Shown here one piece after another: positions 1-64,000 of a stretch of 64,000 nucleotides of DNA. The notes beneath the pieces are model-generated. The model ran no database searches, was not told the origin of the DNA, and saw nothing but the letters and a program-made list of their open reading frames with translations. This stretch comes from an uncultured Methanobrevibacter sp. (GTDB lineage Archaea; Methanobacteriota; Methanobacteria; Methanobacteriales; Methanobacteriaceae). Within the stretch, counting starts at the first letter, position 1. Each line of letters begins with the position of its first letter. The stretch lies in NCBI GenBank assembly GCA_900314635.1, contig OMVY01000003.1, forward strand, positions 124,001 to 188,000, written 5' to 3'. Position numbers and translations under genes: made by a program.

Positions 1-1
1 T

Positions 2-1228
2 CTTCATAAAAATCCAAAGGGTCCGGTTCATATAAATCTTTCAAAGGATGTCCTGCTTCAGGAAGTTGATTTCGAGGATTTGGATTATCTTGAAAACAGA
101 CATGGAAATGATTTGTTCAATCCACATTTTGATGATTTGTCATTAAATAATTCTTCCGATATAGGATTCATCATAAACTTGTGCCTTAATAAGATAATCA
201 ATTCAAAAAAACCATTAATCATTGCAGGAAATGGCATAGTTTGGGCTAAAGCATGTGATAAATTAAAGGACTTTGTGAGTAAAACACATATTCCAATTGC
301 TACAACTTACCACTCCAAGGGAGTGATAAGCGAGGATGATAAATTCAATCTTGGGTTGGTTGGCCTCAGGGGAACATCGCTTTCAAATTATGCATATGAA
401 GAGGCTGATTTGATTTTGGTATTGGGAGCTAAGTTGTCTGAGAGAACAATTGCGGCCTGTGATTTCAGCCTTGTTCAAGACAAGATCATCCATGTAAATA
501 TAGATGCGGACTGTCTTAAAGGTGGGATAAATATTCATCAGAACGTCTCCAATTTCCTTGATCTGCTTTTATCACTTGATGAGCTATCCGCCTATTCAAC
601 CGATGATTCCTGGATTGATGAGATCTATTCCCACTTCACTCCTCTTCATATTGAAGGAATTGATGAGGTGGAGGAGAACTACAATCCTTTAAAGCCCCAA
701 TATGTTATCAATAAGATATTTGAAGCCTTCAAGGGAAGTTATTTTCTAGCTGATGCTGGAACTCATACGACTTGGAGCAGTCTGCTTTCACATAATGACT
801 GTTTTGGCAAGTTCCTTTTCTCAGGAGGATTTGCTCCAATGGGTTATTCCCTTTGCGGATCTTTAGGGGTGTCTTTTGCCCATGGTGATGAGAAGGTGGT
901 TGTTGTCTGTGGAGACGGTGATGTCCAGATGGTTATTCAGGAACTGGCTACCATAAGGGAGTACGATTTGAATATCAGCATTTTCGTACTCAATAATTCC
1001 CAATTGGGTGTTATCCGCCAATGGGAAGAGACAATCTATGATTTTGACAGGTATCAGGTCGACTTGAAGAATCCTGATTTTGTAAAAATAGCTGAAGCCT
1101 ATGACATTGGAGCAATGTCTGTTAAAAGCAGGGAAGACTTGATGGCTGCTATTGAAGAATCCTTGAAGGATGGCGCATATCTGGTTGATGTGGCAATTGC
1201 TGAAGAGAATATTCCAATGCCTAAATGA
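2..1228 (+). CDS. acetolactate synthase-like ThDP enzyme, 3' part
   Basis: The reading frame is open from base 2, so the N-terminal part lies outside the window. The first visible residues (GPVHINLSKDV) match the end of the N-terminal pyrimidine-binding domain of acetolactate-synthase-type enzymes. A central Rossmann-like domain follows (IIAGNGIVW), then a C-terminal ThDP-binding domain with the metal/diphosphate motif GDGDVQM and a downstream NN near base 1000. The family condenses 2-oxoacids, usually two pyruvates to acetolactate in branched-chain amino acid synthesis. No IlvN regulatory subunit follows; the next gene is on the other strand. Methanogens carry several IlvB paralogues, so the exact substrate is open. 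Confidence 0.8.
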   Translation, partial: LHKNPKGPVHINLSKDVLLQEVDFEDLDYLENRHGNDLFNPHFDDLSLNNSSDIGFIINLCLNKIINSKKPLIIAGNGIVWAKACDKLKDFVSKTHIPIATTYHSKGVISEDDKFNLGLVGLRGTSLSNYAYEEADLILVLGAKLSERTIAACDFSLVQDKIIHVNIDADCLKGGINIHQNVSNFLDLLLSLDELSAYSTDDSWIDEIYSHFTPLHIEGIDEVEENYNPLKPQYVINKIFEAFKGSYFLADAGTHTTWSSLLSHNDCFGKFLFSGGFAPMGYSLCGSLGVSFAHGDEKVVVVCGDGDVQMVIQELATIREYDLNISIFVLNNSQLGVIRQWEETIYDFDRYQVDLKNPDFVKIAEAYDIGAMSVKSREDLMAAIEESLKDGAYLVDVAIAEENIPMPK

Positions 1229-1298
1229 GTTTTAAATTTTCTGCATGGATTTTTCTTACTCTGCAGTATCAGATATTCTTTCTTTGCTTCGAGAAGGT

Positions 1299-1694
1299 TT
1301 AGATGTATTCAAACTTGTATTTCTCAGCAGGGATTCCCTGACGGCCTAAAAAGTCTATCAGGATTTCCTTTTTATTCTTTTTAACATATTCTGCATGTTC
1401 ATCATTCAGCGGTGACATTATGTATCTGGATGTCTTTTTATTAAGCTTTAGCTTTACAATATGGGCTATCGGTTCTACAGACACACTGCTTGTGGTGTAT
1501 TTTGTTTTTTCCCGTTTTATCAACTTTGAAATGACATTTATTCGAGTTTCTGATTTTTTTGATGATTCTATGGGAATTGAAATGGTTTTTGTCCTAAATA
1601 TAATATATAATGCTTCATCATCTATTGGAATGGCTTCGCTAAACTCAATGGAATCTGCATATCTCATGTTGTTCAATATTGTACTTCCCTTCAT
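1299..1694 (-). CDS. hypothetical protein, 131 aa
   Basis: I do not recognise this protein. It is soluble and basic, with no signal peptide or membrane segment, and is rich in Lys, Ile and Ser. The start is uncertain. The ATG at 1694 lacks a clear ribosome-binding site. A second ATG at 1667 has GGGAAG about 17 bases upstream, which is also poor. The gene is convergent with the acetolactate-synthase-like gene and lies downstream of the DUF2953 gene. Its upstream spacer holds a T-rich tandem duplication. Codon use looks like that of its neighbours, so I accept it as a gene with moderate confidence. Confidence 0.5.
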   Translation of the reverse strand: MKGSTILNNMRYADSIEFSEAIPIDDEALYIIFRTKTISIPIESSKKSETRINVISKLIKREKTKYTTSSVSVEPIAHIVKLKLNKKTSRYIMSPLNDEHAEYVKKNKKEILIDFLGRQGIPAEKYKFEYI

Positions 1695-1737
1695 ATTATC
1701 ATCAGTCGTGTTGTTTTTTATTTTTAAGCTTTTCTTA

Positions 1738-1830
1738 TTGTTTTTTATTTTTGAGTTTTTTCTACTATTTTTATATTTTTGAGTTCTAGTGTTTTTTATT
1801 TTTGAGTTTTTTCTATTGTTTATTTTATTT
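1738..1830. repeat. T-rich tandem duplication, period about 58 bp
   Basis: The block GTTTTTTATTTTTGAG followed by TTTTTTCTA occurs twice, near 1739 and 1791, separated by a diverged copy of the same T-rich motif. It lies in the spacer between the DUF2953 gene and the hypothetical gene, both read from the minus strand, so it would be the A-rich promoter region of the latter or a terminator region of the former. Confidence 0.55.
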
Positions 1831-1837
1831 TTTATCC

Positions 1838-2539
1838 CTATTGGGGACGGGGGTTGGAATTTACTTTCTTTTCAAATTTCTTATCATCCTTATCTTCTTT
1901 AAAATAAGAAATGATGTTTCTTATCAAGGTTCTGACATTCTTATGTGAAACCAGCTTCAATGCATGGAATATTAAAAACAATAAATTCAATTTAATGACG
2001 GCATGTATGTCAAAATCAATGACCTCTTCGGTAAATGTGGCGTCTCCTTTGAGATGCAGGGGCTCGCCTAAGGTATTTGCGATTGCATTGAATGACCAGA
2101 CCCATCCAATTATCCTTGCAGTCTTGGCATAGTCGCCAAGCCCTAGTTTCAAATAGCCGTCAAGTTCCTTGAAATCAATATCTTTCAATATGGACAATAG
2201 AAATTCATTCAATTCCTGTTTTGAATTTTTCAAATCCTTTAAAAGAGGTTTGAACTCATTAAATTTCTCTTTTAATTTTTTATCCTCTTGCGGATTTTCA
2301 GAAGATTCATTGTCGTCATTTGTGGAGTTTTCTTCCTTAGTTTCCAATGTCTCGGCTTCTTCAGAGGGGTATTGTTTTTTAAAAATAGCTATATTCAGTA
2401 TACTGGCTTTAAATTTAATTTCAAAGTTAGATTTTTCTTTTTTAGAAAATAATTCTATTTTCAATCCATTATATAAAATGATAGAAATCAAAATAATAAT
2501 TAAGGCGATCAATATTATTAAAAACAGTACAAAATTCAT
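1838..2539 (-). CDS. DUF2953 membrane-anchored protein
   Basis: The 233-residue protein has one N-terminal hydrophobic helix (residues 3-24), then a charged Glu/Asn-rich linker (about 60-90) and a conserved domain containing KLGLGDYAKTARIIGW, typical of DUF2953. In Bacillus the homologue YtfI sits beside YtfJ/GerW, and here too the partner gene lies just upstream in the same direction, with a 77-base gap. GAGG seven bases before the ATG supports the start. Function is unknown. The topology suggests a cytosolic or surface domain tethered by the N-terminal helix. The GerW partnership is the only functional clue. Confidence 0.78.
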   Translation of the reverse strand: MNFVLFLIILIALIIILISIILYNGLKIELFSKKEKSNFEIKFKASILNIAIFKKQYPSEEAETLETKEENSTNDDNESSENPQEDKKLKEKFNEFKPLLKDLKNSKQELNEFLLSILKDIDFKELDGYLKLGLGDYAKTARIIGWVWSFNAIANTLGEPLHLKGDATFTEEVIDFDIHAVIKLNLLFLIFHALKLVSHKNVRTLIRNIISYFKEDKDDKKFEKKVNSNPRPQ

Positions 2540-2616
2540 CTATTGGCCTCTAATTATTATTTCTTTTATCTGGAATGATTTAGTGCTTCTTTTCAAGAGT
2601 CTTGTTTTTTCCTGAT

Positions 2617-3117
2617 TTACTCGTCATCTTCAATAATTATGGATTTGACCTCTTCAGCAGCTTCCTGTACTTCTTCAGCAGTTTCTTTAGCTTCTTCAGA
2701 GTATTCTCCATTTTGAATATCATCGACATTTATGATGGTTTCCTCTTCTGCAGGAGATTCCATTCCTCCACTAGAACCTACAAATGTTTTGATGATATCT
2801 CCGATTATTAATCCCAAGTCGGAAATGGCTTTGTTGACTTCATTTCCTTCAGTCAGATTTATGTTTCTTATTCCCTCGATTCCACTTGCTCCTTTTGTTA
2901 TAACAACCATTGAAACAGGTTCAATTCCTGCTCCTCCAGCAGCTCCACCAAGCACTTTTTTGCTTTTGTTTTCTCCAACTCCAAAAGCCACTCCTACTTT
3001 GGATACAGGTATTATGACTTTATCCTCCACTTCGATAGGCTCTCCAATGAAGTTTTGAATGTTTACAAGTTTTCTAAGTTCTTCAACAGTGGTTTTAATA
3101 GGTTCTACTTCTACCAT
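2617..3117 (-). CDS. GerW (YtfJ) family protein
   Basis: The protein matches the GerW/YtfJ sporulation-protein family. It has a VEELRKLVNIQNFIGEPIEV start, the core VIIPVSKVGVAFGVGE, and a Gly-rich GGAAGGAGIEPV segment followed by PVSMVVITKG. The C-terminus is Glu-rich. I chose the ATG at 3117, not one 63 bases further upstream, because AGGAG lies eight bases before it and the family similarity begins there. In endospore formers the family is linked to germination, but it also occurs in non-sporulating bacteria and methanogens, where its role is unknown. It is co-transcribed with the DUF2953 gene downstream. Confidence 0.85.
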   Translation of the reverse strand: MVEVEPIKTTVEELRKLVNIQNFIGEPIEVEDKVIIPVSKVGVAFGVGENKSKKVLGGAAGGAGIEPVSMVVITKGASGIEGIRNINLTEGNEVNKAISDLGLIIGDIIKTFVGSSGGMESPAEEETIINVDDIQNGEYSEEAKETAEEVQEAAEEVKSIIIEDDE

Positions 3118-3384
3118 TTTCAAGTCTCCTGAATTTTTAATTATAATTTTCTTAATCTTTAAATTTATTATATGGTTCATCTATTTTAATTGTATTGTTT
3201 GTTATAATAACTTTTAATCAAGGTTAGAATTTTTTTCCAAGCCAACTCAATTAATTATAGATATATGCTTTTAATCTTTTAAATAAGTAAAATCGAATAG
3301 TAAAAAATAGTTTTGGTTATTTGAAATGATTTTATAAAAAAAGTAAAAAAAAGAGTTTTGCCTGAAAGGCAAAACATAATAAAT

Positions 3385-4524
3385 CTAGTAGAAGTTAGCA
3401 AGTGCAGCTACGCCTGCACCAGGGTCTACATCGCAGCCTAAGCCTTTTAAGGTAAGTCCAAGTGCGGTAAATGTAATAGCTAATTCCTTATAGCTGATTA
3501 CGCCCATGTGTCCGATACGAATGATGTTTCCTTTAAGATGGTCTTGTCCACCTGCTAATTGAACTCCGTACTTGTCAAGCATGGTTCCTCTAAGCTGGGA
3601 ATCAGTAATTCCTTCAGGCATTTTAACTGCGGTTACAGTAGCTGATGATACATCTTCGTCAGGGAATAATTCAAGACCTAATGCTTTTACTGCAGCTCTT
3701 GTTGCAGCTGCTGCATTGTGGTGTCTTGCAACTCTTGCATCCAGTCCTTCTTCCTGAACAATTTCCAGAGCCTTTTTCATAGCATAGATTAATGAAACTG
3801 ATGGGGTGTAAGGGGTTTGTGCAGGAGTTTTATTTCCGTTGTCTCTGTATTTAAGCATGTTCAAGTAGTATGTTGGAGCATCTATTTTCTCAGCTGCCGC
3901 CCATGCATCATCACTGAGGGTAATGGCTGAAAGTCCAGGAGGTGCTGCTATACATTTTTGAGAACCTGTGAAACAGACATCGATTCCATATTTGTCAACA
4001 TCCACTGCATCACCGCATAATGAGGATACTGTATCGACGATGAATAATGCATCATAGTTTTTCATGACCTTTCCGATTTCCTCTATAGGTTGAGCTACTC
4101 CAGTGGAAGTTTCATTGTGGATAACGGTTACTGCCTTGATGTCTTCATCGGCTTCAAGAGCTTCTTCGATTTTATCAGCAGTTACTGCAGTTCCCCATTC
4201 GACATCCAATACTTTGGATTCCATTCCATGCACTTTGGTAATGTCTGCAAGTCTTTCACCGAATTTTCCGCCGACTGCGTTTAAAACCTTCTCCCCTCTT
4301 GGGATGGTGTTGGCAATTGCAGCTTCCATAGCAGCAGTTCCAGAACCGGTAATTATATAAGAGTCGTTTTTAGTCTGGAAAGTTTTTGACATCAATTTGG
4401 TGGTTTCGGTGTAGATCTCACCAAATTCGTCTCCTCTGTGGTTTACAACATCTTTAGCCATAGCTTGCAATACTCTTGGATCAACGGTTGTTGGTCCAGG
4501 GAGCATTAATAAAATATCATCCAT
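3385..4524 (-). CDS. class V PLP aminotransferase (alanine/serine-glyoxylate type)
   Basis: The 379-residue fold-type I PLP enzyme begins with the family signature LMLPGPTTVDPRVL. It continues with GSGTAAMEAAI (cofactor phosphate binding), VDTVSSLCGD (the Asp contacting the pyridine nitrogen) and GSQKCIAAPPGLS, whose Lys is the expected Schiff-base residue. GGAGG lies seven bases before the ATG at 4524. An in-frame TTG at 4539 overlaps that site and is less likely. Family members transaminate alanine, serine or aspartate with glyoxylate or pyruvate; in methanogens it may serve serine or alanine metabolism. It appears to be a single-gene unit, divergent from the aldo/keto reductase. Confidence 0.88.
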   Translation of the reverse strand: MDDILLMLPGPTTVDPRVLQAMAKDVVNHRGDEFGEIYTETTKLMSKTFQTKNDSYIITGSGTAAMEAAIANTIPRGEKVLNAVGGKFGERLADITKVHGMESKVLDVEWGTAVTADKIEEALEADEDIKAVTVIHNETSTGVAQPIEEIGKVMKNYDALFIVDTVSSLCGDAVDVDKYGIDVCFTGSQKCIAAPPGLSAITLSDDAWAAAEKIDAPTYYLNMLKYRDNGNKTPAQTPYTPSVSLIYAMKKALEIVQEEGLDARVARHHNAAAATRAAVKALGLELFPDEDVSSATVTAVKMPEGITDSQLRGTMLDKYGVQLAGGQDHLKGNIIRIGHMGVISYKELAITFTALGLTLKGLGCDVDPGAGVAALANFY

Positions 4525-4884
4525 TAATATTTCCTCCAATAAATAAGAATATGCTTGATTATTATAAGTTTCGTGAGTTTAAACATTTGTTTTTCGAGTT
4601 TAAAAACCTGTTTTATAATTATATTAAATTATAAATTTCAAGCTTAAAAGTAATTCTCTTTTTTATACTTTTTAAATATTTTGTCGGAACTCTCTTTTCT
4701 TTTTAATAATTTATTTGTGCTTCTGTTATCTTTTTTCTCGCTTATAAGTTTTTATATAATAAAAACTAATTTTTAATTAGATATTTTGGAGATAGAATAG
4801 TCTGTTATGGTATTTAGTCTATGATGCCGTTGGAGAAGCGTTCTAATGCGTTAATTGGTTTATAATTTATTCGAGGGTTTTTGA
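4525..4884. promoter_or_regulatory. divergent promoter spacer with TATA box at 4751-4760
   Basis: This 360-base spacer separates two divergent genes. TTTATATAAT at 4751-4760 is a good archaeal TATA box on the plus strand and would give the aldo/keto reductase a leader of about 100 nt. A 14-codon ATG frame at 4821-4865 has no ribosome-binding site. Nothing else stands out. Confidence 0.5.
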
Positions 4885-6147
4885 ATGTCAGCAAAAAGAA
4901 TTTTACCTAATGGAGATGAGATATTTCCTCTTGGAATCGGTGCCATGCGCCTGCCTACAAAAAACAATGTCATTGACAAGGATAAGGCTCGTGAATTTAT
5001 ATTTTATGCAATTGACAATGGCGTGAACTTTATAGATACCGCTTATTCATATCATGGAGGAGCTAGTGAAACTTTTCTAGGTGAGATCTTGCAGGAAACC
5101 GCTCCAGATGGTGAAAAATACAGAAACAAGGTTAGAATATCCACAAAGCTTCCAAGCTGGATGGTGCATTCAAAAGATCAGATGGAATTCTACCTGAATA
5201 AGCAATTGGAGAAGCTGCAAGTGGATTATATTGATTATTATTTTATTCATAATGTAAATCTGGATTCTCTAAGCAAATTGGAATCCATTTCTCTTTTCGA
5301 GTTTTTTGATGAATCAAAGGCTTCAGGCAAGATTAAAAATGCAGGATTTTCATATCATGGCGCAAGAGAAGAGTTTATTCCAGCTGTTGACATGTATGAC
5401 TGGGACATGACTCTTGTACAGTTCAATTATCTGGACAATCGTGTTCAGATAAGCCGAAAGGAGATTGATTATGCGGCATCCAAGGGCATTGCTGTTTTTA
5501 TCATGGAGCCTCTCAAGGGCGGAATTCTAGCCGATAACCTGCCTGCCGAGGCGGATTCTATATTTAAAGAGGCTGATTCAAGCAGGTCTCCAGTAGACTG
5601 GGCTTTAAGCTGGGTTTTAAACCATGAAAATGTGTCTTGTGTCTTGTCTGGTGTCGGAGATTTGAATCAGACACGAGAGAATATTGAAATTGCAGGCAGA
5701 GTGCCTCCTAATTCATTGACAGATGATGAGTTGAAAACCATTCGAAAGGCTAAATCAATCATTCGATCATTGATGAAAGTGGGATGCACTTCATGCGGTT
5801 ACTGTCTCCCTTGTCCTCAGGGCATCAATATTCCTAATTGCTTCAGCATTTACAATAACAAATACCTTTTTGAAGAAAAAGGGGGGATGCTGTCCAGAGC
5901 TCAGTTGAATTATTTTTCCATGCTTAGTGGATTGTTTAACAAGCCAAGCAATGCGGGGCTTTGCAATGAATGTCGCCAGTGTGTCAGCTTATGCCCTCAA
6001 AGGATTGACATTCCAAAAGAGTTGAAGCAGGTTTCTAAAACCTTTGAGTTCCCAGGATTCAAGTATTTCATTCTTTTCATTAAACGCTTTGGTTTGCCTT
6101 TGACCAATTTTGCAACTAAGTTCTTTAACTTTTTTAAAGCTATTTAG
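4885..6147 (+). CDS. aldo/keto reductase with C-terminal 4Fe-4S ferredoxin domain
   Basis: This is a 420-residue COG1453-type protein. Residues 1 to about 285 form an aldo/keto reductase barrel with the usual catalytic set visible: Asp and Tyr in FIDTAYSYHGG, Lys in STKLPSW and His in YFIHNV. The C-terminal part carries two cysteine clusters, CTSCGYCLPCP and CNECRQCVSLCPQ, enough for two 4Fe-4S clusters. The family probably links NAD(P)H to an iron-sulfur electron partner; its substrate is unknown. GAGGG seven bases before the ATG supports the start. Its TATA box is about 130 bases upstream. It stands alone. Confidence 0.88.
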   Translation: MSAKRILPNGDEIFPLGIGAMRLPTKNNVIDKDKAREFIFYAIDNGVNFIDTAYSYHGGASETFLGEILQETAPDGEKYRNKVRISTKLPSWMVHSKDQMEFYLNKQLEKLQVDYIDYYFIHNVNLDSLSKLESISLFEFFDESKASGKIKNAGFSYHGAREEFIPAVDMYDWDMTLVQFNYLDNRVQISRKEIDYAASKGIAVFIMEPLKGGILADNLPAEADSIFKEADSSRSPVDWALSWVLNHENVSCVLSGVGDLNQTRENIEIAGRVPPNSLTDDELKTIRKAKSIIRSLMKVGCTSCGYCLPCPQGINIPNCFSIYNNKYLFEEKGGMLSRAQLNYFSMLSGLFNKPSNAGLCNECRQCVSLCPQRIDIPKELKQVSKTFEFPGFKYFILFIKRFGLPLTNFATKFFNFFKAI

Positions 6148-6356
6148 GCTTTGAATTTTAATTTTCTTTTTTTAGTTTTTTTAAAGTCATTGAGCTTTGA
6201 ATTATTAATTTTCTTTTTTTAACTTATTATTTTTTAATTTGCAATTTGCCTAATTGTTTTCATAATATTTTTTAATATGTATTAATAAACAATTACTTAA
6301 CTTAAAACAAGTGAAATTTTTATTCCTTGATTCATGATTTAAAAAGGTGTTCCTCT

Positions 6357-7214
6357 ATGAAGAAAATATTAATATCAAATGATGATGGTGTTCTAGCTCC
6401 TGGAATCTTCGCTGCAAAGGAAGCTGTTAAGGATTTGGGGGAGGTCATTGTTGTAGCTCCGCAGGAGAATAACAGTGGAGTTGGCCGTCGCTTGTCCATG
6501 TTCAAGCATATCAATTTAAAAAAATATGAAATGGAAGACGGTTTTGAAGCTTACGGAGTCTCCGGGTCTCCTGCTGATTCAGTAATTGTCGGAGCCAATT
6601 ATGTTCTGGATGAAAAGCCGGACATTGTCATTACAGGCATTAATACAGGAATAAATATCAGTAAAAATGATATTACCTCCTCAGGAACTGTTTGTGCTGC
6701 TTTGGAAGCTGTTGCAATGGGAATTCCAGCTATTTCAGCATCAGTATTCCTGGATTACAGTGCATTCAAACAGGATGAAAATGGAGAATGGTATATGGAT
6801 CATGATTTCTCGCTTGCTAAAAAGGTTCTTCATGACCTCTGTGAGAAAGTTCTTGAGAATGGAATGCCTGAGGGAGTGGACTTGTTTAATTTAAATGTAC
6901 CATCAGATTATGAATCCGAGGAGCCTATGATCACCACACTATCCAACAGGATGCTTGTCAAGGATATCATGGATGAAAATTCAGAAGATGAAAATCATAT
7001 TTTCTCTTTCGCATTTGAAGATGACAAGAAGAGTTTTCAGCTTGAAGATGGTGAAGAGGGACAGATTGTTATGATTACTTCAGCATTATGTGATGATTAT
7101 GAGAAAGGAAGTGATGGATATTGCTTGATGGTTGATAAAAGGCCGAGCATCACTCCTTTAAATGTGGATATGACAAGGGATGTTTCTAGTGTGGAAAGAT
7201 GGTATGAGGATTAG
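6357..7214 (+). CDS. surE: 5'/3'-nucleotidase SurE
   Basis: SurE hydrolyses nucleoside monophosphates using a divalent metal. The N-terminal NDDGVLAPGI provides the two metal-binding Asp residues, VAPQENNSGVGR the conserved Ser/Asn loop, and GINTGINISKNDITSSGTV the conserved GxNxG-type loop. It is 285 residues long, near the family norm. The ATG at 6357 follows AGGTG; an in-frame TTG 30 bases upstream is less likely. The last coding bases, including the stop codon, are repeated twice more downstream (7191-7334), so this end of the gene was recently duplicated in tandem. The methanopterin gene mptE follows after 186 bases. Confidence 0.93.
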   Translation: MKKILISNDDGVLAPGIFAAKEAVKDLGEVIVVAPQENNSGVGRRLSMFKHINLKKYEMEDGFEAYGVSGSPADSVIVGANYVLDEKPDIVITGINTGINISKNDITSSGTVCAALEAVAMGIPAISASVFLDYSAFKQDENGEWYMDHDFSLAKKVLHDLCEKVLENGMPEGVDLFNLNVPSDYESEEPMITTLSNRMLVKDIMDENSEDENHIFSFAFEDDKKSFQLEDGEEGQIVMITSALCDDYEKGSDGYCLMVDKRPSITPLNVDMTRDVSSVERWYED

Positions 7215-7334
7215 TGGTATTTTTTATAAAGGCTATTGTGGAAAAATGGTATGAGGATTAGTGGTATTGTTTATAAAGGCTATTGTGGAAAAATGGTATG
7301 AGGATTAGTGGTGTTGATTATAGGAAAGCTATTA
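7191..7334. repeat. 47-bp tandem triplication of the surE 3' end
   Basis: Copy 1 (7191-7237) contains the last eight surE codons (VERWYED and the stop) plus 23 downstream bases. Copy 2 (7238-7284) is nearly identical, differing by a few substitutions. Copy 3 (7285-7334) is more diverged and three bases longer. Copies 2 and 3 are non-coding. Confidence 0.95.
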
Positions 7335-7400
7335 AATTTATTTCATGATTATATTATTGATTTACGGATTTAACAAGCATTTTAAAGTTTAGGTGTTAGC

Positions 7401-8129
7401 ATGGATATTAATGAATGGGAAGAGTGGTATGTGGAAATACTTGATGATTTTGGTTTTTTAAGAAAAGATGATGAGAATACTGCAGATTTATTGAATGAAA
7501 TTCTTGAAAAGCATGGATTTTTAACTATCGATGAATTGTATGCCGATATGGAAGATAAGAAGAATGGAACAAGCAAGTTCATCGTATTTGGTGCAGGCCC
7601 TTCATTAAAAGAGAATATTAAAGATATCAAGGAATATGACTTGAACAAGTACATTCTCATAGCTGCTGATGGGGCCACTACCGCGCTTTTGGAAGAAGAC
7701 ATTGTTCCAGACATCATAGCAACTGATTTGGATGGAAAAGTGTCAGATTTGCTGACTGCAAATGCTGAAGGGTCTTATTTCATAATTCACGGCCATGGTA
7801 ACAACGAAGAAGCTATTAGTCTTTGGACGGATAGTTTTGACAAGATTCTTGGAACCACCCAATCCGTTCCTGTTGGACACCTTTACAATTTTGGAGGATT
7901 TACTGATGGGGATAGAGCCATGTTTTTAGCTATTGAACTTGGAGCGACAGAAATGGTTCTTGCAGGCATGGATTTCGGTACTGTGGTTACCAAATATTCC
8001 CGACCTAATATTGAAGGCGAGACAGGTCCTGCTGATGAGATTAAAACTAAGAAGCTTATTTATGCTGAAAGATTGTTGAATTGGATAATTGAAAACGAGG
8101 AAGTTGAGATTATTAATTTGGCTAAATGA
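7401..8129 (+). CDS. mptE: 6-hydroxymethyl-7,8-dihydropterin pyrophosphokinase, MptE type
   Basis: The 242-residue protein resembles the archaeal MptE (DUF115) family, which transfers diphosphate from ATP to 6-hydroxymethyl-7,8-dihydropterin on the way to tetrahydromethanopterin, the C1 carrier of methanogenesis. Recognisable segments are VFGAGPSLKENI (nucleotide-binding Gly-rich loop), AADGATTALLEE, PDIIATDLDG and the HGHGNN and GFTDGDRA loops. AGGTG stands about eight bases before the ATG. Length and motif order match family members. The acidic N-terminal 55 residues are helical and also usual. Confidence 0.87.
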   Translation: MDINEWEEWYVEILDDFGFLRKDDENTADLLNEILEKHGFLTIDELYADMEDKKNGTSKFIVFGAGPSLKENIKDIKEYDLNKYILIAADGATTALLEEDIVPDIIATDLDGKVSDLLTANAEGSYFIIHGHGNNEEAISLWTDSFDKILGTTQSVPVGHLYNFGGFTDGDRAMFLAIELGATEMVLAGMDFGTVVTKYSRPNIEGETGPADEIKTKKLIYAERLLNWIIENEEVEIINLAK

Positions 8130-8188
8130 GTTTTTTAACTTTTATTTTTAGCGAGGGGTGAGTTTTTATTAGTATTTTCAATAGATTT

Positions 8189-8440
8189 ATGAGTAAGGAT
8201 AAAAAGAGGGAGTATGTTAGGGAGCACCCCTATAAAGTTAAAGAGAAATTGATGGATATGAGATACCGCAGAGTGAAAGCTAATGCAAACAGAATGTCAA
8301 AAAAGGAACTCTGTGATATTATTCAAAAGAAAAAACTTGAAAAAGTCGATGATGGAGTGTATGTTAAAAAAACCTATGAAAATGGAATTGTAGTAAAAAT
8401 TGAAGAGTTAAGGTTTGAATATGACTTGGAGGATTTTTAA
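8189..8440 (+). CDS. small basic hypothetical protein, 83 aa
   Basis: I do not recognise this protein. It is highly charged (Lys/Arg/Glu), predicted soluble and probably helical at the start, ending in an acidic EYDLEDF tail. The ATG at 8189 has no adjacent ribosome-binding site. A strong GAGGGGTGA sits about 28 bases upstream. The frame stays open to an ATT at 8168, seven bases after that site, so translation may begin at the non-standard codon and add seven residues. It lies 60 bases downstream of mptE and may be co-transcribed with it. Confidence 0.6.
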   Translation: MSKDKKREYVREHPYKVKEKLMDMRYRRVKANANRMSKKELCDIIQKKKLEKVDDGVYVKKTYENGIVVKIEELRFEYDLEDF

Positions 8441-8585
8441 TTTTTTCATTGTTGAATGGATTTTTACACAAACTTATCTTAATGCTTTATATTGCAAAAA
8501 CAGCTTCTGGCATTCATTTTTTTAAAGCAATTAAACATGCATCTTCTTTTATTTTTTTAACTATTCTGATTTTTATTTAAACAAG

Positions 8586-8597
8586 TTTTTATATAAG
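8586..8597 (+). promoter_or_regulatory. TATA box of orc1/cdc6, implying a leaderless mRNA
   Basis: TTTTTATATAAG is centred about 25 bases before the orc1/cdc6 ATG at 8617. That is the usual archaeal TATA-to-transcription-start distance, and no ribosome-binding site lies between, so the transcript probably begins at or within a few bases of the start codon. Confidence 0.6.
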
Positions 8598-8616
8598 TAA
8601 ACATAAAATTATTCAT

Positions 8617-9735
8617 ATGGCAATAGAAGATATTTTGATGTTTGACGAGACAGTTTTTCAAAACATAAATGCATTTAATCCGGATTACATGCCTGCAAAC
8701 TATAACTTCAGGGATTCTCAAATGGAAGGAATGGCAATGTCCATCAGGCCTGCCATGAGAGGAGGACGCCCTACAAATTCAGTTGTGCTGGGCTCATGTG
8801 CTACCGGAAAGACAACTGCAGTTAAAAAAGTTTTTGAATTGGTCGAGCGAAACAGCGATAAGGTAATCTGCTGTTATATTAACTGTCAACTTCATACAAC
8901 TCGTTTTGGAATATTTTCTCAAATCCATAAGAAAATTTTCGGACATCAGCCTCCAGAAACAGGTGTTCCTTTCTCAAGAGTTTATGAAAAGGTTATCAAG
9001 CACTTGGTCAGCGAGGATAAGGCATTGATAGTCGCACTTGATGATGTGGACTATTTGTTCCAAAGTCAAAATGCCAATAAGGTCTTCTATGATATATTGA
9101 GAGCTTATGAGGAATTTCCAGGTGTAAGAACCGGAATTTTTGCCATTTTATCAGATCTGGAATTTAGATATGCTCTTGATAAGAATGTAAATACTGTTTT
9201 TATTCCTCAGGATATTGTGTTCCAACCTTATACTTATACAGAAATATTCAGCATTTTATCTGACAGAGCCAAGGCGGGATTCTTCCCTAATGTTATTTCA
9301 GATGAAGTCCTTGAAGAAATAGCCATGCACACTCTCGAAGTTGGAGATTTGAGAGTGGGAATCGACCTTTTAAGAGTCTGTGGAAATATTGCTGAAGCTA
9401 ATGCAAGCAAAACAATTAAATTGGAGTATGTTGAGGAAGCTATTGCCAAGCAGGGCTCAATTAATCTTACCAACATAATCAGTTCATTGAGTGATGTTGA
9501 GAGAACTTTGCTTCAAGTTATTGTGGACAGTGATGAGGTATACACATCCGGTGAATTGTCCAAGCAGTTCAAAGAGCAAGCAGGAGTTAGTTATGCTACA
9601 TTTAACAGGACTTTGGAAAAATTGGAGTTCCTGAGGCTTGTTGATACTAATTTCACTGGCAAGGGTGTTAGAGGCAATTCCCGAGAGATTATATTGAGAT
9701 TTTCACGTGAAGACTTTGAAAAGGCAGGTTTGTAG
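8617..9735 (+). CDS. cdc6: Orc1/Cdc6 replication initiator
   Basis: This AAA+ initiator binds origin-recognition boxes and loads MCM helicase. Walker A is GSCATGKTT (residues 59-67) and Walker B is LIVALDDVDYL with Asp141/Asp142. The lid region (GDLRVGIDLLRVCG) contains the sensor-2-type Arg. The C-terminal 90 residues form a winged-helix domain ending ILRFSREDFEKAGL. Length (372) is typical. No ribosome-binding site precedes the ATG and a TATA box is 25 bases upstream, suggesting leaderless translation. The repeat-rich spacer downstream, with one origin-box match, makes the neighbourhood a candidate replication origin. Confidence 0.93.
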   Translation: MAIEDILMFDETVFQNINAFNPDYMPANYNFRDSQMEGMAMSIRPAMRGGRPTNSVVLGSCATGKTTAVKKVFELVERNSDKVICCYINCQLHTTRFGIFSQIHKKIFGHQPPETGVPFSRVYEKVIKHLVSEDKALIVALDDVDYLFQSQNANKVFYDILRAYEEFPGVRTGIFAILSDLEFRYALDKNVNTVFIPQDIVFQPYTYTEIFSILSDRAKAGFFPNVISDEVLEEIAMHTLEVGDLRVGIDLLRVCGNIAEANASKTIKLEYVEEAIAKQGSINLTNIISSLSDVERTLLQVIVDSDEVYTSGELSKQFKEQAGVSYATFNRTLEKLEFLRLVDTNFTGKGVRGNSREIILRFSREDFEKAGL

Positions 9736-9821
9736 ATAAAATTCTATCTTTTCTTAATTTTCTGGTTTAAGAGCAGGATTATGGATATTTTTTTAAAAAA
9801 GCCAGATATTCCTCATTTTTT

Positions 9822-9954
9822 AAAATCAGTTGCTTGTTTTGTTTTTTTAAATCTGTGAATATTTTATTCTTATTTATTTTTTTAAAATCAGTTGCTTGTT
9901 TTGTTTTTTTAAATCTGTGAATATTTTATTCTTATTTATTTTTTTAAAATCAGT
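9822..9954. repeat. 62-bp direct repeats downstream of cdc6
   Basis: A 62-base unit beginning AAAATCAGTTGCTTG occurs at 9822-9883 and again, apparently identical, at 9884-9945. A truncated third copy starts at 9946 and diverges after AAAATCAGTT. The identity implies recent duplication. The unit contains two T-tracts and no origin-box match. Confidence 0.93.
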
Positions 9955-10246
9955 TTTTAATAAATATGTTTATTAAAGGGATGTTTTTTGGAAATACAAG
10001 CAAATTTAAAGTTTGCCTATATTTCAAACCGTATTGTTGTTGATTGCTTATATCAAATATAATTCATAAGGTGTTATATACAGTATAAGCATTGAGTTTT
10101 TAACAATTTATTTTTGAGCTATAAATATTTAATTTATTATAAATTTGGATTAAGTAATTTTACTGCAAGGTATACTTATAGCTTTTAATAATTGCTCTTT
10201 TTTATATGGTTACATCCTTTAATAAACAATGGGTTTGGTTATTTAT
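9955..10246. other. AT-rich spacer downstream of the cdc6 repeats
   Basis: No gene is visible. A short inverted repeat GCAAA/TTTGC separated by seven bases sits near 10000-10016. Otherwise the stretch is A/T-rich with scattered TATA-like motifs that could serve neighbouring transcription or easy unwinding. Confidence 0.4.
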
Positions 10247-10438
10247 TTAAATTCCAAACATTATGTTTGGATTTGGAGCTGCGCTAACAGCTAAAATAGA
10301 TAAAAGCAATACAGTAAAAACTACAAGTATTACCATGCAATCATAAAAGTTGATATTATAGTTTATGAAGTTCATTGGATCAGTAAAGCTATTTTTTTTT
10401 CTTAAGTCACAAGGATGTTGATTTGAATGTTTTATCAT
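10247..10438 (-). CDS. small single-pass membrane protein, 63 aa
   Basis: The ATG at 10438 is preceded by a very strong GGAGGGG site five bases upstream, which argues for a real gene. Residues 1-33 are polar, with clustered His, Lys and Asn (MIKHSNQHPC...). Residues 34-53 form a hydrophobic helix, followed by a short tail ending PNPNIMFGI. An ATG 36 bases further upstream lacks a site. No homologue is recognised. It lies alone in the long spacer between cdc6 and archease, transcribed towards cdc6. A membrane-active peptide or a small regulatory membrane protein are both possible. Confidence 0.6.
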   Translation of the reverse strand: MIKHSNQHPCDLRKKNSFTDPMNFINYNINFYDCMVILVVFTVLLLSILAVSAAPNPNIMFGI

Positions 10439-10696
10439 ATTACCCCTCCATTTTGGATTTTTTAATTTTTGCATGCTCTGTTTCTAGAATTTTAATTATG
10501 GGTTTCTTTTAGAATTTTTAATTATAGGTTCCTTTTAGAATTTTTAATTCTGAATATCACATGATTGTAATTCGCTTCAATATTTAAGAATCTCAAAAAC
10601 AAAAATATTGTGAAATTTTTCTTTCGGTACAAATAGTTAGTTTAATTTTATATTTAAAAAAAGAGAAAGAGAGCATTTGAAAAGTAATATGTGGCA

Positions 10697-10709
10697 TTTC
10701 AAGTGTAAA
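10697..10709 (-). other. candidate mini origin-recognition box
   Basis: TTTCAAGTGTAAA is the exact reverse complement of TTTACACTTGAAA, the mini-ORB sequence that I recall for Methanothermobacter Orc1/Cdc6. It lies about 960 bases downstream of cdc6. I found only one perfect copy in this spacer, whereas known origins have several. Confidence 0.45.
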
Positions 10710-10757
10710 TTTTTATATTTTTTTAAATTATTCTTTTCATCTTTTAGGGGGATAATC

Positions 10758-10775
10758 ATGTTCAATTTCATCTGA
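10758..10775 (+). other. start-stop mini reading frame MFNFI
   Basis: A strong AGGGGG site at 10746-10751 stands at ideal spacing before ATG at 10758, but the frame ends after five codons. It could be a leader peptide for the archease gene 87 bases downstream or the remnant of a lost gene. Confidence 0.3.
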
Positions 10776-10861
10776 AGTAAGATAAATTTAATATAATAAG
10801 TTATAGAAATATAATACTTGACTTGTTTTTGATTTTAATGAATTTTTTAAAGGTTGTATCA

Positions 10862-11395
10862 ATGGATGGCTTAAATCACGCAAATTTGAAAAAGGCTTTT
10901 GAATATTTTGAAGCTACTGCAGATGTTGGTTTTTATGCCTATGGGGGGTCATTGGAGAAAGCTTACGAGAATGCAGGCCTTGCGATGTTTAATGTGATTT
11001 CTGATACTCGAAAGATTAGACAAAAGGAGTCCAGGCATATTGAAGTCATCTCTGAAGATTTGGTTTCCCTTTTATATGATTATCTTGAAGAGCTTTTGTT
11101 CCTGCAGGATACCGAGTTTTTATTATTCTCCCGATTTGATGTTGAAATCTATAAATTGTGCGATGGGGACATTGAAGTTTCCAATGATGAGCTGGAGAAT
11201 GGTGAATCTGTTAACGATGATTTGAAAGAAGAATCATCACCATATTCTTATAAATTGATTTGTGATGCTTTTGGTGAAGAGATCAATTGGGATATTCATC
11301 CTCGCGGAAGCGAAGTCAAAGCCATCACCTTCCACTTGATGGATGTTAAAAAAGAGGATGGCATTTTCATACTCAGTGCTATTCTGGACTTGTAA
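10862..11395 (+). CDS. archease
   Basis: Archease activates the RNA ligase RtcB by promoting its guanylylation, and rtcB is the next gene. The N-terminal EATADVGFYAYGGSLEKAYENAGLAMF contains the conserved Asp and aromatic residues, and VKAITFHLMDVKKEDG the conserved C-terminal segment. At 177 residues it is longer than the usual 140 or so. The extra length is an acidic insertion around residues 100-130 rich in Glu, Asp and Ser. The ATG at 10862 follows AAAGGTTG; in-frame starts further upstream lack a site. Confidence 0.9.
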   Translation: MDGLNHANLKKAFEYFEATADVGFYAYGGSLEKAYENAGLAMFNVISDTRKIRQKESRHIEVISEDLVSLLYDYLEELLFLQDTEFLLFSRFDVEIYKLCDGDIEVSNDELENGESVNDDLKEESSPYSYKLICDAFGEEINWDIHPRGSEVKAITFHLMDVKKEDGIFILSAILDL

Positions 11396-11650
11396 TCTGA
11401 AATTAGGATTGTTTTAGCTTTAATTTGAATTCATTTATGAATTATTGCTTTGTTCTAGATTTTCAATTTCAATCTGATTTTCAAGCCGGTGGTTGTTTTT
11501 CTATTTTTTTATTTCATTAGTATTGTTTAAAACAATAATTATAAATGTATATAAAACATAATCTATAACATTATACTAAAATATGTGTAAATATTATAAA
11601 TTTATATGAGCATCGATTTATTCAATAATTAAAATTATTTTGTGATATCT

Positions 11651-13099
11651 ATGTCAATCAAAGAAAGTCTTGAAAAGGTAAGAGATAATGTATGGGAACT
11701 TCCAAGTGACTATATGAAGGATATGAGGGTTCCTGGAAGGTTGTATCTTGATGATGAATCAGTAAAGAACATTGAAGAGGGAGCCATTCAGCAGGTGGCA
11801 AATGTGGCTTGCATGCCGGGTATTCAAAACGCTTCAATAGCCATGCCTGATATCCATTTTGGATATGGATTCAGCATTGGAGGTGTCGGCGCATTCAACA
11901 TGAACAACGGTGTTGTAAGTCCTGGAGGAGTCGGTTTTGATATTAATTGTGGTGTAAGGCTGCTTAGAACCAATTTAACTGAAGATGACATCAAGCCTAA
12001 AATAAAGGAGCTTACCGATGCATTGTTTAGGAATATTCCATCCGGTGTTGGAAGCAAGGGACAAATCCGTCTTAAAGATAATGAAATCAATGAAGTTCTG
12101 GATTATGGTGCCTGGTGGGCTGTGGAACGTGGCTTTGGATGGGAAGACGATCTTAAATTCCTTGAAGAAAACGGCAGAATGACCGATGCGGATTCTGAAA
12201 TTGTTTCAGACAAGGCTAAAAAACGTGGCGTCCCTCAATTAGGATCACTCGGTTCTGGAAATCACTTCCTTGAAGTTCAAAAAATCGATGAGGTCTATGA
12301 CGAGGAAGTGGCAAAGGCATTCGGTCTTGAAAAGGGAAATATTGCAGTCATGATTCACACAGGTTCTCGAGGATGCGGACACCAGATCTGTTCCGATTAT
12401 TTAAGGGCAATGGACAAGGCTTATAGAAATTATAAAATCAATATTCCTGACAGGCAGCTTGCATGTGCTCCTCTCGATTCCAAAGAAGCAATAGGATATT
12501 TGAAATCCATGGCTGCAGGAGCTAACTATGCATGGGCAAACCGTCAGATGATTACTCACTGGGTTCGCCAGTCCTTTGAAGAGATATTCAATCGCAGCAG
12601 CGATGATATGGGAATGTCCATTGTCTATGATGTAGCACACAATATTGCAAAAAAGGAAACCCACAAGGTAAATAATAAGAAAATGGATGTTCTTGTTCAT
12701 AGAAAAGGTGCTACCCGTGCATTCGGACCTGGCCGCAAGGAGATTCCAAAGGCATACCGTTCTGTAGGTCAGCCTGTATTGATTCCTGGAACTATGGGAA
12801 CTTCATCTTATGTATTGCATGGAACAGAGATTGCAATGGAGGAATCATTCGGTTCCACTGCACATGGAGCAGGCAGAGTATTGTCAAGAACTGCTGCTAA
12901 GAAGCAATTTACTGCAGATGAAATCACAAGGGACTTGAATGAGAAGGGCATTCATGTGAAGGCTAATTCAGCACCAGTACTTGCTGAAGAGGCACCTGGA
13001 GCTTACAAGAATGTTGATTCAGTTGTTAAAACATCACATGATGCTGGAATTGCAAAACTGGTAGTTAAAGTCACCCCTCTTGCAGTTACAAAAGGATAA
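11651..13099 (+). CDS. rtcB: tRNA-splicing/RNA-repair ligase RtcB
   Basis: RtcB joins 2',3'-cyclic-phosphate or 3'-phosphate RNA ends to 5'-OH ends using GTP and Mn2+, and completes tRNA splicing in archaea. Metal ligands are visible in [11 protein letters not shown] (Cys100), GSGNHFLEV and [21 protein letters not shown] and [13 protein letters not shown] follow, the latter containing the His that is guanylylated. The protein is 482 residues with no intein. The ATG at 11651 follows GTGAT; a GTG nine bases upstream is less likely. A TATA-like ATGTATATAAAA near 11545 suggests its own promoter although it follows archease. Confidence 0.95.
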
Positions 13100-13138
13100 T
13101 TTTAAAATTTTATGATATTTTTTGGAGAAAATGATAAA

Positions 13139-13903
13139 ATGATAGCTATTATTGGAGGCAGCGGAGCAGATGAAATCATTGAAATGGCTGATTCTATAGA
13201 AAAACAAACTGTGGATACTGAATACGGTTCTGTTGAAGTCACTTTGATGTCTATTGGAGATAAGACCGTTGCATTTCTGCCAAGACATTCTGAAGGACAC
13301 AGCGTGCCTCCGCATAAAATAAACTTCAAAGCGAACATCATGGCTTTGAAAAACATTGGAGTAACTCAGATTATTGCAACAAATGCTGTTGGATCTCTTG
13401 ATTTGGATATAGGTCCGGGATCTTTTGTAATTATTGATGATTTCCTGGATTTCACTGTCAACAGAGAGAGGACGTTCTTTGATGATAAAGTTGTCCATAT
13501 GGATATGTCCGAGCCTTTGTGCAATCGTTTGAGAAATGTCATCCTGTCCCATGGAGATTGTGTAAGCGGTGGGCTTGTAGATGGCGGAACAACAGTCTGC
13601 ACTGAGGGTCCGAGGTTTGAAACTCCTGCGGAAATCAAGTTTTTCAAAATGATCGGAGGCACTGTTGTTGGAATGACTTCTCTTCCAGAACTTGTTCTTG
13701 CAAGAGAGGCTGAAATGTGTTATGCTTCCATTTCAATTGTAACCAACTACGGCACTTCAATATCTCCGGACATTCTTTCCATGGAGGAGGTTTATGAAGT
13801 CATGGAAGTTAAAAAGCAGGAACTCGTTAAATTGCTTTTAGAGACAATTGATGACTTGGGAGATGATGAGTGCACTTGCCAGCATGCTTTAGGTGAAGAT
13901 TAG
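13139..13903 (+). CDS. S-methyl-5'-thioinosine/thioadenosine phosphorylase family
   Basis: The protein has the MTAP/PNP signature: a GGSGADEI start, FLPRHSEGHSVPPHKINFKAN, TNAVGSLD and CTEGPRFETPAEI with GMTSLPE. It phosphorolyses methylthio-purine nucleosides. In methanogens the characterised homologue (MJ0060) acts on methylthioinosine. The ATG at 13139 is preceded by GGAGA about 11 bases away. Another in-frame ATG 27 bases upstream would overlap that site. It begins 40 bases after rtcB and is likely co-transcribed. The C-terminus ends in a Cys/His-containing tail (ECTCQHALGED) whose role is unclear. Confidence 0.88.
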   Translation: MIAIIGGSGADEIIEMADSIEKQTVDTEYGSVEVTLMSIGDKTVAFLPRHSEGHSVPPHKINFKANIMALKNIGVTQIIATNAVGSLDLDIGPGSFVIIDDFLDFTVNRERTFFDDKVVHMDMSEPLCNRLRNVILSHGDCVSGGLVDGGTTVCTEGPRFETPAEIKFFKMIGGTVVGMTSLPELVLAREAEMCYASISIVTNYGTSISPDILSMEEVYEVMEVKKQELVKLLLETIDDLGDDECTCQHALGED

Positions 13904-14213
13904 ATTTTTGAGTTATTCTGTTGAATAACTTTTATTTTTTTATTTTTTTTTTTTTAGTTAAAGTTTTATTTTTTTATTTTTTTTTAGTTAAAGTTTTTTT
14001 TTTATTTGATTTATTAAATTTTAATTTTTAATTGTTTTCAGGGATTGGTTGTGTTTTAATTTTTTAGCTATTTTCAATTTGACTATTCTTTCTTATTTAA
14101 AATATTAAATAATAAGTTTTATATGATATTTATAATATAAATAAACTTATAGTTTAATTTTTATTTAATTAAACATATTGATTGATTATTTTGCTGTTTT
14201 TTGAGGAGATAGA
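13904..14213. repeat. T-tract spacer with about 45-bp duplication
   Basis: Long T runs (13928-14010) include two copies of TTTTAGTTAAAGTTT spaced about 35-45 bases apart, a likely transcription stop for the upstream operon. TATA-like TTTATATGAT lies near 14117, about 100 bases before the next start. Confidence 0.5.
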
Positions 14214-15341
14214 ATGAATAAAAGTGATTATAACAGAGATTTATACATGTTGAGAGGTCCTCTTGCTAAAAAAGGATATGACTGGTGGTGGCACTCTTTA
14301 ACCGCTTACAATAAGGAAACAGGCGAGGAAAAACCTTTCTTTATTGAGTACTATACCTGCAATCCTGCTCTTGCTGAAGATGAGCCTACCTTAGGCCAGG
14401 ATCCTGTAAACAAGGCCAACGGTAAATGGCCGTCCTACTTCATGATGAAATGTGGAACATGGGGTAAAAATCCAAAACAGATGCACAATTTCTACTCAAT
14501 GAAAGAATTTTCATGTCCTGAAGACAGGCTGGATATTAAAGTAGGTCCTAACACTTTGACTGAAAAGCATATGAGTGGTCGTGTCATAGTAACTGAAGAA
14601 AATGCTGCAAATCCAGGTTTCATGTGTGATGCAGGTGAAATGAGCTGGGACCTTGATATCGACAAACAAATCGCTTTCAATGTTGGTTATGGCGCTAATT
14701 CTCTCTTTAGAAAATTAAATGCATTTGAAATGGTCTGGCATGCTGAAGGAATCAAAACCCAATACAGCGGAACCATCACACTCGATGGAGTGGAATATGA
14801 AGTTATTCCTGAAAAGTCCTATGGTTATGCTGACAAGAACTGGGGAAGCGACTTTACAACTCCTTGGCTATGGATTTCATCATGCAACCTGACCAGCCTG
14901 ATCACTGGTGAAAAGCTTGAAAACTCCGCTTTTGAAGCAGGTGGAGGAAGACCTGTAGCATTTGGAGTTAAAATTCCTCGTAAATTACTTATTTTCATGT
15001 ATCATGAAGGGAAAGAGTATGACTTCAATTTCGCCCACCTTTGGAAAGGCATAAGACAGGAATTTGACTTTGAAGAAGGCGAAGTCGAGCATACCTGGAA
15101 AATCAAATGCAGCAACTGGAATTACAAGCTTGAAATGGTTCTTCACTGCAAGCGTGATGAAATGCTTTTCATTAATTATGAGCATCCTGATGGAATCAAA
15201 CGTTACAACCGTCTTTGGAATGGTGGAAACGGTTATGGTGAGATTAAACTGTTTAAGAAGGACGGAACTCTCATAGACCATATTAAGATGGAAAATGCCG
15301 GTTGCGAATACGGCGAATACGATGCAGAATATTTAGATTAA
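14214..15341 (+). CDS. tocopherol-cyclase-like (lipocalin-fold) protein
   Basis: The 375-residue soluble protein resembles the tocopherol cyclase/CrtC-like beta-barrel group. It has an N-terminal KKGYDWWWHSL (compare the GWYF region of the family), a central EKSYGYADKNWGSDFTTPWLW (compare EKNWG...FP..W.W), then AGGGRPVAFG and YHEGKEYDF, and a closing GYGEIKLFKK segment. It has no signal peptide. The related DUF2804 group is an alternative assignment. GAGGAG precedes the ATG. The next gene, a phytol-kinase-family membrane protein, begins 40 bases later. Together they suggest work on a prenyl lipid or prenol. No such cyclase function is established in methanogens. Confidence 0.6.
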   Translation: MNKSDYNRDLYMLRGPLAKKGYDWWWHSLTAYNKETGEEKPFFIEYYTCNPALAEDEPTLGQDPVNKANGKWPSYFMMKCGTWGKNPKQMHNFYSMKEFSCPEDRLDIKVGPNTLTEKHMSGRVIVTEENAANPGFMCDAGEMSWDLDIDKQIAFNVGYGANSLFRKLNAFEMVWHAEGIKTQYSGTITLDGVEYEVIPEKSYGYADKNWGSDFTTPWLWISSCNLTSLITGEKLENSAFEAGGGRPVAFGVKIPRKLLIFMYHEGKEYDFNFAHLWKGIRQEFDFEEGEVEHTWKIKCSNWNYKLEMVLHCKRDEMLFINYEHPDGIKRYNRLWNGGNGYGEIKLFKKDGTLIDHIKMENAGCEYGEYDAEYLD

Positions 15342-15381
15342 TTATTTTATTTTAATTTTTTGTTTTTTAAGGTGATATTAA

Positions 15382-16053
15382 ATGATATGGGCGGATTTAA
15401 TTCCATTGGTTATTGCCACTATTTATGTGGTGGTTGTTTTCATAATTTCTGAGAAAGTTTTAAATACAAAACCTGAAGTTGCTCGAAAGTTTCTGCACAT
15501 CATGATAGGAAACCTGATATTTATCATGCCGTTTTTCTCTGATGTGTGGGGGATGCTGATTCTCACAGTGCCGACTACAATCGTACTTTTCTTCCTTACA
15601 GACTATTCTCCTATCAAAATCGAGAATAAGGTTACAGAGTCAGGACATGTTCTTGGCTTGTTCTTCTATGCATTGATATGGTCTGTATTGCTTCTCATAT
15701 TCAATGGAAATAATCTTTGGATTGTTGCGATGGCTATTGCAGCCCTTGTTTACGGGGATGGATTTGCCGCGCTTATCGGATCTAAATTCGGAAGAATCAA
15801 ATACACAATCTGGGGAGGAGAAAAATCTCTTGAAGGATCACTTGCAATGTTTGTTGTAGTGGCAGTTGTCAGCGTATTTGTATGGATGTTCTATGTTGCA
15901 TTAGGCTACAGCCTTCCTACATTTAATTTCTGGGCGGTACTTGGAATCTCTGCAATAGCCACTGTCTGCGAAGCGGTAAGCTATGGAGGCATAGACAATA
16001 TCACAGTGCCTGGATTGACTGCAATATTGTATTATGTGCTTTCAATTCTTTAA
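15382..16053 (+). CDS. phytol/dolichol kinase family membrane protein (SEC59/VTE5-like)
   Basis: The protein has 223 residues and about six or seven membrane helices. The hallmark motifs of CTP-dependent prenol kinases are present: ARKFLHIMIGN near the N-terminus and YGDGFAALIGSKFG followed by GGEKSLEGS in the loop before the last helices. The family includes plant phytol kinase VTE5, yeast dolichol kinase and archaeal homologues with unassigned substrates such as geranylgeraniol. AAGGTGA precedes the ATG. It is probably co-transcribed with the tocopherol-cyclase-like gene upstream and perhaps with the gene 75 bases downstream. Confidence 0.8.
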   Translation: MIWADLIPLVIATIYVVVVFIISEKVLNTKPEVARKFLHIMIGNLIFIMPFFSDVWGMLILTVPTTIVLFFLTDYSPIKIENKVTESGHVLGLFFYALIWSVLLLIFNGNNLWIVAMAIAALVYGDGFAALIGSKFGRIKYTIWGGEKSLEGSLAMFVVVAVVSVFVWMFYVALGYSLPTFNFWAVLGISAIATVCEAVSYGGIDNITVPGLTAILYYVLSIL

Positions 16054-16128
16054 TCAGTTATTAAAGTAGTTACAACTACTTTTCTTTTTTCTTTTTTTTT
16101 AAATCATGATAAAATATGGGGTGATATT

Positions 16129-17154
16129 ATGGAAAAAGATTTAAAATCAAATGTTTATAGTGGAATATACGGAGCTCTTATTGGTGATGCTCTCGGTCTT
16201 CCACATCAGTTTTTGGATAGAAGCAGGTTTGATGAGAAACCTGTAACTAAAATGGATGGCTATGGTGCATTCGGAGTGCCTGCGGGATTCTGGTCTGATG
16301 ATGGTGCGCTAACACTTGCGACTTTAGATGGCTTGAGCAAAAAATTGTCCCAAGTGGATTTGGATATGGAATCCCTAGATGATTTTATTGATTATGACAT
16401 GGTCATGGAAAATTTTGAAGAATGGTTATTCAATGGAGAATTCACTCCTGATAGTTACGCTTTTGACATAGGTGGAGCAACACAAGCAGGTATTAAAAGC
16501 TATCATTATTATGATACTGAAGCAATACTTTCCGGAGGAATTGGGGAACGCGACAATGGAAACGGATCCCTGATGAGAATACTGCCTGCAGCTTATTTCA
16601 CTCATTATCTCTCTAAAAATAATGATTTTGCTTTGGAAGATGAGCTGGAGATAGTTCATAATCTCTCCTCACTTACACACAGGCATAGGAGAAGCCAGAT
16701 GGCTTGTGGAATCTATATTCTAATAGCTGATGAATTCCTGAAAGGGGGAAGAGACCTTGAATCCATGATAACCGATGGCCTTAAAAGAGCTCAGGAGTTT
16801 TATACAAATGATGAGCGCTTTGAATCCGAATTATCTTATTTCGATAGGGTCTTCTCATATGATATCCAAAACCTTCCTCGAGATGAAATCAGCAGTTCAG
16901 GATATGTCTTGTCAAGTCTGGAAGCCAGCATATGGTGTATTTTGAATACTGATTCCTATAAGGACTGTATTCTAAAGGCTGTTAATTTAGGTTTTGATAC
17001 TGATACAACCGCATGTATTGTTGGTGGCCTTGCTGGAATCTACTATGGTTATGACAATCTTCCTGGTGAATGGATAGACACCATGGTTGAAAAGGATTAT
17101 ATTGATGAAATAATTGATGATTTTGTCGATTCCTTAAGTCTTTTTGTGAAATAG
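16129..17154 (+). CDS. ADP-ribosylglycohydrolase family protein
   Basis: This 341-residue DraG/ARH-like all-helical enzyme is expected to remove ADP-ribose from a target by using two Mg2+ ions. Metal-site motifs are GALIGDALGLP, WSDDGALTLATLDGL and the C-terminal GFDTDTTACIVGGLAG. GERDNGNGSLMRILP and THRHRRSQM are also family features. No ADP-ribosyltransferase (DraT) is nearby, so the substrate is unknown. Nitrogenase control is unlikely from this context. GGGGTGA precedes the ATG. It may be the third gene of the prenol-type operon. Confidence 0.87.
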   Translation: MEKDLKSNVYSGIYGALIGDALGLPHQFLDRSRFDEKPVTKMDGYGAFGVPAGFWSDDGALTLATLDGLSKKLSQVDLDMESLDDFIDYDMVMENFEEWLFNGEFTPDSYAFDIGGATQAGIKSYHYYDTEAILSGGIGERDNGNGSLMRILPAAYFTHYLSKNNDFALEDELEIVHNLSSLTHRHRRSQMACGIYILIADEFLKGGRDLESMITDGLKRAQEFYTNDERFESELSYFDRVFSYDIQNLPRDEISSSGYVLSSLEASIWCILNTDSYKDCILKAVNLGFDTDTTACIVGGLAGIYYGYDNLPGEWIDTMVEKDYIDEIIDDFVDSLSLFVK

Positions 17155-17841
17155 TTCTTAATTCCTTTATTTTAAAGCAGATATTAAAGGGGTGTTCTTT
17201 TTAATCCTGCTTTTTCTTATTTTTATTTTTTCTACTAATTTGGATCATTAGTTTTTTATTTTTTCTGCTATTGGGTTCATTAGTTTTTTATTAATATTGC
17301 AATTGTTATCATATTCAATAGAATTCTATTCTCATTTCGTATATTTACAAACTATTCGTTAAAATTTAACTTTTATTTTAAAGTTTTATTTTTTTATATA
17401 AAATAATTATTAGTCTATTTTAATATAATATTAGTTTAAAATTATTATTTTTATAAATAAAGTAATTTTAATAATTTATTTTATATTTAACATTATTCAA
17501 ATTAAAATAACTTTTTGATAGTAAAATAGCCAAAAACCAAAAGATTTATATATGAAGACTTACACACTAATATTATACTTACAAAAACTAACTAAAAGAT
17601 TTATGCAAATAATTATTGGTAAAATTTCAAAATTTTCTTTTAAATTTTTATTAAATCATAATATTTATTTGAAATCTTTGTTTAAATCAATTTAAATCGT
17701 TATTTTTTTAAAATAATGATTTTTAATAGGTTTGCAAATTATTTTGATTTTATCAATAATTAGCATATTCTTGAATTGTGTAAGTTGTTAAATTCATATT
17801 TATTATTCATTCAATTAAATCACAATAAAGGAGTTGAGATT
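17155..17841. promoter_or_regulatory. long spacer before cdc48 with TATA box at 17545-17554
   Basis: The first part (17205-17290) holds two and a half copies of an approximately 39-base T-rich repeat ending ATTAGTTTTTTATT. TTTATATATG at 17545-17554 is the best TATA box and would imply a leader of about 265 nt for cdc48. No gene is seen in the leader. Confidence 0.5.
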
Positions 17842-20052
17842 ATGGCTAATGAAGAAATTCAAATCAGAGTTGCAGAATCATTATCCCAAAATGATGTTGG
17901 AAAGAATATAGCAAGACTTGACCCTGAATCAATGTCTGAGTTAGGTCTTAGCGATGGGGATCTGATTGAAATTTCAGGAAATAAGAATACTGCAGCTGTC
18001 GCTTTAACTTCACAATCCGAAGTAAATCGTGTAGTTAGAATTGATGGTACTACTCGTAAGAACTCCGGTGCTTCAATCGGCGAGGATGTCACAGTTAGAA
18101 AAGCCCAGGCAAAGGAGGCTAAAAAAGTTGTTCTCGCACCTATCGATAGTAGAATAAGAATCAGCGGTGATATAAATGCCGCATTTAGAAACAGAGTCAT
18201 GGTGCAGGGAGACATTATCACTGCAGGATTTAGACAGCCTCCTCAAAGGATGACCGGCAGCTTGTTTGATGACATGATTTCTCAAATGATGAACGCCCCT
18301 TCAATGGGTGCTTTGAGTCAGCTTAAACTTGCTGTTGTCACTACAAACCCAAGCGGCGTGGTAATCATCGGCCCTAATACTGTTGTTGAAGTCAAAGAGG
18401 AGCCTGTGGATGTTTCCAAAATCGATGGTGTTACAAACCTTGTGGACATCAGCTATGATGATATTGGTGGATTGAAAGAAGAAGTCAAGAAAGTTCGTGA
18501 AATGATCGAGATTCCTCTTAAAAAACCTGAAATCTTTGAAAAATTAGGTGTGGCTCCTCCAAAAGGTGTTTTAATGCACGGTCCTCCTGGAACAGGTAAG
18601 ACATTGCTTGCAAAAGCGGTAGCTAATGAAAGTGATGCCCATTTCATCTTGATAAATGGTCCTGAAATCATGAGCAAGTATGTTGGAGGATCCGAAGAGA
18701 ACCTGAGGGAATTCTTTGAAGAAGCAGAGGAAAATGCACCTTCAATCATATTTATCGATGAGCTGGATGCAATTGCTCCTAAACGTGAGGAAACTCAAGG
18801 AGAAACCGAGAGGAGAACTGTTGCACAGCTTTTAACCTTAATGGATGGACTTAATTCCCGTGGTCAGGTAGTTGTCATCGGTGCAACAAACAGGCCGGAC
18901 TCCATTGATGGAGCTCTTAGAAGACCTGGCCGTTTTGACCGTGAAATTGAAATAGGAGTCCCTGACAAGGATGGCAGAAAGGAAATCCTTGAAATCCACA
19001 CCCGTGGAATGCCTCTTGCAGAAGATGTGGATCTGGATAACCTTGCTGAAACCACTCATGGTTTTGTTGGAGCTGATCTTGAGGCATTGTCAAAAGAAGC
19101 GGCAATGAGGGTGGTAAGAAGAATCATTCCAGACCTGAATTCCGATGACGAGGTTCCTCCTGAAGTCTTTGAAAAGTTGATTGTAACCAAAGATGACTTC
19201 AAGACAGCACTCAAAGAGATTCAGCCATCTGCTTTAAGAGAAGTTCTCGTACAAGTTCCTAATGTAAGCTGGGATGATGTTGGAGGACTTGATGATGCTA
19301 AACAGGAATTGAAGGAAGCTGTTGAATGGCCTTTGAAATATCCTGACAAATTCGAGAAATTCGGAATCAAACCTCCTAAAGGTACATTGCTCTATGGAAT
19401 TCCAGGTACTGGTAAGACATTGCTTGCAAAGGCTGTCGCTAATGAAAGCGATGCAAACTTCATCGCAATCAAAGGTCCTGAGCTCTTATCCAAATGGGTA
19501 GGAGAGTCTGAAAAAGGTGTAAGAGAAGTATTCAGAAAAGCAAGGCAAACTGCGCCAACTGTCATATTCTTTGATGAAATAGATTCAATTGCAAGCAACA
19601 GAGGTGCGGAAGCAGGAGATTCAGGTGTTACAAAGAGAGTAGTAAATCAATTGCTTACTGAAATGGATGGTCTTGAAGAGCTGGATGATGTTGCAATAAT
19701 TGCAGCAACCAACAGACCGGACATTCTCGATCCGGGACTTGTAAGGCCAGGCAGATTCGACAGGCACATTAAGGTTGATACTCCTGATGAGGAAAGCAGG
19801 CTGGCTATTTTCAAGGTTCATACAAAAGACATGCCTCTTGCAGAGGATGTAAAGCTTTCAAGACTTGCTAAAAACACAGAAGGTTACGTTGGAGCAGACA
19901 TTGAAGCTGTATGCCGTGAAGCTGCAATGCTCACCTTGAGAGAGGATATCAATTCTGAAACTGTCTCCATGAAATTTTTTGAAAAGGCCATGGAGAAGGT
20001 CAAGCCTAAAAATGCTGATACAAGTGCTGATGAATTGATCCAGTACTTCTAA
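17842..20052 (+). CDS. CDC48/VCP-type AAA+ ATPase
   Basis: The 736-residue protein has an N-terminal double-psi barrel substrate-binding domain (residues 1-180) and two AAA+ modules. Module 1 has Walker A GPPGTGKT and Walker [10 protein letters not shown]; module 2 has GIPGTGKT and VIFFDEIDS. Both arginine-finger regions (RRPGRFDRE and VRPGRFDRH) are intact. Archaeal CDC48 unfolds proteins and can feed the proteasome. AAAGGAG eight bases before the ATG at 17842 fixes the start; an upstream in-frame extension of 22 residues is not supported. The C-terminus ends in ELIQYF, close to the HbYX-type (hydrophobic-Tyr-X) proteasome-docking tail. Confidence 0.95.
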
Positions 20053-20063
20053 ATAAGCAATAG

Positions 20064-20086
20064 CTTGCTGGATTCAATCCAGCAAG
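20064..20086 (+). terminator. hairpin terminator after cdc48
   Basis: CTTGCTGGAT and ATCCAGCAAG form a perfect ten-base stem with a three-base loop eleven bases after the cdc48 stop, followed by TTTAAATTTTCATTT. It looks like an intrinsic-type terminator or 3'-end-stabilising hairpin, unusual in this T-tract-terminating genome. Confidence 0.75.
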
Positions 20087-20136
20087 TTTAAATTTTCATT
20101 TAATTTCATATTTTTTCCTCCTTATATTGGAAATCA

Positions 20137-20321
20137 AATCACACAACCATTTTAATTATCAGAGAATTGAGAGTTTCTTAATTTCTCTTTTAATTAAATA
20201 TTTCAATAATCAAATCACAATCAACACTTTTAATTATGTATTTGTAGCGTTGAATCACAAATAACGCCCTTTTAATCATGTATTTCAATCATTAAATCAC
20301 AAACAACCTCTTTAATGAAAT
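20137..20321. repeat. imperfect tandem repeats with AATCACAA core
   Basis: Cores reading AATCACA(A/C)A begin at about 20137, 20213, 20253 and 20294. The last three are spaced 40-41 bases apart and share CTTTTAATTATGTATTT-like flanks. Copies are diverged and the intervals are similar to each other, so this is tandem duplication, not a CRISPR array. Confidence 0.75.
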
Positions 20322-20357
20322 TTAATAAATAAAAAGATTTTATCACCAATTTAGGAT

Positions 20358-20425
20358 TGTGCAAAGCCATTGCACAGTTTCAGGGTTTTTCCTCCATAAA
20401 TTATGTGGGGGTTTTTCCCTATTTA
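20358..20425. other. hairpin and repeated GGGTTTTTCC elements upstream of usp
   Basis: TGTGCAA/TTGCACA (20358-20376) makes a seven-base stem with a five-base loop. It is followed by two GGGTTTTTCC segments flanking CATAAATTATG. The set could be the 3' end of a small RNA or a regulatory structure. TTTATATGAT at 20441-20450, just downstream, is the probable usp TATA box. Confidence 0.4.
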
Positions 20426-20547
20426 CATTCAGTAGTTAAATTTATATGATGTGAAAATTAAATTTTTATTAAGGAAAAGATTATTGTTTTTTTATTTTCT
20501 ATTTTTTAACTACAAAATTTGACTTAATAAATTAATATGTGAAAATT

Positions 20548-20976
20548 ATGTATAAAAAAATTATATTACCTACAGATGGTTCAGAATATGCTGATAGAGA
20601 AGTAGCTAGAGCTAAGCATTTATTGGCGGAAGATGGTGAAATTATTATAGTATCCGTAGCTGCTAAACTGCGACGTGTTCAATTTGAAAGCAGAAAATCC
20701 ATTCGCGAAGCCAATGAGAAAGCAATCGAGGAGGCAGAAGGATATGTTGCCCATATGAAAGCCAAATTCGATGACAGTTACAATGTCACTACCAAGGTAG
20801 TAACAGGTTTCCCTTCAGAATCCATCAATAAATTGGCTGAAGATTCCGGTGCGGATTTGATTATTATCTCAGCCTCCGGTAAAAGCGGACTTAAGAAATT
20901 CGTCATTGGAAGCGTAGCGGAAAATGTCCTTGCTAATGCGGATTGTGATGTTTTATTAGTCCATTTAGAGGAATAA
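20548..20976 (+). CDS. universal stress protein (UspA family)
   Basis: This single-domain, 142-residue protein has the ATP-binding Usp signature: ILPTDGSEYADRE at the start and SASGKSGLKKFVIGSVAENVL near the end, matching G-x2-G-x9-G(S/T). It is probably a nucleotide-binding stress protein of unknown target. The ATG at 20548 is chosen over a GTG nine bases upstream; neither has a clear ribosome-binding site. The upstream spacer is rich in repeats and hairpins. Confidence 0.9.
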   Translation: MYKKIILPTDGSEYADREVARAKHLLAEDGEIIIVSVAAKLRRVQFESRKSIREANEKAIEEAEGYVAHMKAKFDDSYNVTTKVVTGFPSESINKLAEDSGADLIIISASGKSGLKKFVIGSVAENVLANADCDVLLVHLEE

Positions 20977-21251
20977 ATTATTTCTCTCACTTTTTATTTT
21001 TTCTTATTTTTCAATATTTAAACGATTGTGTCTTGTTTTGTTTTATATCATTTTAAATTTCATATTTGAAATTTGACATTAATGGATGTTGTTCTTTTTT
21101 CACCCGGATTTGGTTACAAAACTTTTAAATACTTATCGGTTATATTTACTATTGTACACAATTAATTTTTTTAATTTTTTTAATTTTTCATATGTGAAAA
21201 ATTTTTTCAAGATAATCTAGCGCATTTTAAATAATTTAAGGAGGAAATCAT

Positions 21252-21794
21252 ATGGTGGATAAGAAACCGACATCTGATACCTGGCCTGTTGTCAGTGGAG
21301 ATTATATCGTAGGAGATCCTGAAAGCCCTGTAGCTGTTGTAACACTTGCTTCCCACAATGAGGATATTGGTGCGGCAGCAGGTGCGGCGATTTCAGGTCC
21401 TTGCAAAACAGAAAACTTAGGAATTGAAAAGGTTATTGCAAATACAGTATCAAATCCTAATATTCGGTTCATGATCTTATGTGGAGCTGAAGTGCAAGGC
21501 CACATTACTGGTGAAAGTATCAAGGCATTGCATGCAAACGGCTGCGACCCTGAGAAAAAGAAAATCACTGGAGCTCCTGGGGCTATTCCATTTGTTGAAA
21601 ACATCCCTATGGATGGTGTGGAAAGATTCCAAAACCAAATGGAGATAGTTGATTTAATCGATATTGAAGATGCGGGACAAATCACTGCAAAGGTTAAGGA
21701 ATGCATTGAAAAGGATTCCGGTGCTTTGGAAGAAAAGGTATTGATTCTTGATTTGGATCAATTAAAATCTAGAGAAGATGAGAATGAAGAGTAG
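21252..21794 (+). CDS. stand-alone soluble MtrA (methyltransferase corrinoid subunit paralogue)
   Basis: The protein is clearly homologous to MtrA of the Na+-translocating methyl-H4MPT:coenzyme M methyltransferase. It opens [25 protein letters not shown], contains [13 protein letters not shown], and keeps His84 in [10 protein letters not shown], the cobalt ligand of the corrinoid. It stops after 180 residues, so the C-terminal stalk and membrane helix of the usual 230-240-residue MtrA are missing. No other mtr subunit gene is near. AAGGAGG precedes the ATG and a TATA-like TTATATTTAC lies near 21140. It is likely a cytosolic methyl-corrinoid carrier for another methyltransferase. Confidence 0.9.
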
Positions 21795-21870
21795 AAAATA
21801 CTAATTTTTACTTTTCATTTTATTTTTTTTTAAATTGTTTTTTGCGCTTTTCATTTAAGGGATGGATATT

Positions 21871-22188
21871 ATGGATGGAGTATTTCATGGCAAGGGAATA
21901 AACAAGATTAAAAAGGAAGATGAAGGCTTGTTCAATGTTATCAGTGAACTGGATGAGGTTGTCTGGCAGGAAGGAGCCATTAGCCGCAAGACCAAGAAAC
22001 TGATTGCAATAGCTATTGTTGCATCAAAAGGTAATGTCGGCGGTTTGGAAAAGCAGATACGAAGCGGCAAGAAGCAGTTTGGAATTACAAAAGAAGAAGT
22101 CATGGATGTTTTAAAGGTTGTGCTTTTAACTTCTGGAATGCAGGCATTCAATAGCTCTTTGCAAGTTGTATATGACATATTTGAATGA
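21871..22188 (+). CDS. carboxymuconolactone-decarboxylase/AhpD-fold protein without active cysteines
   Basis: The small helical protein has the CMD-family layout: AISRKTKKLIAIAIVASKGN, a Gly/charged segment, then FGITKEEVMDVLKVVLLTSG and a C-terminal helix. The CxxC and proton-relay His of AhpD are absent, so peroxidase chemistry is not expected. I prefer the ATG at 21871 because AAGGG lies nine bases upstream, whereas an ATG at 21862 would abut that site. It follows the soluble mtrA by 76 bases and may share its transcript. Function is unknown. Confidence 0.75.
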   Translation: MDGVFHGKGINKIKKEDEGLFNVISELDEVVWQEGAISRKTKKLIAIAIVASKGNVGGLEKQIRSGKKQFGITKEEVMDVLKVVLLTSGMQAFNSSLQVVYDIFE

Positions 22189-22533
22189 TTTTTTTAAATC
22201 ATTCTTTTAACATATTCTGGCTTTTTTTTTTAGTTTAACTATTTTTTATTAAGTTATTTTTTAGTTTTTATAATTTTTAATAAGTTTATTACTTTTTCTG
22301 ATTTTTAGTAAGAGCTTATTACTTTTTCTGATTTTTAATCGAAGGTTATTATTTTCTAATTTTTAGCCATGGCTATTTTTTCTAATTTTTAATTTTTTAA
22401 ATTTATTTCACTAATACAAAATTAATTAAATAATAAAATATAAACTAATTATATTATAGTTTAATTATTATAGCAATTATTAAATTAAAATTAAAATTAA
22501 AATTATATTCTTAAAATAGAAGAAGGTGACGAT
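22189..22533. repeat. 30-bp tandem repeats upstream of thiC
   Basis: Units beginning TTATTACTTTTTCTGATTTT start at 22286 and 22316, with a decayed third at 22346 and fourth at 22374. The rest is AT-rich. I see no CUGAGA core of a thiamine-pyrophosphate riboswitch in this 345-base spacer. Confidence 0.8.
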
Positions 22534-23808
22534 TTGACTCAAATGACTGAAGCTCGAAATGGAAATATTACTCCTGAAATTCAAGCTGTTGCAGATTATG
22601 AAAGAATTGATGTGAATAAGGTTTTAAGAGGAGTAGCTAACGGAGCTATTGTAATACCTAAAAATGTTGGCAGGGATACAAACGCTTGCGGCATAGGTCA
22701 GGGATTAACTACTAAAATTAATGCCAATATTGGTTCATCAAGCAAGATTGAAGATATTGATTTAGAGCTTAAAAAAGCTAAATTAGCTGTTGATTTTGGC
22801 GCTGATGCGGTAATGGATTTAAGCACAGGCCCTAAATTATTGGAATTTCGTGAAAAGATCATGGGTGCTGTTGATGTTCCTATTGGAACTGTTCCTATTT
22901 ATGAGGCAGGTGTTGTAACTTTAAATAAGGGCCGTGAAATAATTGACATGGATGCTGATGATATCTTTAAATCAATCGAGCATCAAGCTAAAGATGGGGT
23001 TGACTTCATGACTCTTCACTGTGGAATTACCAGAGACCTTGTTGAAAAACTGCAAAAGGCTAACCGTATCATGGGAATTGTAAGCAGAGGAGGAACTTTC
23101 CTGGCTTCCTGGATATTGCATAATGAAATGGAGAATCCATTATATGAAAATTATGATTATCTGCTTGAATTGGCAGTGGAATATGATATAAGCTTATCTT
23201 TAGGTGATGGACTTCGTCCGGGCTGCCTGTCAGATGCAACAGATACTCCACAGGTTCAAGAGCTTGTAACTTTGGGAACTCTTGTTAAAAGAGCTCAGCA
23301 AGCAGGTGTTCAATCAATGGTTGAAGGTCCGGGACATGTTCCTCTAAACCAGGTGAGAGCTAATATGGAGATTCAAAAAACATTATGTCACGGAGCTCCA
23401 TTCTATGTTCTAGGCCCTATTGTAACTGATCTGGCTCCTGGCTACGATCATATAACCGGAGCAATTGGAGGTGCGATAGCAGCATCAAGCGGAGCTGATT
23501 TCCTATGTTATGTGACTCCCGCCGAACACTTGTCACTGCCTTCACTTGAGGATGTCAAAGAGGGAGTTATTGCAAGTAAGATAGCAGCTCAGGCAGCGGA
23601 TGTTGCATTAGGACTGGATATTGCATGGGAAAAGGAAAGGGCAATGTCCAAGGCCCGCAAGAACTTTGATTGGGAAGGACAGTTCAACCTGGCTTTTGAT
23701 GGTGTAAAGCCTCGTCATTACAGAAATAAATGCAAACTTGATGATGATGAGATGTGCGCCATGTGCGGAGAATACTGTGCAGTTAAAATAGCTAAGGGAG
23801 ACTTTTAG
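22534..23808 (+). CDS. thiC: phosphomethylpyrimidine synthase ThiC
   Basis: ThiC rearranges aminoimidazole ribotide to hydroxymethylpyrimidine phosphate in thiamine synthesis, using an S-adenosylmethionine-dependent 4Fe-4S cluster. Landmarks are the N-terminal TPEIQAVADYERID, the central DLSTGPKLLEFR and VEGPGHVPL, and the C-terminal cluster motif CAMCGEYCA (CxxCxxxxC type). It is 424 residues long. The likely start is TTG at 22534, four to five bases after AAGGTGA; the next ATG at 22543 is too far from that site. It is separated from DNA ligase by 135 bases of diverged tandem repeat. Confidence 0.95.
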   Translation: MTQMTEARNGNITPEIQAVADYERIDVNKVLRGVANGAIVIPKNVGRDTNACGIGQGLTTKINANIGSSSKIEDIDLELKKAKLAVDFGADAVMDLSTGPKLLEFREKIMGAVDVPIGTVPIYEAGVVTLNKGREIIDMDADDIFKSIEHQAKDGVDFMTLHCGITRDLVEKLQKANRIMGIVSRGGTFLASWILHNEMENPLYENYDYLLELAVEYDISLSLGDGLRPGCLSDATDTPQVQELVTLGTLVKRAQQAGVQSMVEGPGHVPLNQVRANMEIQKTLCHGAPFYVLGPIVTDLAPGYDHITGAIGGAIAASSGADFLCYVTPAEHLSLPSLEDVKEGVIASKIAAQAADVALGLDIAWEKERAMSKARKNFDWEGQFNLAFDGVKPRHYRNKCKLDDDEMCAMCGEYCAVKIAKGDF

Positions 23809-23819
23809 ATTAATGATTA

Positions 23820-23935
23820 AGACTTTCAAAGTCAAATAATAAAATTTTTAATAATTAATGATGATTTGGAGTCAAAAAAGATTTTTAATAATCAACGATG
23901 ATTTTAGAGTCAAATAATTTTTAATAATTACAGGA
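23820..23935. repeat. diverged tandem repeats between thiC and DNA ligase
   Basis: Three imperfect copies of ATTTTTAATAATYAAYGATG with GATTTNRGAGTCAAA follow one another with a period of about 42-45 bases. Confidence 0.65.
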
Positions 23936-23943
23936 GTTAAAAG

Positions 23944-25596
23944 ATGAAATATCAAGAGCTTGTTAATGTTTATGAAGCGCTTGGAGCAACCACAAAAAGA
24001 TTGGAAAAGACAGAGATTCTTTCTGATTTTCTTAAAACAGTAGGTGCTGAAGACCTGGAAAAGATAACCTTGATGATTAGGGGCACTGTTTTTCCATCAT
24101 GGAGTGAAGAAGAGCAGGGAATCGGCGATAAATTCGTCATGAAAGCGGTGGCTGATGTTGTTGGAGTTTCTGTAGCTGTTGTTGAAGATGCAATACGCGA
24201 TGAAGGAGATATTGGAGCCGCAGCTGAGAAGTTATATGCTAAAAAGACTCAAATGACCTTCTTTTCACAGCCTCTGACTGTTGATTTTGTATTCAAGCAG
24301 CTTAGAAAATTAGCTACAATTTCCGGTAGCCGTTCCACTTCCAAAAAGATTTCAAACATTCTTGAACTATTATCATCCGCTTCTGCAAGCGAGGCAAAAT
24401 ATATTTGCAGAACTATTTTGGAAGAGCTTAGAATTGGTGTTGGAGAGGGCATCATCCGCGATGCTATCTCACAGGCTTTTGATGTCGACAAAGCTCTTGC
24501 AGAGAGGGCCCACATGCTTACCAATGACCTGGGTCTTGTCGCTCGTGTTGCAAAAGAGGAAGGCGAAGACGGTCTTAAAGGATTGAATCTTGTTCCTGGA
24601 AGGCCTGTAAAGCCAATGCTTGCCCAATTGTCTGATGGAATCGAGATAAGCATTAATGAAATGGGCTGTGCTCTTTGCGAGACCAAATATGATGGAATAC
24701 GCATGCAGGTTCATAAAAAGGATGATGATATTACAATTTTCACCCGTCGCCTGGAAAACATCACTTTAGCCGTTCCAGAAGTGGTTGATTTAATCAGAAA
24801 TGCATTTCCTGATGAGGATTTCATTGCAGAGGGAGAGATAATAGCTACTCGTGATGGAAAGCCTTTGTCTTTCCAGAATATCCTGAGAAGAGTAAGGAGA
24901 AAGTATAATATTGAAGAAGCAATGGAAAAAGTTCCATTAATGGTTTACTTGTATGATTTATTGTATTTCAAGGAACCTACTCTCGACAAGCCTATTATTG
25001 AAAGGAGAAGGATTCTCGAGGAGATAGTTACTGAAGAGGAAAACAAGATAGAGCTCAGTGATATTGTAAATGTGAAGCCTGAAAATGTTGAAGATGCCAT
25101 TGATTTGTTCAATAAGTCAATTGACGGTGGACATGAGGGAATTATGATTAAAAACTGTGCTGAGCCTTATATTCCTGGAATTCGTGGCAAGAAGATGCTT
25201 AAGCTTAAGGCAGAGCCTGAAACATTGGATGCTGTTGTTATTGGAGGAGTCAAGGGAATAGGTAAAAGGGGAGACTTCATAGGATCCTATCTGATTGCTC
25301 TTCGCGATGAAAATGATGATCTTCAAACAATTGCTCATGTAGGAACAGGGTTGTCTGATGATGATTTGGCAAAGTTGACTGAAAAGATGGAAGAGCTTAA
25401 GATTTCCCAGAAGGGAACCCGTATTACAGTTCATCCAAAAATCATTTTCGAGATTGCTTACAGTGAGATAGTTAAAAGTCCTGAGTATGGAGCAGGTTAT
25501 TCCTTGCGTTTCCCTGTTGTTAAAAGAATCCGTGATGACAAAGGTGTTGAGGATATTGACACTATAGAACGTTTGGAATCAATGTTTAAGGAATAA
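23944..25596 (+). CDS. lig: ATP-dependent DNA ligase
   Basis: This 550-residue archaeal replicative ligase seals Okazaki fragments. The N-terminal helical DNA-binding domain covers residues 1-210. The adenylation domain carries motif I CETKYDGIR with the reactive Lys, then motifs IAEGEII, LMVYLYDLLY and GHEGIMIK. KMLKLK precedes an OB-fold domain ending at about residue 545. CAGGAG precedes the ATG. All catalytic motifs are intact and length is typical. Confidence 0.95.
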   Translation: MKYQELVNVYEALGATTKRLEKTEILSDFLKTVGAEDLEKITLMIRGTVFPSWSEEEQGIGDKFVMKAVADVVGVSVAVVEDAIRDEGDIGAAAEKLYAKKTQMTFFSQPLTVDFVFKQLRKLATISGSRSTSKKISNILELLSSASASEAKYICRTILEELRIGVGEGIIRDAISQAFDVDKALAERAHMLTNDLGLVARVAKEEGEDGLKGLNLVPGRPVKPMLAQLSDGIEISINEMGCALCETKYDGIRMQVHKKDDDITIFTRRLENITLAVPEVVDLIRNAFPDEDFIAEGEIIATRDGKPLSFQNILRRVRRKYNIEEAMEKVPLMVYLYDLLYFKEPTLDKPIIERRRILEEIVTEEENKIELSDIVNVKPENVEDAIDLFNKSIDGGHEGIMIKNCAEPYIPGIRGKKMLKLKAEPETLDAVVIGGVKGIGKRGDFIGSYLIALRDENDDLQTIAHVGTGLSDDDLAKLTEKMEELKISQKGTRITVHPKIIFEIAYSEIVKSPEYGAGYSLRFPVVKRIRDDKGVEDIDTIERLESMFKE

Positions 25597-25908
25597 TTTC
25601 ATTCATTCCTTCTTTTTTATTTTTAACTTTTTTTAATTAAATTGCTTCAATTTCGTAATATTTTTTTATTTTAGAATTATTTTCTATTTTTATAATATTT
25701 TTCTTATTTTGGAATGGATTTCTAGTTTAGAATATTTTTTTTATTTTAGAATTATTTTCTTATTTTGAAATAGATTTCAAATTTAAAATTATATTATCGC
25801 CTTAAAACAATGTTGTTACTGATTTTGAGTAAAATTTATAAGTTTTTATCCTTAATAGGATAGTACAATAGATTAAATTATTTAATCAAAATATCTGATT
25901 GTGATAAT
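25597..25908. repeat. AT-rich spacer with about 85-bp duplication
   Basis: The sequence ATTTTTTTTATTTTAGAATTATTTTCT-like and its sequel occur twice (about 25655-25730 and 25733-25800). No gene is visible. The spacer separates DNA ligase from the OB-fold gene. Confidence 0.5.
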
Positions 25909-26307
25909 ATGGAAATAACTGATGAAAAAATATTCAAGCTGGCACTCGTAACATCTCTTGTTGGCATGATGGGGATGCTGTTTTTTGCCTCTTATATTGA
26001 ACCAAAAGAGATAGTCGTTAATGAAATTACCCGAAACAATATCGGTGAGACAGTGGCTGTTACAGGGGTTATTGATTCAATTAAAATGTCTTCAAGTGGC
26101 AAAAGCTGCTTTTTAGAGTTGAATGACGGAACGGGAAAGATAAATGTCATAATATTTGAATCGACCCTTGTTGAACTTCAGGATGCTGGAAATGACTTGG
26201 AAAGCTTTAAGGGGCAGAAGGTTAAGATTGTAGGCAGTATAACAGAATATAAATCTTCTATGGAGCTGATACTTTCCAATTCCAATTCCATTAAATTGCA
26301 GAGTTGA
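25909..26307 (+). CDS. membrane-anchored OB-fold nucleic-acid-binding-type protein
   Basis: The 132-residue protein begins with one hydrophobic helix (about residues 10-29), followed by an OB-fold of the tRNA-anticodon-binding type: ETVAVTGVIDSIKMSS, CFLELNDGTGKINVIIF and GQKVKIVGSITEYKSSMELIL. The domain probably lies outside the membrane, so single-stranded nucleic acid or another polymer could be the ligand. The start has a weak GTGAT site. The last 38 coding bases recur in decaying copies downstream (26301-26418). Confidence 0.8.
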   Translation: MEITDEKIFKLALVTSLVGMMGMLFFASYIEPKEIVVNEITRNNIGETVAVTGVIDSIKMSSSGKSCFLELNDGTGKINVIIFESTLVELQDAGNDLESFKGQKVKIVGSITEYKSSMELILSNSNSIKLQS

Positions 26308-26418
26308 TGGTTTCTAATTCCATATGATGTGTAGAGTTGAGGGGTTCTAATTCCCGATGTGTAAAGTTGGGGGTTTCTAATTTCAATCTTTATCTGTGTG
26401 GTTTTGAGTTCTAATTTT
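26263..26418. repeat. tandem repeats seeded by the 3' end of the OB-fold gene
   Basis: The coding copy at 26263-26300 (starting GAGCTGATACTTTCCAATTC) is followed by non-coding copies at 26301, 26334, 26364 and a partial at 26401. Each has a GAGTTGA-like start and TTTCTAATTC core. Copy lengths fall between 30 and 38 bases. The stop codon TGA lies inside the second copy. Confidence 0.85.
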
Positions 26419-26519
26419 AACATGAATTCATTAAAAAAATATTTAAACATTATTAACAAAAATATACTTATATTAGTTGAATTAATTGTAAATCATTATT
26501 CATTATTAAAGGTTATAAT

Positions 26520-27881
26520 ATGGCTAAAAAAAGATTGTTTGGTACATTTGGTGTTAGAAGAACTGCAAATGATGTTTTAACTCCTGAATTTGCATCAAGG
26601 CTTGCTGCAAGTTACGGATCTATTGTTCAAGGAACTGTAGCTATTGGTGGAGATACAAGAACAAGCACTCCAATGCTCAAGCATGCAATAACCGCAGGAC
26701 TGCTCTCTTCAGGCTGTGATGTTGTAGATTTGGGAATTCTTCCAACTCCTGCAATTCAATATGCAGTTAGAAATTACTATGAAGGCGGAATTATCGTAAC
26801 AGCATCCCATAATCCTCCAAAATTCAACGGTCTCAAGTTTGTAGATGAATTCGGTATTGGAACTCCTGATGATATGGAGATTGCCGTTGAAGAGATGTAT
26901 TTCGACTCAGAACCTAAACGGGTTTCCTGGGACAAGATAGGCAAGGTCTATCATAATGAGACAATAATCGATGAATACATCAAGGAAACATTGAAAAGAG
27001 TGGATGTTGAGGCTATCCGCTCAAGGAGGCTTAAGGTAGTTGTTGATTGTGGAAGCGGCGCAGGTTCATATACTGCCCCATATCTTCTCAAAGCATTAAG
27101 CTGTGAGGTCACAACCCTTAACTGCCAGGCTGATGGATTTTTCCCTGGAAGAGATCCTGAACCTATTGAACCAAATCTCCAGGATTTAATCGCTACTGTA
27201 AAGGATTTGGGAGCAGACATTGGTCTTGCTCATGATGGCGATGCCGACAGAACCATATGCATCGATGAGAAAGGAAACTTCGTTTTAGGAGATAAGACCT
27301 TTGCTCTTGTTGAAAAGCAGATGCTTAAGGAAAACAACGGAGGAATCATTGTCACTACCGTAGCTACTTCTCAAGCTATTTATGATGTAGCAGAGGAATT
27401 CGGAGGAGAGGTAATCGCTACTGCTGTTGGAGATCTTCTTGTTGCAAGAAAACTCAAGGATACAGATGGCTTATTCGGAGGAGAAGAAAACGGAGGTTTG
27501 ATTTTCCCTGATTTCGTTTATGGAAGAGATGCTGCCATGACAGTTGCAAAACTATTGGAAATCCTTGCCAAGGAAGACAGACCATTCTCCGAGCTTGTAG
27601 CTGAACTTCCAGTTTATTACCAGGAAAAACTTAAAATCGAATGTCCTGATGATGAGAAAGAGGAAGTAATGTCTAAAATAGCAGAAGAGATTAAAACAAC
27701 CACTGATTTCGAGCTAGACACAACAGATGGTGTTAAAATCCTGAAAGATGATGGCTGGGTCATTATAAGGCCTTCCGGAACCGAACCAATATTCAGATGC
27801 TTTGCCGAGTCTGATTCCATGGACAAGGCAGTTGAAATGGCTAACTGGGGTATTGGCTTGATTAAGAAATATAAAAAATAA
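26520..27881 (+). CDS. phosphohexomutase (phosphoglucosamine/phosphomannomutase family)
   Basis: The alpha-D-phosphohexomutase has four domains. The phosphoserine loop is TASHNPP, the metal loop DGDADR and the phosphate-binding loop RPSGTEP. The sugar-specificity loop is GGEENGG instead of the usual GE-x-SG, which makes the substrate uncertain. It is a paralogue of the GlmM gene at 38.2-39.6 kb, whose loop is GGEPSGT. It could interconvert glucose, mannose or glucosamine phosphates for wall or lipid glycans. AAAGGTTATAAT precedes the ATG. Confidence 0.85.
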   Translation: MAKKRLFGTFGVRRTANDVLTPEFASRLAASYGSIVQGTVAIGGDTRTSTPMLKHAITAGLLSSGCDVVDLGILPTPAIQYAVRNYYEGGIIVTASHNPPKFNGLKFVDEFGIGTPDDMEIAVEEMYFDSEPKRVSWDKIGKVYHNETIIDEYIKETLKRVDVEAIRSRRLKVVVDCGSGAGSYTAPYLLKALSCEVTTLNCQADGFFPGRDPEPIEPNLQDLIATVKDLGADIGLAHDGDADRTICIDEKGNFVLGDKTFALVEKQMLKENNGGIIVTTVATSQAIYDVAEEFGGEVIATAVGDLLVARKLKDTDGLFGGEENGGLIFPDFVYGRDAAMTVAKLLEILAKEDRPFSELVAELPVYYQEKLKIECPDDEKEEVMSKIAEEIKTTTDFELDTTDGVKILKDDGWVIIRPSGTEPIFRCFAESDSMDKAVEMANWGIGLIKKYKK

Positions 27882-27946
27882 ATTTTCATTAATTTATTTT
27901 TACTTTTTCTATTTTTTTTAAGATGTTTTGATTTTCACTGATTTTT

Positions 27947-28762
27947 ATGAAATTTGATGCTAAAAATATTGTAATCATTATTTTGATAATTCTAATCATA
28001 TTGTCTGTTGGCTTTATTGCTGTAAATCTGTTGAATAATGATTCCAATTCCAAGGATAGCTCTTTTTTAGTGGATGATAACTCTGCTTCCAAAAAAGACT
28101 CTTTTTCCATTAATCAAACTTATCCTGAAGGGCCTACTTCTGAAGCTAAAATAGATTCATCTGCTGTGCCTTCAAAATTAATCGGTTCAAACAGTCTTGG
28201 AACAGTCGAGGTTCTAGGACCTTTTGGAAATGCGGATTCTGATGTTAGAATCGCCTATTTGATTGGAATGCATCCCCTTGAAAGCAAGGCTCACAAGGCT
28301 TTATTCGATACAGTTCTTTCTAAAAATGATTCTCTGAACTATTGTTATTATGTCTACAAGATCAATGTGTCCTCTTTGGATGATGAAGACGGCCGCATGA
28401 ATGGGCAATTGCTTGCTCAGGAGTTTTTAGCTCCTGAAGTCATAAGCAAAAACTACGACCTTGTTGTGGATGTTCACGGCAATAATGGAATGATTGGAGG
28501 AACATATGAGCAAACCAATTTCATTTTTGCAACAGGCCAGGATAAAAAATCAGAGGATGTCGTTTATAAGCTTTTATCCAAATTGGACAAGCTTGTCTAC
28601 TATTTCCCAGCGCAGCAATCCAGCCCTCCTTACATTACACTTCCTGTAGAACAAAGCGGAACTCCGACAATAAATTATGAAACTTATAATTACGAGCCTA
28701 TGAGCACTACTTATGAGCTAATGAATGATTTTGTTGATGAAGTTGATAAATTGGAATTCTAA
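27947..28762 (+). CDS. membrane-anchored M14-like metallohydrolase (predicted)
   Basis: The protein has an N-terminal helix (residues 7-28) and a Ser/Asp-rich linker to about residue 70, then a globular domain placed outside the membrane. LIGMHPLE gives His109-x-x-Glu112, and DLVVDVHGNN gives His177. These fit the zinc triad of M14 carboxypeptidases and succinylglutamate desuccinylases, with Glu245 or Glu250 near the C-terminus as possible catalytic base. The assignment rests on motifs only. Surface location suggests cleavage of a wall or environmental peptide. The start has a weak ribosome-binding site. It lies 65 bases after the phosphohexomutase. Confidence 0.55.
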   Translation: MKFDAKNIVIIILIILIILSVGFIAVNLLNNDSNSKDSSFLVDDNSASKKDSFSINQTYPEGPTSEAKIDSSAVPSKLIGSNSLGTVEVLGPFGNADSDVRIAYLIGMHPLESKAHKALFDTVLSKNDSLNYCYYVYKINVSSLDDEDGRMNGQLLAQEFLAPEVISKNYDLVVDVHGNNGMIGGTYEQTNFIFATGQDKKSEDVVYKLLSKLDKLVYYFPAQQSSPPYITLPVEQSGTPTINYETYNYEPMSTTYELMNDFVDEVDKLEF

Positions 28763-29078
28763 AATGCACTTGTCAATTTAAAAATTAGCTGAAGTAAACT
28801 CATTATTTTTTATAATTATTGAGTTCGCTTTTTCTAATGATTTTTTCTTTTTTTATTTTAATCCTAGCTATTTTTAAAATATGGTTTGATATGATAAACT
28901 ATAAAATTATGACTTATTCTTTTAATATGGTTGATTTAATTTCTCATTAGTCAAAAATAAATTTCATTGCCATACATTCACTAGTGTATTTTTAGAAAAT
29001 TAGTAGATTTTATTTTGGATATGTGAATGTTGAAAATTTAAAAAATCGAAAAAATTAAGAAACAAAAATGTTTCTTGT
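28763..29078. other. convergent spacer, no feature seen
   Basis: The 316-base AT-rich stretch lies between convergent genes. T- and A-rich ends on both sides would stop transcription. I see no gene or repeat. Confidence 0.4.
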
Positions 29079-30233
29079 TTATTCTTCAATTTGAATGTTT
29101 TCAAAAGCTTTTCTCAATTCTTCTTCTTGAGATACTGCAATTATTGCCTCTTCCAGCCTTTCCACATCTGTATTGGTTTCAGGATATCTTGGAACAGCTT
29201 TACAGCCTCCGTCGGCTTCTTTTGAAATTTCAAAGGTTCCTATTTTTTCAGCTATTCTTGTGGTTTCAATCTTATCCATGCCAATAAGCGGGCTTAAAAT
29301 AGGCATGTCAACGCCGCTTCGGGTTGCCAGAATATTTTTAAGTGTCTGTGATGCGACTTGTCCCACGCTGCTTCCATCAACAATGGCCTGGGCTCCCATA
29401 TTCTTTGCAAGCATTTCAGCAGTCTTATACATTCCTGATTTGCATAAGACGCAAGTCATTCTCTCAGGGCCCTTGTCTTTGCAGGCTTTAAGGTAATCTC
29501 CATAAGGAATCACACGCTTTTTAATTGGAACTCCAGATGCATAGGTTTGAAGCTGGTCAACTAATGCATTGAACTTTTCCCTTGCCTTGTTTTCAGTGTA
29601 AGGGGTGTTGTCGCAGTGAAGAGCGATAATCTCGCAGCCTCTTTTCATCATCAGATAAGCTGCTACAGGTGAGTCTATGCCTCCAGATAAGAGAACCACG
29701 ACTTTTCCCTGTGTTCCAAGAGGCAATCCTCCAGGTCCATCGATTCTTTCATGATAGATGTAGGTTATATTGTCCCTTACTTCAATGAATATCTCAAAAT
29801 CAGGATCTGTCAAATTGACTTTAAGAGGGATGGTCTTTATTACGACTCCTCCACAGTAGGCAGCCATTTCCTGAGAGGTGAACTCATGATTTCCAACACG
29901 TCTGCATCTTATCGCAAAGGTCATGTTTTCATTTAAGAACCCTTCATCTATTAGATTCTGAGTATATTTATGAAGAGTATTGCTTATGTCCTCTTTGCTT
30001 GTTTTTGTTTTTTTAACTGGAGAATATGAGACAATTCCAAATATCTTGTCCAATCTGGATATTGCATCATCAAAGTTCTCAGGCTCGACATAGATTCTTC
30101 CCTGGTCTCTTCTGACTTCCCCTTCTATTGAGGCTTGTATGTTTTTAACCAGCTTCTTTTCAAATCTGCGTCTTACTTTGTCGCTTTTTAATGCCAGTTC
30201 TCCATATCGTATAAGTATTAAATCATAATCCAT
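29079..30233 (-). CDS. thiI: tRNA 4-thiouridine synthetase ThiI
   Basis: ThiI adenylates U8 of tRNA and adds sulfur. The N-terminal ferredoxin-like and THUMP domains occupy residues 1-165. The PP-loop ATPase has VVLLSGGIDSPVAAYLM, followed by CVLCKSGMY and the conserved IVDGSSVGQVASQT. As in other archaea, the C-terminal rhodanese domain is missing, so sulfur delivery differs from E. coli. GGAGA six bases before the ATG at 30233 sets the start. Both tRNAs in this window carry T8, the target base. Confidence 0.93.
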   Translation of the reverse strand: MDYDLILIRYGELALKSDKVRRRFEKKLVKNIQASIEGEVRRDQGRIYVEPENFDDAISRLDKIFGIVSYSPVKKTKTSKEDISNTLHKYTQNLIDEGFLNENMTFAIRCRRVGNHEFTSQEMAAYCGGVVIKTIPLKVNLTDPDFEIFIEVRDNITYIYHERIDGPGGLPLGTQGKVVVLLSGGIDSPVAAYLMMKRGCEIIALHCDNTPYTENKAREKFNALVDQLQTYASGVPIKKRVIPYGDYLKACKDKGPERMTCVLCKSGMYKTAEMLAKNMGAQAIVDGSSVGQVASQTLKNILATRSGVDMPILSPLIGMDKIETTRIAEKIGTFEISKEADGGCKAVPRYPETNTDVERLEEAIIAVSQEEELRKAFENIQIEE

Positions 30234-30463
30234 AATCAATCTCCAAATTCATTTTAATTTGCAATCTGTTAATCTTTAAATTCATTATAATTTTTCAATT
30301 CATTTTATTAGCAATCAATAAATCCAAAAAATTTCATTCAATAAAAACAGTTCATTATTTATTAAAATATAACAATTGTAATATTTTTAAGCTATTTATT
30401 ATTTAAGATATGACTATCTATTTAAATGTGTTGTTTTTTATAAATTTTTATTTTTGCAGATAT

Positions 30464-31600
30464 TTACATATTTTCAAGGCATTCCATTTTCAAAACTCTA
30501 GCGTCATCATTTGATGAGTCGATAGCCAGGACTTTTGTAAAGATATTCTCTGCTTCTGCAAAATTGCCGAGCTCCATTAAAACAACACCCTTGTTAAGTA
30601 AAAATGAAGTGTTATGTGGCTCCAGGCTTATGGCCTTGTCATAGCATTCTATCGCTTCTTCAAATCTGAGCAGTTCCATAAGCGCATTGCCTTTTCTGTT
30701 TTGAGCAGTTGCGTCAAGTTCGGAATCGTCAAGACATAACTCCAATGCCTTGTCGTAGGATTCTAAAGCCTCTTCAGCCCTATCCATATCTGTCAGAAGG
30801 TTTCCCCGAGCATTCCAAACTTCGGGATTTGTATCGTCGATTTTAAGCAGCTTGTCATAAACTTCCAATGCCTGATCGAATTGGGATAATATTTCAAGAA
30901 TGAATCCTCTCCAATAAAGTACAACAGCACTGTCAGGGTTTGCCTTAAGTGCACTATCGCTTGCTTTCAATGCTTCCTCCACATTGCCTGAGTTCAGCAT
31001 TGCTATTGCCTTGTTGTTCCAGATGTATTCATTGTCATCCTCAATGGCCAATGCTTTGTCGTAGCATTCTATGGCTTCATCAAAACGGTTCAATCGGGTT
31101 AAATTGTCGCCTTGCTTGTTTAAAAGGTAAACATCGCTTGGATCTATTCTTAAAGCGGCATCATAGCATAAGGTGGACTTGTCATATTTTCCTGTATCGA
31201 ATAGGATGTCCGCCCTTTGAGTAATCATCTCTTTCTGGTCTATTTTTTCTCCCTTCCATTTGTCGAGGTCAAGCTTTTCAAAATAGATTATCTGGAACAA
31301 GTCGTCGTCGGAAATTTCATTCAGATACATCTTTTTAAATTCGCGGACCATATCCTTGGCATCGATGTATCCTTCTTCCTGAGCGAGCTTGTCATTATTT
31401 TTAATCTCCTTGAATGGGAGGGTTTTGACATCAGTGACTTCCGCTTCAAAAATCTTCTTTTTCTCTTTTGAGACTAAATTCCAATAACAGTGAAGCCTAT
31501 CTCCCACTTTAAGAGGATTTTTCCATAATTTTCTTATGGTCATAGCCTTCTTATGGGTGATTATGTTTATGTTTTGACTTCCAAAAGACATTATTGGCAT
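30464..31600 (-). CDS. ASCH-domain/TPR fusion protein
   Basis: Residues 1-110 form an ASCH (PUA-like) domain: HKKAMTIRKLWKNPLKVGDRLHCYW followed by EAEVTDVKTLPF. From about residue 125 to the end there are seven tetratricopeptide repeats with the usual W-LG-Y-A-F-A-P pattern (for example NEYIWNNKAIAMLNSG and NPEVWNARGNLL). ASCH domains bind RNA or act in nucleoside chemistry, and TPRs bind proteins, so the fusion may tether an RNA-related activity to a partner. AGGTGA precedes the ATG. It is a single-gene unit. Confidence 0.85.
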   Translation of the reverse strand: MPIMSFGSQNINIITHKKAMTIRKLWKNPLKVGDRLHCYWNLVSKEKKKIFEAEVTDVKTLPFKEIKNNDKLAQEEGYIDAKDMVREFKKMYLNEISDDDLFQIIYFEKLDLDKWKGEKIDQKEMITQRADILFDTGKYDKSTLCYDAALRIDPSDVYLLNKQGDNLTRLNRFDEAIECYDKALAIEDDNEYIWNNKAIAMLNSGNVEEALKASDSALKANPDSAVVLYWRGFILEILSQFDQALEVYDKLLKIDDTNPEVWNARGNLLTDMDRAEEALESYDKALELCLDDSELDATAQNRKGNALMELLRFEEAIECYDKAISLEPHNTSFLLNKGVVLMELGNFAEAENIFTKVLAIDSSNDDARVLKMECLENM

Positions 31601-32127
31601 TCAGTTCACCTTTTTGATTTTTAAATATTTTATAAAAAAATAGCTTCGATTTTTATTGTTTATTATTTTTTAAAAACTTATAATATATTATTTTGTTTAA
31701 AAATTAAATAAATATATCTATTTTATTTTTTAAAGTTTTATTTTAATTATTATTTTGAGTATTGGTTAAATTTTTTACAGTTATACAGTTTTGATTTTTT
31801 TGATATTTTTACTATACTGATTTTAATTTTACCATATTTTTCTAAACAATTTATTATATATGTATATAAATTGAATAATCAATTAATTATTTTGAGTATA
31901 AGTTGGAATTTTCTAGTTTTTATTTTATTTTTTAGATATTTTTAGAATTTTTTTATAAATTATAGGACATTTTCATAAATTATAAATACACTTAAATATA
32001 TAATATTCTTAATGAAAAATAAGTTTGTTATTTTTCATATGGTTTGTTTAATTTTAAATAAGCCTTGATATTTAAGATTTAAGGATTTGGAATTTAAATC
32101 CTTAATTAATTTAATGAAGGAATTGTT
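31601..32127. promoter_or_regulatory. long AT-rich divergent promoter region
   Basis: The 527-base spacer separates divergent genes. CTTAAATATATAATA around 31991-32005 is a likely TATA region for the dehydrogenase gene on the plus strand, about 125 bases before its ATG. No gene or clear repeat is seen. Confidence 0.45.
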
Positions 32128-32871
32128 ATGGGAAGACTAGAAGGAAAAGTAGCAATAATAACAGGTTCAACTTCAGGTATGGGCCGTGACACCGCAAAAA
32201 GATTTGCAGCTGAAGGCGCAAAAGTAGTTGTAACCGGAAGAAATGAAGAAAGAGCAAATGCTGTTGTAGATGATATTAAAGCTGCAGGCGGAGAAGCTAT
32301 TGCTGTAATTGCAGACATGGCTAATGTTGACGACATTCAAAAGATTTTTGATGAAACCATGGCAGCATACGGAACCGTTGATATTCTTTTCAACAACGCA
32401 GGTTTATTAAGCGTCACCCCTCTCATGGAAATGACCAAGGAAGAATGGGATAAGGTATTCGATGTGGATGTATATGCTGCATTGAGATTAACCCAGCTTG
32501 TTGCTCCTGTAATGAAGGAAAAAGGAAAAGGATCCATCATCAACACCTGTTCAGTTGCTTCCTATGCAGCTCACTTTGGTTTTGTAGGTTACATTTCCTC
32601 TAAACATGCAATGGCAGGATTAACCAAATCTATGGCATTTGAACTCGGTCCTGAAATAAGATGTAACGGTATTGCTCCTGGTGCTATCCACACTGCTATG
32701 GTAGATAGTATTGGTGGAGTTGAAGCTTTACAAATGATGGTTGACGGCGCACCAATGAAACGTGTAGGTCAAGGAGAAGATATTGCAGCTCTTGCATTAT
32801 TCCTTGCTTCCGATGAATCTGAATTCACCGACGGTCAAATCATCAGATGTGACGGCGGATTCGAGTGTTAA
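32128..32871 (+). CDS. short-chain dehydrogenase/reductase
   Basis: This 247-residue classical SDR has the cofactor motif TGSTSGMG, NNAG in strand 4, catalytic Ser in TCSVASYA, YISSK and the PG motif GIAPGAI. An Arg after the second strand (TGRNEER) favours NADP(H). Similarity is to FabG-type 3-oxoacyl or sugar-alcohol dehydrogenases; the substrate cannot be read from sequence. AAGGA precedes the ATG. Codon use is somewhat richer in C-ending codons than the neighbours, consistent with strong expression or acquisition from bacteria. Confidence 0.9.
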   Translation: MGRLEGKVAIITGSTSGMGRDTAKRFAAEGAKVVVTGRNEERANAVVDDIKAAGGEAIAVIADMANVDDIQKIFDETMAAYGTVDILFNNAGLLSVTPLMEMTKEEWDKVFDVDVYAALRLTQLVAPVMKEKGKGSIINTCSVASYAAHFGFVGYISSKHAMAGLTKSMAFELGPEIRCNGIAPGAIHTAMVDSIGGVEALQMMVDGAPMKRVGQGEDIAALALFLASDESEFTDGQIIRCDGGFEC

Positions 32872-32917
32872 GACTTGATTTTAAATAGTGTCGGATTCTT
32901 AAATCCCACACTTTCTT

Positions 32918-33036
32918 TTTTTATATTCTCATATTTTCTAATCAGAGTTTTTATATTCTTCTATTTCTAATCTAAGTTTTTATAGTCTCATATTTTATAA
33001 TTTGAGTTTTTGTATTCTCTTATTTTCTAATTAGAG
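32918..33036. repeat. four 30-bp tandem repeats
   Basis: Units of the form TTTTTATATTCTCATATTTT followed by CTAATCAGAG start near 32918, 32948, 32977 and 33007, diverged by several bases each. They lie between convergent genes, where the T-rich units could terminate transcription. Confidence 0.85.
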
Positions 33037-33107
33037 TTTTTTATGAATTTTAAAAATAGTGATTAATTTATTTTAAGCGAAAAAAAATAAAAAATAGAAG
33101 TATTTGA

Positions 33108-33821
33108 CTATTCAAATACTTTTTGGCCGAATTCGGCTGTTTTTAAGTTAATTGTTTGGTTTGGATGTTTTTCCTTAATTGCACGGGCTATTTCCTCCAT
33201 ATCATGAGGATTAGGCTCTTCTGATTCTATTAATGCATCATCCAATACACTTCGATTTCTGAATTGCTGGATTGTATAGATATCGCAGTTTACCTCATCT
33301 ACAATAGTAAAGAGGTCCTCTTTATCAAGAATAGCTGGACAATAAGTGGTTCTGCATTCCAATATCACTTCTGGGCGCTTATTTACAATTTCCATGGATT
33401 TCTTGACTTTTTGGCCTATATCTGAGTGAATTACCTCATTATACTTTTCAAAAGGTGCCTTCACATCAATGGCAACATAATCGACCAAGCTCATGCTCAG
33501 GACTTTTTCCAATCTATCAGGATAAACTCCGCTTGTGTCCAATTTTGTTTTAAGGCCTAATTCTCTTGTATATTCAAAAATCCTAATCACATCATCTACT
33601 TGAACAAGAGGCTCTCCTCCTGAAACCACAATTGCATCCATAAAGTCTGCAGAGTGGTCTATTTTCTTTTTAAGCTCTTCAAAGCTTATTTCCTCACCGT
33701 CTTCAAGCAGTTCGCTGTTGCTGCAGTAGGGACATCTCAAAGGGCAAAATGCTAGGAATATTACAAAAGACATGTTTTTTGGATATTCTATTGATGAGGT
33801 TACGGTAGCTCCATATTTCAT
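33108..33821 (-). CDS. anaerobic ribonucleotide reductase-activating-type radical SAM protein
   Basis: The radical SAM enzyme has CPLRCPYC (Cx3Cx2C) binding the 4Fe-4S cluster, SGGEPL for SAM and the (beta/alpha) barrel segments TKLDTSG and YVAIDVKAP. It matches the NrdG-type activase group (TIGR02495), which makes the glycyl radical of class III ribonucleotide reductase; related activases are possible. AAGGTG precedes the ATG. It starts 26 bases after hisC on the same strand and is probably co-transcribed. No nrdD gene is in the window. Confidence 0.87.
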   Translation of the reverse strand: MKYGATVTSSIEYPKNMSFVIFLAFCPLRCPYCSNSELLEDGEEISFEELKKKIDHSADFMDAIVVSGGEPLVQVDDVIRIFEYTRELGLKTKLDTSGVYPDRLEKVLSMSLVDYVAIDVKAPFEKYNEVIHSDIGQKVKKSMEIVNKRPEVILECRTTYCPAILDKEDLFTIVDEVNCDIYTIQQFRNRSVLDDALIESEEPNPHDMEEIARAIKEKHPNQTINLKTAEFGQKVFE

Positions 33822-33847
33822 ATTAACACCTTGTTCTTTCTGTCAAT

Positions 33848-34975
33848 TTATTCTTCGCCTAAAATTTCTTTCATGGCTTCTATGAATTTTTTATCTTCTT
33901 CCAATGTGCAGATGCTTATTCTAATCCAGTATTCATCGAGTCCTTTAAAGGAGGTGCAGTCTCTTACAATCATTCCTCTTTTCATGAATTCTCGAGTAAT
34001 CTCGGCTGCGGTGAAGCCGGAATCATGGAGATCAATAGCCATGTAATTGGAGTATGATTTCAATACCTTGACTTTTTTCATCTTGCTTATTTCGTTATAT
34101 AGATATTCCCTGCTTTCGATTCCCTTTTCAATGGAATATTCAATGAATTCTTCATCTTGAAGTGTGGCAAGAGCCGCAACATATGAAAGCTTTGTAAGTG
34201 AGAAGACAGGTTTGATTCTCTGCATGAAGTCTATTATTTCCTTGCTTGACAAGCCGTATCCGATTCTCATTCCTGCAAGACCCATGACTTTTGAAAGGGT
34301 TCTGATTATGAAGATATTATCATATTCATCAAGAAGATTCACATTTGTAGTTTCTGCATATTCAGTATATGCCTCATCAATGATTACAATAGCATCGCAG
34401 ACTCCTCCTTTGTCCTTGCTTGTTTTCTCCAATATTGCTCTTAATTCGTCCTGGGAGATTAAAGCGCCTGTAGGATTGTTTGGAGTGCATAAGAATAGGA
34501 ATTTGGTTTTTTCGTTGATTGCATCCAGAACGGAGTCCAAATCGAGTGTGTTTGTATCCAAGTTCCATTTTGCATAGCGAGGAACCGCTCCATATGGTTT
34601 AAATAGGAATTCATAGTACATGTAAGATGGCAAAGGCACGATAAACTCATCTCCTTCTTCTATGAATGTTTTAGCAAGAGTGTCAAGGATTTCATCAGCA
34701 CCATCTCCTCCTACGATAATCTGCTCGGCTGGAAGGCCTACATACTTGCCCATGACAGATTTAAGCTCTTCAAGGTTGGATTCCGGATATCTGTTCATAT
34801 TGTCAAGTTCTGCAATAACTGCCTGCTTGGCACTTTCAGCAGGTCCGAAAGGGTTTTCATTTGAGCCTAGCTTGATGATGTCTTCTTTTTTAACTCCAAA
34901 TTCCTGGGCTATTTCCTCTTTGGATCTTCCAGGAACATAAGGATCCAATTCCATTACTTCTTTACGTGCTTTCAT
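33848..34975 (-). CDS. hisC: histidinol-phosphate aminotransferase
   Basis: This is a 375-residue fold-type I PLP enzyme. [11 protein letters not shown] is the HisC signature at the N-terminus, CTPNNPTG the conserved Asn-Pro-Thr motif, IIDEAYTEY carries the cofactor Asp, [15 protein letters not shown] contains the Schiff-base Lys, and WIRISI the substrate-binding Arg. It transaminates imidazole acetol phosphate in histidine synthesis. AAAGAGG precedes the ATG. It heads a two-gene unit with the radical SAM activase. Confidence 0.93.
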
Positions 34976-35333
34976 TGTATTCCTCTTTAAATTGATGATA
35001 AGATAAGTTTTATAAAAATATAATTTGATGATTATTTAATAACCATTTATTAATTTAGTAATTCATTTAATTAATAATTATTGATAAAAAAAGCAAATTT
35101 AGAAATAGTTTTTGTAATTTTGTTATTCATTTTCAAACACGGGTGTTTTAATGTTTTAGAAAAAGTTTAAAGAAGTTTTAAAGTTTTTGTAAAAAGAATT
35201 TAGAGGGTGGTTTAAATGGTTTTAAAGTTTTTGTAAGAAAAATTTAAGATAATAACTTAAAGAAGTTTTAAGAGTTTTAAAAAAATAGAAAAATATTTTA
35301 AATTATTTGATTAATTTAAAATATTGAATTATT
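34976..35333. repeat. spacer with repeated GTTTTAAAGTTTTTGTAA
   Basis: The motif GTTTTAAAGTTTTTGTAA occurs near 35176 and 35219 with related flanks (AAAGAAGTTTTAA near 35168 and 35262), a tandem duplication of about 45-50 bases. No gene is visible. The hisC promoter lies at the left end, read from the minus strand. Confidence 0.55.
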
Positions 35334-35858
35334 TTATATGCCATAGGTATAATCATCATCCTCAGAAGGGGTGAAGTTAAAATCTTCATCGTACTGGTTG
35401 GATAATTTCACATAATGTATGGCATTGTTTTTTATGCTGTCGATTTGCTGCTGGCTAACTTCCTTGATGCGTTTGGCAGGAACTCCAAGGATTATGCTTC
35501 CATCAGGATATTCCTTGTTTTCACTAACTACAGCACCTGCACCTACAATTGAGTTATTTCCAATTTTAGCACCATTTAAAACAGTTGCATTCATTCCGAT
35601 AAGCACATTGTCTCCAATTGTGCATCCATGAACTACTGCTGCATGTCCGATTGTCACATAATCTCCAATTGTAAGAGTCAATTGTGGAGAAGAATGCAGT
35701 ACGCAGTTATCCTGAACATTTGAGTTTCTGCCTATTTTGATAGGGCCGGAATCTCCTCTGATAACTGCATTATACCAAACAGAGGTGTTCTCTCCAATTT
35801 CCACATTTCCAAATACATGTGCTCCAGGGAATATTTTTACGGGTTCATTGAGTTTCAT
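35334..35858 (-). CDS. gamma-carbonic anhydrase family protein
   Basis: This 174-residue left-handed beta-helix protein has hexapeptide repeats throughout. Three candidate zinc-ligand His residues lie in NCVLHSS and IGHAAVVHGC. The acidic loop with the proton-shuttle Glu of Cam is absent, so it resembles CamH/YrbE-type members of uncertain activity. AAGGAG precedes the ATG. It is 171 bases downstream of the GlmU-like gene on the same strand, but repeats with hairpins lie between them. Confidence 0.88.
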   Translation of the reverse strand: MKLNEPVKIFPGAHVFGNVEIGENTSVWYNAVIRGDSGPIKIGRNSNVQDNCVLHSSPQLTLTIGDYVTIGHAAVVHGCTIGDNVLIGMNATVLNGAKIGNNSIVGAGAVVSENKEYPDGSIILGVPAKRIKEVSQQQIDSIKNNAIHYVKLSNQYDEDFNFTPSEDDDYTYGI

Positions 35859-35880
35859 TTTAATACTCCTTTTCTTTGTT

Positions 35881-36000
35881 TAAAAGCTATTGTTAAATAG
35901 CCATTATAGTTAGTTAAAATATAAAATTTTACTTTTCTTTAAAGGCTATTTATTAAATAGCCATTATAGTTAGTTAAAATATAAATTTTATTTTCTTGAA
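35881..36000. repeat. two 60-bp direct repeats, each with a hairpin
   Basis: Copies at 35881-35940 and 35941-36000 share CCATTATAGTTAGTTAAAAT and flanks. The second holds a perfect eight-base stem GGCTATTT/AAATAGCC with loop ATT (35944-35962). The first holds a slightly imperfect version at 35884-35902. They lie after the stop of the GlmU-like gene on the minus strand. Confidence 0.9.
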
Positions 36001-36029
36001 AACTTACTCGCTCAAAGCTTAAAATATAA

Positions 36030-37352
36030 TTATTTGTTATTGTCTGAGTGTACATCATCAAGGGAAGACTGATTCTCCTTTATCTTTTTATTTTGGATGA
36101 TGTGCTCCTGTTTGACAAGAACTCTCATGTCAGATTCCAAGTCGTCATATAAGAGAACTCCGGAACCGATTGTTGATCTGACACCTATTTTAACACCAGG
36201 GCTTAAACTTGAGTTGATTCCTGTTTTAACGCTGTCTCCAACAATAGCTCCAAGTTTGCGTCTTCCACTGTCGATTTTTTTATTTTTAATTGTGGTTTTA
36301 ACATTCTTGTTGTCAAAACGCAGATTTGCAATGTTTGTTCCTGCGGCAATATTACAGTTGGAACCTAAAATGGAATCTCCAACATAACTTAAATGGCTGA
36401 CATTTGTATTTTCCATAATGATGGAGTTTTTAATCTCAACAGCATTTCCCACATGAACATTGTCTCCGAAGTAGGTATTTCCTCTAATATAGGAATTAGG
36501 GCCGACATCACAGTTTTTACCAATGTAAACAGGTCCTTTAATGTAAACTCCGGAACGAAGGAGGCTGCCTTCATCTAAAAAGACTTCTCCATGTATGGTA
36601 ACTCCCTCTTCAACGGTTCCGCGAATCTCGCCTTTAATGTCATTCAATAATTCCTCGTTGATTTCAATCAATTCCCAAGGCTTTCCAATATCCATCCATT
36701 TCTTTGTTGTGAAATGGCCTTTGATTGTCTTGCCATCCTCAATCTGCATGCTTAATGAATCGGTAATTTCATATTCGCCCCTTGGGGAGATTTCAGTCTT
36801 GTCGATCTTATCGAATATGTCCTTGTTGAAGATGTAAATTCCAGTATTGATTAATTTGCTATCTGTTTCGCCAGGTTTAGGCTTTTCTATGATTTTGACG
36901 ATTTTTTCGCCATCCAATTCAACAACACCGAATGCGCTTGGGTCTTCCACTTCTGTGATAACCATTAAAGTGTCCGGTTTTGTTTTTTCATAATCGTCCT
37001 TGATTTCCTGAATAATGTCTTCATCGAGGATGATATCTCCATTGAGAATAATCAAGCTGTCTTCAATAAAGTCTTTTCCATAGCTGATTGCATTTGCAGT
37101 TCCTTCAAGTTTTGATTGTGTTGCATATTGGATATTTACTCCGAATTCGCTTCCATCCTTGAAATAATTTTTAACAATTTCTTCTTTATATCCTACAATA
37201 ATCAGGATGTCTTTGATACCGCATTCCCGTAATGCTTCGATATTGTATTGTATGATAGGCTTTCCAGCGACAGGCAGCATTGTTTTCGGTTTTGTGAGAG
37301 TAAGGGGTCTCATACGTGTTCCTTCACCTGCACTTAAAATTATAGCTTTCAC
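36030..37352 (-). CDS. GlmU-like sugar-1-phosphate nucleotidylyltransferase/acetyltransferase
   Basis: The N-terminal domain (residues 1-230) is a nucleotidyltransferase with LSAGEGTRMRPLTLTKPKTMLPVAGKP and metal Asp in LNGDIIL. The C-terminal left-handed beta-helix (from about 250) fits the acetyltransferase half. In methanogens such bifunctional enzymes make UDP-GlcNAc from GlcN-1-P, a precursor of pseudomurein and N-glycans. The start is GTG at 37352, seven bases after GGAGG. The C-terminal 25 residues are a charged tail. The GlmM gene is 900 bases upstream on the same strand. Confidence 0.9.
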   Translation of the reverse strand: MKAIILSAGEGTRMRPLTLTKPKTMLPVAGKPIIQYNIEALRECGIKDILIIVGYKEEIVKNYFKDGSEFGVNIQYATQSKLEGTANAISYGKDFIEDSLIILNGDIILDEDIIQEIKDDYEKTKPDTLMVITEVEDPSAFGVVELDGEKIVKIIEKPKPGETDSKLINTGIYIFNKDIFDKIDKTEISPRGEYEITDSLSMQIEDGKTIKGHFTTKKWMDIGKPWELIEINEELLNDIKGEIRGTVEEGVTIHGEVFLDEGSLLRSGVYIKGPVYIGKNCDVGPNSYIRGNTYFGDNVHVGNAVEIKNSIIMENTNVSHLSYVGDSILGSNCNIAAGTNIANLRFDNKNVKTTIKNKKIDSGRRKLGAIVGDSVKTGINSSLSPGVKIGVRSTIGSGVLLYDDLESDMRVLVKQEHIIQNKKIKENQSSLDDVHSDNNK

Positions 37353-37721
37353 CTAATTCCTCCAATAATTTTTTCGTGTTTAGCAATATTGTCTTAATTT
37401 TATTTATAAGTCTTAACAAATATTTTATCATTTTAGATAATTTCATAAGTAAGCTGACTTGTTTAGTGAATTATCAAAAAACCGGATTCGGTTTTTATTT
37501 ATTAATGATAAAATAATTCTTAATTATACTATTACTATTTATTCATTTAAATAATTTTATGTAAAATTTCTGGAAAAAATAAAATTTTATTCCCTTAATC
37601 TTTTAATTGGGGATTGTTTTAATTAATTAAAATTAGTTCGATATCTTTAAATATTATGCTAAATAAAATAAAACTAGAGATTTAAATTAAGCTTAAGCTT
37701 ATTTTAAAAAAGGTGATTTAG
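37353..37721. promoter_or_regulatory. divergent promoter spacer (glmU-like / rubredoxin)
   Basis: The spacer is AT-rich. An AAAACCGGATTCGGTTTTT hairpin near 37478-37496 (AAAACCG/CGGTTTT stem) stands out and could be an operator or terminator-like structure. No gene is present. Confidence 0.45.
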
Positions 37722-37886
37722 ATGAAATATGTATGTATGCACTGTGAATATACTTTTGACCCTGAAAAAGGAGACGCAACCTACAACATTGCTCCTGGAA
37801 CTTATTTAGAAGACTTACCTGATGACTGGGTATGTCCTGAATGTGGTGTCAGAGGTAAAGACGCATTTATCGTAGAAGACGATTAA
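37722..37886 (+). CDS. rubredoxin
   Basis: This 54-residue protein has both rubredoxin knuckles, [14 protein letters not shown] near the N-terminus and [12 protein letters not shown] near the C-terminus. The Cys-x2-Cys pairs bind one iron. The [12 protein letters not shown] stretch is diagnostic. Rubredoxins pass single electrons, in methanogens mainly to oxygen- and peroxide-reducing enzymes such as rubrerythrin or F420H2 oxidase partners. AAAGGTGA precedes the ATG. It stands alone on the plus strand inside a minus-strand block. Confidence 0.97.
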
Positions 37887-38238
37887 GCTTGTTTTTATTA
37901 TTTTTAAAAATATTTTTTTATAATTTATAAATTAATATTTTTTCTATTTTTTATTTATCCTATTTTTGTTCTATTTTTATTAAATTTTGATTTCTCTTAT
38001 TTTGATTATTTTTTTAGTCTTTTCTACTTTATTTTTGAGTTTTTCTTATTTTAGTTATTTTTTTAGTTTTTTTTACTTTATTTATCAGAGTTAGTCTTTA
38101 TACATTAATCTGATAATATCTGATTAAAAATAGCATTATCTAAATCAAAAATTGTTTTAAAAATATATTAAATGGTTTTGTGGTTTGAGTGAGTGGTGGG
38201 TTAAAAATAAAGAAAAATAGTTATTATAAGAATAACTA
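37887..38238. repeat. T-rich spacer with about 50-bp duplication
   Basis: TCTTATTTTRRTTATTTTTT with TAGT and a TTTACTTTATTT tail occurs twice (about 37994-38045 and 38046-38093) after the rubredoxin gene, a probable transcription stop. No gene is visible. Confidence 0.55.
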
Positions 38239-39585
38239 TTAAATATTTGCTTCAATGATTTTTTTGCATGTTTTGCTGATGAATTCAGCCCTCTCTTCGG
38301 TTTTAGCTTCTAAAGTGATTCTGACATAGTCTTCAGTACCTGAAGGTCTGACTAAAACCCAGCTTCCGTCATCAAAGGTTATGCGTACTCCATCAATGGT
38401 ATTGATGTTTTCAATATCATCGAAGGCGTCTTTTAAGAGATCTTCCATATTTTTCATGACTTTGACCTTTGCTTCCTTGGAGCAGGTTACTTTGTCCCTT
38501 TTGTGAGGGTAATCATTGAATTGGGATAGAAGCTCTGATAATTTGCCTTCATGTGAGACGAGTTCGGCTATTCTAAGACCGGATAGCAGTCCGTCAGGAC
38601 ACATGCAGAAGTCAGGGTGCAGCCAAGTGCCTGAAGGCTCTCCTCCAAATTTGGCATCTTCTTCAATAATGCTTTTTGCAACGCTTACATCTCCAACTGG
38701 AGTTCTTACAACTTTTCCACCTACTTCGGCCATGGCTTCATCCATGCAGATTCCAGCATCAACTGTAGTGACGACGGTTCCTCCAAAACCTTTGGAAATA
38801 AGTGCTAAGAGCTTGTCAAAGTCAGATACCTTTCCAGTCTCGTCAACTGTAATCATTCTGTCAGCATCTCCGTCATGTGCAATTCCTAAATCTGATCCGG
38901 TAGCCACAACTGCTTTTTTAAGGCTTCCCAGATTAGCGTCATTAGGTTCAGGATTTCTTCCAGGGAAGAATCCGTCCACTTGTGAATTTAAAGTAATCAC
39001 ATCACATCCCGCTTTTCTAAAGGCAATCGGAGAGATTTCAGAACCTGCGCCGCATGCGCAGTCAATAACAACCTTGAATCCAGGCTTTATGTCTACTGCA
39101 TTGACAAGGTCGTTGACATACTGGTTTTTAATCTCTTCATTATAGACTATGGAACCTATATGGTCCCATCGGGTCTCTCCAAATTCTTCGCTGTAGTATA
39201 AGTCCTCGATTTCCTTTTCCTGCTCTGGAGTGTATGCCATTCCGTTTGCATTCCATAATTTGATTCCATTATATTGTGAAGGATTGTGTGAAGCGGTAAT
39301 CATAACTCCTGCATCAGCACCCAGCTTTTCAGTTGCATAGCCGACAAGAGGAGTTGGAACCATGTTTAATTTGATAACATCTATTCCACCTTCCACCAAA
39401 CCTGCTGTTAAAGCTTGTTCCAGCATCTTATTTGTTGTACGTGTGTCAAAACCTATGACAACAGTTCCTTCATAGTTTAAATAAGTAGCTAAAGCTTTTC
39501 CTACTTTTAATGCCAATTCGGATGTGACTTCAGAACCGATTTTCCCTCTGATTCCTGAAGTACCGAATAATTTTTTATTAGCCAT
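38239..39585 (-). CDS. glmM: phosphoglucosamine mutase
   Basis: The 448-residue phosphohexomutase begins KKLFGTSGIRG. The phosphoserine loop is TASHNPS, the metal loop DGDADR, the sugar loop GGEPSGTW and the phosphate loop RPSGTEDY. GEPSGT fits archaeal phosphoglucosamine mutase, which turns GlcN-6-P into GlcN-1-P for the GlmU-like enzyme encoded downstream. The ATG at 39585 follows AAAGGGG; a further upstream in-frame start is unsupported. It lies 48 bases after apgM on the same strand and is probably in one operon with it. Confidence 0.92.
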   Translation of the reverse strand: MANKKLFGTSGIRGKIGSEVTSELALKVGKALATYLNYEGTVVIGFDTRTTNKMLEQALTAGLVEGGIDVIKLNMVPTPLVGYATEKLGADAGVMITASHNPSQYNGIKLWNANGMAYTPEQEKEIEDLYYSEEFGETRWDHIGSIVYNEEIKNQYVNDLVNAVDIKPGFKVVIDCACGAGSEISPIAFRKAGCDVITLNSQVDGFFPGRNPEPNDANLGSLKKAVVATGSDLGIAHDGDADRMITVDETGKVSDFDKLLALISKGFGGTVVTTVDAGICMDEAMAEVGGKVVRTPVGDVSVAKSIIEEDAKFGGEPSGTWLHPDFCMCPDGLLSGLRIAELVSHEGKLSELLSQFNDYPHKRDKVTCSKEAKVKVMKNMEDLLKDAFDDIENINTIDGVRITFDDGSWVLVRPSGTEDYVRITLEAKTEERAEFISKTCKKIIEANI

Positions 39586-39633
39586 TCTTCTGCCCCTTTT
39601 TTTAATTGTGATACAATTCAATCAGTGATGAGG

Positions 39634-40872
39634 TTATGCTCCGAACTTATGTCCATAGCCCATCAAATCAATCATGATGTTCATTACGTCTGCGCCTCTG
39701 ATTCTGCAGAGTCCACCCTTAGCTGTTGCATATTCATGGTACTCGGTAACATCATCCACTCTGACTTCCGGACCGTTGATTAAGATAGGAACTGGATCTC
39801 CTGAGTGGTTAAGTACTGAAATAGGTGTGCAGTGGTCTGCTGTCAGGAAAATATAAACATCTTCAAGTTTGAGAAGCTCGCTCATTACGATTTCATCTAC
39901 TTTTTCAAGGAAATCAACTTTCGCTTGTGTGTCTCCATCATGACCTGCCTCGTCTGCTCCGTCGATATTGATTAAGAAGAAGTCATGGTCGCTGTTTTTC
40001 ACTTGATCGAGAATGGTATCTCTGATATTGTAAAGGTTTGTGTCCACTCCTCCGGTAACATCTTCCATTTCTATGATGTCCATTCCGGCAAAACGTCCGA
40101 TACCCATGATAAGTCCGGTCTCAGCAATGCATGCGGAATTGACTCCGTATTTTTCATTTATGGATGGAACAGATGGTACTGCTCCTGCACCACGAGGAAT
40201 TACTATGTTTGCTGGAGGTTCGCCGTTTTCTATTCTTTCAAGATTGACAGGGTGGTCTTTAATCATTTCGTAGGTTTTTGGAACTACCTTGTTCAATATG
40301 TCTGCGGTTTTCTGAGCTTCAGGAGTGTCATCTAAAGGAACTACCTCTTTAGGTTTGTTTCCTTCGACTTTAGGATCAGCATCGCTCACTTTGCCAGATA
40401 ATCCTTCTCCTCTAAGTACAAGTACTGCTCTGTGTCCGGTAGATTCCTTGAATATGATTTGAATGTCTTCATAACCTTCAATTTTCATTGTATTGAGGGT
40501 CTCAACAAGTTTATCGGTTCCCTCTCTTACTCTTCCGGCACGTCTGTCTGTAATGATTCCATTTTCATCGGATGTTGAGAAATTGCATCTGAATGCAATA
40601 TCTCCAGGAATAACTTCCACTCCAACTCCAGATGCTTCAAATGGACCTCTGCCTGTGTAAACTTCATAAGGGTCGTATCCTAAGATGGACAAGTGTGCTG
40701 TGTCACTTCCAGGTATGACCCCAGGAGCTATTGAATCCATGATTCCAGTTATGCCTCTTTCTGCCATTTTGTCCATGTTTGGAGTTTTTGCTGCTTGAAG
40801 TGGGGTTTGATTGTTAAGTTCTTTTATTGGGCGGTCTCCCATCCCATCCATAACTAATACCATTCCTTTCAT
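39634..40872 (-). CDS. apgM: 2,3-bisphosphoglycerate-independent phosphoglycerate mutase, archaeal type
   Basis: This 412-residue alkaline-phosphatase-superfamily mutase interconverts 3- and 2-phosphoglycerate in gluconeogenesis. Metal motifs are VMDGMGDRP at the start, [15 protein letters not shown] with the likely phospho-Ser, [10 protein letters not shown] and [13 protein letters not shown] precedes the ATG. It is followed by glmM after 48 bases, coupling carbon flux to sugar-phosphate synthesis in one transcript. Confidence 0.95.
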
Positions 40873-41229
40873 TGTATCACCATTTTAAAAGATTCTTAAA
40901 TTTGGATATCTTCCAGTTTTATACTATCAATAATCATTAATCTTTTTTAAAATACTAGTTTTAAGAAAAATTCCGTTCACTTAAAATTAATATCATATGA
41001 ATAGTTTGTTTTAAAAGTTTATATAATTTGTTTTTATTTCCTTGTAATTTATTGAATTTTAACAAATTTGCAAATTTAAAAATAGGATGTTTTTGAAATA
41101 GAGGAGTTTATAAAAATAGATTTTTTTAAATAAATAAGAAAATAGAGTTTATTTTTTGATAAATAAATGAATTGTTTTTTTTTAAAATTAATAAAAATAA
41201 GGAAAATAAGGTTTATTTTTTCAAATAGA
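40873..41229. other. AT-rich spacer, no feature seen
   Basis: The stretch lies between two minus-strand genes. It includes several AAATAG-type A-rich segments and the apgM promoter near its left end, but no gene or clear repeat. Confidence 0.4.
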
Positions 41230-41967
41230 CTAAGCTACAATAATAATAACTCCGATTATTGCTCCGCAGAGAGTAGCTAACAAGTTCACATGTTCATTGT
41301 TGAGGATTTCCTTATTCTCAAGCAATGCTCCAAGGAGGCTGTCAATGAAACAGCCTATTGTACCTGCGATAACAGCTATCTTAAGTGATACGAGAGGATC
41401 GGATATGATTCCAAGCAGGAATGCTGCAATACCTATTATTCCGGCTCCCACAATTCCTGCGGCGGTTCCAAGTAGGGAAACAGCTCCATTGGTTCCGGCA
41501 GGCACTTTTTTAAAGTTGCTTATTAAACGAGGCTCATGAAGTATTCCGATTTCACTTGCTAATGTGTCTGCTGTTGCAGTAGCTATTGCTCCAACAAATC
41601 CTCCAACAAGGCCGGTTGCGATTGTTCCAATCCAGTTCACTGCTACTGGATTGTAATGGGCTCCAAATGCAGCCATTAAAAATGCAATCAATCCGTTAGA
41701 GATGACATTTTTCGCAGTTCTTGTTTCTTCATACTCTCCAAGTGCGGTTTTATAAGGCTTGGCGAATTTTGTGGCAAGCAAGCTCATCACAAGGAATAAA
41801 ACAATCAGAATCAGCCAGTTTACTCCAGCTGAAAAGATTATGGTCACTCCCATAAAAATCATGATCAATGAGCCTAACAAATCCAGGCTTTTTCTCTTAT
41901 ATGTTATCCCCCCTAATATGAATAAAAGAATAACATATCCCCAATTAATCATTAAAGCTTCTTGCAT
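41230..41967 (-). CDS. DUF92 membrane protein (VTE6/TMEM19 family)
   Basis: The 245-residue protein has about six to seven membrane helices. The DUF92 motifs GAIATATADTLASEIG and PAGTNGAVSLLGTAAG are conserved. The plant member VTE6 is a phytyl-phosphate kinase that makes phytyl-PP from phytyl-P; archaeal members are uncharacterised. By analogy this protein could phosphorylate a prenyl phosphate such as geranylgeranyl-P, complementing the phytol-kinase-like protein at 15.4 kb. The start at 41967 has a weak GGGAT site; an ATG 15 bases downstream is possible. Confidence 0.82.
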   Translation of the reverse strand: MQEALMINWGYVILLFILGGITYKRKSLDLLGSLIMIFMGVTIIFSAGVNWLILIVLFLVMSLLATKFAKPYKTALGEYEETRTAKNVISNGLIAFLMAAFGAHYNPVAVNWIGTIATGLVGGFVGAIATATADTLASEIGILHEPRLISNFKKVPAGTNGAVSLLGTAAGIVGAGIIGIAAFLLGIISDPLVSLKIAVIAGTIGCFIDSLLGALLENKEILNNEHVNLLATLCGAIIGVIIIVA

Positions 41968-42275
41968 GGTATCCCAAGTTTTATATCTTTAATAAATCAT
42001 ATAAATGTTGTTTGGATTTTAAGTTTAAATTTTAATTAATTAATATTTAATTCTTATTTATTAAATATTTATTGTTTTCTTATCTTAAATAAAAATTAGA
42101 TGTTTTTAAATAGTCGGAATCATTATTTTAATAATTGGAAATAACAGGGGGTCTGATTAAAAGTAGGCGTTGTTAAATAATTAAAATAGTGTGTATGTTT
42201 AAATAATTAAAAATAGGGAGATTAATAGCTATGAAAAATAGCTATTTCAAAATGAAAAAAATGAAAGGATTAGAC
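41968..42275. other. AT-rich spacer, no gene
   Basis: AAATAATTAAAA(T)AG-type segments repeat loosely near 42172-42212. Nothing else is recognised. It would include the terminator of eS1 and the promoter of the DUF92 gene, both on the minus strand. Confidence 0.4.
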
Positions 42276-42854
42276 TTAGTTTAATACTTTACTTTTAATA
42301 ATTTCCACTCTTTTGAGAGGGTAGATTTTCTTAGCGTTGTGATATACTTCAGAAGCTAATTTACCGTTAACGCAAGTTTCAACGAGGTTGTCAAAGGATT
42401 TTTCAGCAGCTACGTTGGTTACTAACTCCTTGATGGTTTCTCTCATGAATTTTTGCTGGGAAGATTTAGCTCTTCTGGTGGTAACAGCTAAGATGTGAAG
42501 TTTTAATTTGCGGTCATCTTGGGTAGTTACGATAACAGGTGCGTCGATTCTACTGGTTCCTCTTCTAATCATGCTTCTTACATAGTCGGTAGTGGTTTTG
42601 TGACCAGTGAATTTGGTGTTTGCGATGTTTCCGCTTACATTGTCAACTTCAAATTGTAATTTTATGTATTGTTTGGAAAAGTCACCGGTTAATTCTCTCA
42701 TGGTTACTTCAACGGTTCTTCCAATTACTAAATCTGCATCTTTTGCAGGGGTTTCGCCAATTTCCTTGTCTTCAAATGCTACAGGAGTTTTAATGGTATA
42801 CCAGGATTTTTCTCTCCAGGTATCGCGTACTCGACGTTTACTTTTTTTTGCCAT
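42276..42854 (-). CDS. ribosomal protein eS1 (S3Ae)
   Basis: This 192-residue small-subunit protein opens with a basic MAKKSKRRVRDTWREKSWY, followed by the conserved TPVAFEDKEIGETPA and QKFMRETIKELV segments. It belongs to the archaeal/eukaryotic eS1 family. GAGGA about ten bases before the ATG at 42854 sets the start; an in-frame ATG nine bases upstream overlaps the spacing. It is monocistronic here. Confidence 0.95.
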   Translation of the reverse strand: MAKKSKRRVRDTWREKSWYTIKTPVAFEDKEIGETPAKDADLVIGRTVEVTMRELTGDFSKQYIKLQFEVDNVSGNIANTKFTGHKTTTDYVRSMIRRGTSRIDAPVIVTTQDDRKLKLHILAVTTRRAKSSQQKFMRETIKELVTNVAAEKSFDNLVETCVNGKLASEVYHNAKKIYPLKRVEIIKSKVLN

Positions 42855-43365
42855 TCTTATCAATCCTCATAATTTTTTTTGACGTAATATATTATAAAAA
42901 TAAAATATAATAATTTAATTTTACATAGCCCTAGCTAAATGATTTTTTTTATTTAAAAAAAGCTGATAAGCTATGATTGGACTTTTTTTAAATTTAAAAC
43001 TTTATAAAATAATATCTTTTAAAATTTTATTTTATTTTTAGTTAAAATCAGTTTCTACAATTTAAGATACCTAAAATTGTCTTATATTGAATATAAATAC
43101 AAAATTAGCTATAAAATTTAATATAAATATCTAAAAATTGTAAAATATAAAAAATATCCTCTTTGGAATCTCTTCCTTTGTTTAAAATAATATCATAAAA
43201 AGTTTTAAATAAATTAAAACCCGCCCATAAAGGTTATTGTTAGTTATGAATTTTATAGTATTTAAATATTGCTTATTTCATAAATGATTATTAATAACAA
43301 GAAATAAAATTAATATTGTAAACTAGTTTTAAGTTTAATTCAAAAATCGTAAATGGAGTTATGCG
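42855..43365. promoter_or_regulatory. long divergent spacer, extremely AT-rich
   Basis: The 511-base region separates eS1 and the phosphopantetheinyl transferase. ATATAAATA-type TATA candidates occur near 43090 and 43128. Otherwise no gene or defined element can be supported. Confidence 0.4.
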
Positions 43366-43986
43366 ATGATTAGAATAGCTTACTCGGATGTCAGTGATTT
43401 GGATTTGGTTAAAGGATATGAATTGGTTACCGATTCAAGAAAAGAAAAAATAGACAATTTTCGATTTGATAAGGATAAGAAATTAAGTTGTGGAGTGGAA
43501 CTCCTCTTAGTTAGATTATTGGCTGATATTGGCATAAATGATCCTGTTTTTAGCATAGATGAGTATGGAAAGCCTTATCTGTCTAATTACGCTGATGTTC
43601 ATTTCAACATGTCCCACAGTGGAAATCATATTGCTTGCGGAATATCAGACTATAAAATCGGATTGGATATTGAATATAATGACCTGGAGATTGATTTGGA
43701 TATTGCAAAACACTATTTTTTCAAAAGTGAATATCTCTCAATAATCAATGCCCGAAAACCATCCGATGAATTCTTCAGCTACTGGGTTTTAAAGGAAAGC
43801 TATATGAAATACACAGGGCTTGGATTTAGGCTGGACCTGGATTCATTTGAAGTAAGCAGGAATAAAGACAAGATAATCGGCAATGACAAGCTTGAGTTAA
43901 GTTTGTTTGATGTGGATGATTACAAGCTGGGTGTTGCTTCAAAATTCAAAGTGAAGGAAATAGAAAATATTGATTTGATTTTATAA
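43366..43986 (+). CDS. Sfp-type 4'-phosphopantetheinyl transferase
   Basis: The enzyme moves phosphopantetheine from CoA to a serine on a carrier protein. The motifs are complete: EYGKPYL, HFNMSHSG, GLDIEY with metal ligands Asp101 and Glu103, and YWVLKESYMKYTGLGF with Glu144. At 206 residues it is a short Sfp form. Archaea lack type II fatty-acid synthase, so the target is probably a peptide-synthetase-like carrier domain elsewhere in the genome; M. ruminantium is known to encode such synthetases. TGGAG precedes the ATG. The downstream amidotransferase starts 160 bases later. Confidence 0.92.
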   Translation: MIRIAYSDVSDLDLVKGYELVTDSRKEKIDNFRFDKDKKLSCGVELLLVRLLADIGINDPVFSIDEYGKPYLSNYADVHFNMSHSGNHIACGISDYKIGLDIEYNDLEIDLDIAKHYFFKSEYLSIINARKPSDEFFSYWVLKESYMKYTGLGFRLDLDSFEVSRNKDKIIGNDKLELSLFDVDDYKLGVASKFKVKEIENIDLIL

Positions 43987-44146
43987 AAAACTTTTTTTCA
44001 ATAGCAAGGTTTATATGCAATTAATTATATAACAATTGTTATTACTTGGTTTGATTTAAATAATCACTTTTAAAATCTTCCATTTTGGCTTTTATTGGAA
44101 AATTCTTAATAATGAGTTTAAATAAAAGTTAACTTGAGGAAGAAAT

Positions 44147-44983
44147 ATGTGTGAATTGTTTGGATTTACATCTTCAAAAGAGGAAGATGTCACTGATTAC
44201 TTGAAGGCTTTTTACAGTCACTGTGAAGAGCATCCACATGGCTGGGGCTTGAGCATTCTGGATGAGAACCGTTCATGCCTTGTCAAGGAACCTGTAAAGG
44301 CAAGTAAAAGCGACCTTTTAAAAGAAATGCTCTCTTCAGGAATCCTTGGAAAAAACATTCTTGCACATATCAGATTTGCTACAATAGGAAAAATGGATAA
44401 GACCAACTGCCACCCATTTGCAAAAAAAGATAAATTTGGTCGCACATGGACCTTAATACACAACGGGACTATTTTTAACTGTCCTGAACTTTCCAAGTAT
44501 AATGATGTTGAATGCGGGGATACGGATTCTGAAAGAATAATCTGCTGCTTTGTCGATAAGATAAATGGGTTTGAAAAGGAATTGTCCATTGAGGAGCGTT
44601 TTAATTTTATAAATGTTATGGTTTCCCGCATGGCTGAGGGAAACAAGTTAAACTTTATGCTTTCTGACGGTGAACAGATTTTTGTTCATATCAATTGCCA
44701 AGGCCTATTGCATTATTTAAAAGATGAGCATTCCATCATCTTCTCAACCAAGCCATTGGATGATAATCTGTTCTGGTTCAACTTCCCTTTGAATACCTTG
44801 ATTAGTTTCAAGGATGGAAAAGTCTTGTTTAAAGGCGAATCCCATGGAAAAGAGTATATTCCAACTTGTGAACAACTATGGGCAGTATCTGATTTTATAT
44901 TGTCCATGCAAGATGATAATAGTGAAGGGGAATTGAATTTTGACAGGTCTGATTTGAAAAGCTTGAAATATAGATTCATATGA
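44147..44983 (+). CDS. class II glutamine amidotransferase (YafJ/EgtC/DUG3-like)
   Basis: The 278-residue Ntn-type amidohydrolase begins MCELFGF, so Cys2 becomes the N-terminal nucleophile. Other family motifs are HPHGWGLS, LAHIRFATIG, NCHPFA, IHNGTIFN and GDTDSE. It has no synthase domain. Stand-alone members hydrolyse gamma-glutamyl bonds: EgtC in ergothioneine synthesis and DUG3 in glutathione breakdown. GAGGAAG precedes the ATG. A glutamate-cysteine ligase gene starts 109 bases downstream in the same direction, which strongly suggests a gamma-glutamyl-thiol substrate. Confidence 0.88.
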   Translation: MCELFGFTSSKEEDVTDYLKAFYSHCEEHPHGWGLSILDENRSCLVKEPVKASKSDLLKEMLSSGILGKNILAHIRFATIGKMDKTNCHPFAKKDKFGRTWTLIHNGTIFNCPELSKYNDVECGDTDSERIICCFVDKINGFEKELSIEERFNFINVMVSRMAEGNKLNFMLSDGEQIFVHINCQGLLHYLKDEHSIIFSTKPLDDNLFWFNFPLNTLISFKDGKVLFKGESHGKEYIPTCEQLWAVSDFILSMQDDNSEGELNFDRSDLKSLKYRFI

Positions 44984-45092
44984 ATTTTAAATTCATATTT
45001 TGATTTTTTATGATTATTTCGCGAAATTGGTATGGATTTTAATAATTAAAAAATATAACTATTGTAATATTGTGATGCATCGAGGTAGAAAT

Positions 45093-46616
45093 ATGGCTGA
45101 TGATTTTGCTTTATCCGATATCAAGAAGATTGCTGGCGGAGAGGAACTGCTTGCAGGTAATTTTGGAATAGAAGTTGAAGGATTAAGGGTTACACATAAT
45201 GGCAAGCTGTCCCTTAGGCCTCATCCATCTATTTTTGGAAACAAGCTTACAAACCCGTATATTACAACAGATTTTTCAGAAAGCCAGGTGGAAATCATCA
45301 CACCTACTTTTGAAAGTATTGATGAAGCCTTTGACTTTTTTTCATTCATGTCTGATCTGGTTAATGTTTCCCTGGACAAGGATGAATACCTGTGGTTCCA
45401 GTCACTGCCTTGCATACTTCCTAAATCCTCAGACATTCCAATTGCCAGATATGAGGGGGATGAAAAGGCTCAGGAGTCAATGGATTACAGAAAAGGTCTT
45501 GCAAAAAAATACGGCCTTAGAAAACAATTGATTTCAGGAATCCACTTCAATTTCTCATTCTCTGAGGATTTTATTCAAAAATTATATGACAATTCATGTA
45601 GCGGAAAGTCCTTCAAGGATTTCAAGGATAATCTTTACTTGAAGGTTACAAGAAACTATTTAAGGCATTTATGGCTTATAGTCTACCTTACTGGTGCTTC
45701 TGTAGCCTGCCATAAGACATTCAATCATGAATGCGTTCGGCTGATGGACAGGCAAGGCAAATCCGGAAGCCTCTACACAAGTACGGGTTGTTCCCTTAGA
45801 AACTCTTCTTTTGGCTATAAAAACTTGAAAAAGCTCTACCCATCTTATAATTCAGTCAGGGAATTCACAGATGATGTTCAATCATATATTGATGAGGGAA
45901 TCCTATCTGAGGCAAAAGAACTTTATACTCAAATAAGGCTGAAGCCAAAAAATCCTCCAGATCTTTTGAATTCTCTAAATGAAGATGGCGTAAGGTATAT
46001 TGAAGTTCGAACCCTTGATATTAATCCATTTTATAAATGCGGTTTGATTAAAAAGGACATGGAGTTCATTCACCTGCTTCTTGTTTATTGTCTTTTAAAG
46101 GATGAATCAGACTATGTGAACTGGCAGAAAGAGTCATTAATCAATGAAGAACGGGTTGCTGTCAGCGCATTTGATCCGGATATGAGATTGCTGAAAGATG
46201 GTGAAGAGACAACCATAAATGAATGGGGCTTGGAAATCATTGACAGAATGAGAGTCGTGCTTGAAGAATTCGATATTGATTGCGATGGAATCCTTGACAA
46301 TATGGCTGACAAGATTCGCAATCCTTCAATAACTTATGCAAGGCAGATTGTCAAGCTGGTTGAAGAAAAAGGATTCATAAGGGCTCAAATGAGACTTGCC
46401 CGTTCAAATAAGATTACAAGCAATTATATTATCAATCAGACTGATTTGATTTATGATGACAAGTTTAAAAAGTATGTTCCGATTGCTCTTCCTGGATTGA
46501 AGGACACTTGTGCAACTGATGATGTATTTGCCGAGTTCAGAGGCACCAATCTCTGCAGTATAGAAGAAGAGCTCAGAAAGCTATCTGAAGAAGAGGATAG
46601 TTCAAAATCAGTTTGA
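45093..46616 (+). CDS. glutamate-cysteine ligase (GshA-type, GshF N-domain-like)
   Basis: The ligase couples Glu and Cys through the gamma-carboxyl using ATP. GNFGIEVEGLRVT near residue 22 gives the metal-binding acidic residues. SGIHFNFSF (about 149-156) and RYIEVRTLDINPF (about 302-313) are the other active-site signatures. It resembles the N-terminal half of bifunctional GshF but has no C-terminal ATP-grasp glutathione synthetase, so the product should be gamma-glutamylcysteine. GAGG six bases before the ATG at 45093 sets the start; an in-frame upstream extension of 31 residues is unsupported. Most methanogens lack such a gene, and acquisition from bacteria is likely. Confidence 0.88.
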   Translation: MADDFALSDIKKIAGGEELLAGNFGIEVEGLRVTHNGKLSLRPHPSIFGNKLTNPYITTDFSESQVEIITPTFESIDEAFDFFSFMSDLVNVSLDKDEYLWFQSLPCILPKSSDIPIARYEGDEKAQESMDYRKGLAKKYGLRKQLISGIHFNFSFSEDFIQKLYDNSCSGKSFKDFKDNLYLKVTRNYLRHLWLIVYLTGASVACHKTFNHECVRLMDRQGKSGSLYTSTGCSLRNSSFGYKNLKKLYPSYNSVREFTDDVQSYIDEGILSEAKELYTQIRLKPKNPPDLLNSLNEDGVRYIEVRTLDINPFYKCGLIKKDMEFIHLLLVYCLLKDESDYVNWQKESLINEERVAVSAFDPDMRLLKDGEETTINEWGLEIIDRMRVVLEEFDIDCDGILDNMADKIRNPSITYARQIVKLVEEKGFIRAQMRLARSNKITSNYIINQTDLIYDDKFKKYVPIALPGLKDTCATDDVFAEFRGTNLCSIEEELRKLSEEEDSSKSV

Positions 46617-46752
46617 TATCGTTATTTTTTTAAAATAGCTAAAATATTTTAAAAAATGGAATTTTTCATTCCATTTCCTTTTTTTAAGTAAAAAATAGTT
46701 TTTGAATTGAATTTTATATTTTTGAAATTTTTTTAAGTTTTTTCGATGTTTT

Positions 46753-47091
46753 TTAAATTTTAACATTTTTCATGAAATTTACATGATTGATATAGCTATC
46801 TAAAGCTTCTTTTACAGTTCCTTCTTCCCGAACCAGTTTTATATTGGCTTCACTAGCTTTAATTTGGGCTTTAAAACCAAATTCAAGGCAAATGACCACA
46901 TCGCAATCTTCAATTGCTTTTATTATCAAATAGCTCTGCTCTTTCTTATCTTCTTCTATTGCGACAGTTCTATGTTCTAAAAAGCTCAAATCCTCATTTT
47001 CTTCATTGTAATCATAAACATACAAGGAGTTTCCTTTTCCAAAATGGAGGTCTACATTTTCTCCATCGCTTGATGTAACAGCTATTCTCAT
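46753..47091 (-). CDS. NifX/NifB-C-terminal-like cofactor-binding protein
   Basis: This 112-residue protein of the dinitrogenase iron-molybdenum cofactor (NifX/NafY) fold family has MRIAVTSSDGENVDLHFGKG, the conserved HFG motif, and DCDVVICLEFGFKAQ. Such proteins carry Fe-S or FeMo-type clusters or act in unknown metal handling in methanogens. AAAGGTGA precedes the ATG. The gene begins 19 bases after the ClC transporter stop, so the two share a transcript. No nitrogenase gene is in the window. Confidence 0.85.
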   Translation of the reverse strand: MRIAVTSSDGENVDLHFGKGNSLYVYDYNEENEDLSFLEHRTVAIEEDKKEQSYLIIKAIEDCDVVICLEFGFKAQIKASEANIKLVREEGTVKEALDSYINHVNFMKNVKI

Positions 47092-47110
47092 TTTTTCACC
47101 TTTAATGCAA

Positions 47111-48679
47111 TTATTCTTTCCAATTGTTGTAAATCAGCCTTTCAATTTCCTTATTGTCTTCGTAATATGTTTTGTAATTCATTATGACAAACAATTCATC
47201 AGCATATTTCACTCTCAGTTCGTCATCAGGAATCAATGTATTTCCACTTCTCACAATGCTTACAACCATTGCAGATTTAGGAATTGGGAGATCCCAGACT
47301 TTCTGTCCTATTAATGCGCAGTCAATAGGAACAACATATTCCTCGAGTATGCTTTTTGTCTCGTCGAATTCAATCTTATTCTCCTTCTCAAGCAATCTTT
47401 TAAGCAGGGAGTCGTAAATCGGTTCATCGCCGAGGATTGTTGGAATCATATATGCAATTACGGTTACAATTATCATCGCAACAATAGAATTGGTTGATCC
47501 TGTCATTTCGGCAATTAAAACGATTGCTGTAATAGGTGTTCTAATTGAAGCTGCAAACATTGCTCCCATTGAAATCATGATGAACTTGTATGCAATCAAA
47601 GGGTCGAATCCGAAAATCGGTATTACAATCGCACTGAAAATGGCTCCGATATATGCTCCGATTACAAGAACCGGATAAAAGATTCCTCCAGGGGCTCCTG
47701 AACCAAAACAGAATATCAAAAGCAGATACTTCCCGATTAAAAGCATTATTAAAACTGATAATGGAGGCAGGCTGATTTCTATTAAGGACATCATTGAATA
47801 TCCTCCGCCTAAGACATTAGGCAGGAATAATCCAACAACTCCTGTAACCATGAACACCATTACAAATCTTATTTCAATCGGAATGAAGCTAAGCTTGTTC
47901 CATAAGTCTGATGCCTTGATCATTCCCTTGTTGTAGATGAAACCAAGGAATCCAATTGCTATTCCCAGAACAATAAAGAGCCAGTAATGATTTAAAGGAA
48001 GATTCAATGAGGTGAATGGGAATATTGGGCTTTGTCCAAAGAATGCTTTTGAAACCAAATCTGCCACAATAGCTGAAATAAGGCCTACCAGAACTATTGA
48101 CCTGTCAAAACCTTTGTTGATTTCCTCCAGTATGAACAGGAATCCTGCAAGGGGTGCGCTGAATGTTGCAGCAAGTCCTGCACCGCTTCCACATACAAGA
48201 AGGCGCTTCTCATCGGTTTTTGTATTGGGGAGACGTTTAGAGACTCCTTTCGCAACCATGGCTCCCAATTGTACAGATGGTCCCTCCCTTCCAAGTGAAA
48301 GACCTCCAAGTGCTGTGAGGGTACCTCCAATAAACTTGGCGATTGTTGCTTTCCACCAGTTGACATCAAAATATCCTTTGACTTCCCCCATTACATGGGG
48401 AATTCCGCTTCCTGATATGTCGGGATCCCATTTAACCAGAAGGGCTGTGATAAAACCCATTATGGCCAATATGCAAAACCATGCCATGGTCAGGAAGAGA
48501 TCTCCTTTCACATATTCAATTGTGGAAAAGAGAATGTTTTCCGATGTATTCAGGGATAATCTGTATAAAGATACCACCAATCCTGAGAAAAGACCTATTA
48601 AAATGGCTTCAATGGATAATATTAAAATATATTTTGAATTTTCCACATTGAATCCCAGGGTTCTTTTAATCATTTTCAT
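47111..48679 (-). CDS. ClC-family chloride channel/antiporter with TrkA-C (RCK_C) domain
   Basis: The 522-residue membrane protein has the ClC signatures SGSGIPHV, LSLGREGPSVQLG (gating Glu) and GSGAPGGIFYPVL. EEINKGF contains the Glu equivalent to the internal proton-transfer site of antiporters. The last 90 residues form a cytosolic RCK_C-type domain (VVSIVRSGNTLIPDDELRV), which may sense a ligand. This supports a Cl-/H+ exchanger. The start at 48679 lacks a strong ribosome-binding site, and an ATG six bases downstream is equally possible. Confidence 0.9.
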   Translation of the reverse strand: MKMIKRTLGFNVENSKYILILSIEAILIGLFSGLVVSLYRLSLNTSENILFSTIEYVKGDLFLTMAWFCILAIMGFITALLVKWDPDISGSGIPHVMGEVKGYFDVNWWKATIAKFIGGTLTALGGLSLGREGPSVQLGAMVAKGVSKRLPNTKTDEKRLLVCGSGAGLAATFSAPLAGFLFILEEINKGFDRSIVLVGLISAIVADLVSKAFFGQSPIFPFTSLNLPLNHYWLFIVLGIAIGFLGFIYNKGMIKASDLWNKLSFIPIEIRFVMVFMVTGVVGLFLPNVLGGGYSMMSLIEISLPPLSVLIMLLIGKYLLLIFCFGSGAPGGIFYPVLVIGAYIGAIFSAIVIPIFGFDPLIAYKFIMISMGAMFAASIRTPITAIVLIAEMTGSTNSIVAMIIVTVIAYMIPTILGDEPIYDSLLKRLLEKENKIEFDETKSILEEYVVPIDCALIGQKVWDLPIPKSAMVVSIVRSGNTLIPDDELRVKYADELFVIMNYKTYYEDNKEIERLIYNNWKE

Positions 48680-48706
48680 GTTAATCAGCTTTAATTATAA
48701 CAGAAC

Positions 48707-48862
48707 TATTTATTTTCTGTTTTTATAAGTTAGATTGTTCTTAATTTTTAATTATTATCAGACTATTGATTTTCTGTTTTTATAAGTTAGATTGTTCTTA
48801 ATTTTTAATTATTATCAGACTATTGATTCTTATTTTATAAGTTAAATTGTTCTTAATGTTTA
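48707..48862. repeat. 57-bp tandem repeats upstream of the ClC gene
   Basis: Units containing TTTTCTGTTTTTATAAGTTA and ATTGTTCTTAATTTTTAATT begin near 48713 and 48770. The first two are nearly identical, and a decayed third begins near 48826. On the minus strand they lie between the flavoprotein gene end region and the ClC start, that is, upstream of ClC. Confidence 0.9.
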
Positions 48863-48886
48863 TTTTATATGTGATTGACTAATAAA

Positions 48887-49456
48887 TTATTCATTTAATT
48901 TCTTAACTACGTTTGCCACATTCTCTCCAAATAGTCTTATGTTGGCAATTCCTTCTGAATCTTCTAATGCAGTGCCTTCAGGACCTGCAAAAACAATATT
49001 CCAATAATTCGCACCAACTACAATCATTCCATTGATAGGGAAGAACATTGTCATTTCCTGCAATGTCAGGCTCTGACCTCCGCGCCTTGCAACTGCAATA
49101 GGGCCCCCGACCATTCCGTTTAGGAATTTGTCGTTTCCACGGGACACTTTTCCGATTCTTTGAAGTGCGGACATCATGTCTCCTCGTGCTGTACCGAAGT
49201 AGACAGGCGCTGCAGGAATAAATCCATCAGCTTCCCTCAATTTGTCAATGACTTCTTCAAGTCCGTCATTCAATACGCAGTTTTCAGTTTCAGTGCATTT
49301 TAAGCATCCAATACATGATTTGATATCCTTTCCCCTAAGTGAGATGATTTCAGTTTCCACCCCTTCTTTTTCAATGTATTTCGCACATTCTTCCAAAACA
49401 GTCATTGTATTGCTGTTTTTTCTTGGACTTCCACTTAATAATATTACTTTAACCAT
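48887..49456 (-). CDS. iron-sulfur flavoprotein (NADPH-dependent FMN reductase family)
   Basis: This 189-residue flavodoxin-fold protein has the FMN-phosphate loop LLSGSPRKNSNT. A compact cysteine motif, CIGCLKCTETENC, fits the 4Fe-4S site of archaeal Isf proteins. APVYFGTARGDM is the second FMN-binding segment. Isf-type proteins shuttle electrons from ferredoxin and may reduce O2 or H2O2. GGAGG precedes the ATG. It is transcribed alone, downstream of tyrA on the same strand. Confidence 0.9.
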   Translation of the reverse strand: MVKVILLSGSPRKNSNTMTVLEECAKYIEKEGVETEIISLRGKDIKSCIGCLKCTETENCVLNDGLEEVIDKLREADGFIPAAPVYFGTARGDMMSALQRIGKVSRGNDKFLNGMVGGPIAVARRGGQSLTLQEMTMFFPINGMIVVGANYWNIVFAGPEGTALEDSEGIANIRLFGENVANVVKKLNE

Positions 49457-49611
49457 TCTTTGCCTCCAAAAGTTTTTTTTAATTAATTAATCTTGATTTT
49501 AATATTTTAATTAAATTTCATTTTATTATGGTTCTATGACTGCTTGAGATCTTCTTATTGTCTTAATAATCATATGATGGCTAGCTGGCTTTATTATCTA
49601 ATGGCCAGCCA

Positions 49612-50919
49612 TTATCTTAAAATTCCTCCAAATCCTTTTAAAGTATCTTTAGCCTTTTTAATCGCCTCTTTTTCAAAGGATTCAACAATAAAAGTATAAC
49701 TTATTTCACCTTCTTTGATTTGAGGGCCGTTATAAGTCTCTACGATTTCCACTTTGCTTATGTTTTTTATATTTGACAAGGTGTCCCTAATGATTTCCGG
49801 ATTGGAATTAGCAGGGAAAAGACAGCTTAAAGATGCGCTTAAAATCTTTTCATTAGCCAGTCTCCATTCAAACACTTCTTTTTCATTTAAAATTCGGATA
49901 TTGGATATTTTCAATTTTTTGATTTTACCGCTTTTAGTTCTAAGTATTGCAAATCCATAATCAATATCTTCCAAAACTCCGATATGGACTGTTTTGGAGT
50001 AGATGTGCTTCAAGGCAATTTCTTCCCCTATGGAGTCTTTCAATCTGTTGAACTCTTGTGTAAGTGCGTTGATGGCCTTGTCACTTCTACCTAATGCTCC
50101 TTGAATATCGCCCATGTTTTTTGTCGCCCTGTTTGCGATTTCAATAAATTCCTCTTCATCCTCTCTTGAAATAGCATCTTTCAATTCAAGCACTGAATCG
50201 GCGAATGCCTGTCGGATCTGTTCTCCAACTTTATTCTCATGCTGGATGGAATAGGTAAGATAAGGGTTCTGGGATACAATTCTGGCAATTGTATCGATCA
50301 TCAGGTTGTAAATCGGACTTTCATAATCTTCAGTGTCTTTAATATTGATTTTGAGCTTTTCAATAGCTGATGCTGTTGAAATGTATGAAAAGTGAGTCAG
50401 CACTTGAACAACCGCCATCATGCGGTCATGATGCTCTGGTGTGGTCTCCATGATTCGGACTTTCTTTCGCTTAAAATAACTGTAGATCCTCCTATACCAC
50501 TCTCCCTTGTAGCTTGGAGTTAAAACAATTACCTGGCCGTCCAGGCTCGGAGTTCTCGGACCGAAAATCGGGTGCATTGGAATGAAGTCAACGCCTTCGC
50601 CAATGCATTCCTCCATTTTTTCAGCAGGACCTTCTTTTACAGAAGTCACATCCATCATCAAAGAGCCTTTCTTCATGTGGGGAGCCAGTTCTTCTATCAC
50701 ATCATTTGTGCTGGCTATTGGAACTGCAACGATTACGATGTCACATTTTGCAGCGGTTTTAGTATTGTTTTTAGAGTATTCAACTCCTAATTCCTCACTT
50801 GCTTTTGCTCCTGTGTTCACATCACGCCCTGTAATGACAACATCAAAGCCGTCTTCAGCTAAATATTTTGCAAATGTCTTTCCAAGCCCGTTGGTTCCTC
50901 CAATAATTCCTATTTTCAT
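49612..50919 (-). CDS. tyrA: prephenate dehydrogenase TyrA with C-terminal extension
   Basis: The enzyme oxidises and decarboxylates prephenate to hydroxyphenylpyruvate in tyrosine synthesis. GIIGGTNGLGKTFA is the NAD(P)-binding loop, HPIFGPRTPSLDGQ the substrate segment and HHDRMMAVVQVLTHF the helical-domain signature. From about residue 330 an additional domain ends ISYTFIVESFEKEAI and may be an ACT-like effector-binding domain. AAAGGGA precedes the ATG. At 435 residues it matches euryarchaeal forms. Confidence 0.92.
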   Translation of the reverse strand: MKIGIIGGTNGLGKTFAKYLAEDGFDVVITGRDVNTGAKASEELGVEYSKNNTKTAAKCDIVIVAVPIASTNDVIEELAPHMKKGSLMMDVTSVKEGPAEKMEECIGEGVDFIPMHPIFGPRTPSLDGQVIVLTPSYKGEWYRRIYSYFKRKKVRIMETTPEHHDRMMAVVQVLTHFSYISTASAIEKLKINIKDTEDYESPIYNLMIDTIARIVSQNPYLTYSIQHENKVGEQIRQAFADSVLELKDAISREDEEEFIEIANRATKNMGDIQGALGRSDKAINALTQEFNRLKDSIGEEIALKHIYSKTVHIGVLEDIDYGFAILRTKSGKIKKLKISNIRILNEKEVFEWRLANEKILSASLSCLFPANSNPEIIRDTLSNIKNISKVEIVETYNGPQIKEGEISYTFIVESFEKEAIKKAKDTLKGFGGILR

Positions 50920-51202
50920 TCAAATCCCTTTTATCAGTTTATTAGGAAGTTTAATTTCTTAACTTTTTTTAATATCCGGTTTTATTAATTAATTATAATA
51001 AATATTATATTTAAATCTGTAAGTTTAAGACCTAAAACCCTTTAAATATATTTAATCTGTAAGCTCAAAATCTAAAAAACCATTAATATCATATTATATT
51101 TATAATCTTAAACTTTATATTTTTACTTAAATTTTATATAATCATAAAACAAACCTTATATTGTTTAATGAAATTTATTATTTTTATTTTGGTGAATTTG
51201 AT

Positions 51203-52264
51203 ATGAAAATTACTTTTGAAGATAGAAAAAAAGGATTAGTCGCGCTTCTTCCAGAGACTTTGGATGACCTGTGGCATTTGTCACATATAATCGCTGAAGG
51301 TGATGAGGTATTCTCCAAAACAACAAGGAGAATACAAGACAATACTGGAGACAAGCTTAGAAGCGACAGGGGAGTTAAAAAGACATTTACTCTGGGGATT
51401 TCCGTTGAAAGCGTAAGTTTTCATATCTTCACTGGAAAGCTTAGAATCATAGGTTCCATAATTCGAGGACCTGAAGACCTTGTTCCTTTAGGATCCCACC
51501 ATACCATTGAAGCCAAATTAAATACTTCCATACGAATTAAAAAAGAGCATTGGTCCAATTATGCCATTAAAAGAATCAATCAGGCTATTGAATCAAGCAA
51601 GAAACTGTCTGCAATGATTGTCGTTCTGGAGGATGACGAGGCCTTCTTTGGTTTGATGAGGCAGTACGGTCTTGAATATTATGGGCCTGTTGTTGGAAAC
51701 ATCTCTGGAAAACGCATTGTCGACAAGAACAGAGGCAAGGACGTGGAGAAATTCTATAGAAATGTTGCCGACTATATCTTGAAGTTTAAAGAGGTTAAGG
51801 CAATAGTTTTAGCAGGTCCTGGATTTGTCAAGAATGATTTCTACAAGTATCTGCAATCCCATTATCCTGATATCGCCAAAAATTCTGTTTTGGAAGCTAC
51901 AGGATCCGGCGGACGTGTGGGCATTAGCGAAGTGCTTAGAAAGGGCACAGTCGAGAAACTAGCTACTGAAAACAGGGTGGCTTTTGAAATAGCTGCGGTA
52001 AATGATCTCCTCGGCGAGATATCCAAATCATCCAAGCTTGTTGTTTATGGTAAAAAGGATGTGATGGATGCCATAAACATGGGTGCGGTTGAAAAACTGC
52101 TTGTTTTGGATAATTTAATCAGAAGCGATGATCTGGAGGATTCCATGGACAGGGTTGAGAACATGTCCGGCGAGGTTCTGGTTGTAAGCAGCGAACACGA
52201 CGGCGGAGCTCAGCTTAAATCATTGGGCGGTCTGGCTGCTTTTCTAAGGTATCCGATAGTTTAA
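51203..52264 (+). CDS. pelA: Pelota (Dom34) mRNA surveillance protein
   Basis: Archaeal Pelota, with aEF1A and ABCE1, releases stalled ribosomes. The N-terminal Sm-like domain covers residues 1-130 (GLVALLPETLDDLWHLSHII). The central eRF1-domain-2-like part lacks the GGQ motif, and domain 3 ends AQLKSLGGLAAFLRYPI, the family hallmark. GGTGA seven bases before the ATG at 51203 sets the start; 14 upstream in-frame codons are unsupported. It is 353 residues long. Confidence 0.95.
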   Translation: MKITFEDRKKGLVALLPETLDDLWHLSHIIAEGDEVFSKTTRRIQDNTGDKLRSDRGVKKTFTLGISVESVSFHIFTGKLRIIGSIIRGPEDLVPLGSHHTIEAKLNTSIRIKKEHWSNYAIKRINQAIESSKKLSAMIVVLEDDEAFFGLMRQYGLEYYGPVVGNISGKRIVDKNRGKDVEKFYRNVADYILKFKEVKAIVLAGPGFVKNDFYKYLQSHYPDIAKNSVLEATGSGGRVGISEVLRKGTVEKLATENRVAFEIAAVNDLLGEISKSSKLVVYGKKDVMDAINMGAVEKLLVLDNLIRSDDLEDSMDRVENMSGEVLVVSSEHDGGAQLKSLGGLAAFLRYPIV

Positions 52265-52600
52265 TTTCATTTTTTCAAGATTTCGCTATTCACTTAAGTC
52301 TTATTTCTAATTTTATAAGCATTTCTGATTCATATATGCATTTTGCATAATCTTTTAATCTAGTGATTCTAATTAATTTTTTTAAATTTTATAGAATCTA
52401 ATTAATTTTTTCACATTTTATATAATCTAATTAATTTTTTCATATTTTATATAATCTAAATTTTTTACATTTTAAATAAAATGTATATATTATGAAAAAT
52501 AAAAATTTATTAAAGTGTTTATCAATTAGTTGATAATGAAGCATATAAGTTATAAAAACTGTTTAGTGGAATATAGTTTCATTAAACAAGGAAGTAAAAC
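52265..52600. repeat. 28-30-bp tandem repeats
   Basis: Four diverged units containing ATCTAATTAATTTTTT and a (C/T)A(C/T)ATTTTATATA tail run from about 52366 to 52470. The remainder is AT-rich and includes a TATA-like ATAAGTTATAAAA near 52544-52557, ahead of the MraY-like gene. Confidence 0.75.
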
Positions 52601-53557
52601 ATGTTTTTTGAATTGTTATTTGTATTTATCGTATCATTGTTAGGTGCTGCAGGACTGAATATAGTATTTAGATTCTTTGGAAAGCGCGGATACATGGGCA
52701 ACTTATACGAAAATGTTCGAGGAGGCACTCCTCGGGCTATTGGTGTAATTCCATTTATTCTGCTCAGCCTATTCATGCTGCCAGGATTTAATAATCTTGT
52801 TCTAATAATCGGTCTTTGTGCCTTGGCTGATGATATAATCGGTAGAAAAAGAATAGGTTATCTGCCTTTTGAAATAGGACAGCTTATCCGTGGAATCGGA
52901 ATGCTCTGTGTTATTGGAATCGGATATCCTCTCATGGGATTCTCTTCAATTCTTGTTGCTCTTATGATCCAGCCGATGAATATTGCAGACATGCAGCCTG
53001 GAACTGCATCAAGTGTTGTCATTATTATGAGCTTGTTCTGTGTTTTAGCTTCTGTATTGTTGAGAGTTGATCCATTTATGGAAATTCCTGCTTATTACGT
53101 TCCTTTGCTCACACTTGTGGTTTGTCTGGGATACTGTCCTCTGGACTTCTCAGGCAAGATCATGATGGGCGAAGTGGGCAATCATTCATTTGCCGTGGCT
53201 TTAGGAATATCCTATTATGTTCTTGGAGGATTAGTTGGAACCTTGATCCTATTTGTAATAACCATATTCTTAATCGCATATGTTAGAAGGTACCACTTGT
53301 CAAGATTCCTTGTGACAAAATTAAATCTTACAAATCCGACTTTTGGAGATTTATTCATGGATGTCTTAACTGGAGGAGGTTTAGGCGATTTATTTAGAAA
53401 GATTATTCTCAAAGAAAGGCAATATGTTGTTAAAAACAATTTATTGATTCTTTTAGGATTTAGAAGGCTGCTTTATAATCCTTATGCTCCAAACCATGAA
53501 AGAGTGGTCTCTACAGATTTAAGAGTTAAAAAAGCAGATTTAAGAAAGAATTATTGA
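52601..53557 (+). CDS. MraY-like glycosyltransferase 4 family membrane protein
   Basis: The 318-residue protein has about nine or ten membrane helices. Motifs of polyprenyl-phosphate HexNAc-1-phosphate transferases are present in altered form: ALADDIIGRKRI (Asp-Asp), MNIADMQPG (the N-x-x-D motif) and GEVGNHSFAV (the GDVGS loop). The HHxxE loop of MraY is missing, and the C-terminal tail after residue 270 is basic and cytosolic. A role in making the lipid-linked pseudomurein precursor is likely, though an alternative polyprenyl-glycan pathway is possible. AAGGAAG precedes the ATG. Confidence 0.78.
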   Translation: MFFELLFVFIVSLLGAAGLNIVFRFFGKRGYMGNLYENVRGGTPRAIGVIPFILLSLFMLPGFNNLVLIIGLCALADDIIGRKRIGYLPFEIGQLIRGIGMLCVIGIGYPLMGFSSILVALMIQPMNIADMQPGTASSVVIIMSLFCVLASVLLRVDPFMEIPAYYVPLLTLVVCLGYCPLDFSGKIMMGEVGNHSFAVALGISYYVLGGLVGTLILFVITIFLIAYVRRYHLSRFLVTKLNLTNPTFGDLFMDVLTGGGLGDLFRKIILKERQYVVKNNLLILLGFRRLLYNPYAPNHERVVSTDLRVKKADLRKNY

Positions 53558-53700
53558 ATTAATTTTTGATTATTGCCAATAAGAGCATTAAATTTGGTGA
53601 TTTTCAATAATGGAATTTAATTTCCGATGATTCTCAACTAATGAATTTAGTTTATAAATTTATTTAATGAAATTATTCTATTAATTAGGATGGCGATAGG

Positions 53701-54249
53701 ATGGCTGATGTATTTGAAGTAATTAACAATAGAAGAAGTATCAGAGAGTACAAGAATGAGCAGATCCATGATGTGGAAATTGAACGAATTATTAATGCTG
53801 GAATCATGGCTCCTACTGCAAGAGGAGAGGCTCCATGGCACTTTACAGTAGTTCAAAACACTGATTTTCTGAAAGATATCAACAATACTGTGCACAATGT
53901 TTTAAAGGATTCAGGGGATGAATTCCTGGAAGCTATTGCATATTCAGACAAGAATGTGTTCCACAATGCTCCTACAGTGGTCATAGTGTCTGTTAGATCT
54001 GATGCAACCAATATGCAGGCGGATGCGGCGGCAGCTATTGAAAACATGCTTCTGGCTGCTGAAGGTTTGGATATCGGTGCATGCTGGCTTGGCTTGATTG
54101 CAGCATACTTCGAGGATGCTCAGAACTTGAAACATCTGCACATTCCTGAAGGCTACACTCCTTTATATGGTGTTTCTTTAGGTTATAAAGCAGGAGAAGC
54201 TCCAGAAGCTCCTCAACGCAGCAAAGATGTAGTAACTTGGATAAGATAA
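53701..54249 (+). CDS. nitroreductase family FMN protein
   Basis: This 182-residue nitroreductase-fold enzyme has RRSIREYKNEQI (FMN-phosphate contact) and AGIMAPTARGEAPWHFTVV. GLDIGACWLGL is also a family feature. It is expected to be a dimeric NAD(P)H- or F420H2-using reductase of quinone-, nitro- or flavin-type substrates. A GATAGG directly before the ATG and GGATGG further upstream are possible ribosome-binding sites. The substrate cannot be told from sequence. Confidence 0.9.
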   Translation: MADVFEVINNRRSIREYKNEQIHDVEIERIINAGIMAPTARGEAPWHFTVVQNTDFLKDINNTVHNVLKDSGDEFLEAIAYSDKNVFHNAPTVVIVSVRSDATNMQADAAAAIENMLLAAEGLDIGACWLGLIAAYFEDAQNLKHLHIPEGYTPLYGVSLGYKAGEAPEAPQRSKDVVTWIR

Positions 54250-54351
54250 TTATCCAAGCCTTTTCTTTTTTTTTTAATTAGTTTTTGATGTTTTTTAGAA
54301 TTTTTGTCTTTTTTTGTTTGTTTTGTCTTCTTATAAGTTTAATAATCAGAG

Positions 54352-54567
54352 TCAGTCAATGCTTCTGGAATAATCACAATTCGGATGGTTGGAACATACT
54401 ATGATTTCACCGTATTCTCCTTGTGCGTGAATCAATTCTCCACCGCACTGTGGACAAAAGACTTCTTTTCTATTAAGAACAAGGCCGCAGGCTTCACAGT
54501 AAACATCCTCTCCATCGTAATATACTTCTTCATTACATTCCGGACATTTAAATCCCATGGATTTCAT
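54352..54567 (-). CDS. double zinc-ribbon protein, topoisomerase-finger-like
   Basis: This 71-residue protein is made of two zinc fingers. The first is CPEC...CEAC (TFIIB-like ribbon), residues 8-28. The second is CPQCGGELIHAQGEYGEIIVC with SNHPNCDYS, matching the C4 zinc finger found at the C-terminus of type IA topoisomerases. It is probably a nucleic-acid or protein-binding adaptor. AAAGGAG precedes the ATG. It begins 42 bases after the lipoamide-dehydrogenase-like gene and should be on its transcript. Confidence 0.85.
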   Translation of the reverse strand: MKSMGFKCPECNEEVYYDGEDVYCEACGLVLNRKEVFCPQCGGELIHAQGEYGEIIVCSNHPNCDYSRSID

Positions 54568-54609
54568 AATATCTCCTTTTACATTTTTTTAAAAAATTTA
54601 AAAGAAATA

Positions 54610-55962
54610 TTATAAGATCTTTAAAATCTTATAATACGCATCTGTGGATGGATGAACCTCAAGGAATTCATCAAAATCCTCCTTTTTAATTCCCATATTC
54701 ATCAGGAATGCAATATAGGCGCTTGCTTCCACTGAAGATGGTGAGACTGAAATCGCTTTTTCTATTTCTCCGGTTTCCTTATCAAGGGTGACTTTGGTTT
54801 TTCCAGTTGTTTCATTCAATGTCCAGAATGCGTTCGGTCCGCCAAGGCCAGGAATTGTAATGTCTATGAACTCCCTGTCTTCATGTGCGGATTTCAGCCT
54901 TTTAATGAAGCTTACATCCATGTCCAATGTTAATGATTGTGGAATTATGTCCTCCTCTAATTTGTTCAAGTATCCTGCCATGTTTCTTGCAGCGGATATT
55001 CCCTCCTTTCTAGCTACAGGAGTCAATGTCACTCCTCCAGTCACATCACCTGCTGCGTATATGTGAGGGTTGGATGTTTGAGAGAATTCATTGACCTTGA
55101 TGGACTTGTCATCATTCAATTCAACAATTCCTTCGACTATTTCAGAATTCGGCACTCTGCCGGTGGCTATCAATGTTTTGCCTTCGAATTCTCCCTTTGA
55201 TGTTACAACAGAGTTTTCCTTGATTTCCAGCACATCTGTATCCTCTAAAAATTCAACATCTCCCAGGAATTTTTCAAGAAGGTATCCCTTGAACTCCTCA
55301 TCGATTTCTTTCAATACCTTGGATCTTGCAATGACTTTTACATTGCTTGAGAAGCTTGAGAAAATATTGGACAATTCTGCTGCAATAATTCCTCCGCCTA
55401 TGATGTTCAGTTTTTCAGGGACCTCGTCCAATTGAAGCACATCGCTGCTTGTAAGCGCGAATTCACTTCCTTTAATATCTGGAATGAATGGTCTTCCACC
55501 TGTTGCTATCAAGACATTTTCAGCTTCAAATGTTTCAATTTTTCCTGTTGGATTATTGTTTTCATCATTCACATTGACACTTACTATTATTCTGTCATCT
55601 TCAACTTTGATGTCTGCCTCTCCGTATATGATTTCATTGTTTACTCCTTTGTTTTCAAGTTCGTTAAGATATCTCAATTTCTGCTGGGTCTCCTTTACCT
55701 TTAAAACAGCTTGGGCATAATCAAGTTCGACATCTCCTTTGATAAATCCCATATCGTTGAATCTTTTGAAATTCTTTAAAAAACGACTTATATCGGTTAA
55801 TGCGCAAACAACCATGCATCCTTCATTCAAACAAGTTCCTGCTATGTATTTCTTTTCAATAAGCAGAACTTCCTCGCCTAGTTTTCCAAGTTCAAGTGAA
55901 CCGAGTCTTCCAGAAGGGCCTGAGCCTATAACTATGTTTTTAATCTTTCTAATTTCCGCCAT
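54610..55962 (-). CDS. dihydrolipoamide-dehydrogenase-like flavoprotein
   Basis: This 450-residue pyridine-nucleotide-disulfide oxidoreductase has the FAD loop GSGPSGRLGSLELG, the redox disulfide CLNEGC, the NAD(P) loop GGGIIAAELS and the FAD motif IYAAGDVTGG. The C-terminal dimer-interface motif HPTxxE is altered to HPSTDAY, losing the Glu that activates the catalytic His. Methanogens generally lack 2-oxoacid dehydrogenase complexes, so the partner is probably not lipoyl-E2. Another disulfide or metal substrate is likely. The start has only a weak GTTGAT site. Confidence 0.87.
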   Translation of the reverse strand: MAEIRKIKNIVIGSGPSGRLGSLELGKLGEEVLLIEKKYIAGTCLNEGCMVVCALTDISRFLKNFKRFNDMGFIKGDVELDYAQAVLKVKETQQKLRYLNELENKGVNNEIIYGEADIKVEDDRIIVSVNVNDENNNPTGKIETFEAENVLIATGGRPFIPDIKGSEFALTSSDVLQLDEVPEKLNIIGGGIIAAELSNIFSSFSSNVKVIARSKVLKEIDEEFKGYLLEKFLGDVEFLEDTDVLEIKENSVVTSKGEFEGKTLIATGRVPNSEIVEGIVELNDDKSIKVNEFSQTSNPHIYAAGDVTGGVTLTPVARKEGISAARNMAGYLNKLEEDIIPQSLTLDMDVSFIKRLKSAHEDREFIDITIPGLGGPNAFWTLNETTGKTKVTLDKETGEIEKAISVSPSSVEASAYIAFLMNMGIKKEDFDEFLEVHPSTDAYYKILKIL

Positions 55963-56320
55963 TTTATCAACTTTTTATTTTTAAAATTTAATCGATAATT
56001 TAATTGAAATTTAATCGATAAGTTAGCCACACTTTATTTTGTGTTTTGTTTTTAATTGATTTTATTTTTAATTTTTATACACTTATTTTTTATTATAATT
56101 TTTTGTTTCAATTTATACAAATATTTATATAATGAAAAAACTAATAATTAAAATATTAAATATATGTAAAATTTAATTAAATTGAATCGATAATTAAGAG
56201 GTAATCATTTTTAAAATGACGTTTGATTCAACTGATCATACTAGAGGCAAGTCATTTTAAATGAATATTTAATTTAATTAATAACTATTTTAATTTAAAA
56301 ATAAAGAGAGGCGAGATATT
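55963..56320. promoter_or_regulatory. hypC upstream region with an 11-bp inverted repeat
   Basis: The direct repeat AATTTAATCGATAA occurs at about 55987 and 56009, with a related TTGAATCGATAATT near 56183. TTTAAAATGAC (56210-56220) and GTCATTTTAAA (56251-56261) form a perfect inverted repeat around a 30-base loop, ending about 60 bases before the hypC ATG. It could be an operator or an RNA hairpin in the leader. Confidence 0.6.
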
Positions 56321-56599
56321 ATGTGTATTGCTGCACCTGCAAAAATTGTTTTAATTGACGAAGAGTCTAATATTTGTGCTGCTGATTTTGGAGGAGTAAG
56401 GCAGAATGCCAGATTGGATCTTCTTCCAGATGCAAAAATCGGGGATTATGTTCTTATTCATGCAGGATATGCTATTGAAAAATTATCAGAACAAGCAGCT
56501 AAAGAATCTTTAGAATCTTGGGATGAATTATTGGAAGTTTTAGAAGAAGAGGACAGAGAACGCGAAGCTAGATATGCTGAAATGGAAAATGGCAAATAG
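56321..56599 (+). CDS. hypC: hydrogenase maturation chaperone HypC
   Basis: HypC/HybG-family proteins deliver the Fe(CN)2CO unit with HypD to NiFe hydrogenase precursors. The signature MCIAAPAKIV has the essential N-terminal Cys2. DFGGVRQNARLDLL and GDYVLIHAGYAIEKL complete the fold. The C-terminal tail is acidic and longer than usual (92 residues). GAGGCGAG precedes the ATG. No other hyp gene is nearby. The inverted repeat upstream may regulate it. Confidence 0.95.
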   Translation: MCIAAPAKIVLIDEESNICAADFGGVRQNARLDLLPDAKIGDYVLIHAGYAIEKLSEQAAKESLESWDELLEVLEEEDREREARYAEMENGK

Positions 56600-56736
56600 T
56601 CATTTTCTTTTGATTTTTCTTCTTTTAACTGTTTTTTTAAATTTTTAATATTTTTTTATTTTAGTGATTTTGACTATTTTTTTAGATTTTATTAAATTAG
56701 TTGATTTCATAGTTATTTGATTTAAGTGATTGTTTT

Positions 56737-57234
56737 ATGGATGAAATTGAGCTTTTAAAAAGTGTTGGTTGTCCCGACTGGGTGATTGAGCACTCCAAGG
56801 GGGTTTCAAGAAAAGCTGTTGAGATTGCCCGTAACTTTGACGATGTTGATGTTGAATTGGTTCGTGTCGGTGGCTTGCTGCATGATATCGGCCGCTCCAA
56901 GACCAGTTCCATTGAACATGCCGTTATAGGAGCTCGAATGCTTGAAGATATGGGGTATTCCAAGGAAATAACCAATATTATTGAAAGGCACATAGGAACC
57001 GGACTTAGTGATGATGATGCTCGTGAACTTGGGCTTCCGGTTAAGAGTTATGTTCCCCAGACCTTGGAAGAAAAAATAGTGTCCCATGCCGATAACCTTT
57101 TCAATGGTTCTCAGGAAATTGATGTTGAGTTCCGAGTTGATAACTGGAAAATGAAGCTTGGAAAGGACCATCCTTCTATCGATCAATTCATAAAAAACCA
57201 TGAGGAACTTGTAGAACGTTTTAACAAGGATTAA
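56737..57234 (+). CDS. HD-domain protein (TIGR00295 family)
   Basis: The 165-residue metal-dependent phosphohydrolase domain has HSKGVSRKAVEIA, the diagnostic GGLLHDIGRSKTSSIEHAVIGA, ERHIGTG and EKIVSHADNL, supplying the His and Asp metal ligands. The family is conserved in archaea. It probably acts on a nucleotide or phosphoester, but the substrate is unknown. The ATG has a weak GTGAT site. Confidence 0.9.
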   Translation: MDEIELLKSVGCPDWVIEHSKGVSRKAVEIARNFDDVDVELVRVGGLLHDIGRSKTSSIEHAVIGARMLEDMGYSKEITNIIERHIGTGLSDDDARELGLPVKSYVPQTLEEKIVSHADNLFNGSQEIDVEFRVDNWKMKLGKDHPSIDQFIKNHEELVERFNKD

Positions 57235-57376
57235 TTCTATTTCTATATTATGATTTGTTTTTTCATCTATTATTTTGGATGTCATTGGGATAATCTTTTA
57301 ATCTTTAAAATAAAATATAATAAATGCATGTCAAAATCAGATTCTTATTTAAATTTATCATTTAACGAGGGAGAGA

Positions 57377-58285
57377 ATGAAAGTAATTTGTTCAAGCGAT
57401 GAGTCTTTATACAGGCCGGAAGTTGTTAGATGGAGAGACCGCATGGCAATGATGGCTCCTTTAGGAGATGTTGTCGTTGCTCTCCCATGCAGTATGAAAA
57501 AGCCTTATTCAAATTCAAAATCTCATCAAAAATTTAAAAGGGCTACCAAGGGATATCAGGAAGTAATCGTAACTTCCCCTTTTGGAATTTGTCCAAGGGA
57601 AATGGAAAACACATTTCCTATCCAGTCATATGATGTAACCGTATCCGGCGATTGGAGTCATGAGGAAGTGAAAATCGCAGGAGAGCTTCTTAAAGCTTAT
57701 GTAGGGGATAAGGATGTAATTGCCAATGTTCATGGCGGTTATGAGGAGGTCTGCAGGAATTATCTGGATAACTGCGAGTATGTCTGCGTCGATGGAAGGC
57801 CGACATCTCCGGATTCTATTTATAATCTGAGGCAGGCTCTTAAAAAATATCCCAAGGTAAAGCATCGGGACAAGGTTCTAAACGAACTTAGATCAATTGC
57901 CCGATACCAGTTCGGCGAAGGTGCCGAGGCCATTATCGGCGATGATGTTGTTGCCAAGGGAAGATATCACCGCAATATATATTCAAACGGCAAGCAACTG
58001 GCTCTTCTCAATAGGGATATAGGGCTGTATACTCTTAATCTTGAAGGAGGGCGCAGGCTTGCAGAGCTTGGCATTCATGTGGTCGAGATTGATTTTGATT
58101 TACAGACAAACTCTCTCTTTGCTCCTGGAATTGTCGATGCGGATTTAAGCATCATTCCAAATGATGAAGTTGTTGTTGTAAGGAATGATGAAGTTGTCGG
58201 CGTTGGAAAGGCGGTGCTCACAGGCAAGGAGATGATTGAGTCCAGAAGCGGTATAGGAGTTAAAATAAGGCATAGGAAGAAATAA
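57377..58285 (+). CDS. archaeosine synthase core (DUF5591) with PUA domain
   Basis: ArcS converts preQ0 in tRNA position 15 towards archaeosine. The catalytic-core signature is ALPCSMKKPYSNSKSHQKF (about residues 36-54), in the DUF5591 domain at residues 1-200. A C-terminal PUA RNA-binding domain ends GIVDADLSIIPNDEVVVV and VGVGKAV. At 302 residues it lacks the N-terminal TGT-like domains of longer ArcS proteins, as also seen in some euryarchaea. GAGGGAGAG precedes the ATG. Confidence 0.83.
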   Translation: MKVICSSDESLYRPEVVRWRDRMAMMAPLGDVVVALPCSMKKPYSNSKSHQKFKRATKGYQEVIVTSPFGICPREMENTFPIQSYDVTVSGDWSHEEVKIAGELLKAYVGDKDVIANVHGGYEEVCRNYLDNCEYVCVDGRPTSPDSIYNLRQALKKYPKVKHRDKVLNELRSIARYQFGEGAEAIIGDDVVAKGRYHRNIYSNGKQLALLNRDIGLYTLNLEGGRRLAELGIHVVEIDFDLQTNSLFAPGIVDADLSIIPNDEVVVVRNDEVVGVGKAVLTGKEMIESRSGIGVKIRHRKK

Positions 58286-58495
58286 TTTTTTCAAATGTCT
58301 TTTGAAAAATATAGATAATGTTATATAGTATTAAAACAAATGTATTTTTGTAACTATTTGTTAGAAAAGTATATTTTGTTAAGTAATAATTATATTTCAT
58401 ATAATTTTATTAATAAAATAAGAAAATATGGAGCATGCTTTGTTCTATTAAATAATATTTAAGTGTAATTATAAAAAAATTAAGAGGCGATAAGA

Positions 58496-58786
58496 ATGTC
58501 TGAAGATTTAGCAATAGCTGTTAAAGATGCAGTATCTGCAGTAAATGACCCACATATGGGTGTAAGTATAGTTGAGATGGGAATTGTAGAGTCTATTGAA
58601 ATTGATGGATCCACTGCTAATTTGGTAATTAGACCTACCAACCCTGGTTGTATGAGTGTTACTCGTATAGCTGCTCAAGCTAAGACCGAAGCTTTGAAAG
58701 TTGACGGCATTGACAAAGTAAAACTTACTATTGTAGGCCACATTATGGCTGATGCTCTCAACGAAATGTTTAACAAAGACAATTAA
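58496..58786 (+). CDS. DUF59/MIP18-family iron-sulfur assembly factor
   Basis: This 96-residue SufT/PaaD-like protein has AVSAVNDPHMGVSIVEMGIV, the family opening, and TNPGCMSVTRIAAQAK with the conserved reactive Cys. Such proteins help mature Fe-S proteins, a heavy demand in methanogens. GAGGCGAT precedes the ATG. It is monocistronic and precedes the tRNA-Ile gene by 180 bases. Confidence 0.93.
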   Translation: MSEDLAIAVKDAVSAVNDPHMGVSIVEMGIVESIEIDGSTANLVIRPTNPGCMSVTRIAAQAKTEALKVDGIDKVKLTIVGHIMADALNEMFNKDN

Positions 58787-58862
58787 GATTATTTCTTAAT
58801 TTCTTCTTTTTTTATTTTAGATTAATAAAATATTTTTTTAGAGAATATTTTTTTATCAAAAC

Positions 58863-58872
58863 CTTTATATAT
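58863..58872 (+). promoter_or_regulatory. TATA box upstream of tRNA-Ile
   Basis: CTTTATATAT is a strong TATA box, preceded by purine-rich AAAAC. Expected transcription start is near 58895, giving the tRNA a 5' leader of about 70 nt. A second TATA-like TATAATAT near 58889 would give a shorter leader. Confidence 0.5.
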
Positions 58873-58966
58873 TAGTTTTGACATACTCTATAATATCTGT
58901 AATTTAAACTTCATTATGGCTTTTAGACCGTTTCTGATTTTAGAAGTTTGAATTTTATTTTCATTT

Positions 58967-59041
<75 letters not shown>

Positions 59042-59348
59042 CTTTTTTACTAAATCACTTTTTTTAAATCCATTTTAATTAATTTATTTGATATGCTTAT
59101 TTTTTAAAAATTAATTATTTTTATTATGGGCTGTTTTAGTCTTGTTTTTTGATTGAGATATTATTCGATCTTTTTTTTAATTATTTTAAGAATGTGCTAT
59201 TTTTTTAATATCCTATTAATTTGATGTTTTTTTCATGGTTTTCCATAAATTAACTATTATTTGAAAATTTTGTATGTCCATTTTTATGTATTGGTATACA
59301 TTTATATACTTTTTAGCACAATAATAATATAATGAAAAAGGTGTTAAT
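59042..59348. promoter_or_regulatory. spacer with T-tract terminator and ACT-gene promoter
   Basis: T-runs just after the tRNA (59043-59064) should end its transcription. Near 59299-59313, GTATACATTTATATAC includes a TATA box for the ACT-domain gene, whose ATG is about 40 bases downstream. Nothing else is seen. Confidence 0.5.
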
Positions 59349-59852
59349 ATGTGGGAAAGTTTAAACTCAAAGTTCAGCAAATATCCTGCTCGTATGGCAG
59401 TAGCTAAGAAAATGATTGAACTTGGTCTGAGAGTAAGTCCTGACAAGAAGATTTACTGCGGCGATTTAAAGATAAGTGATTCAGCATTAGCTATTGCAGC
59501 AGATGTTGATCGAAGAGTAATAAAGTCAACAGTCAATGTAATTGTCAATGATGATGAATTGCTGGAAGTTTTTTCAAATATTCTTCCTGCAGGAACTTTA
59601 TTAAAAAACATTGCAAAAAATCTGGGACTGGGTGTTGTTGAAATTGAGGCTGGTGAAGACAGCAAGGGAGTTTTAGCAGCTTCTGCATTATTGATGAGCG
59701 AACATAACATCGATATTCGCCAGGCTTATGCAGGGGATACCCAACTTCAAGACAATCCGGTATTGACAATCATAACAGAGATTCCGATTCCTGGAGACCT
59801 CATAAATGAATTCTTAAAAATAAAAGGAGTTCTAAAAGTTTCAGTCTTATAG
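59349..59852 (+). CDS. ACT-domain amino-acid-metabolism regulator (COG2150 type)
   Basis: The 167-residue protein has an N-terminal helix-turn-helix-like segment (ISDSALAIAADVDRRVIKSTV) and a C-terminal ACT-type ligand-binding domain (GVLAASALLMSEHNIDIRQA and PVLTIITEIPIP). It is probably a transcriptional or enzymatic regulator sensing an amino acid. AAAGGTG precedes the ATG. Its target is unknown, and it is a single-gene unit. Confidence 0.85.
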   Translation: MWESLNSKFSKYPARMAVAKKMIELGLRVSPDKKIYCGDLKISDSALAIAADVDRRVIKSTVNVIVNDDELLEVFSNILPAGTLLKNIAKNLGLGVVEIEAGEDSKGVLAASALLMSEHNIDIRQAYAGDTQLQDNPVLTIITEIPIPGDLINEFLKIKGVLKVSVL

Positions 59853-60134
59853 TTCTCTAGGTTTTAGTGGAAAGTCATTATCAGTGGTTAATCTAGTGGA
59901 TTTGATAGTTTTTAATATATCTTTAAATTGATTTTCCACTCTTGTCAATTTTTTTTATTTCTTTTAAAACAATAAATATATATTATAGTAAAAATATAGT
60001 AAATACTAATATATTGTCGATATTTGATGAATTTTTATTAAATAATTTTTTCTTTTTCATTATTCATAACAATCGATGAAAATTACTTTTTTAATTTAAC
60101 TGAATCAATAAATAGATTTAAGGAAGAGCATATC

Positions 60135-60635
60135 ATGTTAAACGATCCTATAATACGTGACTTATTACTGGAAATAGTCGAAGATGAGGAAAATCTAAAT
60201 ATAATTCAATGTCTTATTGATGGAATTAGTACTGATGAGGAAATAGCGGAAAAAACAGGGATTCGACTAAATATTGTACGTAAAATTCTTTATAAACTTT
60301 ATGATGAAGGTTTGGCAAGTTATAGGAGAGACAAGGACAAGGAGACTCAATGGTATACCTATGACTGGAAATTCAAAGTCGATGAAGTGGAAAAATTAAA
60401 GGAAAAACGCAATGAGGAGGATCTGGCTCAGTTAAAAGCAATGCTTGATGAAGAAGAAAACAACATGTACTTCATTTGTCCGTATGGACATTACCGTCTT
60501 AACTTTGAAAATGCTTCAGACCCTCGTGTTGAGTTCTTATGTCCTGAATGTGATGCTGAGTTAGTTCATGATGACAACCAGGACATCATTGATGATTTGA
60601 AAAGAAGAATAAAAGCTATTGAAGATCAGATGTAA
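60135..60635 (+). CDS. tfe: transcription factor E (TFE alpha)
   Basis: TFE stabilises the open promoter complex of archaeal RNA polymerase. The N-terminal winged helix (residues 1-85) has EEIAEKTGIRLNIVRKILYKLYDEGLASY. The C-terminal zinc ribbon has CPYGHYRLNF and CPECDAEL. The second Cys of the first knuckle is Gly118, with His119 next to it, so the ribbon may use Cys3His or bind zinc weakly. AAGGAAG precedes the ATG. It is 166 residues long, normal for the family. Confidence 0.92.
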   Translation: MLNDPIIRDLLLEIVEDEENLNIIQCLIDGISTDEEIAEKTGIRLNIVRKILYKLYDEGLASYRRDKDKETQWYTYDWKFKVDEVEKLKEKRNEEDLAQLKAMLDEEENNMYFICPYGHYRLNFENASDPRVEFLCPECDAELVHDDNQDIIDDLKRRIKAIEDQM

Positions 60636-60708
60636 TCTTGGCTTTTACTATTTTTTTTATTTTGGGAAGGTTCACTTCCTAGCTTTTTTTTATTTCAATT
60701 TTCTTAAA

Positions 60709-60822
60709 GTTTTAATTTCAGTTTTTTCCAAAATCTTTTTTATTCAAAATCAAAATCAATATTTTGTTTTAATTTCAGTTTTTTCCAAAATCTTTTTTTT
60801 ATTCAAAATGAATATTTTTGGT
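60709..60822. repeat. 57-bp tandem duplication covering the 3' end of the CofE-like gene
   Basis: GTTTTAATTTCAGTTTTTTC and the following CAAAATCTTTTTTATTCAAAAT occur at 60709 and again at 60766. The second copy runs across the stop codon (60803) of the minus-strand CofE-like gene. Confidence 0.85.
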
Positions 60823-61723
60823 CTGTTTTTCTAATTAAAACAGCAGGTGTATGTGTGATGGAATCCAATGCTTCCACGCTTACTTCACTGGTGTTGTCTT
60901 CATTCAATACTTCTTTTACGCTGTGTATGGTTGCCATTGCAGTAGATAAGGATTTCTGGTAATCTTCTGCAACATTAGCTATTTCAATTCCTTCCTCGAC
61001 TGTAATTTCTCTTGAACAGCCGAGAGGTGTGGAGCCTACGTTTTCTGACAATTGCCCCAATGTATAGCCGAAAACGCCTTTGTTTGATTCAATTCCTGGA
61101 ATAGCTATTGGTAGGCCTGTGAAATACCGGTCTCCTCGTTTATAAGTCGCATCGGTATCTATTATCAAAACAGTCACATCCCTGCTTTTTTTCTCATTGA
61201 TTCTTGAATTGATTTCTTTCGCTACTTTTTCAGGATTTTCTGGGAGAAGAGATACATAAGTGCCTGGAGAATTGCTTAAATCGACTCCTGCTTCTGAAGC
61301 AGGTTTCAATGCATGTTTCCAGCCGTATAAATCAAGAATAACTTCCTTATGCCTTTTTGATTCTTCAGGCAGTCTTCTTAAATTCTTTATTGTTCTCTCC
61401 TTTATTCCAAGGGCAGGGCCTAGAATATAACCCCAGAGATATTTGCTCCAGAATGTAGCCAGGAATTTTGCTTTCAGTGACGGGGTGTAATCAGCTTCGT
61501 CAACCAGTCTGCCTTGTGATACGGAAATGGGAGTCTCTGCAATAACCAGATAATCACCATCTTCACAAAGTTCGCATACCTTGTCAATCATGAAGTCTAT
61601 GCTTTCATTAGGCTTGATGTAATGGGTTTCTATGGGAATGACATGGTATCCTCTGATTTCCACATATTTGTATTCCTTTCCATCTGCAGTTTGTGAATTT
61701 TTATAAGTGTATTTTGTAGTCAT
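60803..61723 (-). CDS. CofE-like F420 gamma-glutamyl ligase family protein
   Basis: The 306-residue protein resembles coenzyme F420-0:gamma-L-glutamyl ligase: IETHYIKPNESIDFMIDKV, LVIAETPISVSQGRLV, GVDLSNSPGTYVSLLPENPEKVA and VLIIDTDATYKRGDRYFTGLPIAIPG. Compared with classical CofE the metal-site DTN is DTD, an additional segment follows SQGRLV, and the C-terminus is longer. It may be a paralogue joining glutamate to another acceptor. The start has a weak TGATAAC site. Its 3' end overlaps a tandem duplication. No F420 genes are adjacent. Confidence 0.75.
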   Translation of the reverse strand: MTTKYTYKNSQTADGKEYKYVEIRGYHVIPIETHYIKPNESIDFMIDKVCELCEDGDYLVIAETPISVSQGRLVDEADYTPSLKAKFLATFWSKYLWGYILGPALGIKERTIKNLRRLPEESKRHKEVILDLYGWKHALKPASEAGVDLSNSPGTYVSLLPENPEKVAKEINSRINEKKSRDVTVLIIDTDATYKRGDRYFTGLPIAIPGIESNKGVFGYTLGQLSENVGSTPLGCSREITVEEGIEIANVAEDYQKSLSTAMATIHSVKEVLNEDNTSEVSVEALDSITHTPAVLIRKTDQKYSF

Positions 61724-62142
61724 GTTATCATTATTCTTGATTTGATTAATTAATAGCTTTAATTTTAGTTATAACTACTTTTTTTTAATTTGAGCTAGTT
61801 TTTTTAATTTTTAGTTATAACGGTTTTTTTTAATTTGAACTAGTTTTTTTTAATTTTCAGTTAAGTAGCTTTTAATTTTGAGTTAATTAATGTTTTTTAA
61901 TTTTAATTTATCAAATTTTAATTCAATATTTTATATATTTAACTTATTATATGGTTTTTAATATATTTAGTTATTTGTTGCTACTTTTTACCCATATTTA
62001 GTAACACAATATTTAAATAAAATCTGGATTATAAGAAAGTATATAATAGATTATATTTCTATAATAAATTATATTTTTAAAATTATTATTGAAGCATTAT
62101 AAATTCAAATGCTAGGTAAACTTATAAAAAAGAGGCAGTTAA
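61724..62142. repeat. T-rich spacer with about 45-bp tandem repeats
   Basis: TTAGTTATAAC followed by a T-run and AATTTGA(G/A)CTAGTTTTTTT occurs at 61766 and 61811, with a decayed third copy at about 61856. Further right, TATA-like ATTTAAATAAAATCTGG near 62012 precedes the bicupin gene by about 130 bases. No gene is seen. Confidence 0.75.
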
Positions 62143-62793
62143 ATGTCTGAAGAAGTATTTTCAATTGCTGAAAAACATCCTCCAAGGGATTTTTTAACTA
62201 TTTCAACCAATTCTGGAATCTCATCTGAAAACAACATCACATACTTTTCTCTTGGGAAAAACACGGATATTAGTGAAGAAACTTACCCTAATAATGTTGT
62301 CTTGATTGGGAACCATGGATTAGGCGAGATAACTCTGGAGGGCTGCAGTTTGTCTTTAGGGGAAAACGAATTTGTTTTCATCCCCGGAGATTCTCTTTAT
62401 GGAGTCTCTACAAAAGTAGGCTTTGTTTATACTGAAATTCTTTTAAAAAAGGTGGAATATAATATGAATGAACTTATAAATGCAGGAGAAGTATTTAAAT
62501 TAGCTGATCTGCTTCCTTATGAGGAAGGCAGTGTTGTAAATATGGATATCCTATCCAATGATGGTTTTAAATTTGTCATAATGGCCTTTGATGAGGGAAC
62601 AGGTCTTTCAGAGCATGCCGCTCCTGGCGAGGCAATTATCTTTGCATTGGATGGAAAAGGAGTAATCGGCTATGAAGGTGAAGATCATCCAATTCAAGCT
62701 GGTGAAAACTTCCATTTTGCAAAAGGAGGCATGCACAGCGTAAAGGCAGTTGACAGCAAATTCAAAATGGCTTTGATTTTAGCTAAAAAATAA
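62143..62793 (+). CDS. bicupin-domain protein
   Basis: The 216-residue protein has two cupin barrels. The first (residues 20-105) has diverged metal ligands (NHGLGEITLEG). The second (about 120-215) keeps GTGLSEHAAPGEAIIFALDGKG and GENFHFAKGGMHSV, with His and Glu positions usual for a metal site. Such proteins can be isomerases, dioxygenases or small-molecule sensors; no substrate is indicated. AAAGAGG precedes the ATG. Confidence 0.88.
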   Translation: MSEEVFSIAEKHPPRDFLTISTNSGISSENNITYFSLGKNTDISEETYPNNVVLIGNHGLGEITLEGCSLSLGENEFVFIPGDSLYGVSTKVGFVYTEILLKKVEYNMNELINAGEVFKLADLLPYEEGSVVNMDILSNDGFKFVIMAFDEGTGLSEHAAPGEAIIFALDGKGVIGYEGEDHPIQAGENFHFAKGGMHSVKAVDSKFKMALILAKK

Positions 62794-62972
62794 TATTATT
62801 TGAAGTTGGTAATTGCATGACCTTCTCAGCAATTACTACAAAACTTTTTTTCACTCAGATGAAAAGTTCATCTTGGAGATTTTGAAAATTTTTCATATCA
62901 ATGAATTCAAAAATCTTTCTCGAGGATTTAAAATCTTTTAAAAAAATTGTTTTTGAAATTTATTTAAGCAAA

Positions 62973-62982
62973 ATTATATAAG
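62973..62982 (+). promoter_or_regulatory. TATA box upstream of tRNA-Glu
   Basis: ATTATATAAG lies about 55 bases before the tRNA, predicting a transcription start near 63004 and a 5' leader of roughly 29 nt removed by RNase P. Confidence 0.6.
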
Positions 62983-63032
62983 TTAAGAAATCTAAATAAT
63001 ATTTGTAAAAACTTATTTTTTTTACAACCATT

Positions 63033-63107
63033 GCTCCGTTAGTGTAGTCCGGCCAATCATTTGGGCCTCTCGAGCCTAAGACTCGGGTTCGAATCCCGAA
63101 CGGAGCA
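63033..63107 (+). tRNA. tRNA-Glu (CTC)
   Basis: Acceptor GCTCCGT pairs with ACGGAGC, with discriminator A at 63107. The anticodon stem TGGGC/GCCTA (one G-T pair) encloses loop CTCTCGA with anticodon CTC. The T arm is CTCGG-GTTCGAAT-CCCGA type. The D arm GTGTAGTCCGGCCAATCAT is typical of archaeal tRNA-Glu. CCA is not encoded. Confidence 0.93.
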
Positions 63108-63610
63108 TTTTTTTATTCAATCTATTTTTAAAGCACTTCTCAATTTTTTATGGGTACTTTTCAATTCTACTTTTTATGGTAAAATAAATTAACTATTGGG
63201 AAAATAGTTATATACTTGAAAAATTTAAAATAACAATACAAAATTTATAATTAATTTTTTAATTTTCAAATCTAAAAATTCTGTTTTTAAATTTATTTAA
63301 TCATCTTAAATATTAAAATTACTGTTCTTTGTTTTTTATATTTTAAAATGATTGGGATAACACAATGATTTGATTTGTTTAAATTTAAAATTCTAAAAAT
63401 CAGGGTTTTGATTTGAATAGATGTCTTTAATAAATTAATTGTAATTTTTCATAAAATTTTCTTTATTTGGAATTTGTTTAAGTATTCTCAAGTGTTTTAA
63501 AGGTTTTTAAGGCTTTGATTATTTTAAGTCATTGCATTTAAATACTACTTTAAACATATTTATAATTACTTTATACTTATATAATAATCAAAATACTGTG
63601 GGGTTAACAA
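63108..63610. promoter_or_regulatory. spacer between tRNA-Glu and ftsZ
   Basis: TTTTTTA directly after the tRNA should end its transcript. Near the right end, ATTTATAATTA (63558-63568) and CTTATATAATAA (63576-63587) are two TATA candidates for ftsZ. The second would give an almost leaderless mRNA and the first a leader of about 20 nt. No gene is seen. Confidence 0.45.
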
Positions 63611-64000
63611 GTGAAATTTATAGATGATGCTATTAAAGAATCAGAAGAAAGTGTCGAAAACAACAATACTCTCCCTGAAACTGCAGAGGATGATTTAGAT
63701 AATGAATTAATTGAAATAATTAAGCAAAGTCGTGCTAAAATTACTGTAGTTGGTACTGGTGGAGCTGGAAACAATACCATTTCCAGATTGAATGAAATCG
63801 GTATTGAAGGAGCAAGAACTATTACTGTAAATACTGATGCTCAAGATTTATTCTACAGCCGCGCTGATAAGAAATTACTGCTCGGCAGACAAATCTGCGG
63901 TGGTCTCGGTGCTGGCGGAGAACCTACTGTGGGTGAAGAATGTGCTGAAGAATCTGAAGAAGATATCAGAGAGGAATTAGAAGGATCAGACATGGTATTC
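63611..64000 (+). CDS. ftsZ: cell division protein FtsZ, 5' part
   Basis: The frame runs off the right end. It begins with GTG at 63611 after TGGGGTTAACAA. An acidic N-terminal extension of about 40 residues precedes the tubulin-fold GTPase. [20 protein letters not shown] starts the domain, followed by [21 protein letters not shown] and the loop [21 protein letters not shown]. Methanobacteriales divide with FtsZ rings. Only 130 residues are visible, and the tubulin signature GGGTGTG lies outside the window. Confidence 0.95.

Follow-up and report, generated by a model that had tools for sequence, protein, structure and literature searches.

A candidate gamma-glutamyl-thiol gene module common to Methanobacteriaceae and anaerobic gut Clostridia

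Why does a methanogen carry a glutamate-cysteine ligase (GCL) gene, gshA, behind a gene for a stand-alone class II amidotransferase (AT)? Such a pair is found in the window, i.e., the whole analysed stretch of 64,000 nucleotides from an uncultured Methanobrevibacter sp., and was originally predicted to be a two-gene unit of gamma-glutamyl-thiol metabolism. In our best reading, the window contains two members of a three-gene gamma-glutamyl-thiol module which is common to Methanobacteriaceae and anaerobic gut Clostridia; the third gene is designated MID here.

The two genes of the window locus

The locus consists of the following features:

43366-43986, + strand: 4'-phosphopantetheinyl transferase gene upstream of AT (Pfam ACPS, E 1.4e-12)
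44147-44983, + strand: AT, stand-alone class II (Ntn) amidotransferase, 278 aa (Pfam GATase_4, E 1.9e-36)
44984-45092, + strand: AT/GshA spacer, 109 bases, AT-rich; most relatives carry MID here
45093-46616, + strand: GshA, glutamate-cysteine ligase of the GshF N-terminal type, 507 aa (PF04262, E 8.1e-98)

This agrees in coordinates and strand with the original prediction of an amidotransferase with Cys2 and a GshA devoid of the GshB half, transcribed in the same direction and separated by 109 bases. The best start of GshA is ATG 45093 with a gaggtag ribosome-binding site ahead of it, while the open frame reaches back to TTG 45000. As the spacer holds a TATA-like stretch (about 45046-45056) together with this Shine-Dalgarno-like gaggtag, GshA may have a promoter of its own there. 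The phosphopantetheinyl transferase was rejected as a module member: none of the four relatives checked has an ORF of at least 60 aa at this site, and mru0514, a gene of this kind in M. ruminantium, is part of an NRPS-associated cluster (PMC2812497). It is probably a mere neighbour.

The window GshA has the PF04262 domain and keeps the metal, glutamate and cysteine binding residues of the E. coli enzyme. Counterparts of E. coli E27, E29, D60, E67, H150, and E328, which we take to be the metal ligands, are invariant in 21 module GshA proteins including that of the window. The same applies to the counterparts of R330 and of Y131, R235, Y241, and Y300, the latter four presumably forming the cysteine site (numbering according to the 1v4g alignment). 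That the window GshA makes gamma-glutamylcysteine (gamma-Glu-Cys) from glutamate, cysteine and ATP is therefore a prediction we regard as well supported by its sequence. Against the model of the bifunctional GshF (NF002688) it scores 415.6 bits with a cut-off of 425, and the match covers the GCL half only. The protein stops about 70 aa past the GCL domain, so the GshB half with its C-terminal ATP-grasp is missing. The GshF ATP-grasp marker PF18419 was found in none of the 19 genomes of the genus, while the positive control was detected; glutathione synthesis was rejected on this ground.

AT has Cys2 straight after the initiator Met, and 24 AT homologues share invariant M1-C2, R76, N106-G107, and T126-D127, i.e., the glutamine-site residues and Cys2. 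The AlphaFold2 model of AT (pLDDT 87) has the class II (Ntn) amidotransferase fold, matching PurF and GlmS as well, with 1te5 and EgtC (4zfj, 4zfk, 4zfl) as the nearest solved structures. 1te5 is a predicted glutamine amidotransferase, and the EgtC structures were solved with a gamma-glutamyl substrate. AT is thus a candidate gamma-glutamyl amidohydrolase similar to EgtC, DUG3, or YafJ.

The classical ergothioneine route uses oxygen. It resembles our locus in pairing a gamma-Glu-Cys ligase (EgtA) with a class II amidohydrolase (EgtC) whose fold is close to that of AT. However, AT scores just 60.9 bits against the EgtC equivalog TIGR03442, far below the cut-off of 218.65, and the original prediction noted neither EgtB nor EgtD within the 64-kb window. 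The low score and the oxygen requirement both speak against ergothioneine synthesis. In yeast, DUG3 (with DUG2) is a stand-alone class II amidotransferase that cuts the gamma-glutamyl bond during glutathione breakdown (PMC9012958, PMC7617739). AT is likened to it by description, being a stand-alone class II amidotransferase too, but glutathione is not expected in the host of the window.

MID and its linkage to AT and GshA

The adjacency of AT and GshA was expected to be conserved across Methanobrevibacter. The linkage is indeed kept: of the 19 genomes of the genus, 12 have a full-length GshA, always with an AT close by and at the same locus, whereas the other seven have neither gene, save a GshA remnant in one of them (G018). 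Direct adjacency, as in the window, is an exception limited to three genomes of the genus. The usual order is S3Ae - AT - MID - GshA - NifX-like - CLC - TyrA - Pelota, with MID coding for a protein of about 466 aa. The unit is therefore usually one of three genes rather than the pair initially proposed. AT-GshA pairs lacking MID are also found in two C-S lyase operons (L277, L282) and in G015, where no MID match was obtained in a genome that is 87% complete; some genomes carry MID without GshA.

Archaeal MID proteins have no Pfam match, and they match the plant GCL model TIGR01436 weakly (42-65 bits, E 4e-18, cut-off 463). A profile search of PDB pointed to plant GCL as well (E 2e-13). The AlphaFold2 model of MID (pLDDT 78.5) has the plant-type GCL fold: plant GCL 2gwc is the best solved match (TM 0.76-0.81, about 20% identity), followed by YbdK. 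MID thus resembles the plant and alphaproteobacterial GCLs (TIGR01436, GCS2 superfamily) in fold, but differs from plant GCL in its low identity, its scores under the TIGR01436 cut-off and the position of archaeal members outside Pfam families. MID has an invariant E-x-E pair (E34, E36), and its C-terminal E-x-R (E337, R339) aligns with plant GCL. One bacterial MID does pass the GCS2 model PF04107 (37.4 bits, cut-off 21, E 2.4e-9). It is a part of a GshA-MID fusion seen in one genome of the order Lachnospirales (G422, L273), where AT adjoins a single uninterrupted frame of 880 aa. Residues 5-415 of the fusion correspond to GshA and residues 427-880 to MID, which is the layout of GshF with MID replacing GshB. 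Two loci (L135, L139) have two MID-like frames in tandem, representing either a duplication or a broken gene.

Within the phylum, MID is present in 78 of the 152 genomes, every one of them belonging to the family of the window. Among 139 Methanobacteriaceae genomes, GshA occurs in 85 and MID in 78, with 72 genomes carrying the two together (odds ratio 44, Fisher p 1e-18). The two genes are adjacent in 52 of the 62 Methanobacteriaceae genomes compared. In the order of Eubacterium oxidoreducens (295 genomes), GshA is found in seven of the nine genomes with MID and in 31 of the 286 without it (p 1e-5). The genomes behind both sets of counts are related, so the counts do not represent independent events.

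A scan of genome contigs returned 179 MID relatives, and the best 80 of these 179 were used for locus counts. These 80 come from Methanobrevibacter, Methanosphaera, Lachnospiraceae, Ruminococcus, other Clostridia (E. oxidoreducens DSM 3217 among them) and one Bacteroidales MAG. Among them, AT is located directly upstream of MID in 75 loci, and GshA completes the set in 59. A PF04262 gene is present in 33 of the 41 genomes reached via MID loci. The gene order varies: it is AT-MID-GshA in Methanobacteriaceae, mostly GshA-AT-MID in Clostridia and the Bacteroidales MAG, and MID-GshA-AT in one locus (L276). Plasmid spread of MID was also considered, but the search gave distant alphaproteobacterial GCLs only.

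The sole MID of the window genome (G000) is on another contig (C9, positions 7672-9069), where it immediately follows a second AT that is 42% identical to the window AT. This AT-MID pair (L045, 5443-9069) adjoins MoaE and MoeB/ThiF-like genes of the Methanobrevibacter_A type. In the trees, both C9 genes cluster with sequences of the Methanobrevibacter_A type, the window AT with those of the M. ruminantium type. The resident locus has therefore probably lost its MID, and the C9 pair is a second AT-MID copy. In composition, C9 resembles the window more closely than it does Methanobrevibacter_A-type loci; its E1-like (MoeB/ThiF-like) gene is of the Methanobrevibacter_A type, with a second such gene located on C19. 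C9 may be foreign, as a result of either horizontal transfer or mis-binning. In G003, MID is split into two overlapping frames (L048, 8589-10030), by a real frameshift or a sequencing error. Another genome (G002, L047/L115) was dismissed as a further example of a split module: its MID contig, C61, shares 96% of 25-mers with a contig of a Methanosphaera MAG (L117) and is probably mis-binned. These near-identical contigs, L115 and L117, occur in MAGs labelled M. olleyae and Methanosphaera stadtmanae, a probable case of cross-binning.

Ancestry of GshA and genomic context of the module

The GshA tree places archaeal GshA inside the group formed by the GCL halves of bifunctional GshF from Clostridia. 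The window GshA is thus similar to GshF (NF002688/TIGR01435) in its place inside the GCL-half clade and its retained active-site residues, but differs in the loss of the GshB half, with a GCL-fold protein, MID, in the place of GshB. GshA of the clostridial modules is on the far side of a 100/100 branch from the archaeal one, and a single clade of archaeal and clostridial module GshA is rejected (p-AU 0.011), and with it their joint descent. In the AT and MID trees, one branch parts archaea from bacteria in each. Judging from the trees, GshA was placed beside AT-MID at least twice, from separate lineages. Such repeated recruitment argues for a joint function of all three genes.

Bacterial modules have neighbours related to cysteine metabolism: CysK and an O-acetylhomoserine sulfhydrylase (above the cut-offs of TIGR01139 and TIGR01326, respectively), and a PatB-type C-S lyase with a cystathionine gamma-synthase-type enzyme. 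An Rrf2 regulator in the neighbourhood is closest to CymR, yet scores below the CymR cut-off. A MetQ-type NlpA lipoprotein, a rhodanese-PP-loop protein and a ThiF/TcdA-like protein are also encoded nearby. The neighbours of the archaeal modules are FdhD, a LarE-like PP-loop protein, MoeB/ThiF and NMT1-type binding proteins. Genes for glutathione peroxidase and flavodoxin adjoin AT-MID in Methanosphaera-type loci (L116, L118, L123) and GshA in a Clostridium-type genome (L288).

Two details of these neighbourhoods can be added. Two NMT1/SsuA-type binding-protein genes flank the module in Methanobrevibacter_A-type loci (L083, 4158-5093 and 9776-10747), and a rhodanese fused to a TtcA-like PP-loop domain is encoded near MID in a Clostridia operon (L140, 10679-11869).

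The possible role of the module

Residues and folds are conserved in GshA, AT, and MID, which suggests that each enzyme probably handles gamma-glutamyl chemistry. We lean slightly towards a model in which GshA makes gamma-Glu-Cys, AT removes gamma-glutamyl groups and MID acts as a second ligase together with GshA. In this scheme, GshA would join glutamate and cysteine at the expense of ATP. MID, judging from its fold, the gene order and the GshA-MID fusion, would perform another ATP-dependent ligation, either gamma-glutamyl or carboxylate-amine, on, or together with, the GshA product. AT, as an Ntn hydrolase resembling EgtC, would then cleave a gamma-glutamyl amide to release glutamate and a thiol amino acid or conjugate. 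The cycle would serve cysteine homeostasis and thiol-based defence, providing a compound that stores or carries cysteine, made while the amino acid is abundant and reopened later. In some hosts, it would probably feed an enzyme of the glutathione peroxidase type. The gamma-glutamyl-thiol module suggested originally thus stays the best reading in view of the GshA residues, the AT fold, the linkage and the cysteine context, although its third gene had been missed and its presence in Clostridia could not be seen from the window.

Several observations count against this reading. A ligase combined with its own hydrolase would constitute a futile cycle unless regulated. AT-GshA pairs without MID, MID without GshA, the frameshifted MID of G003, the possibly foreign origin of C9 and the single occurrence of the fusion do not favour it either. 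Furthermore, a 1985 survey, according to its citation in a later review, found neither glutathione nor gamma-Glu-Cys in five unidentified methanogens (cited in PMC7278568).

Other roles can be envisaged for the same genes. MID could couple gamma-Glu-Cys to an amine X, after which AT would strip the gamma-glutamyl group to leave a Cys-X thiol similar to mycothiol or bacillithiol, with glutamate acting as a protecting group. The GshA-MID fusion mirrors the GshAB architecture, archaeal GshA derives from GshF minus its GshB half and is now located beside MID, and EgtC, which AT resembles, takes a gamma-glutamyl group off a conjugate. However, this route would require activation of the cysteine carboxylate, and the known members of the GCL/glutamine synthetase fold activate the gamma-carboxylate of glutamate rather than that of cysteine. 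AT-GshA pairs also exist without MID and no gene that would produce X accompanies the module consistently, so we consider the route unlikely. It is likewise rather doubtful that the module maintains a plain gamma-Glu-Cys store with no further product, where MID would be an additional glutamate-cysteine ligase under different regulation and AT would free cysteine. The plant GCL fold of MID, the AT-GshA pairs that stand without it and the cysteine-regulon context are all compatible with such a store, but fused isoenzymes and their lasting co-occurrence would be odd, and MID has diverged from plant GCL (65 bits at best against the TIGR01436 cut-off).

AT could instead be a true glutamine amidotransferase supplying ammonia to MID, the two being subunits of a synthetase that makes an amide, e.g., of gamma-Glu-Cys or glutamate. 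Class II amidotransferases mostly serve synthetases, AT has the class II glutaminase residues and, among the best 80 of the 179 relatives, it mostly lies directly upstream of MID. On the other hand, AT is found beside GshA without MID (L277, L282) and is close to the stand-alone hydrolase EgtC, the other near fold, 1te5, fitting both readings. We regard ammonia feeding as quite improbable. The two window genes could finally be unrelated housekeeping genes that became neighbours by chance, as the 109-base gap and the possible separate promoter of GshA might suggest. Conserved linkage contradicts this: the genes are inherited in an all-or-none manner in the genus and recur in Clostridia in other orders, so a chance neighbourhood deserves hardly any credence.

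The GshA part of the module is already known. According to a 2020 review, Methanosphaera and M. ruminantium have GshA homologues in which the N-terminal ligase domain alone is conserved, while Methanobacterium has GshA/GshB-like pairs (PMC7278568). The haloarchaeal gamma-Glu-Cys system covered there is similar in being an archaeal gamma-Glu-Cys route without glutathione, but no AT or MID is described for it, and for Methanobrevibacter and Methanosphaera the review names GshA only. Our search of open-licence literature has found neither a description of AT or MID together with GshA nor any publication on the MID family. With less than even confidence, we put forward that AT-MID-GshA may constitute an undescribed pathway with a new ligase family, MID, making and recycling, via gamma-Glu-Cys, a low-molecular-weight thiol or cysteine conjugate, present in two domains (rumen methanogens and anaerobic gut Clostridia) and assembled at least twice with GshA of different lineages.

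To our knowledge, it is not settled which small thiol, if any, protects methanogens beyond CoM, CoB, and CoA, nor which one protects the numerous Clostridia devoid of glutathione, bacillithiol, and mycothiol. A module common to both groups and tied to cysteine and glutathione peroxidase genes offers a direct way into this question, and MID would represent a new ligase family. Among methanogens, the module is carried largely by species of the rumen, a group important for methane emission.
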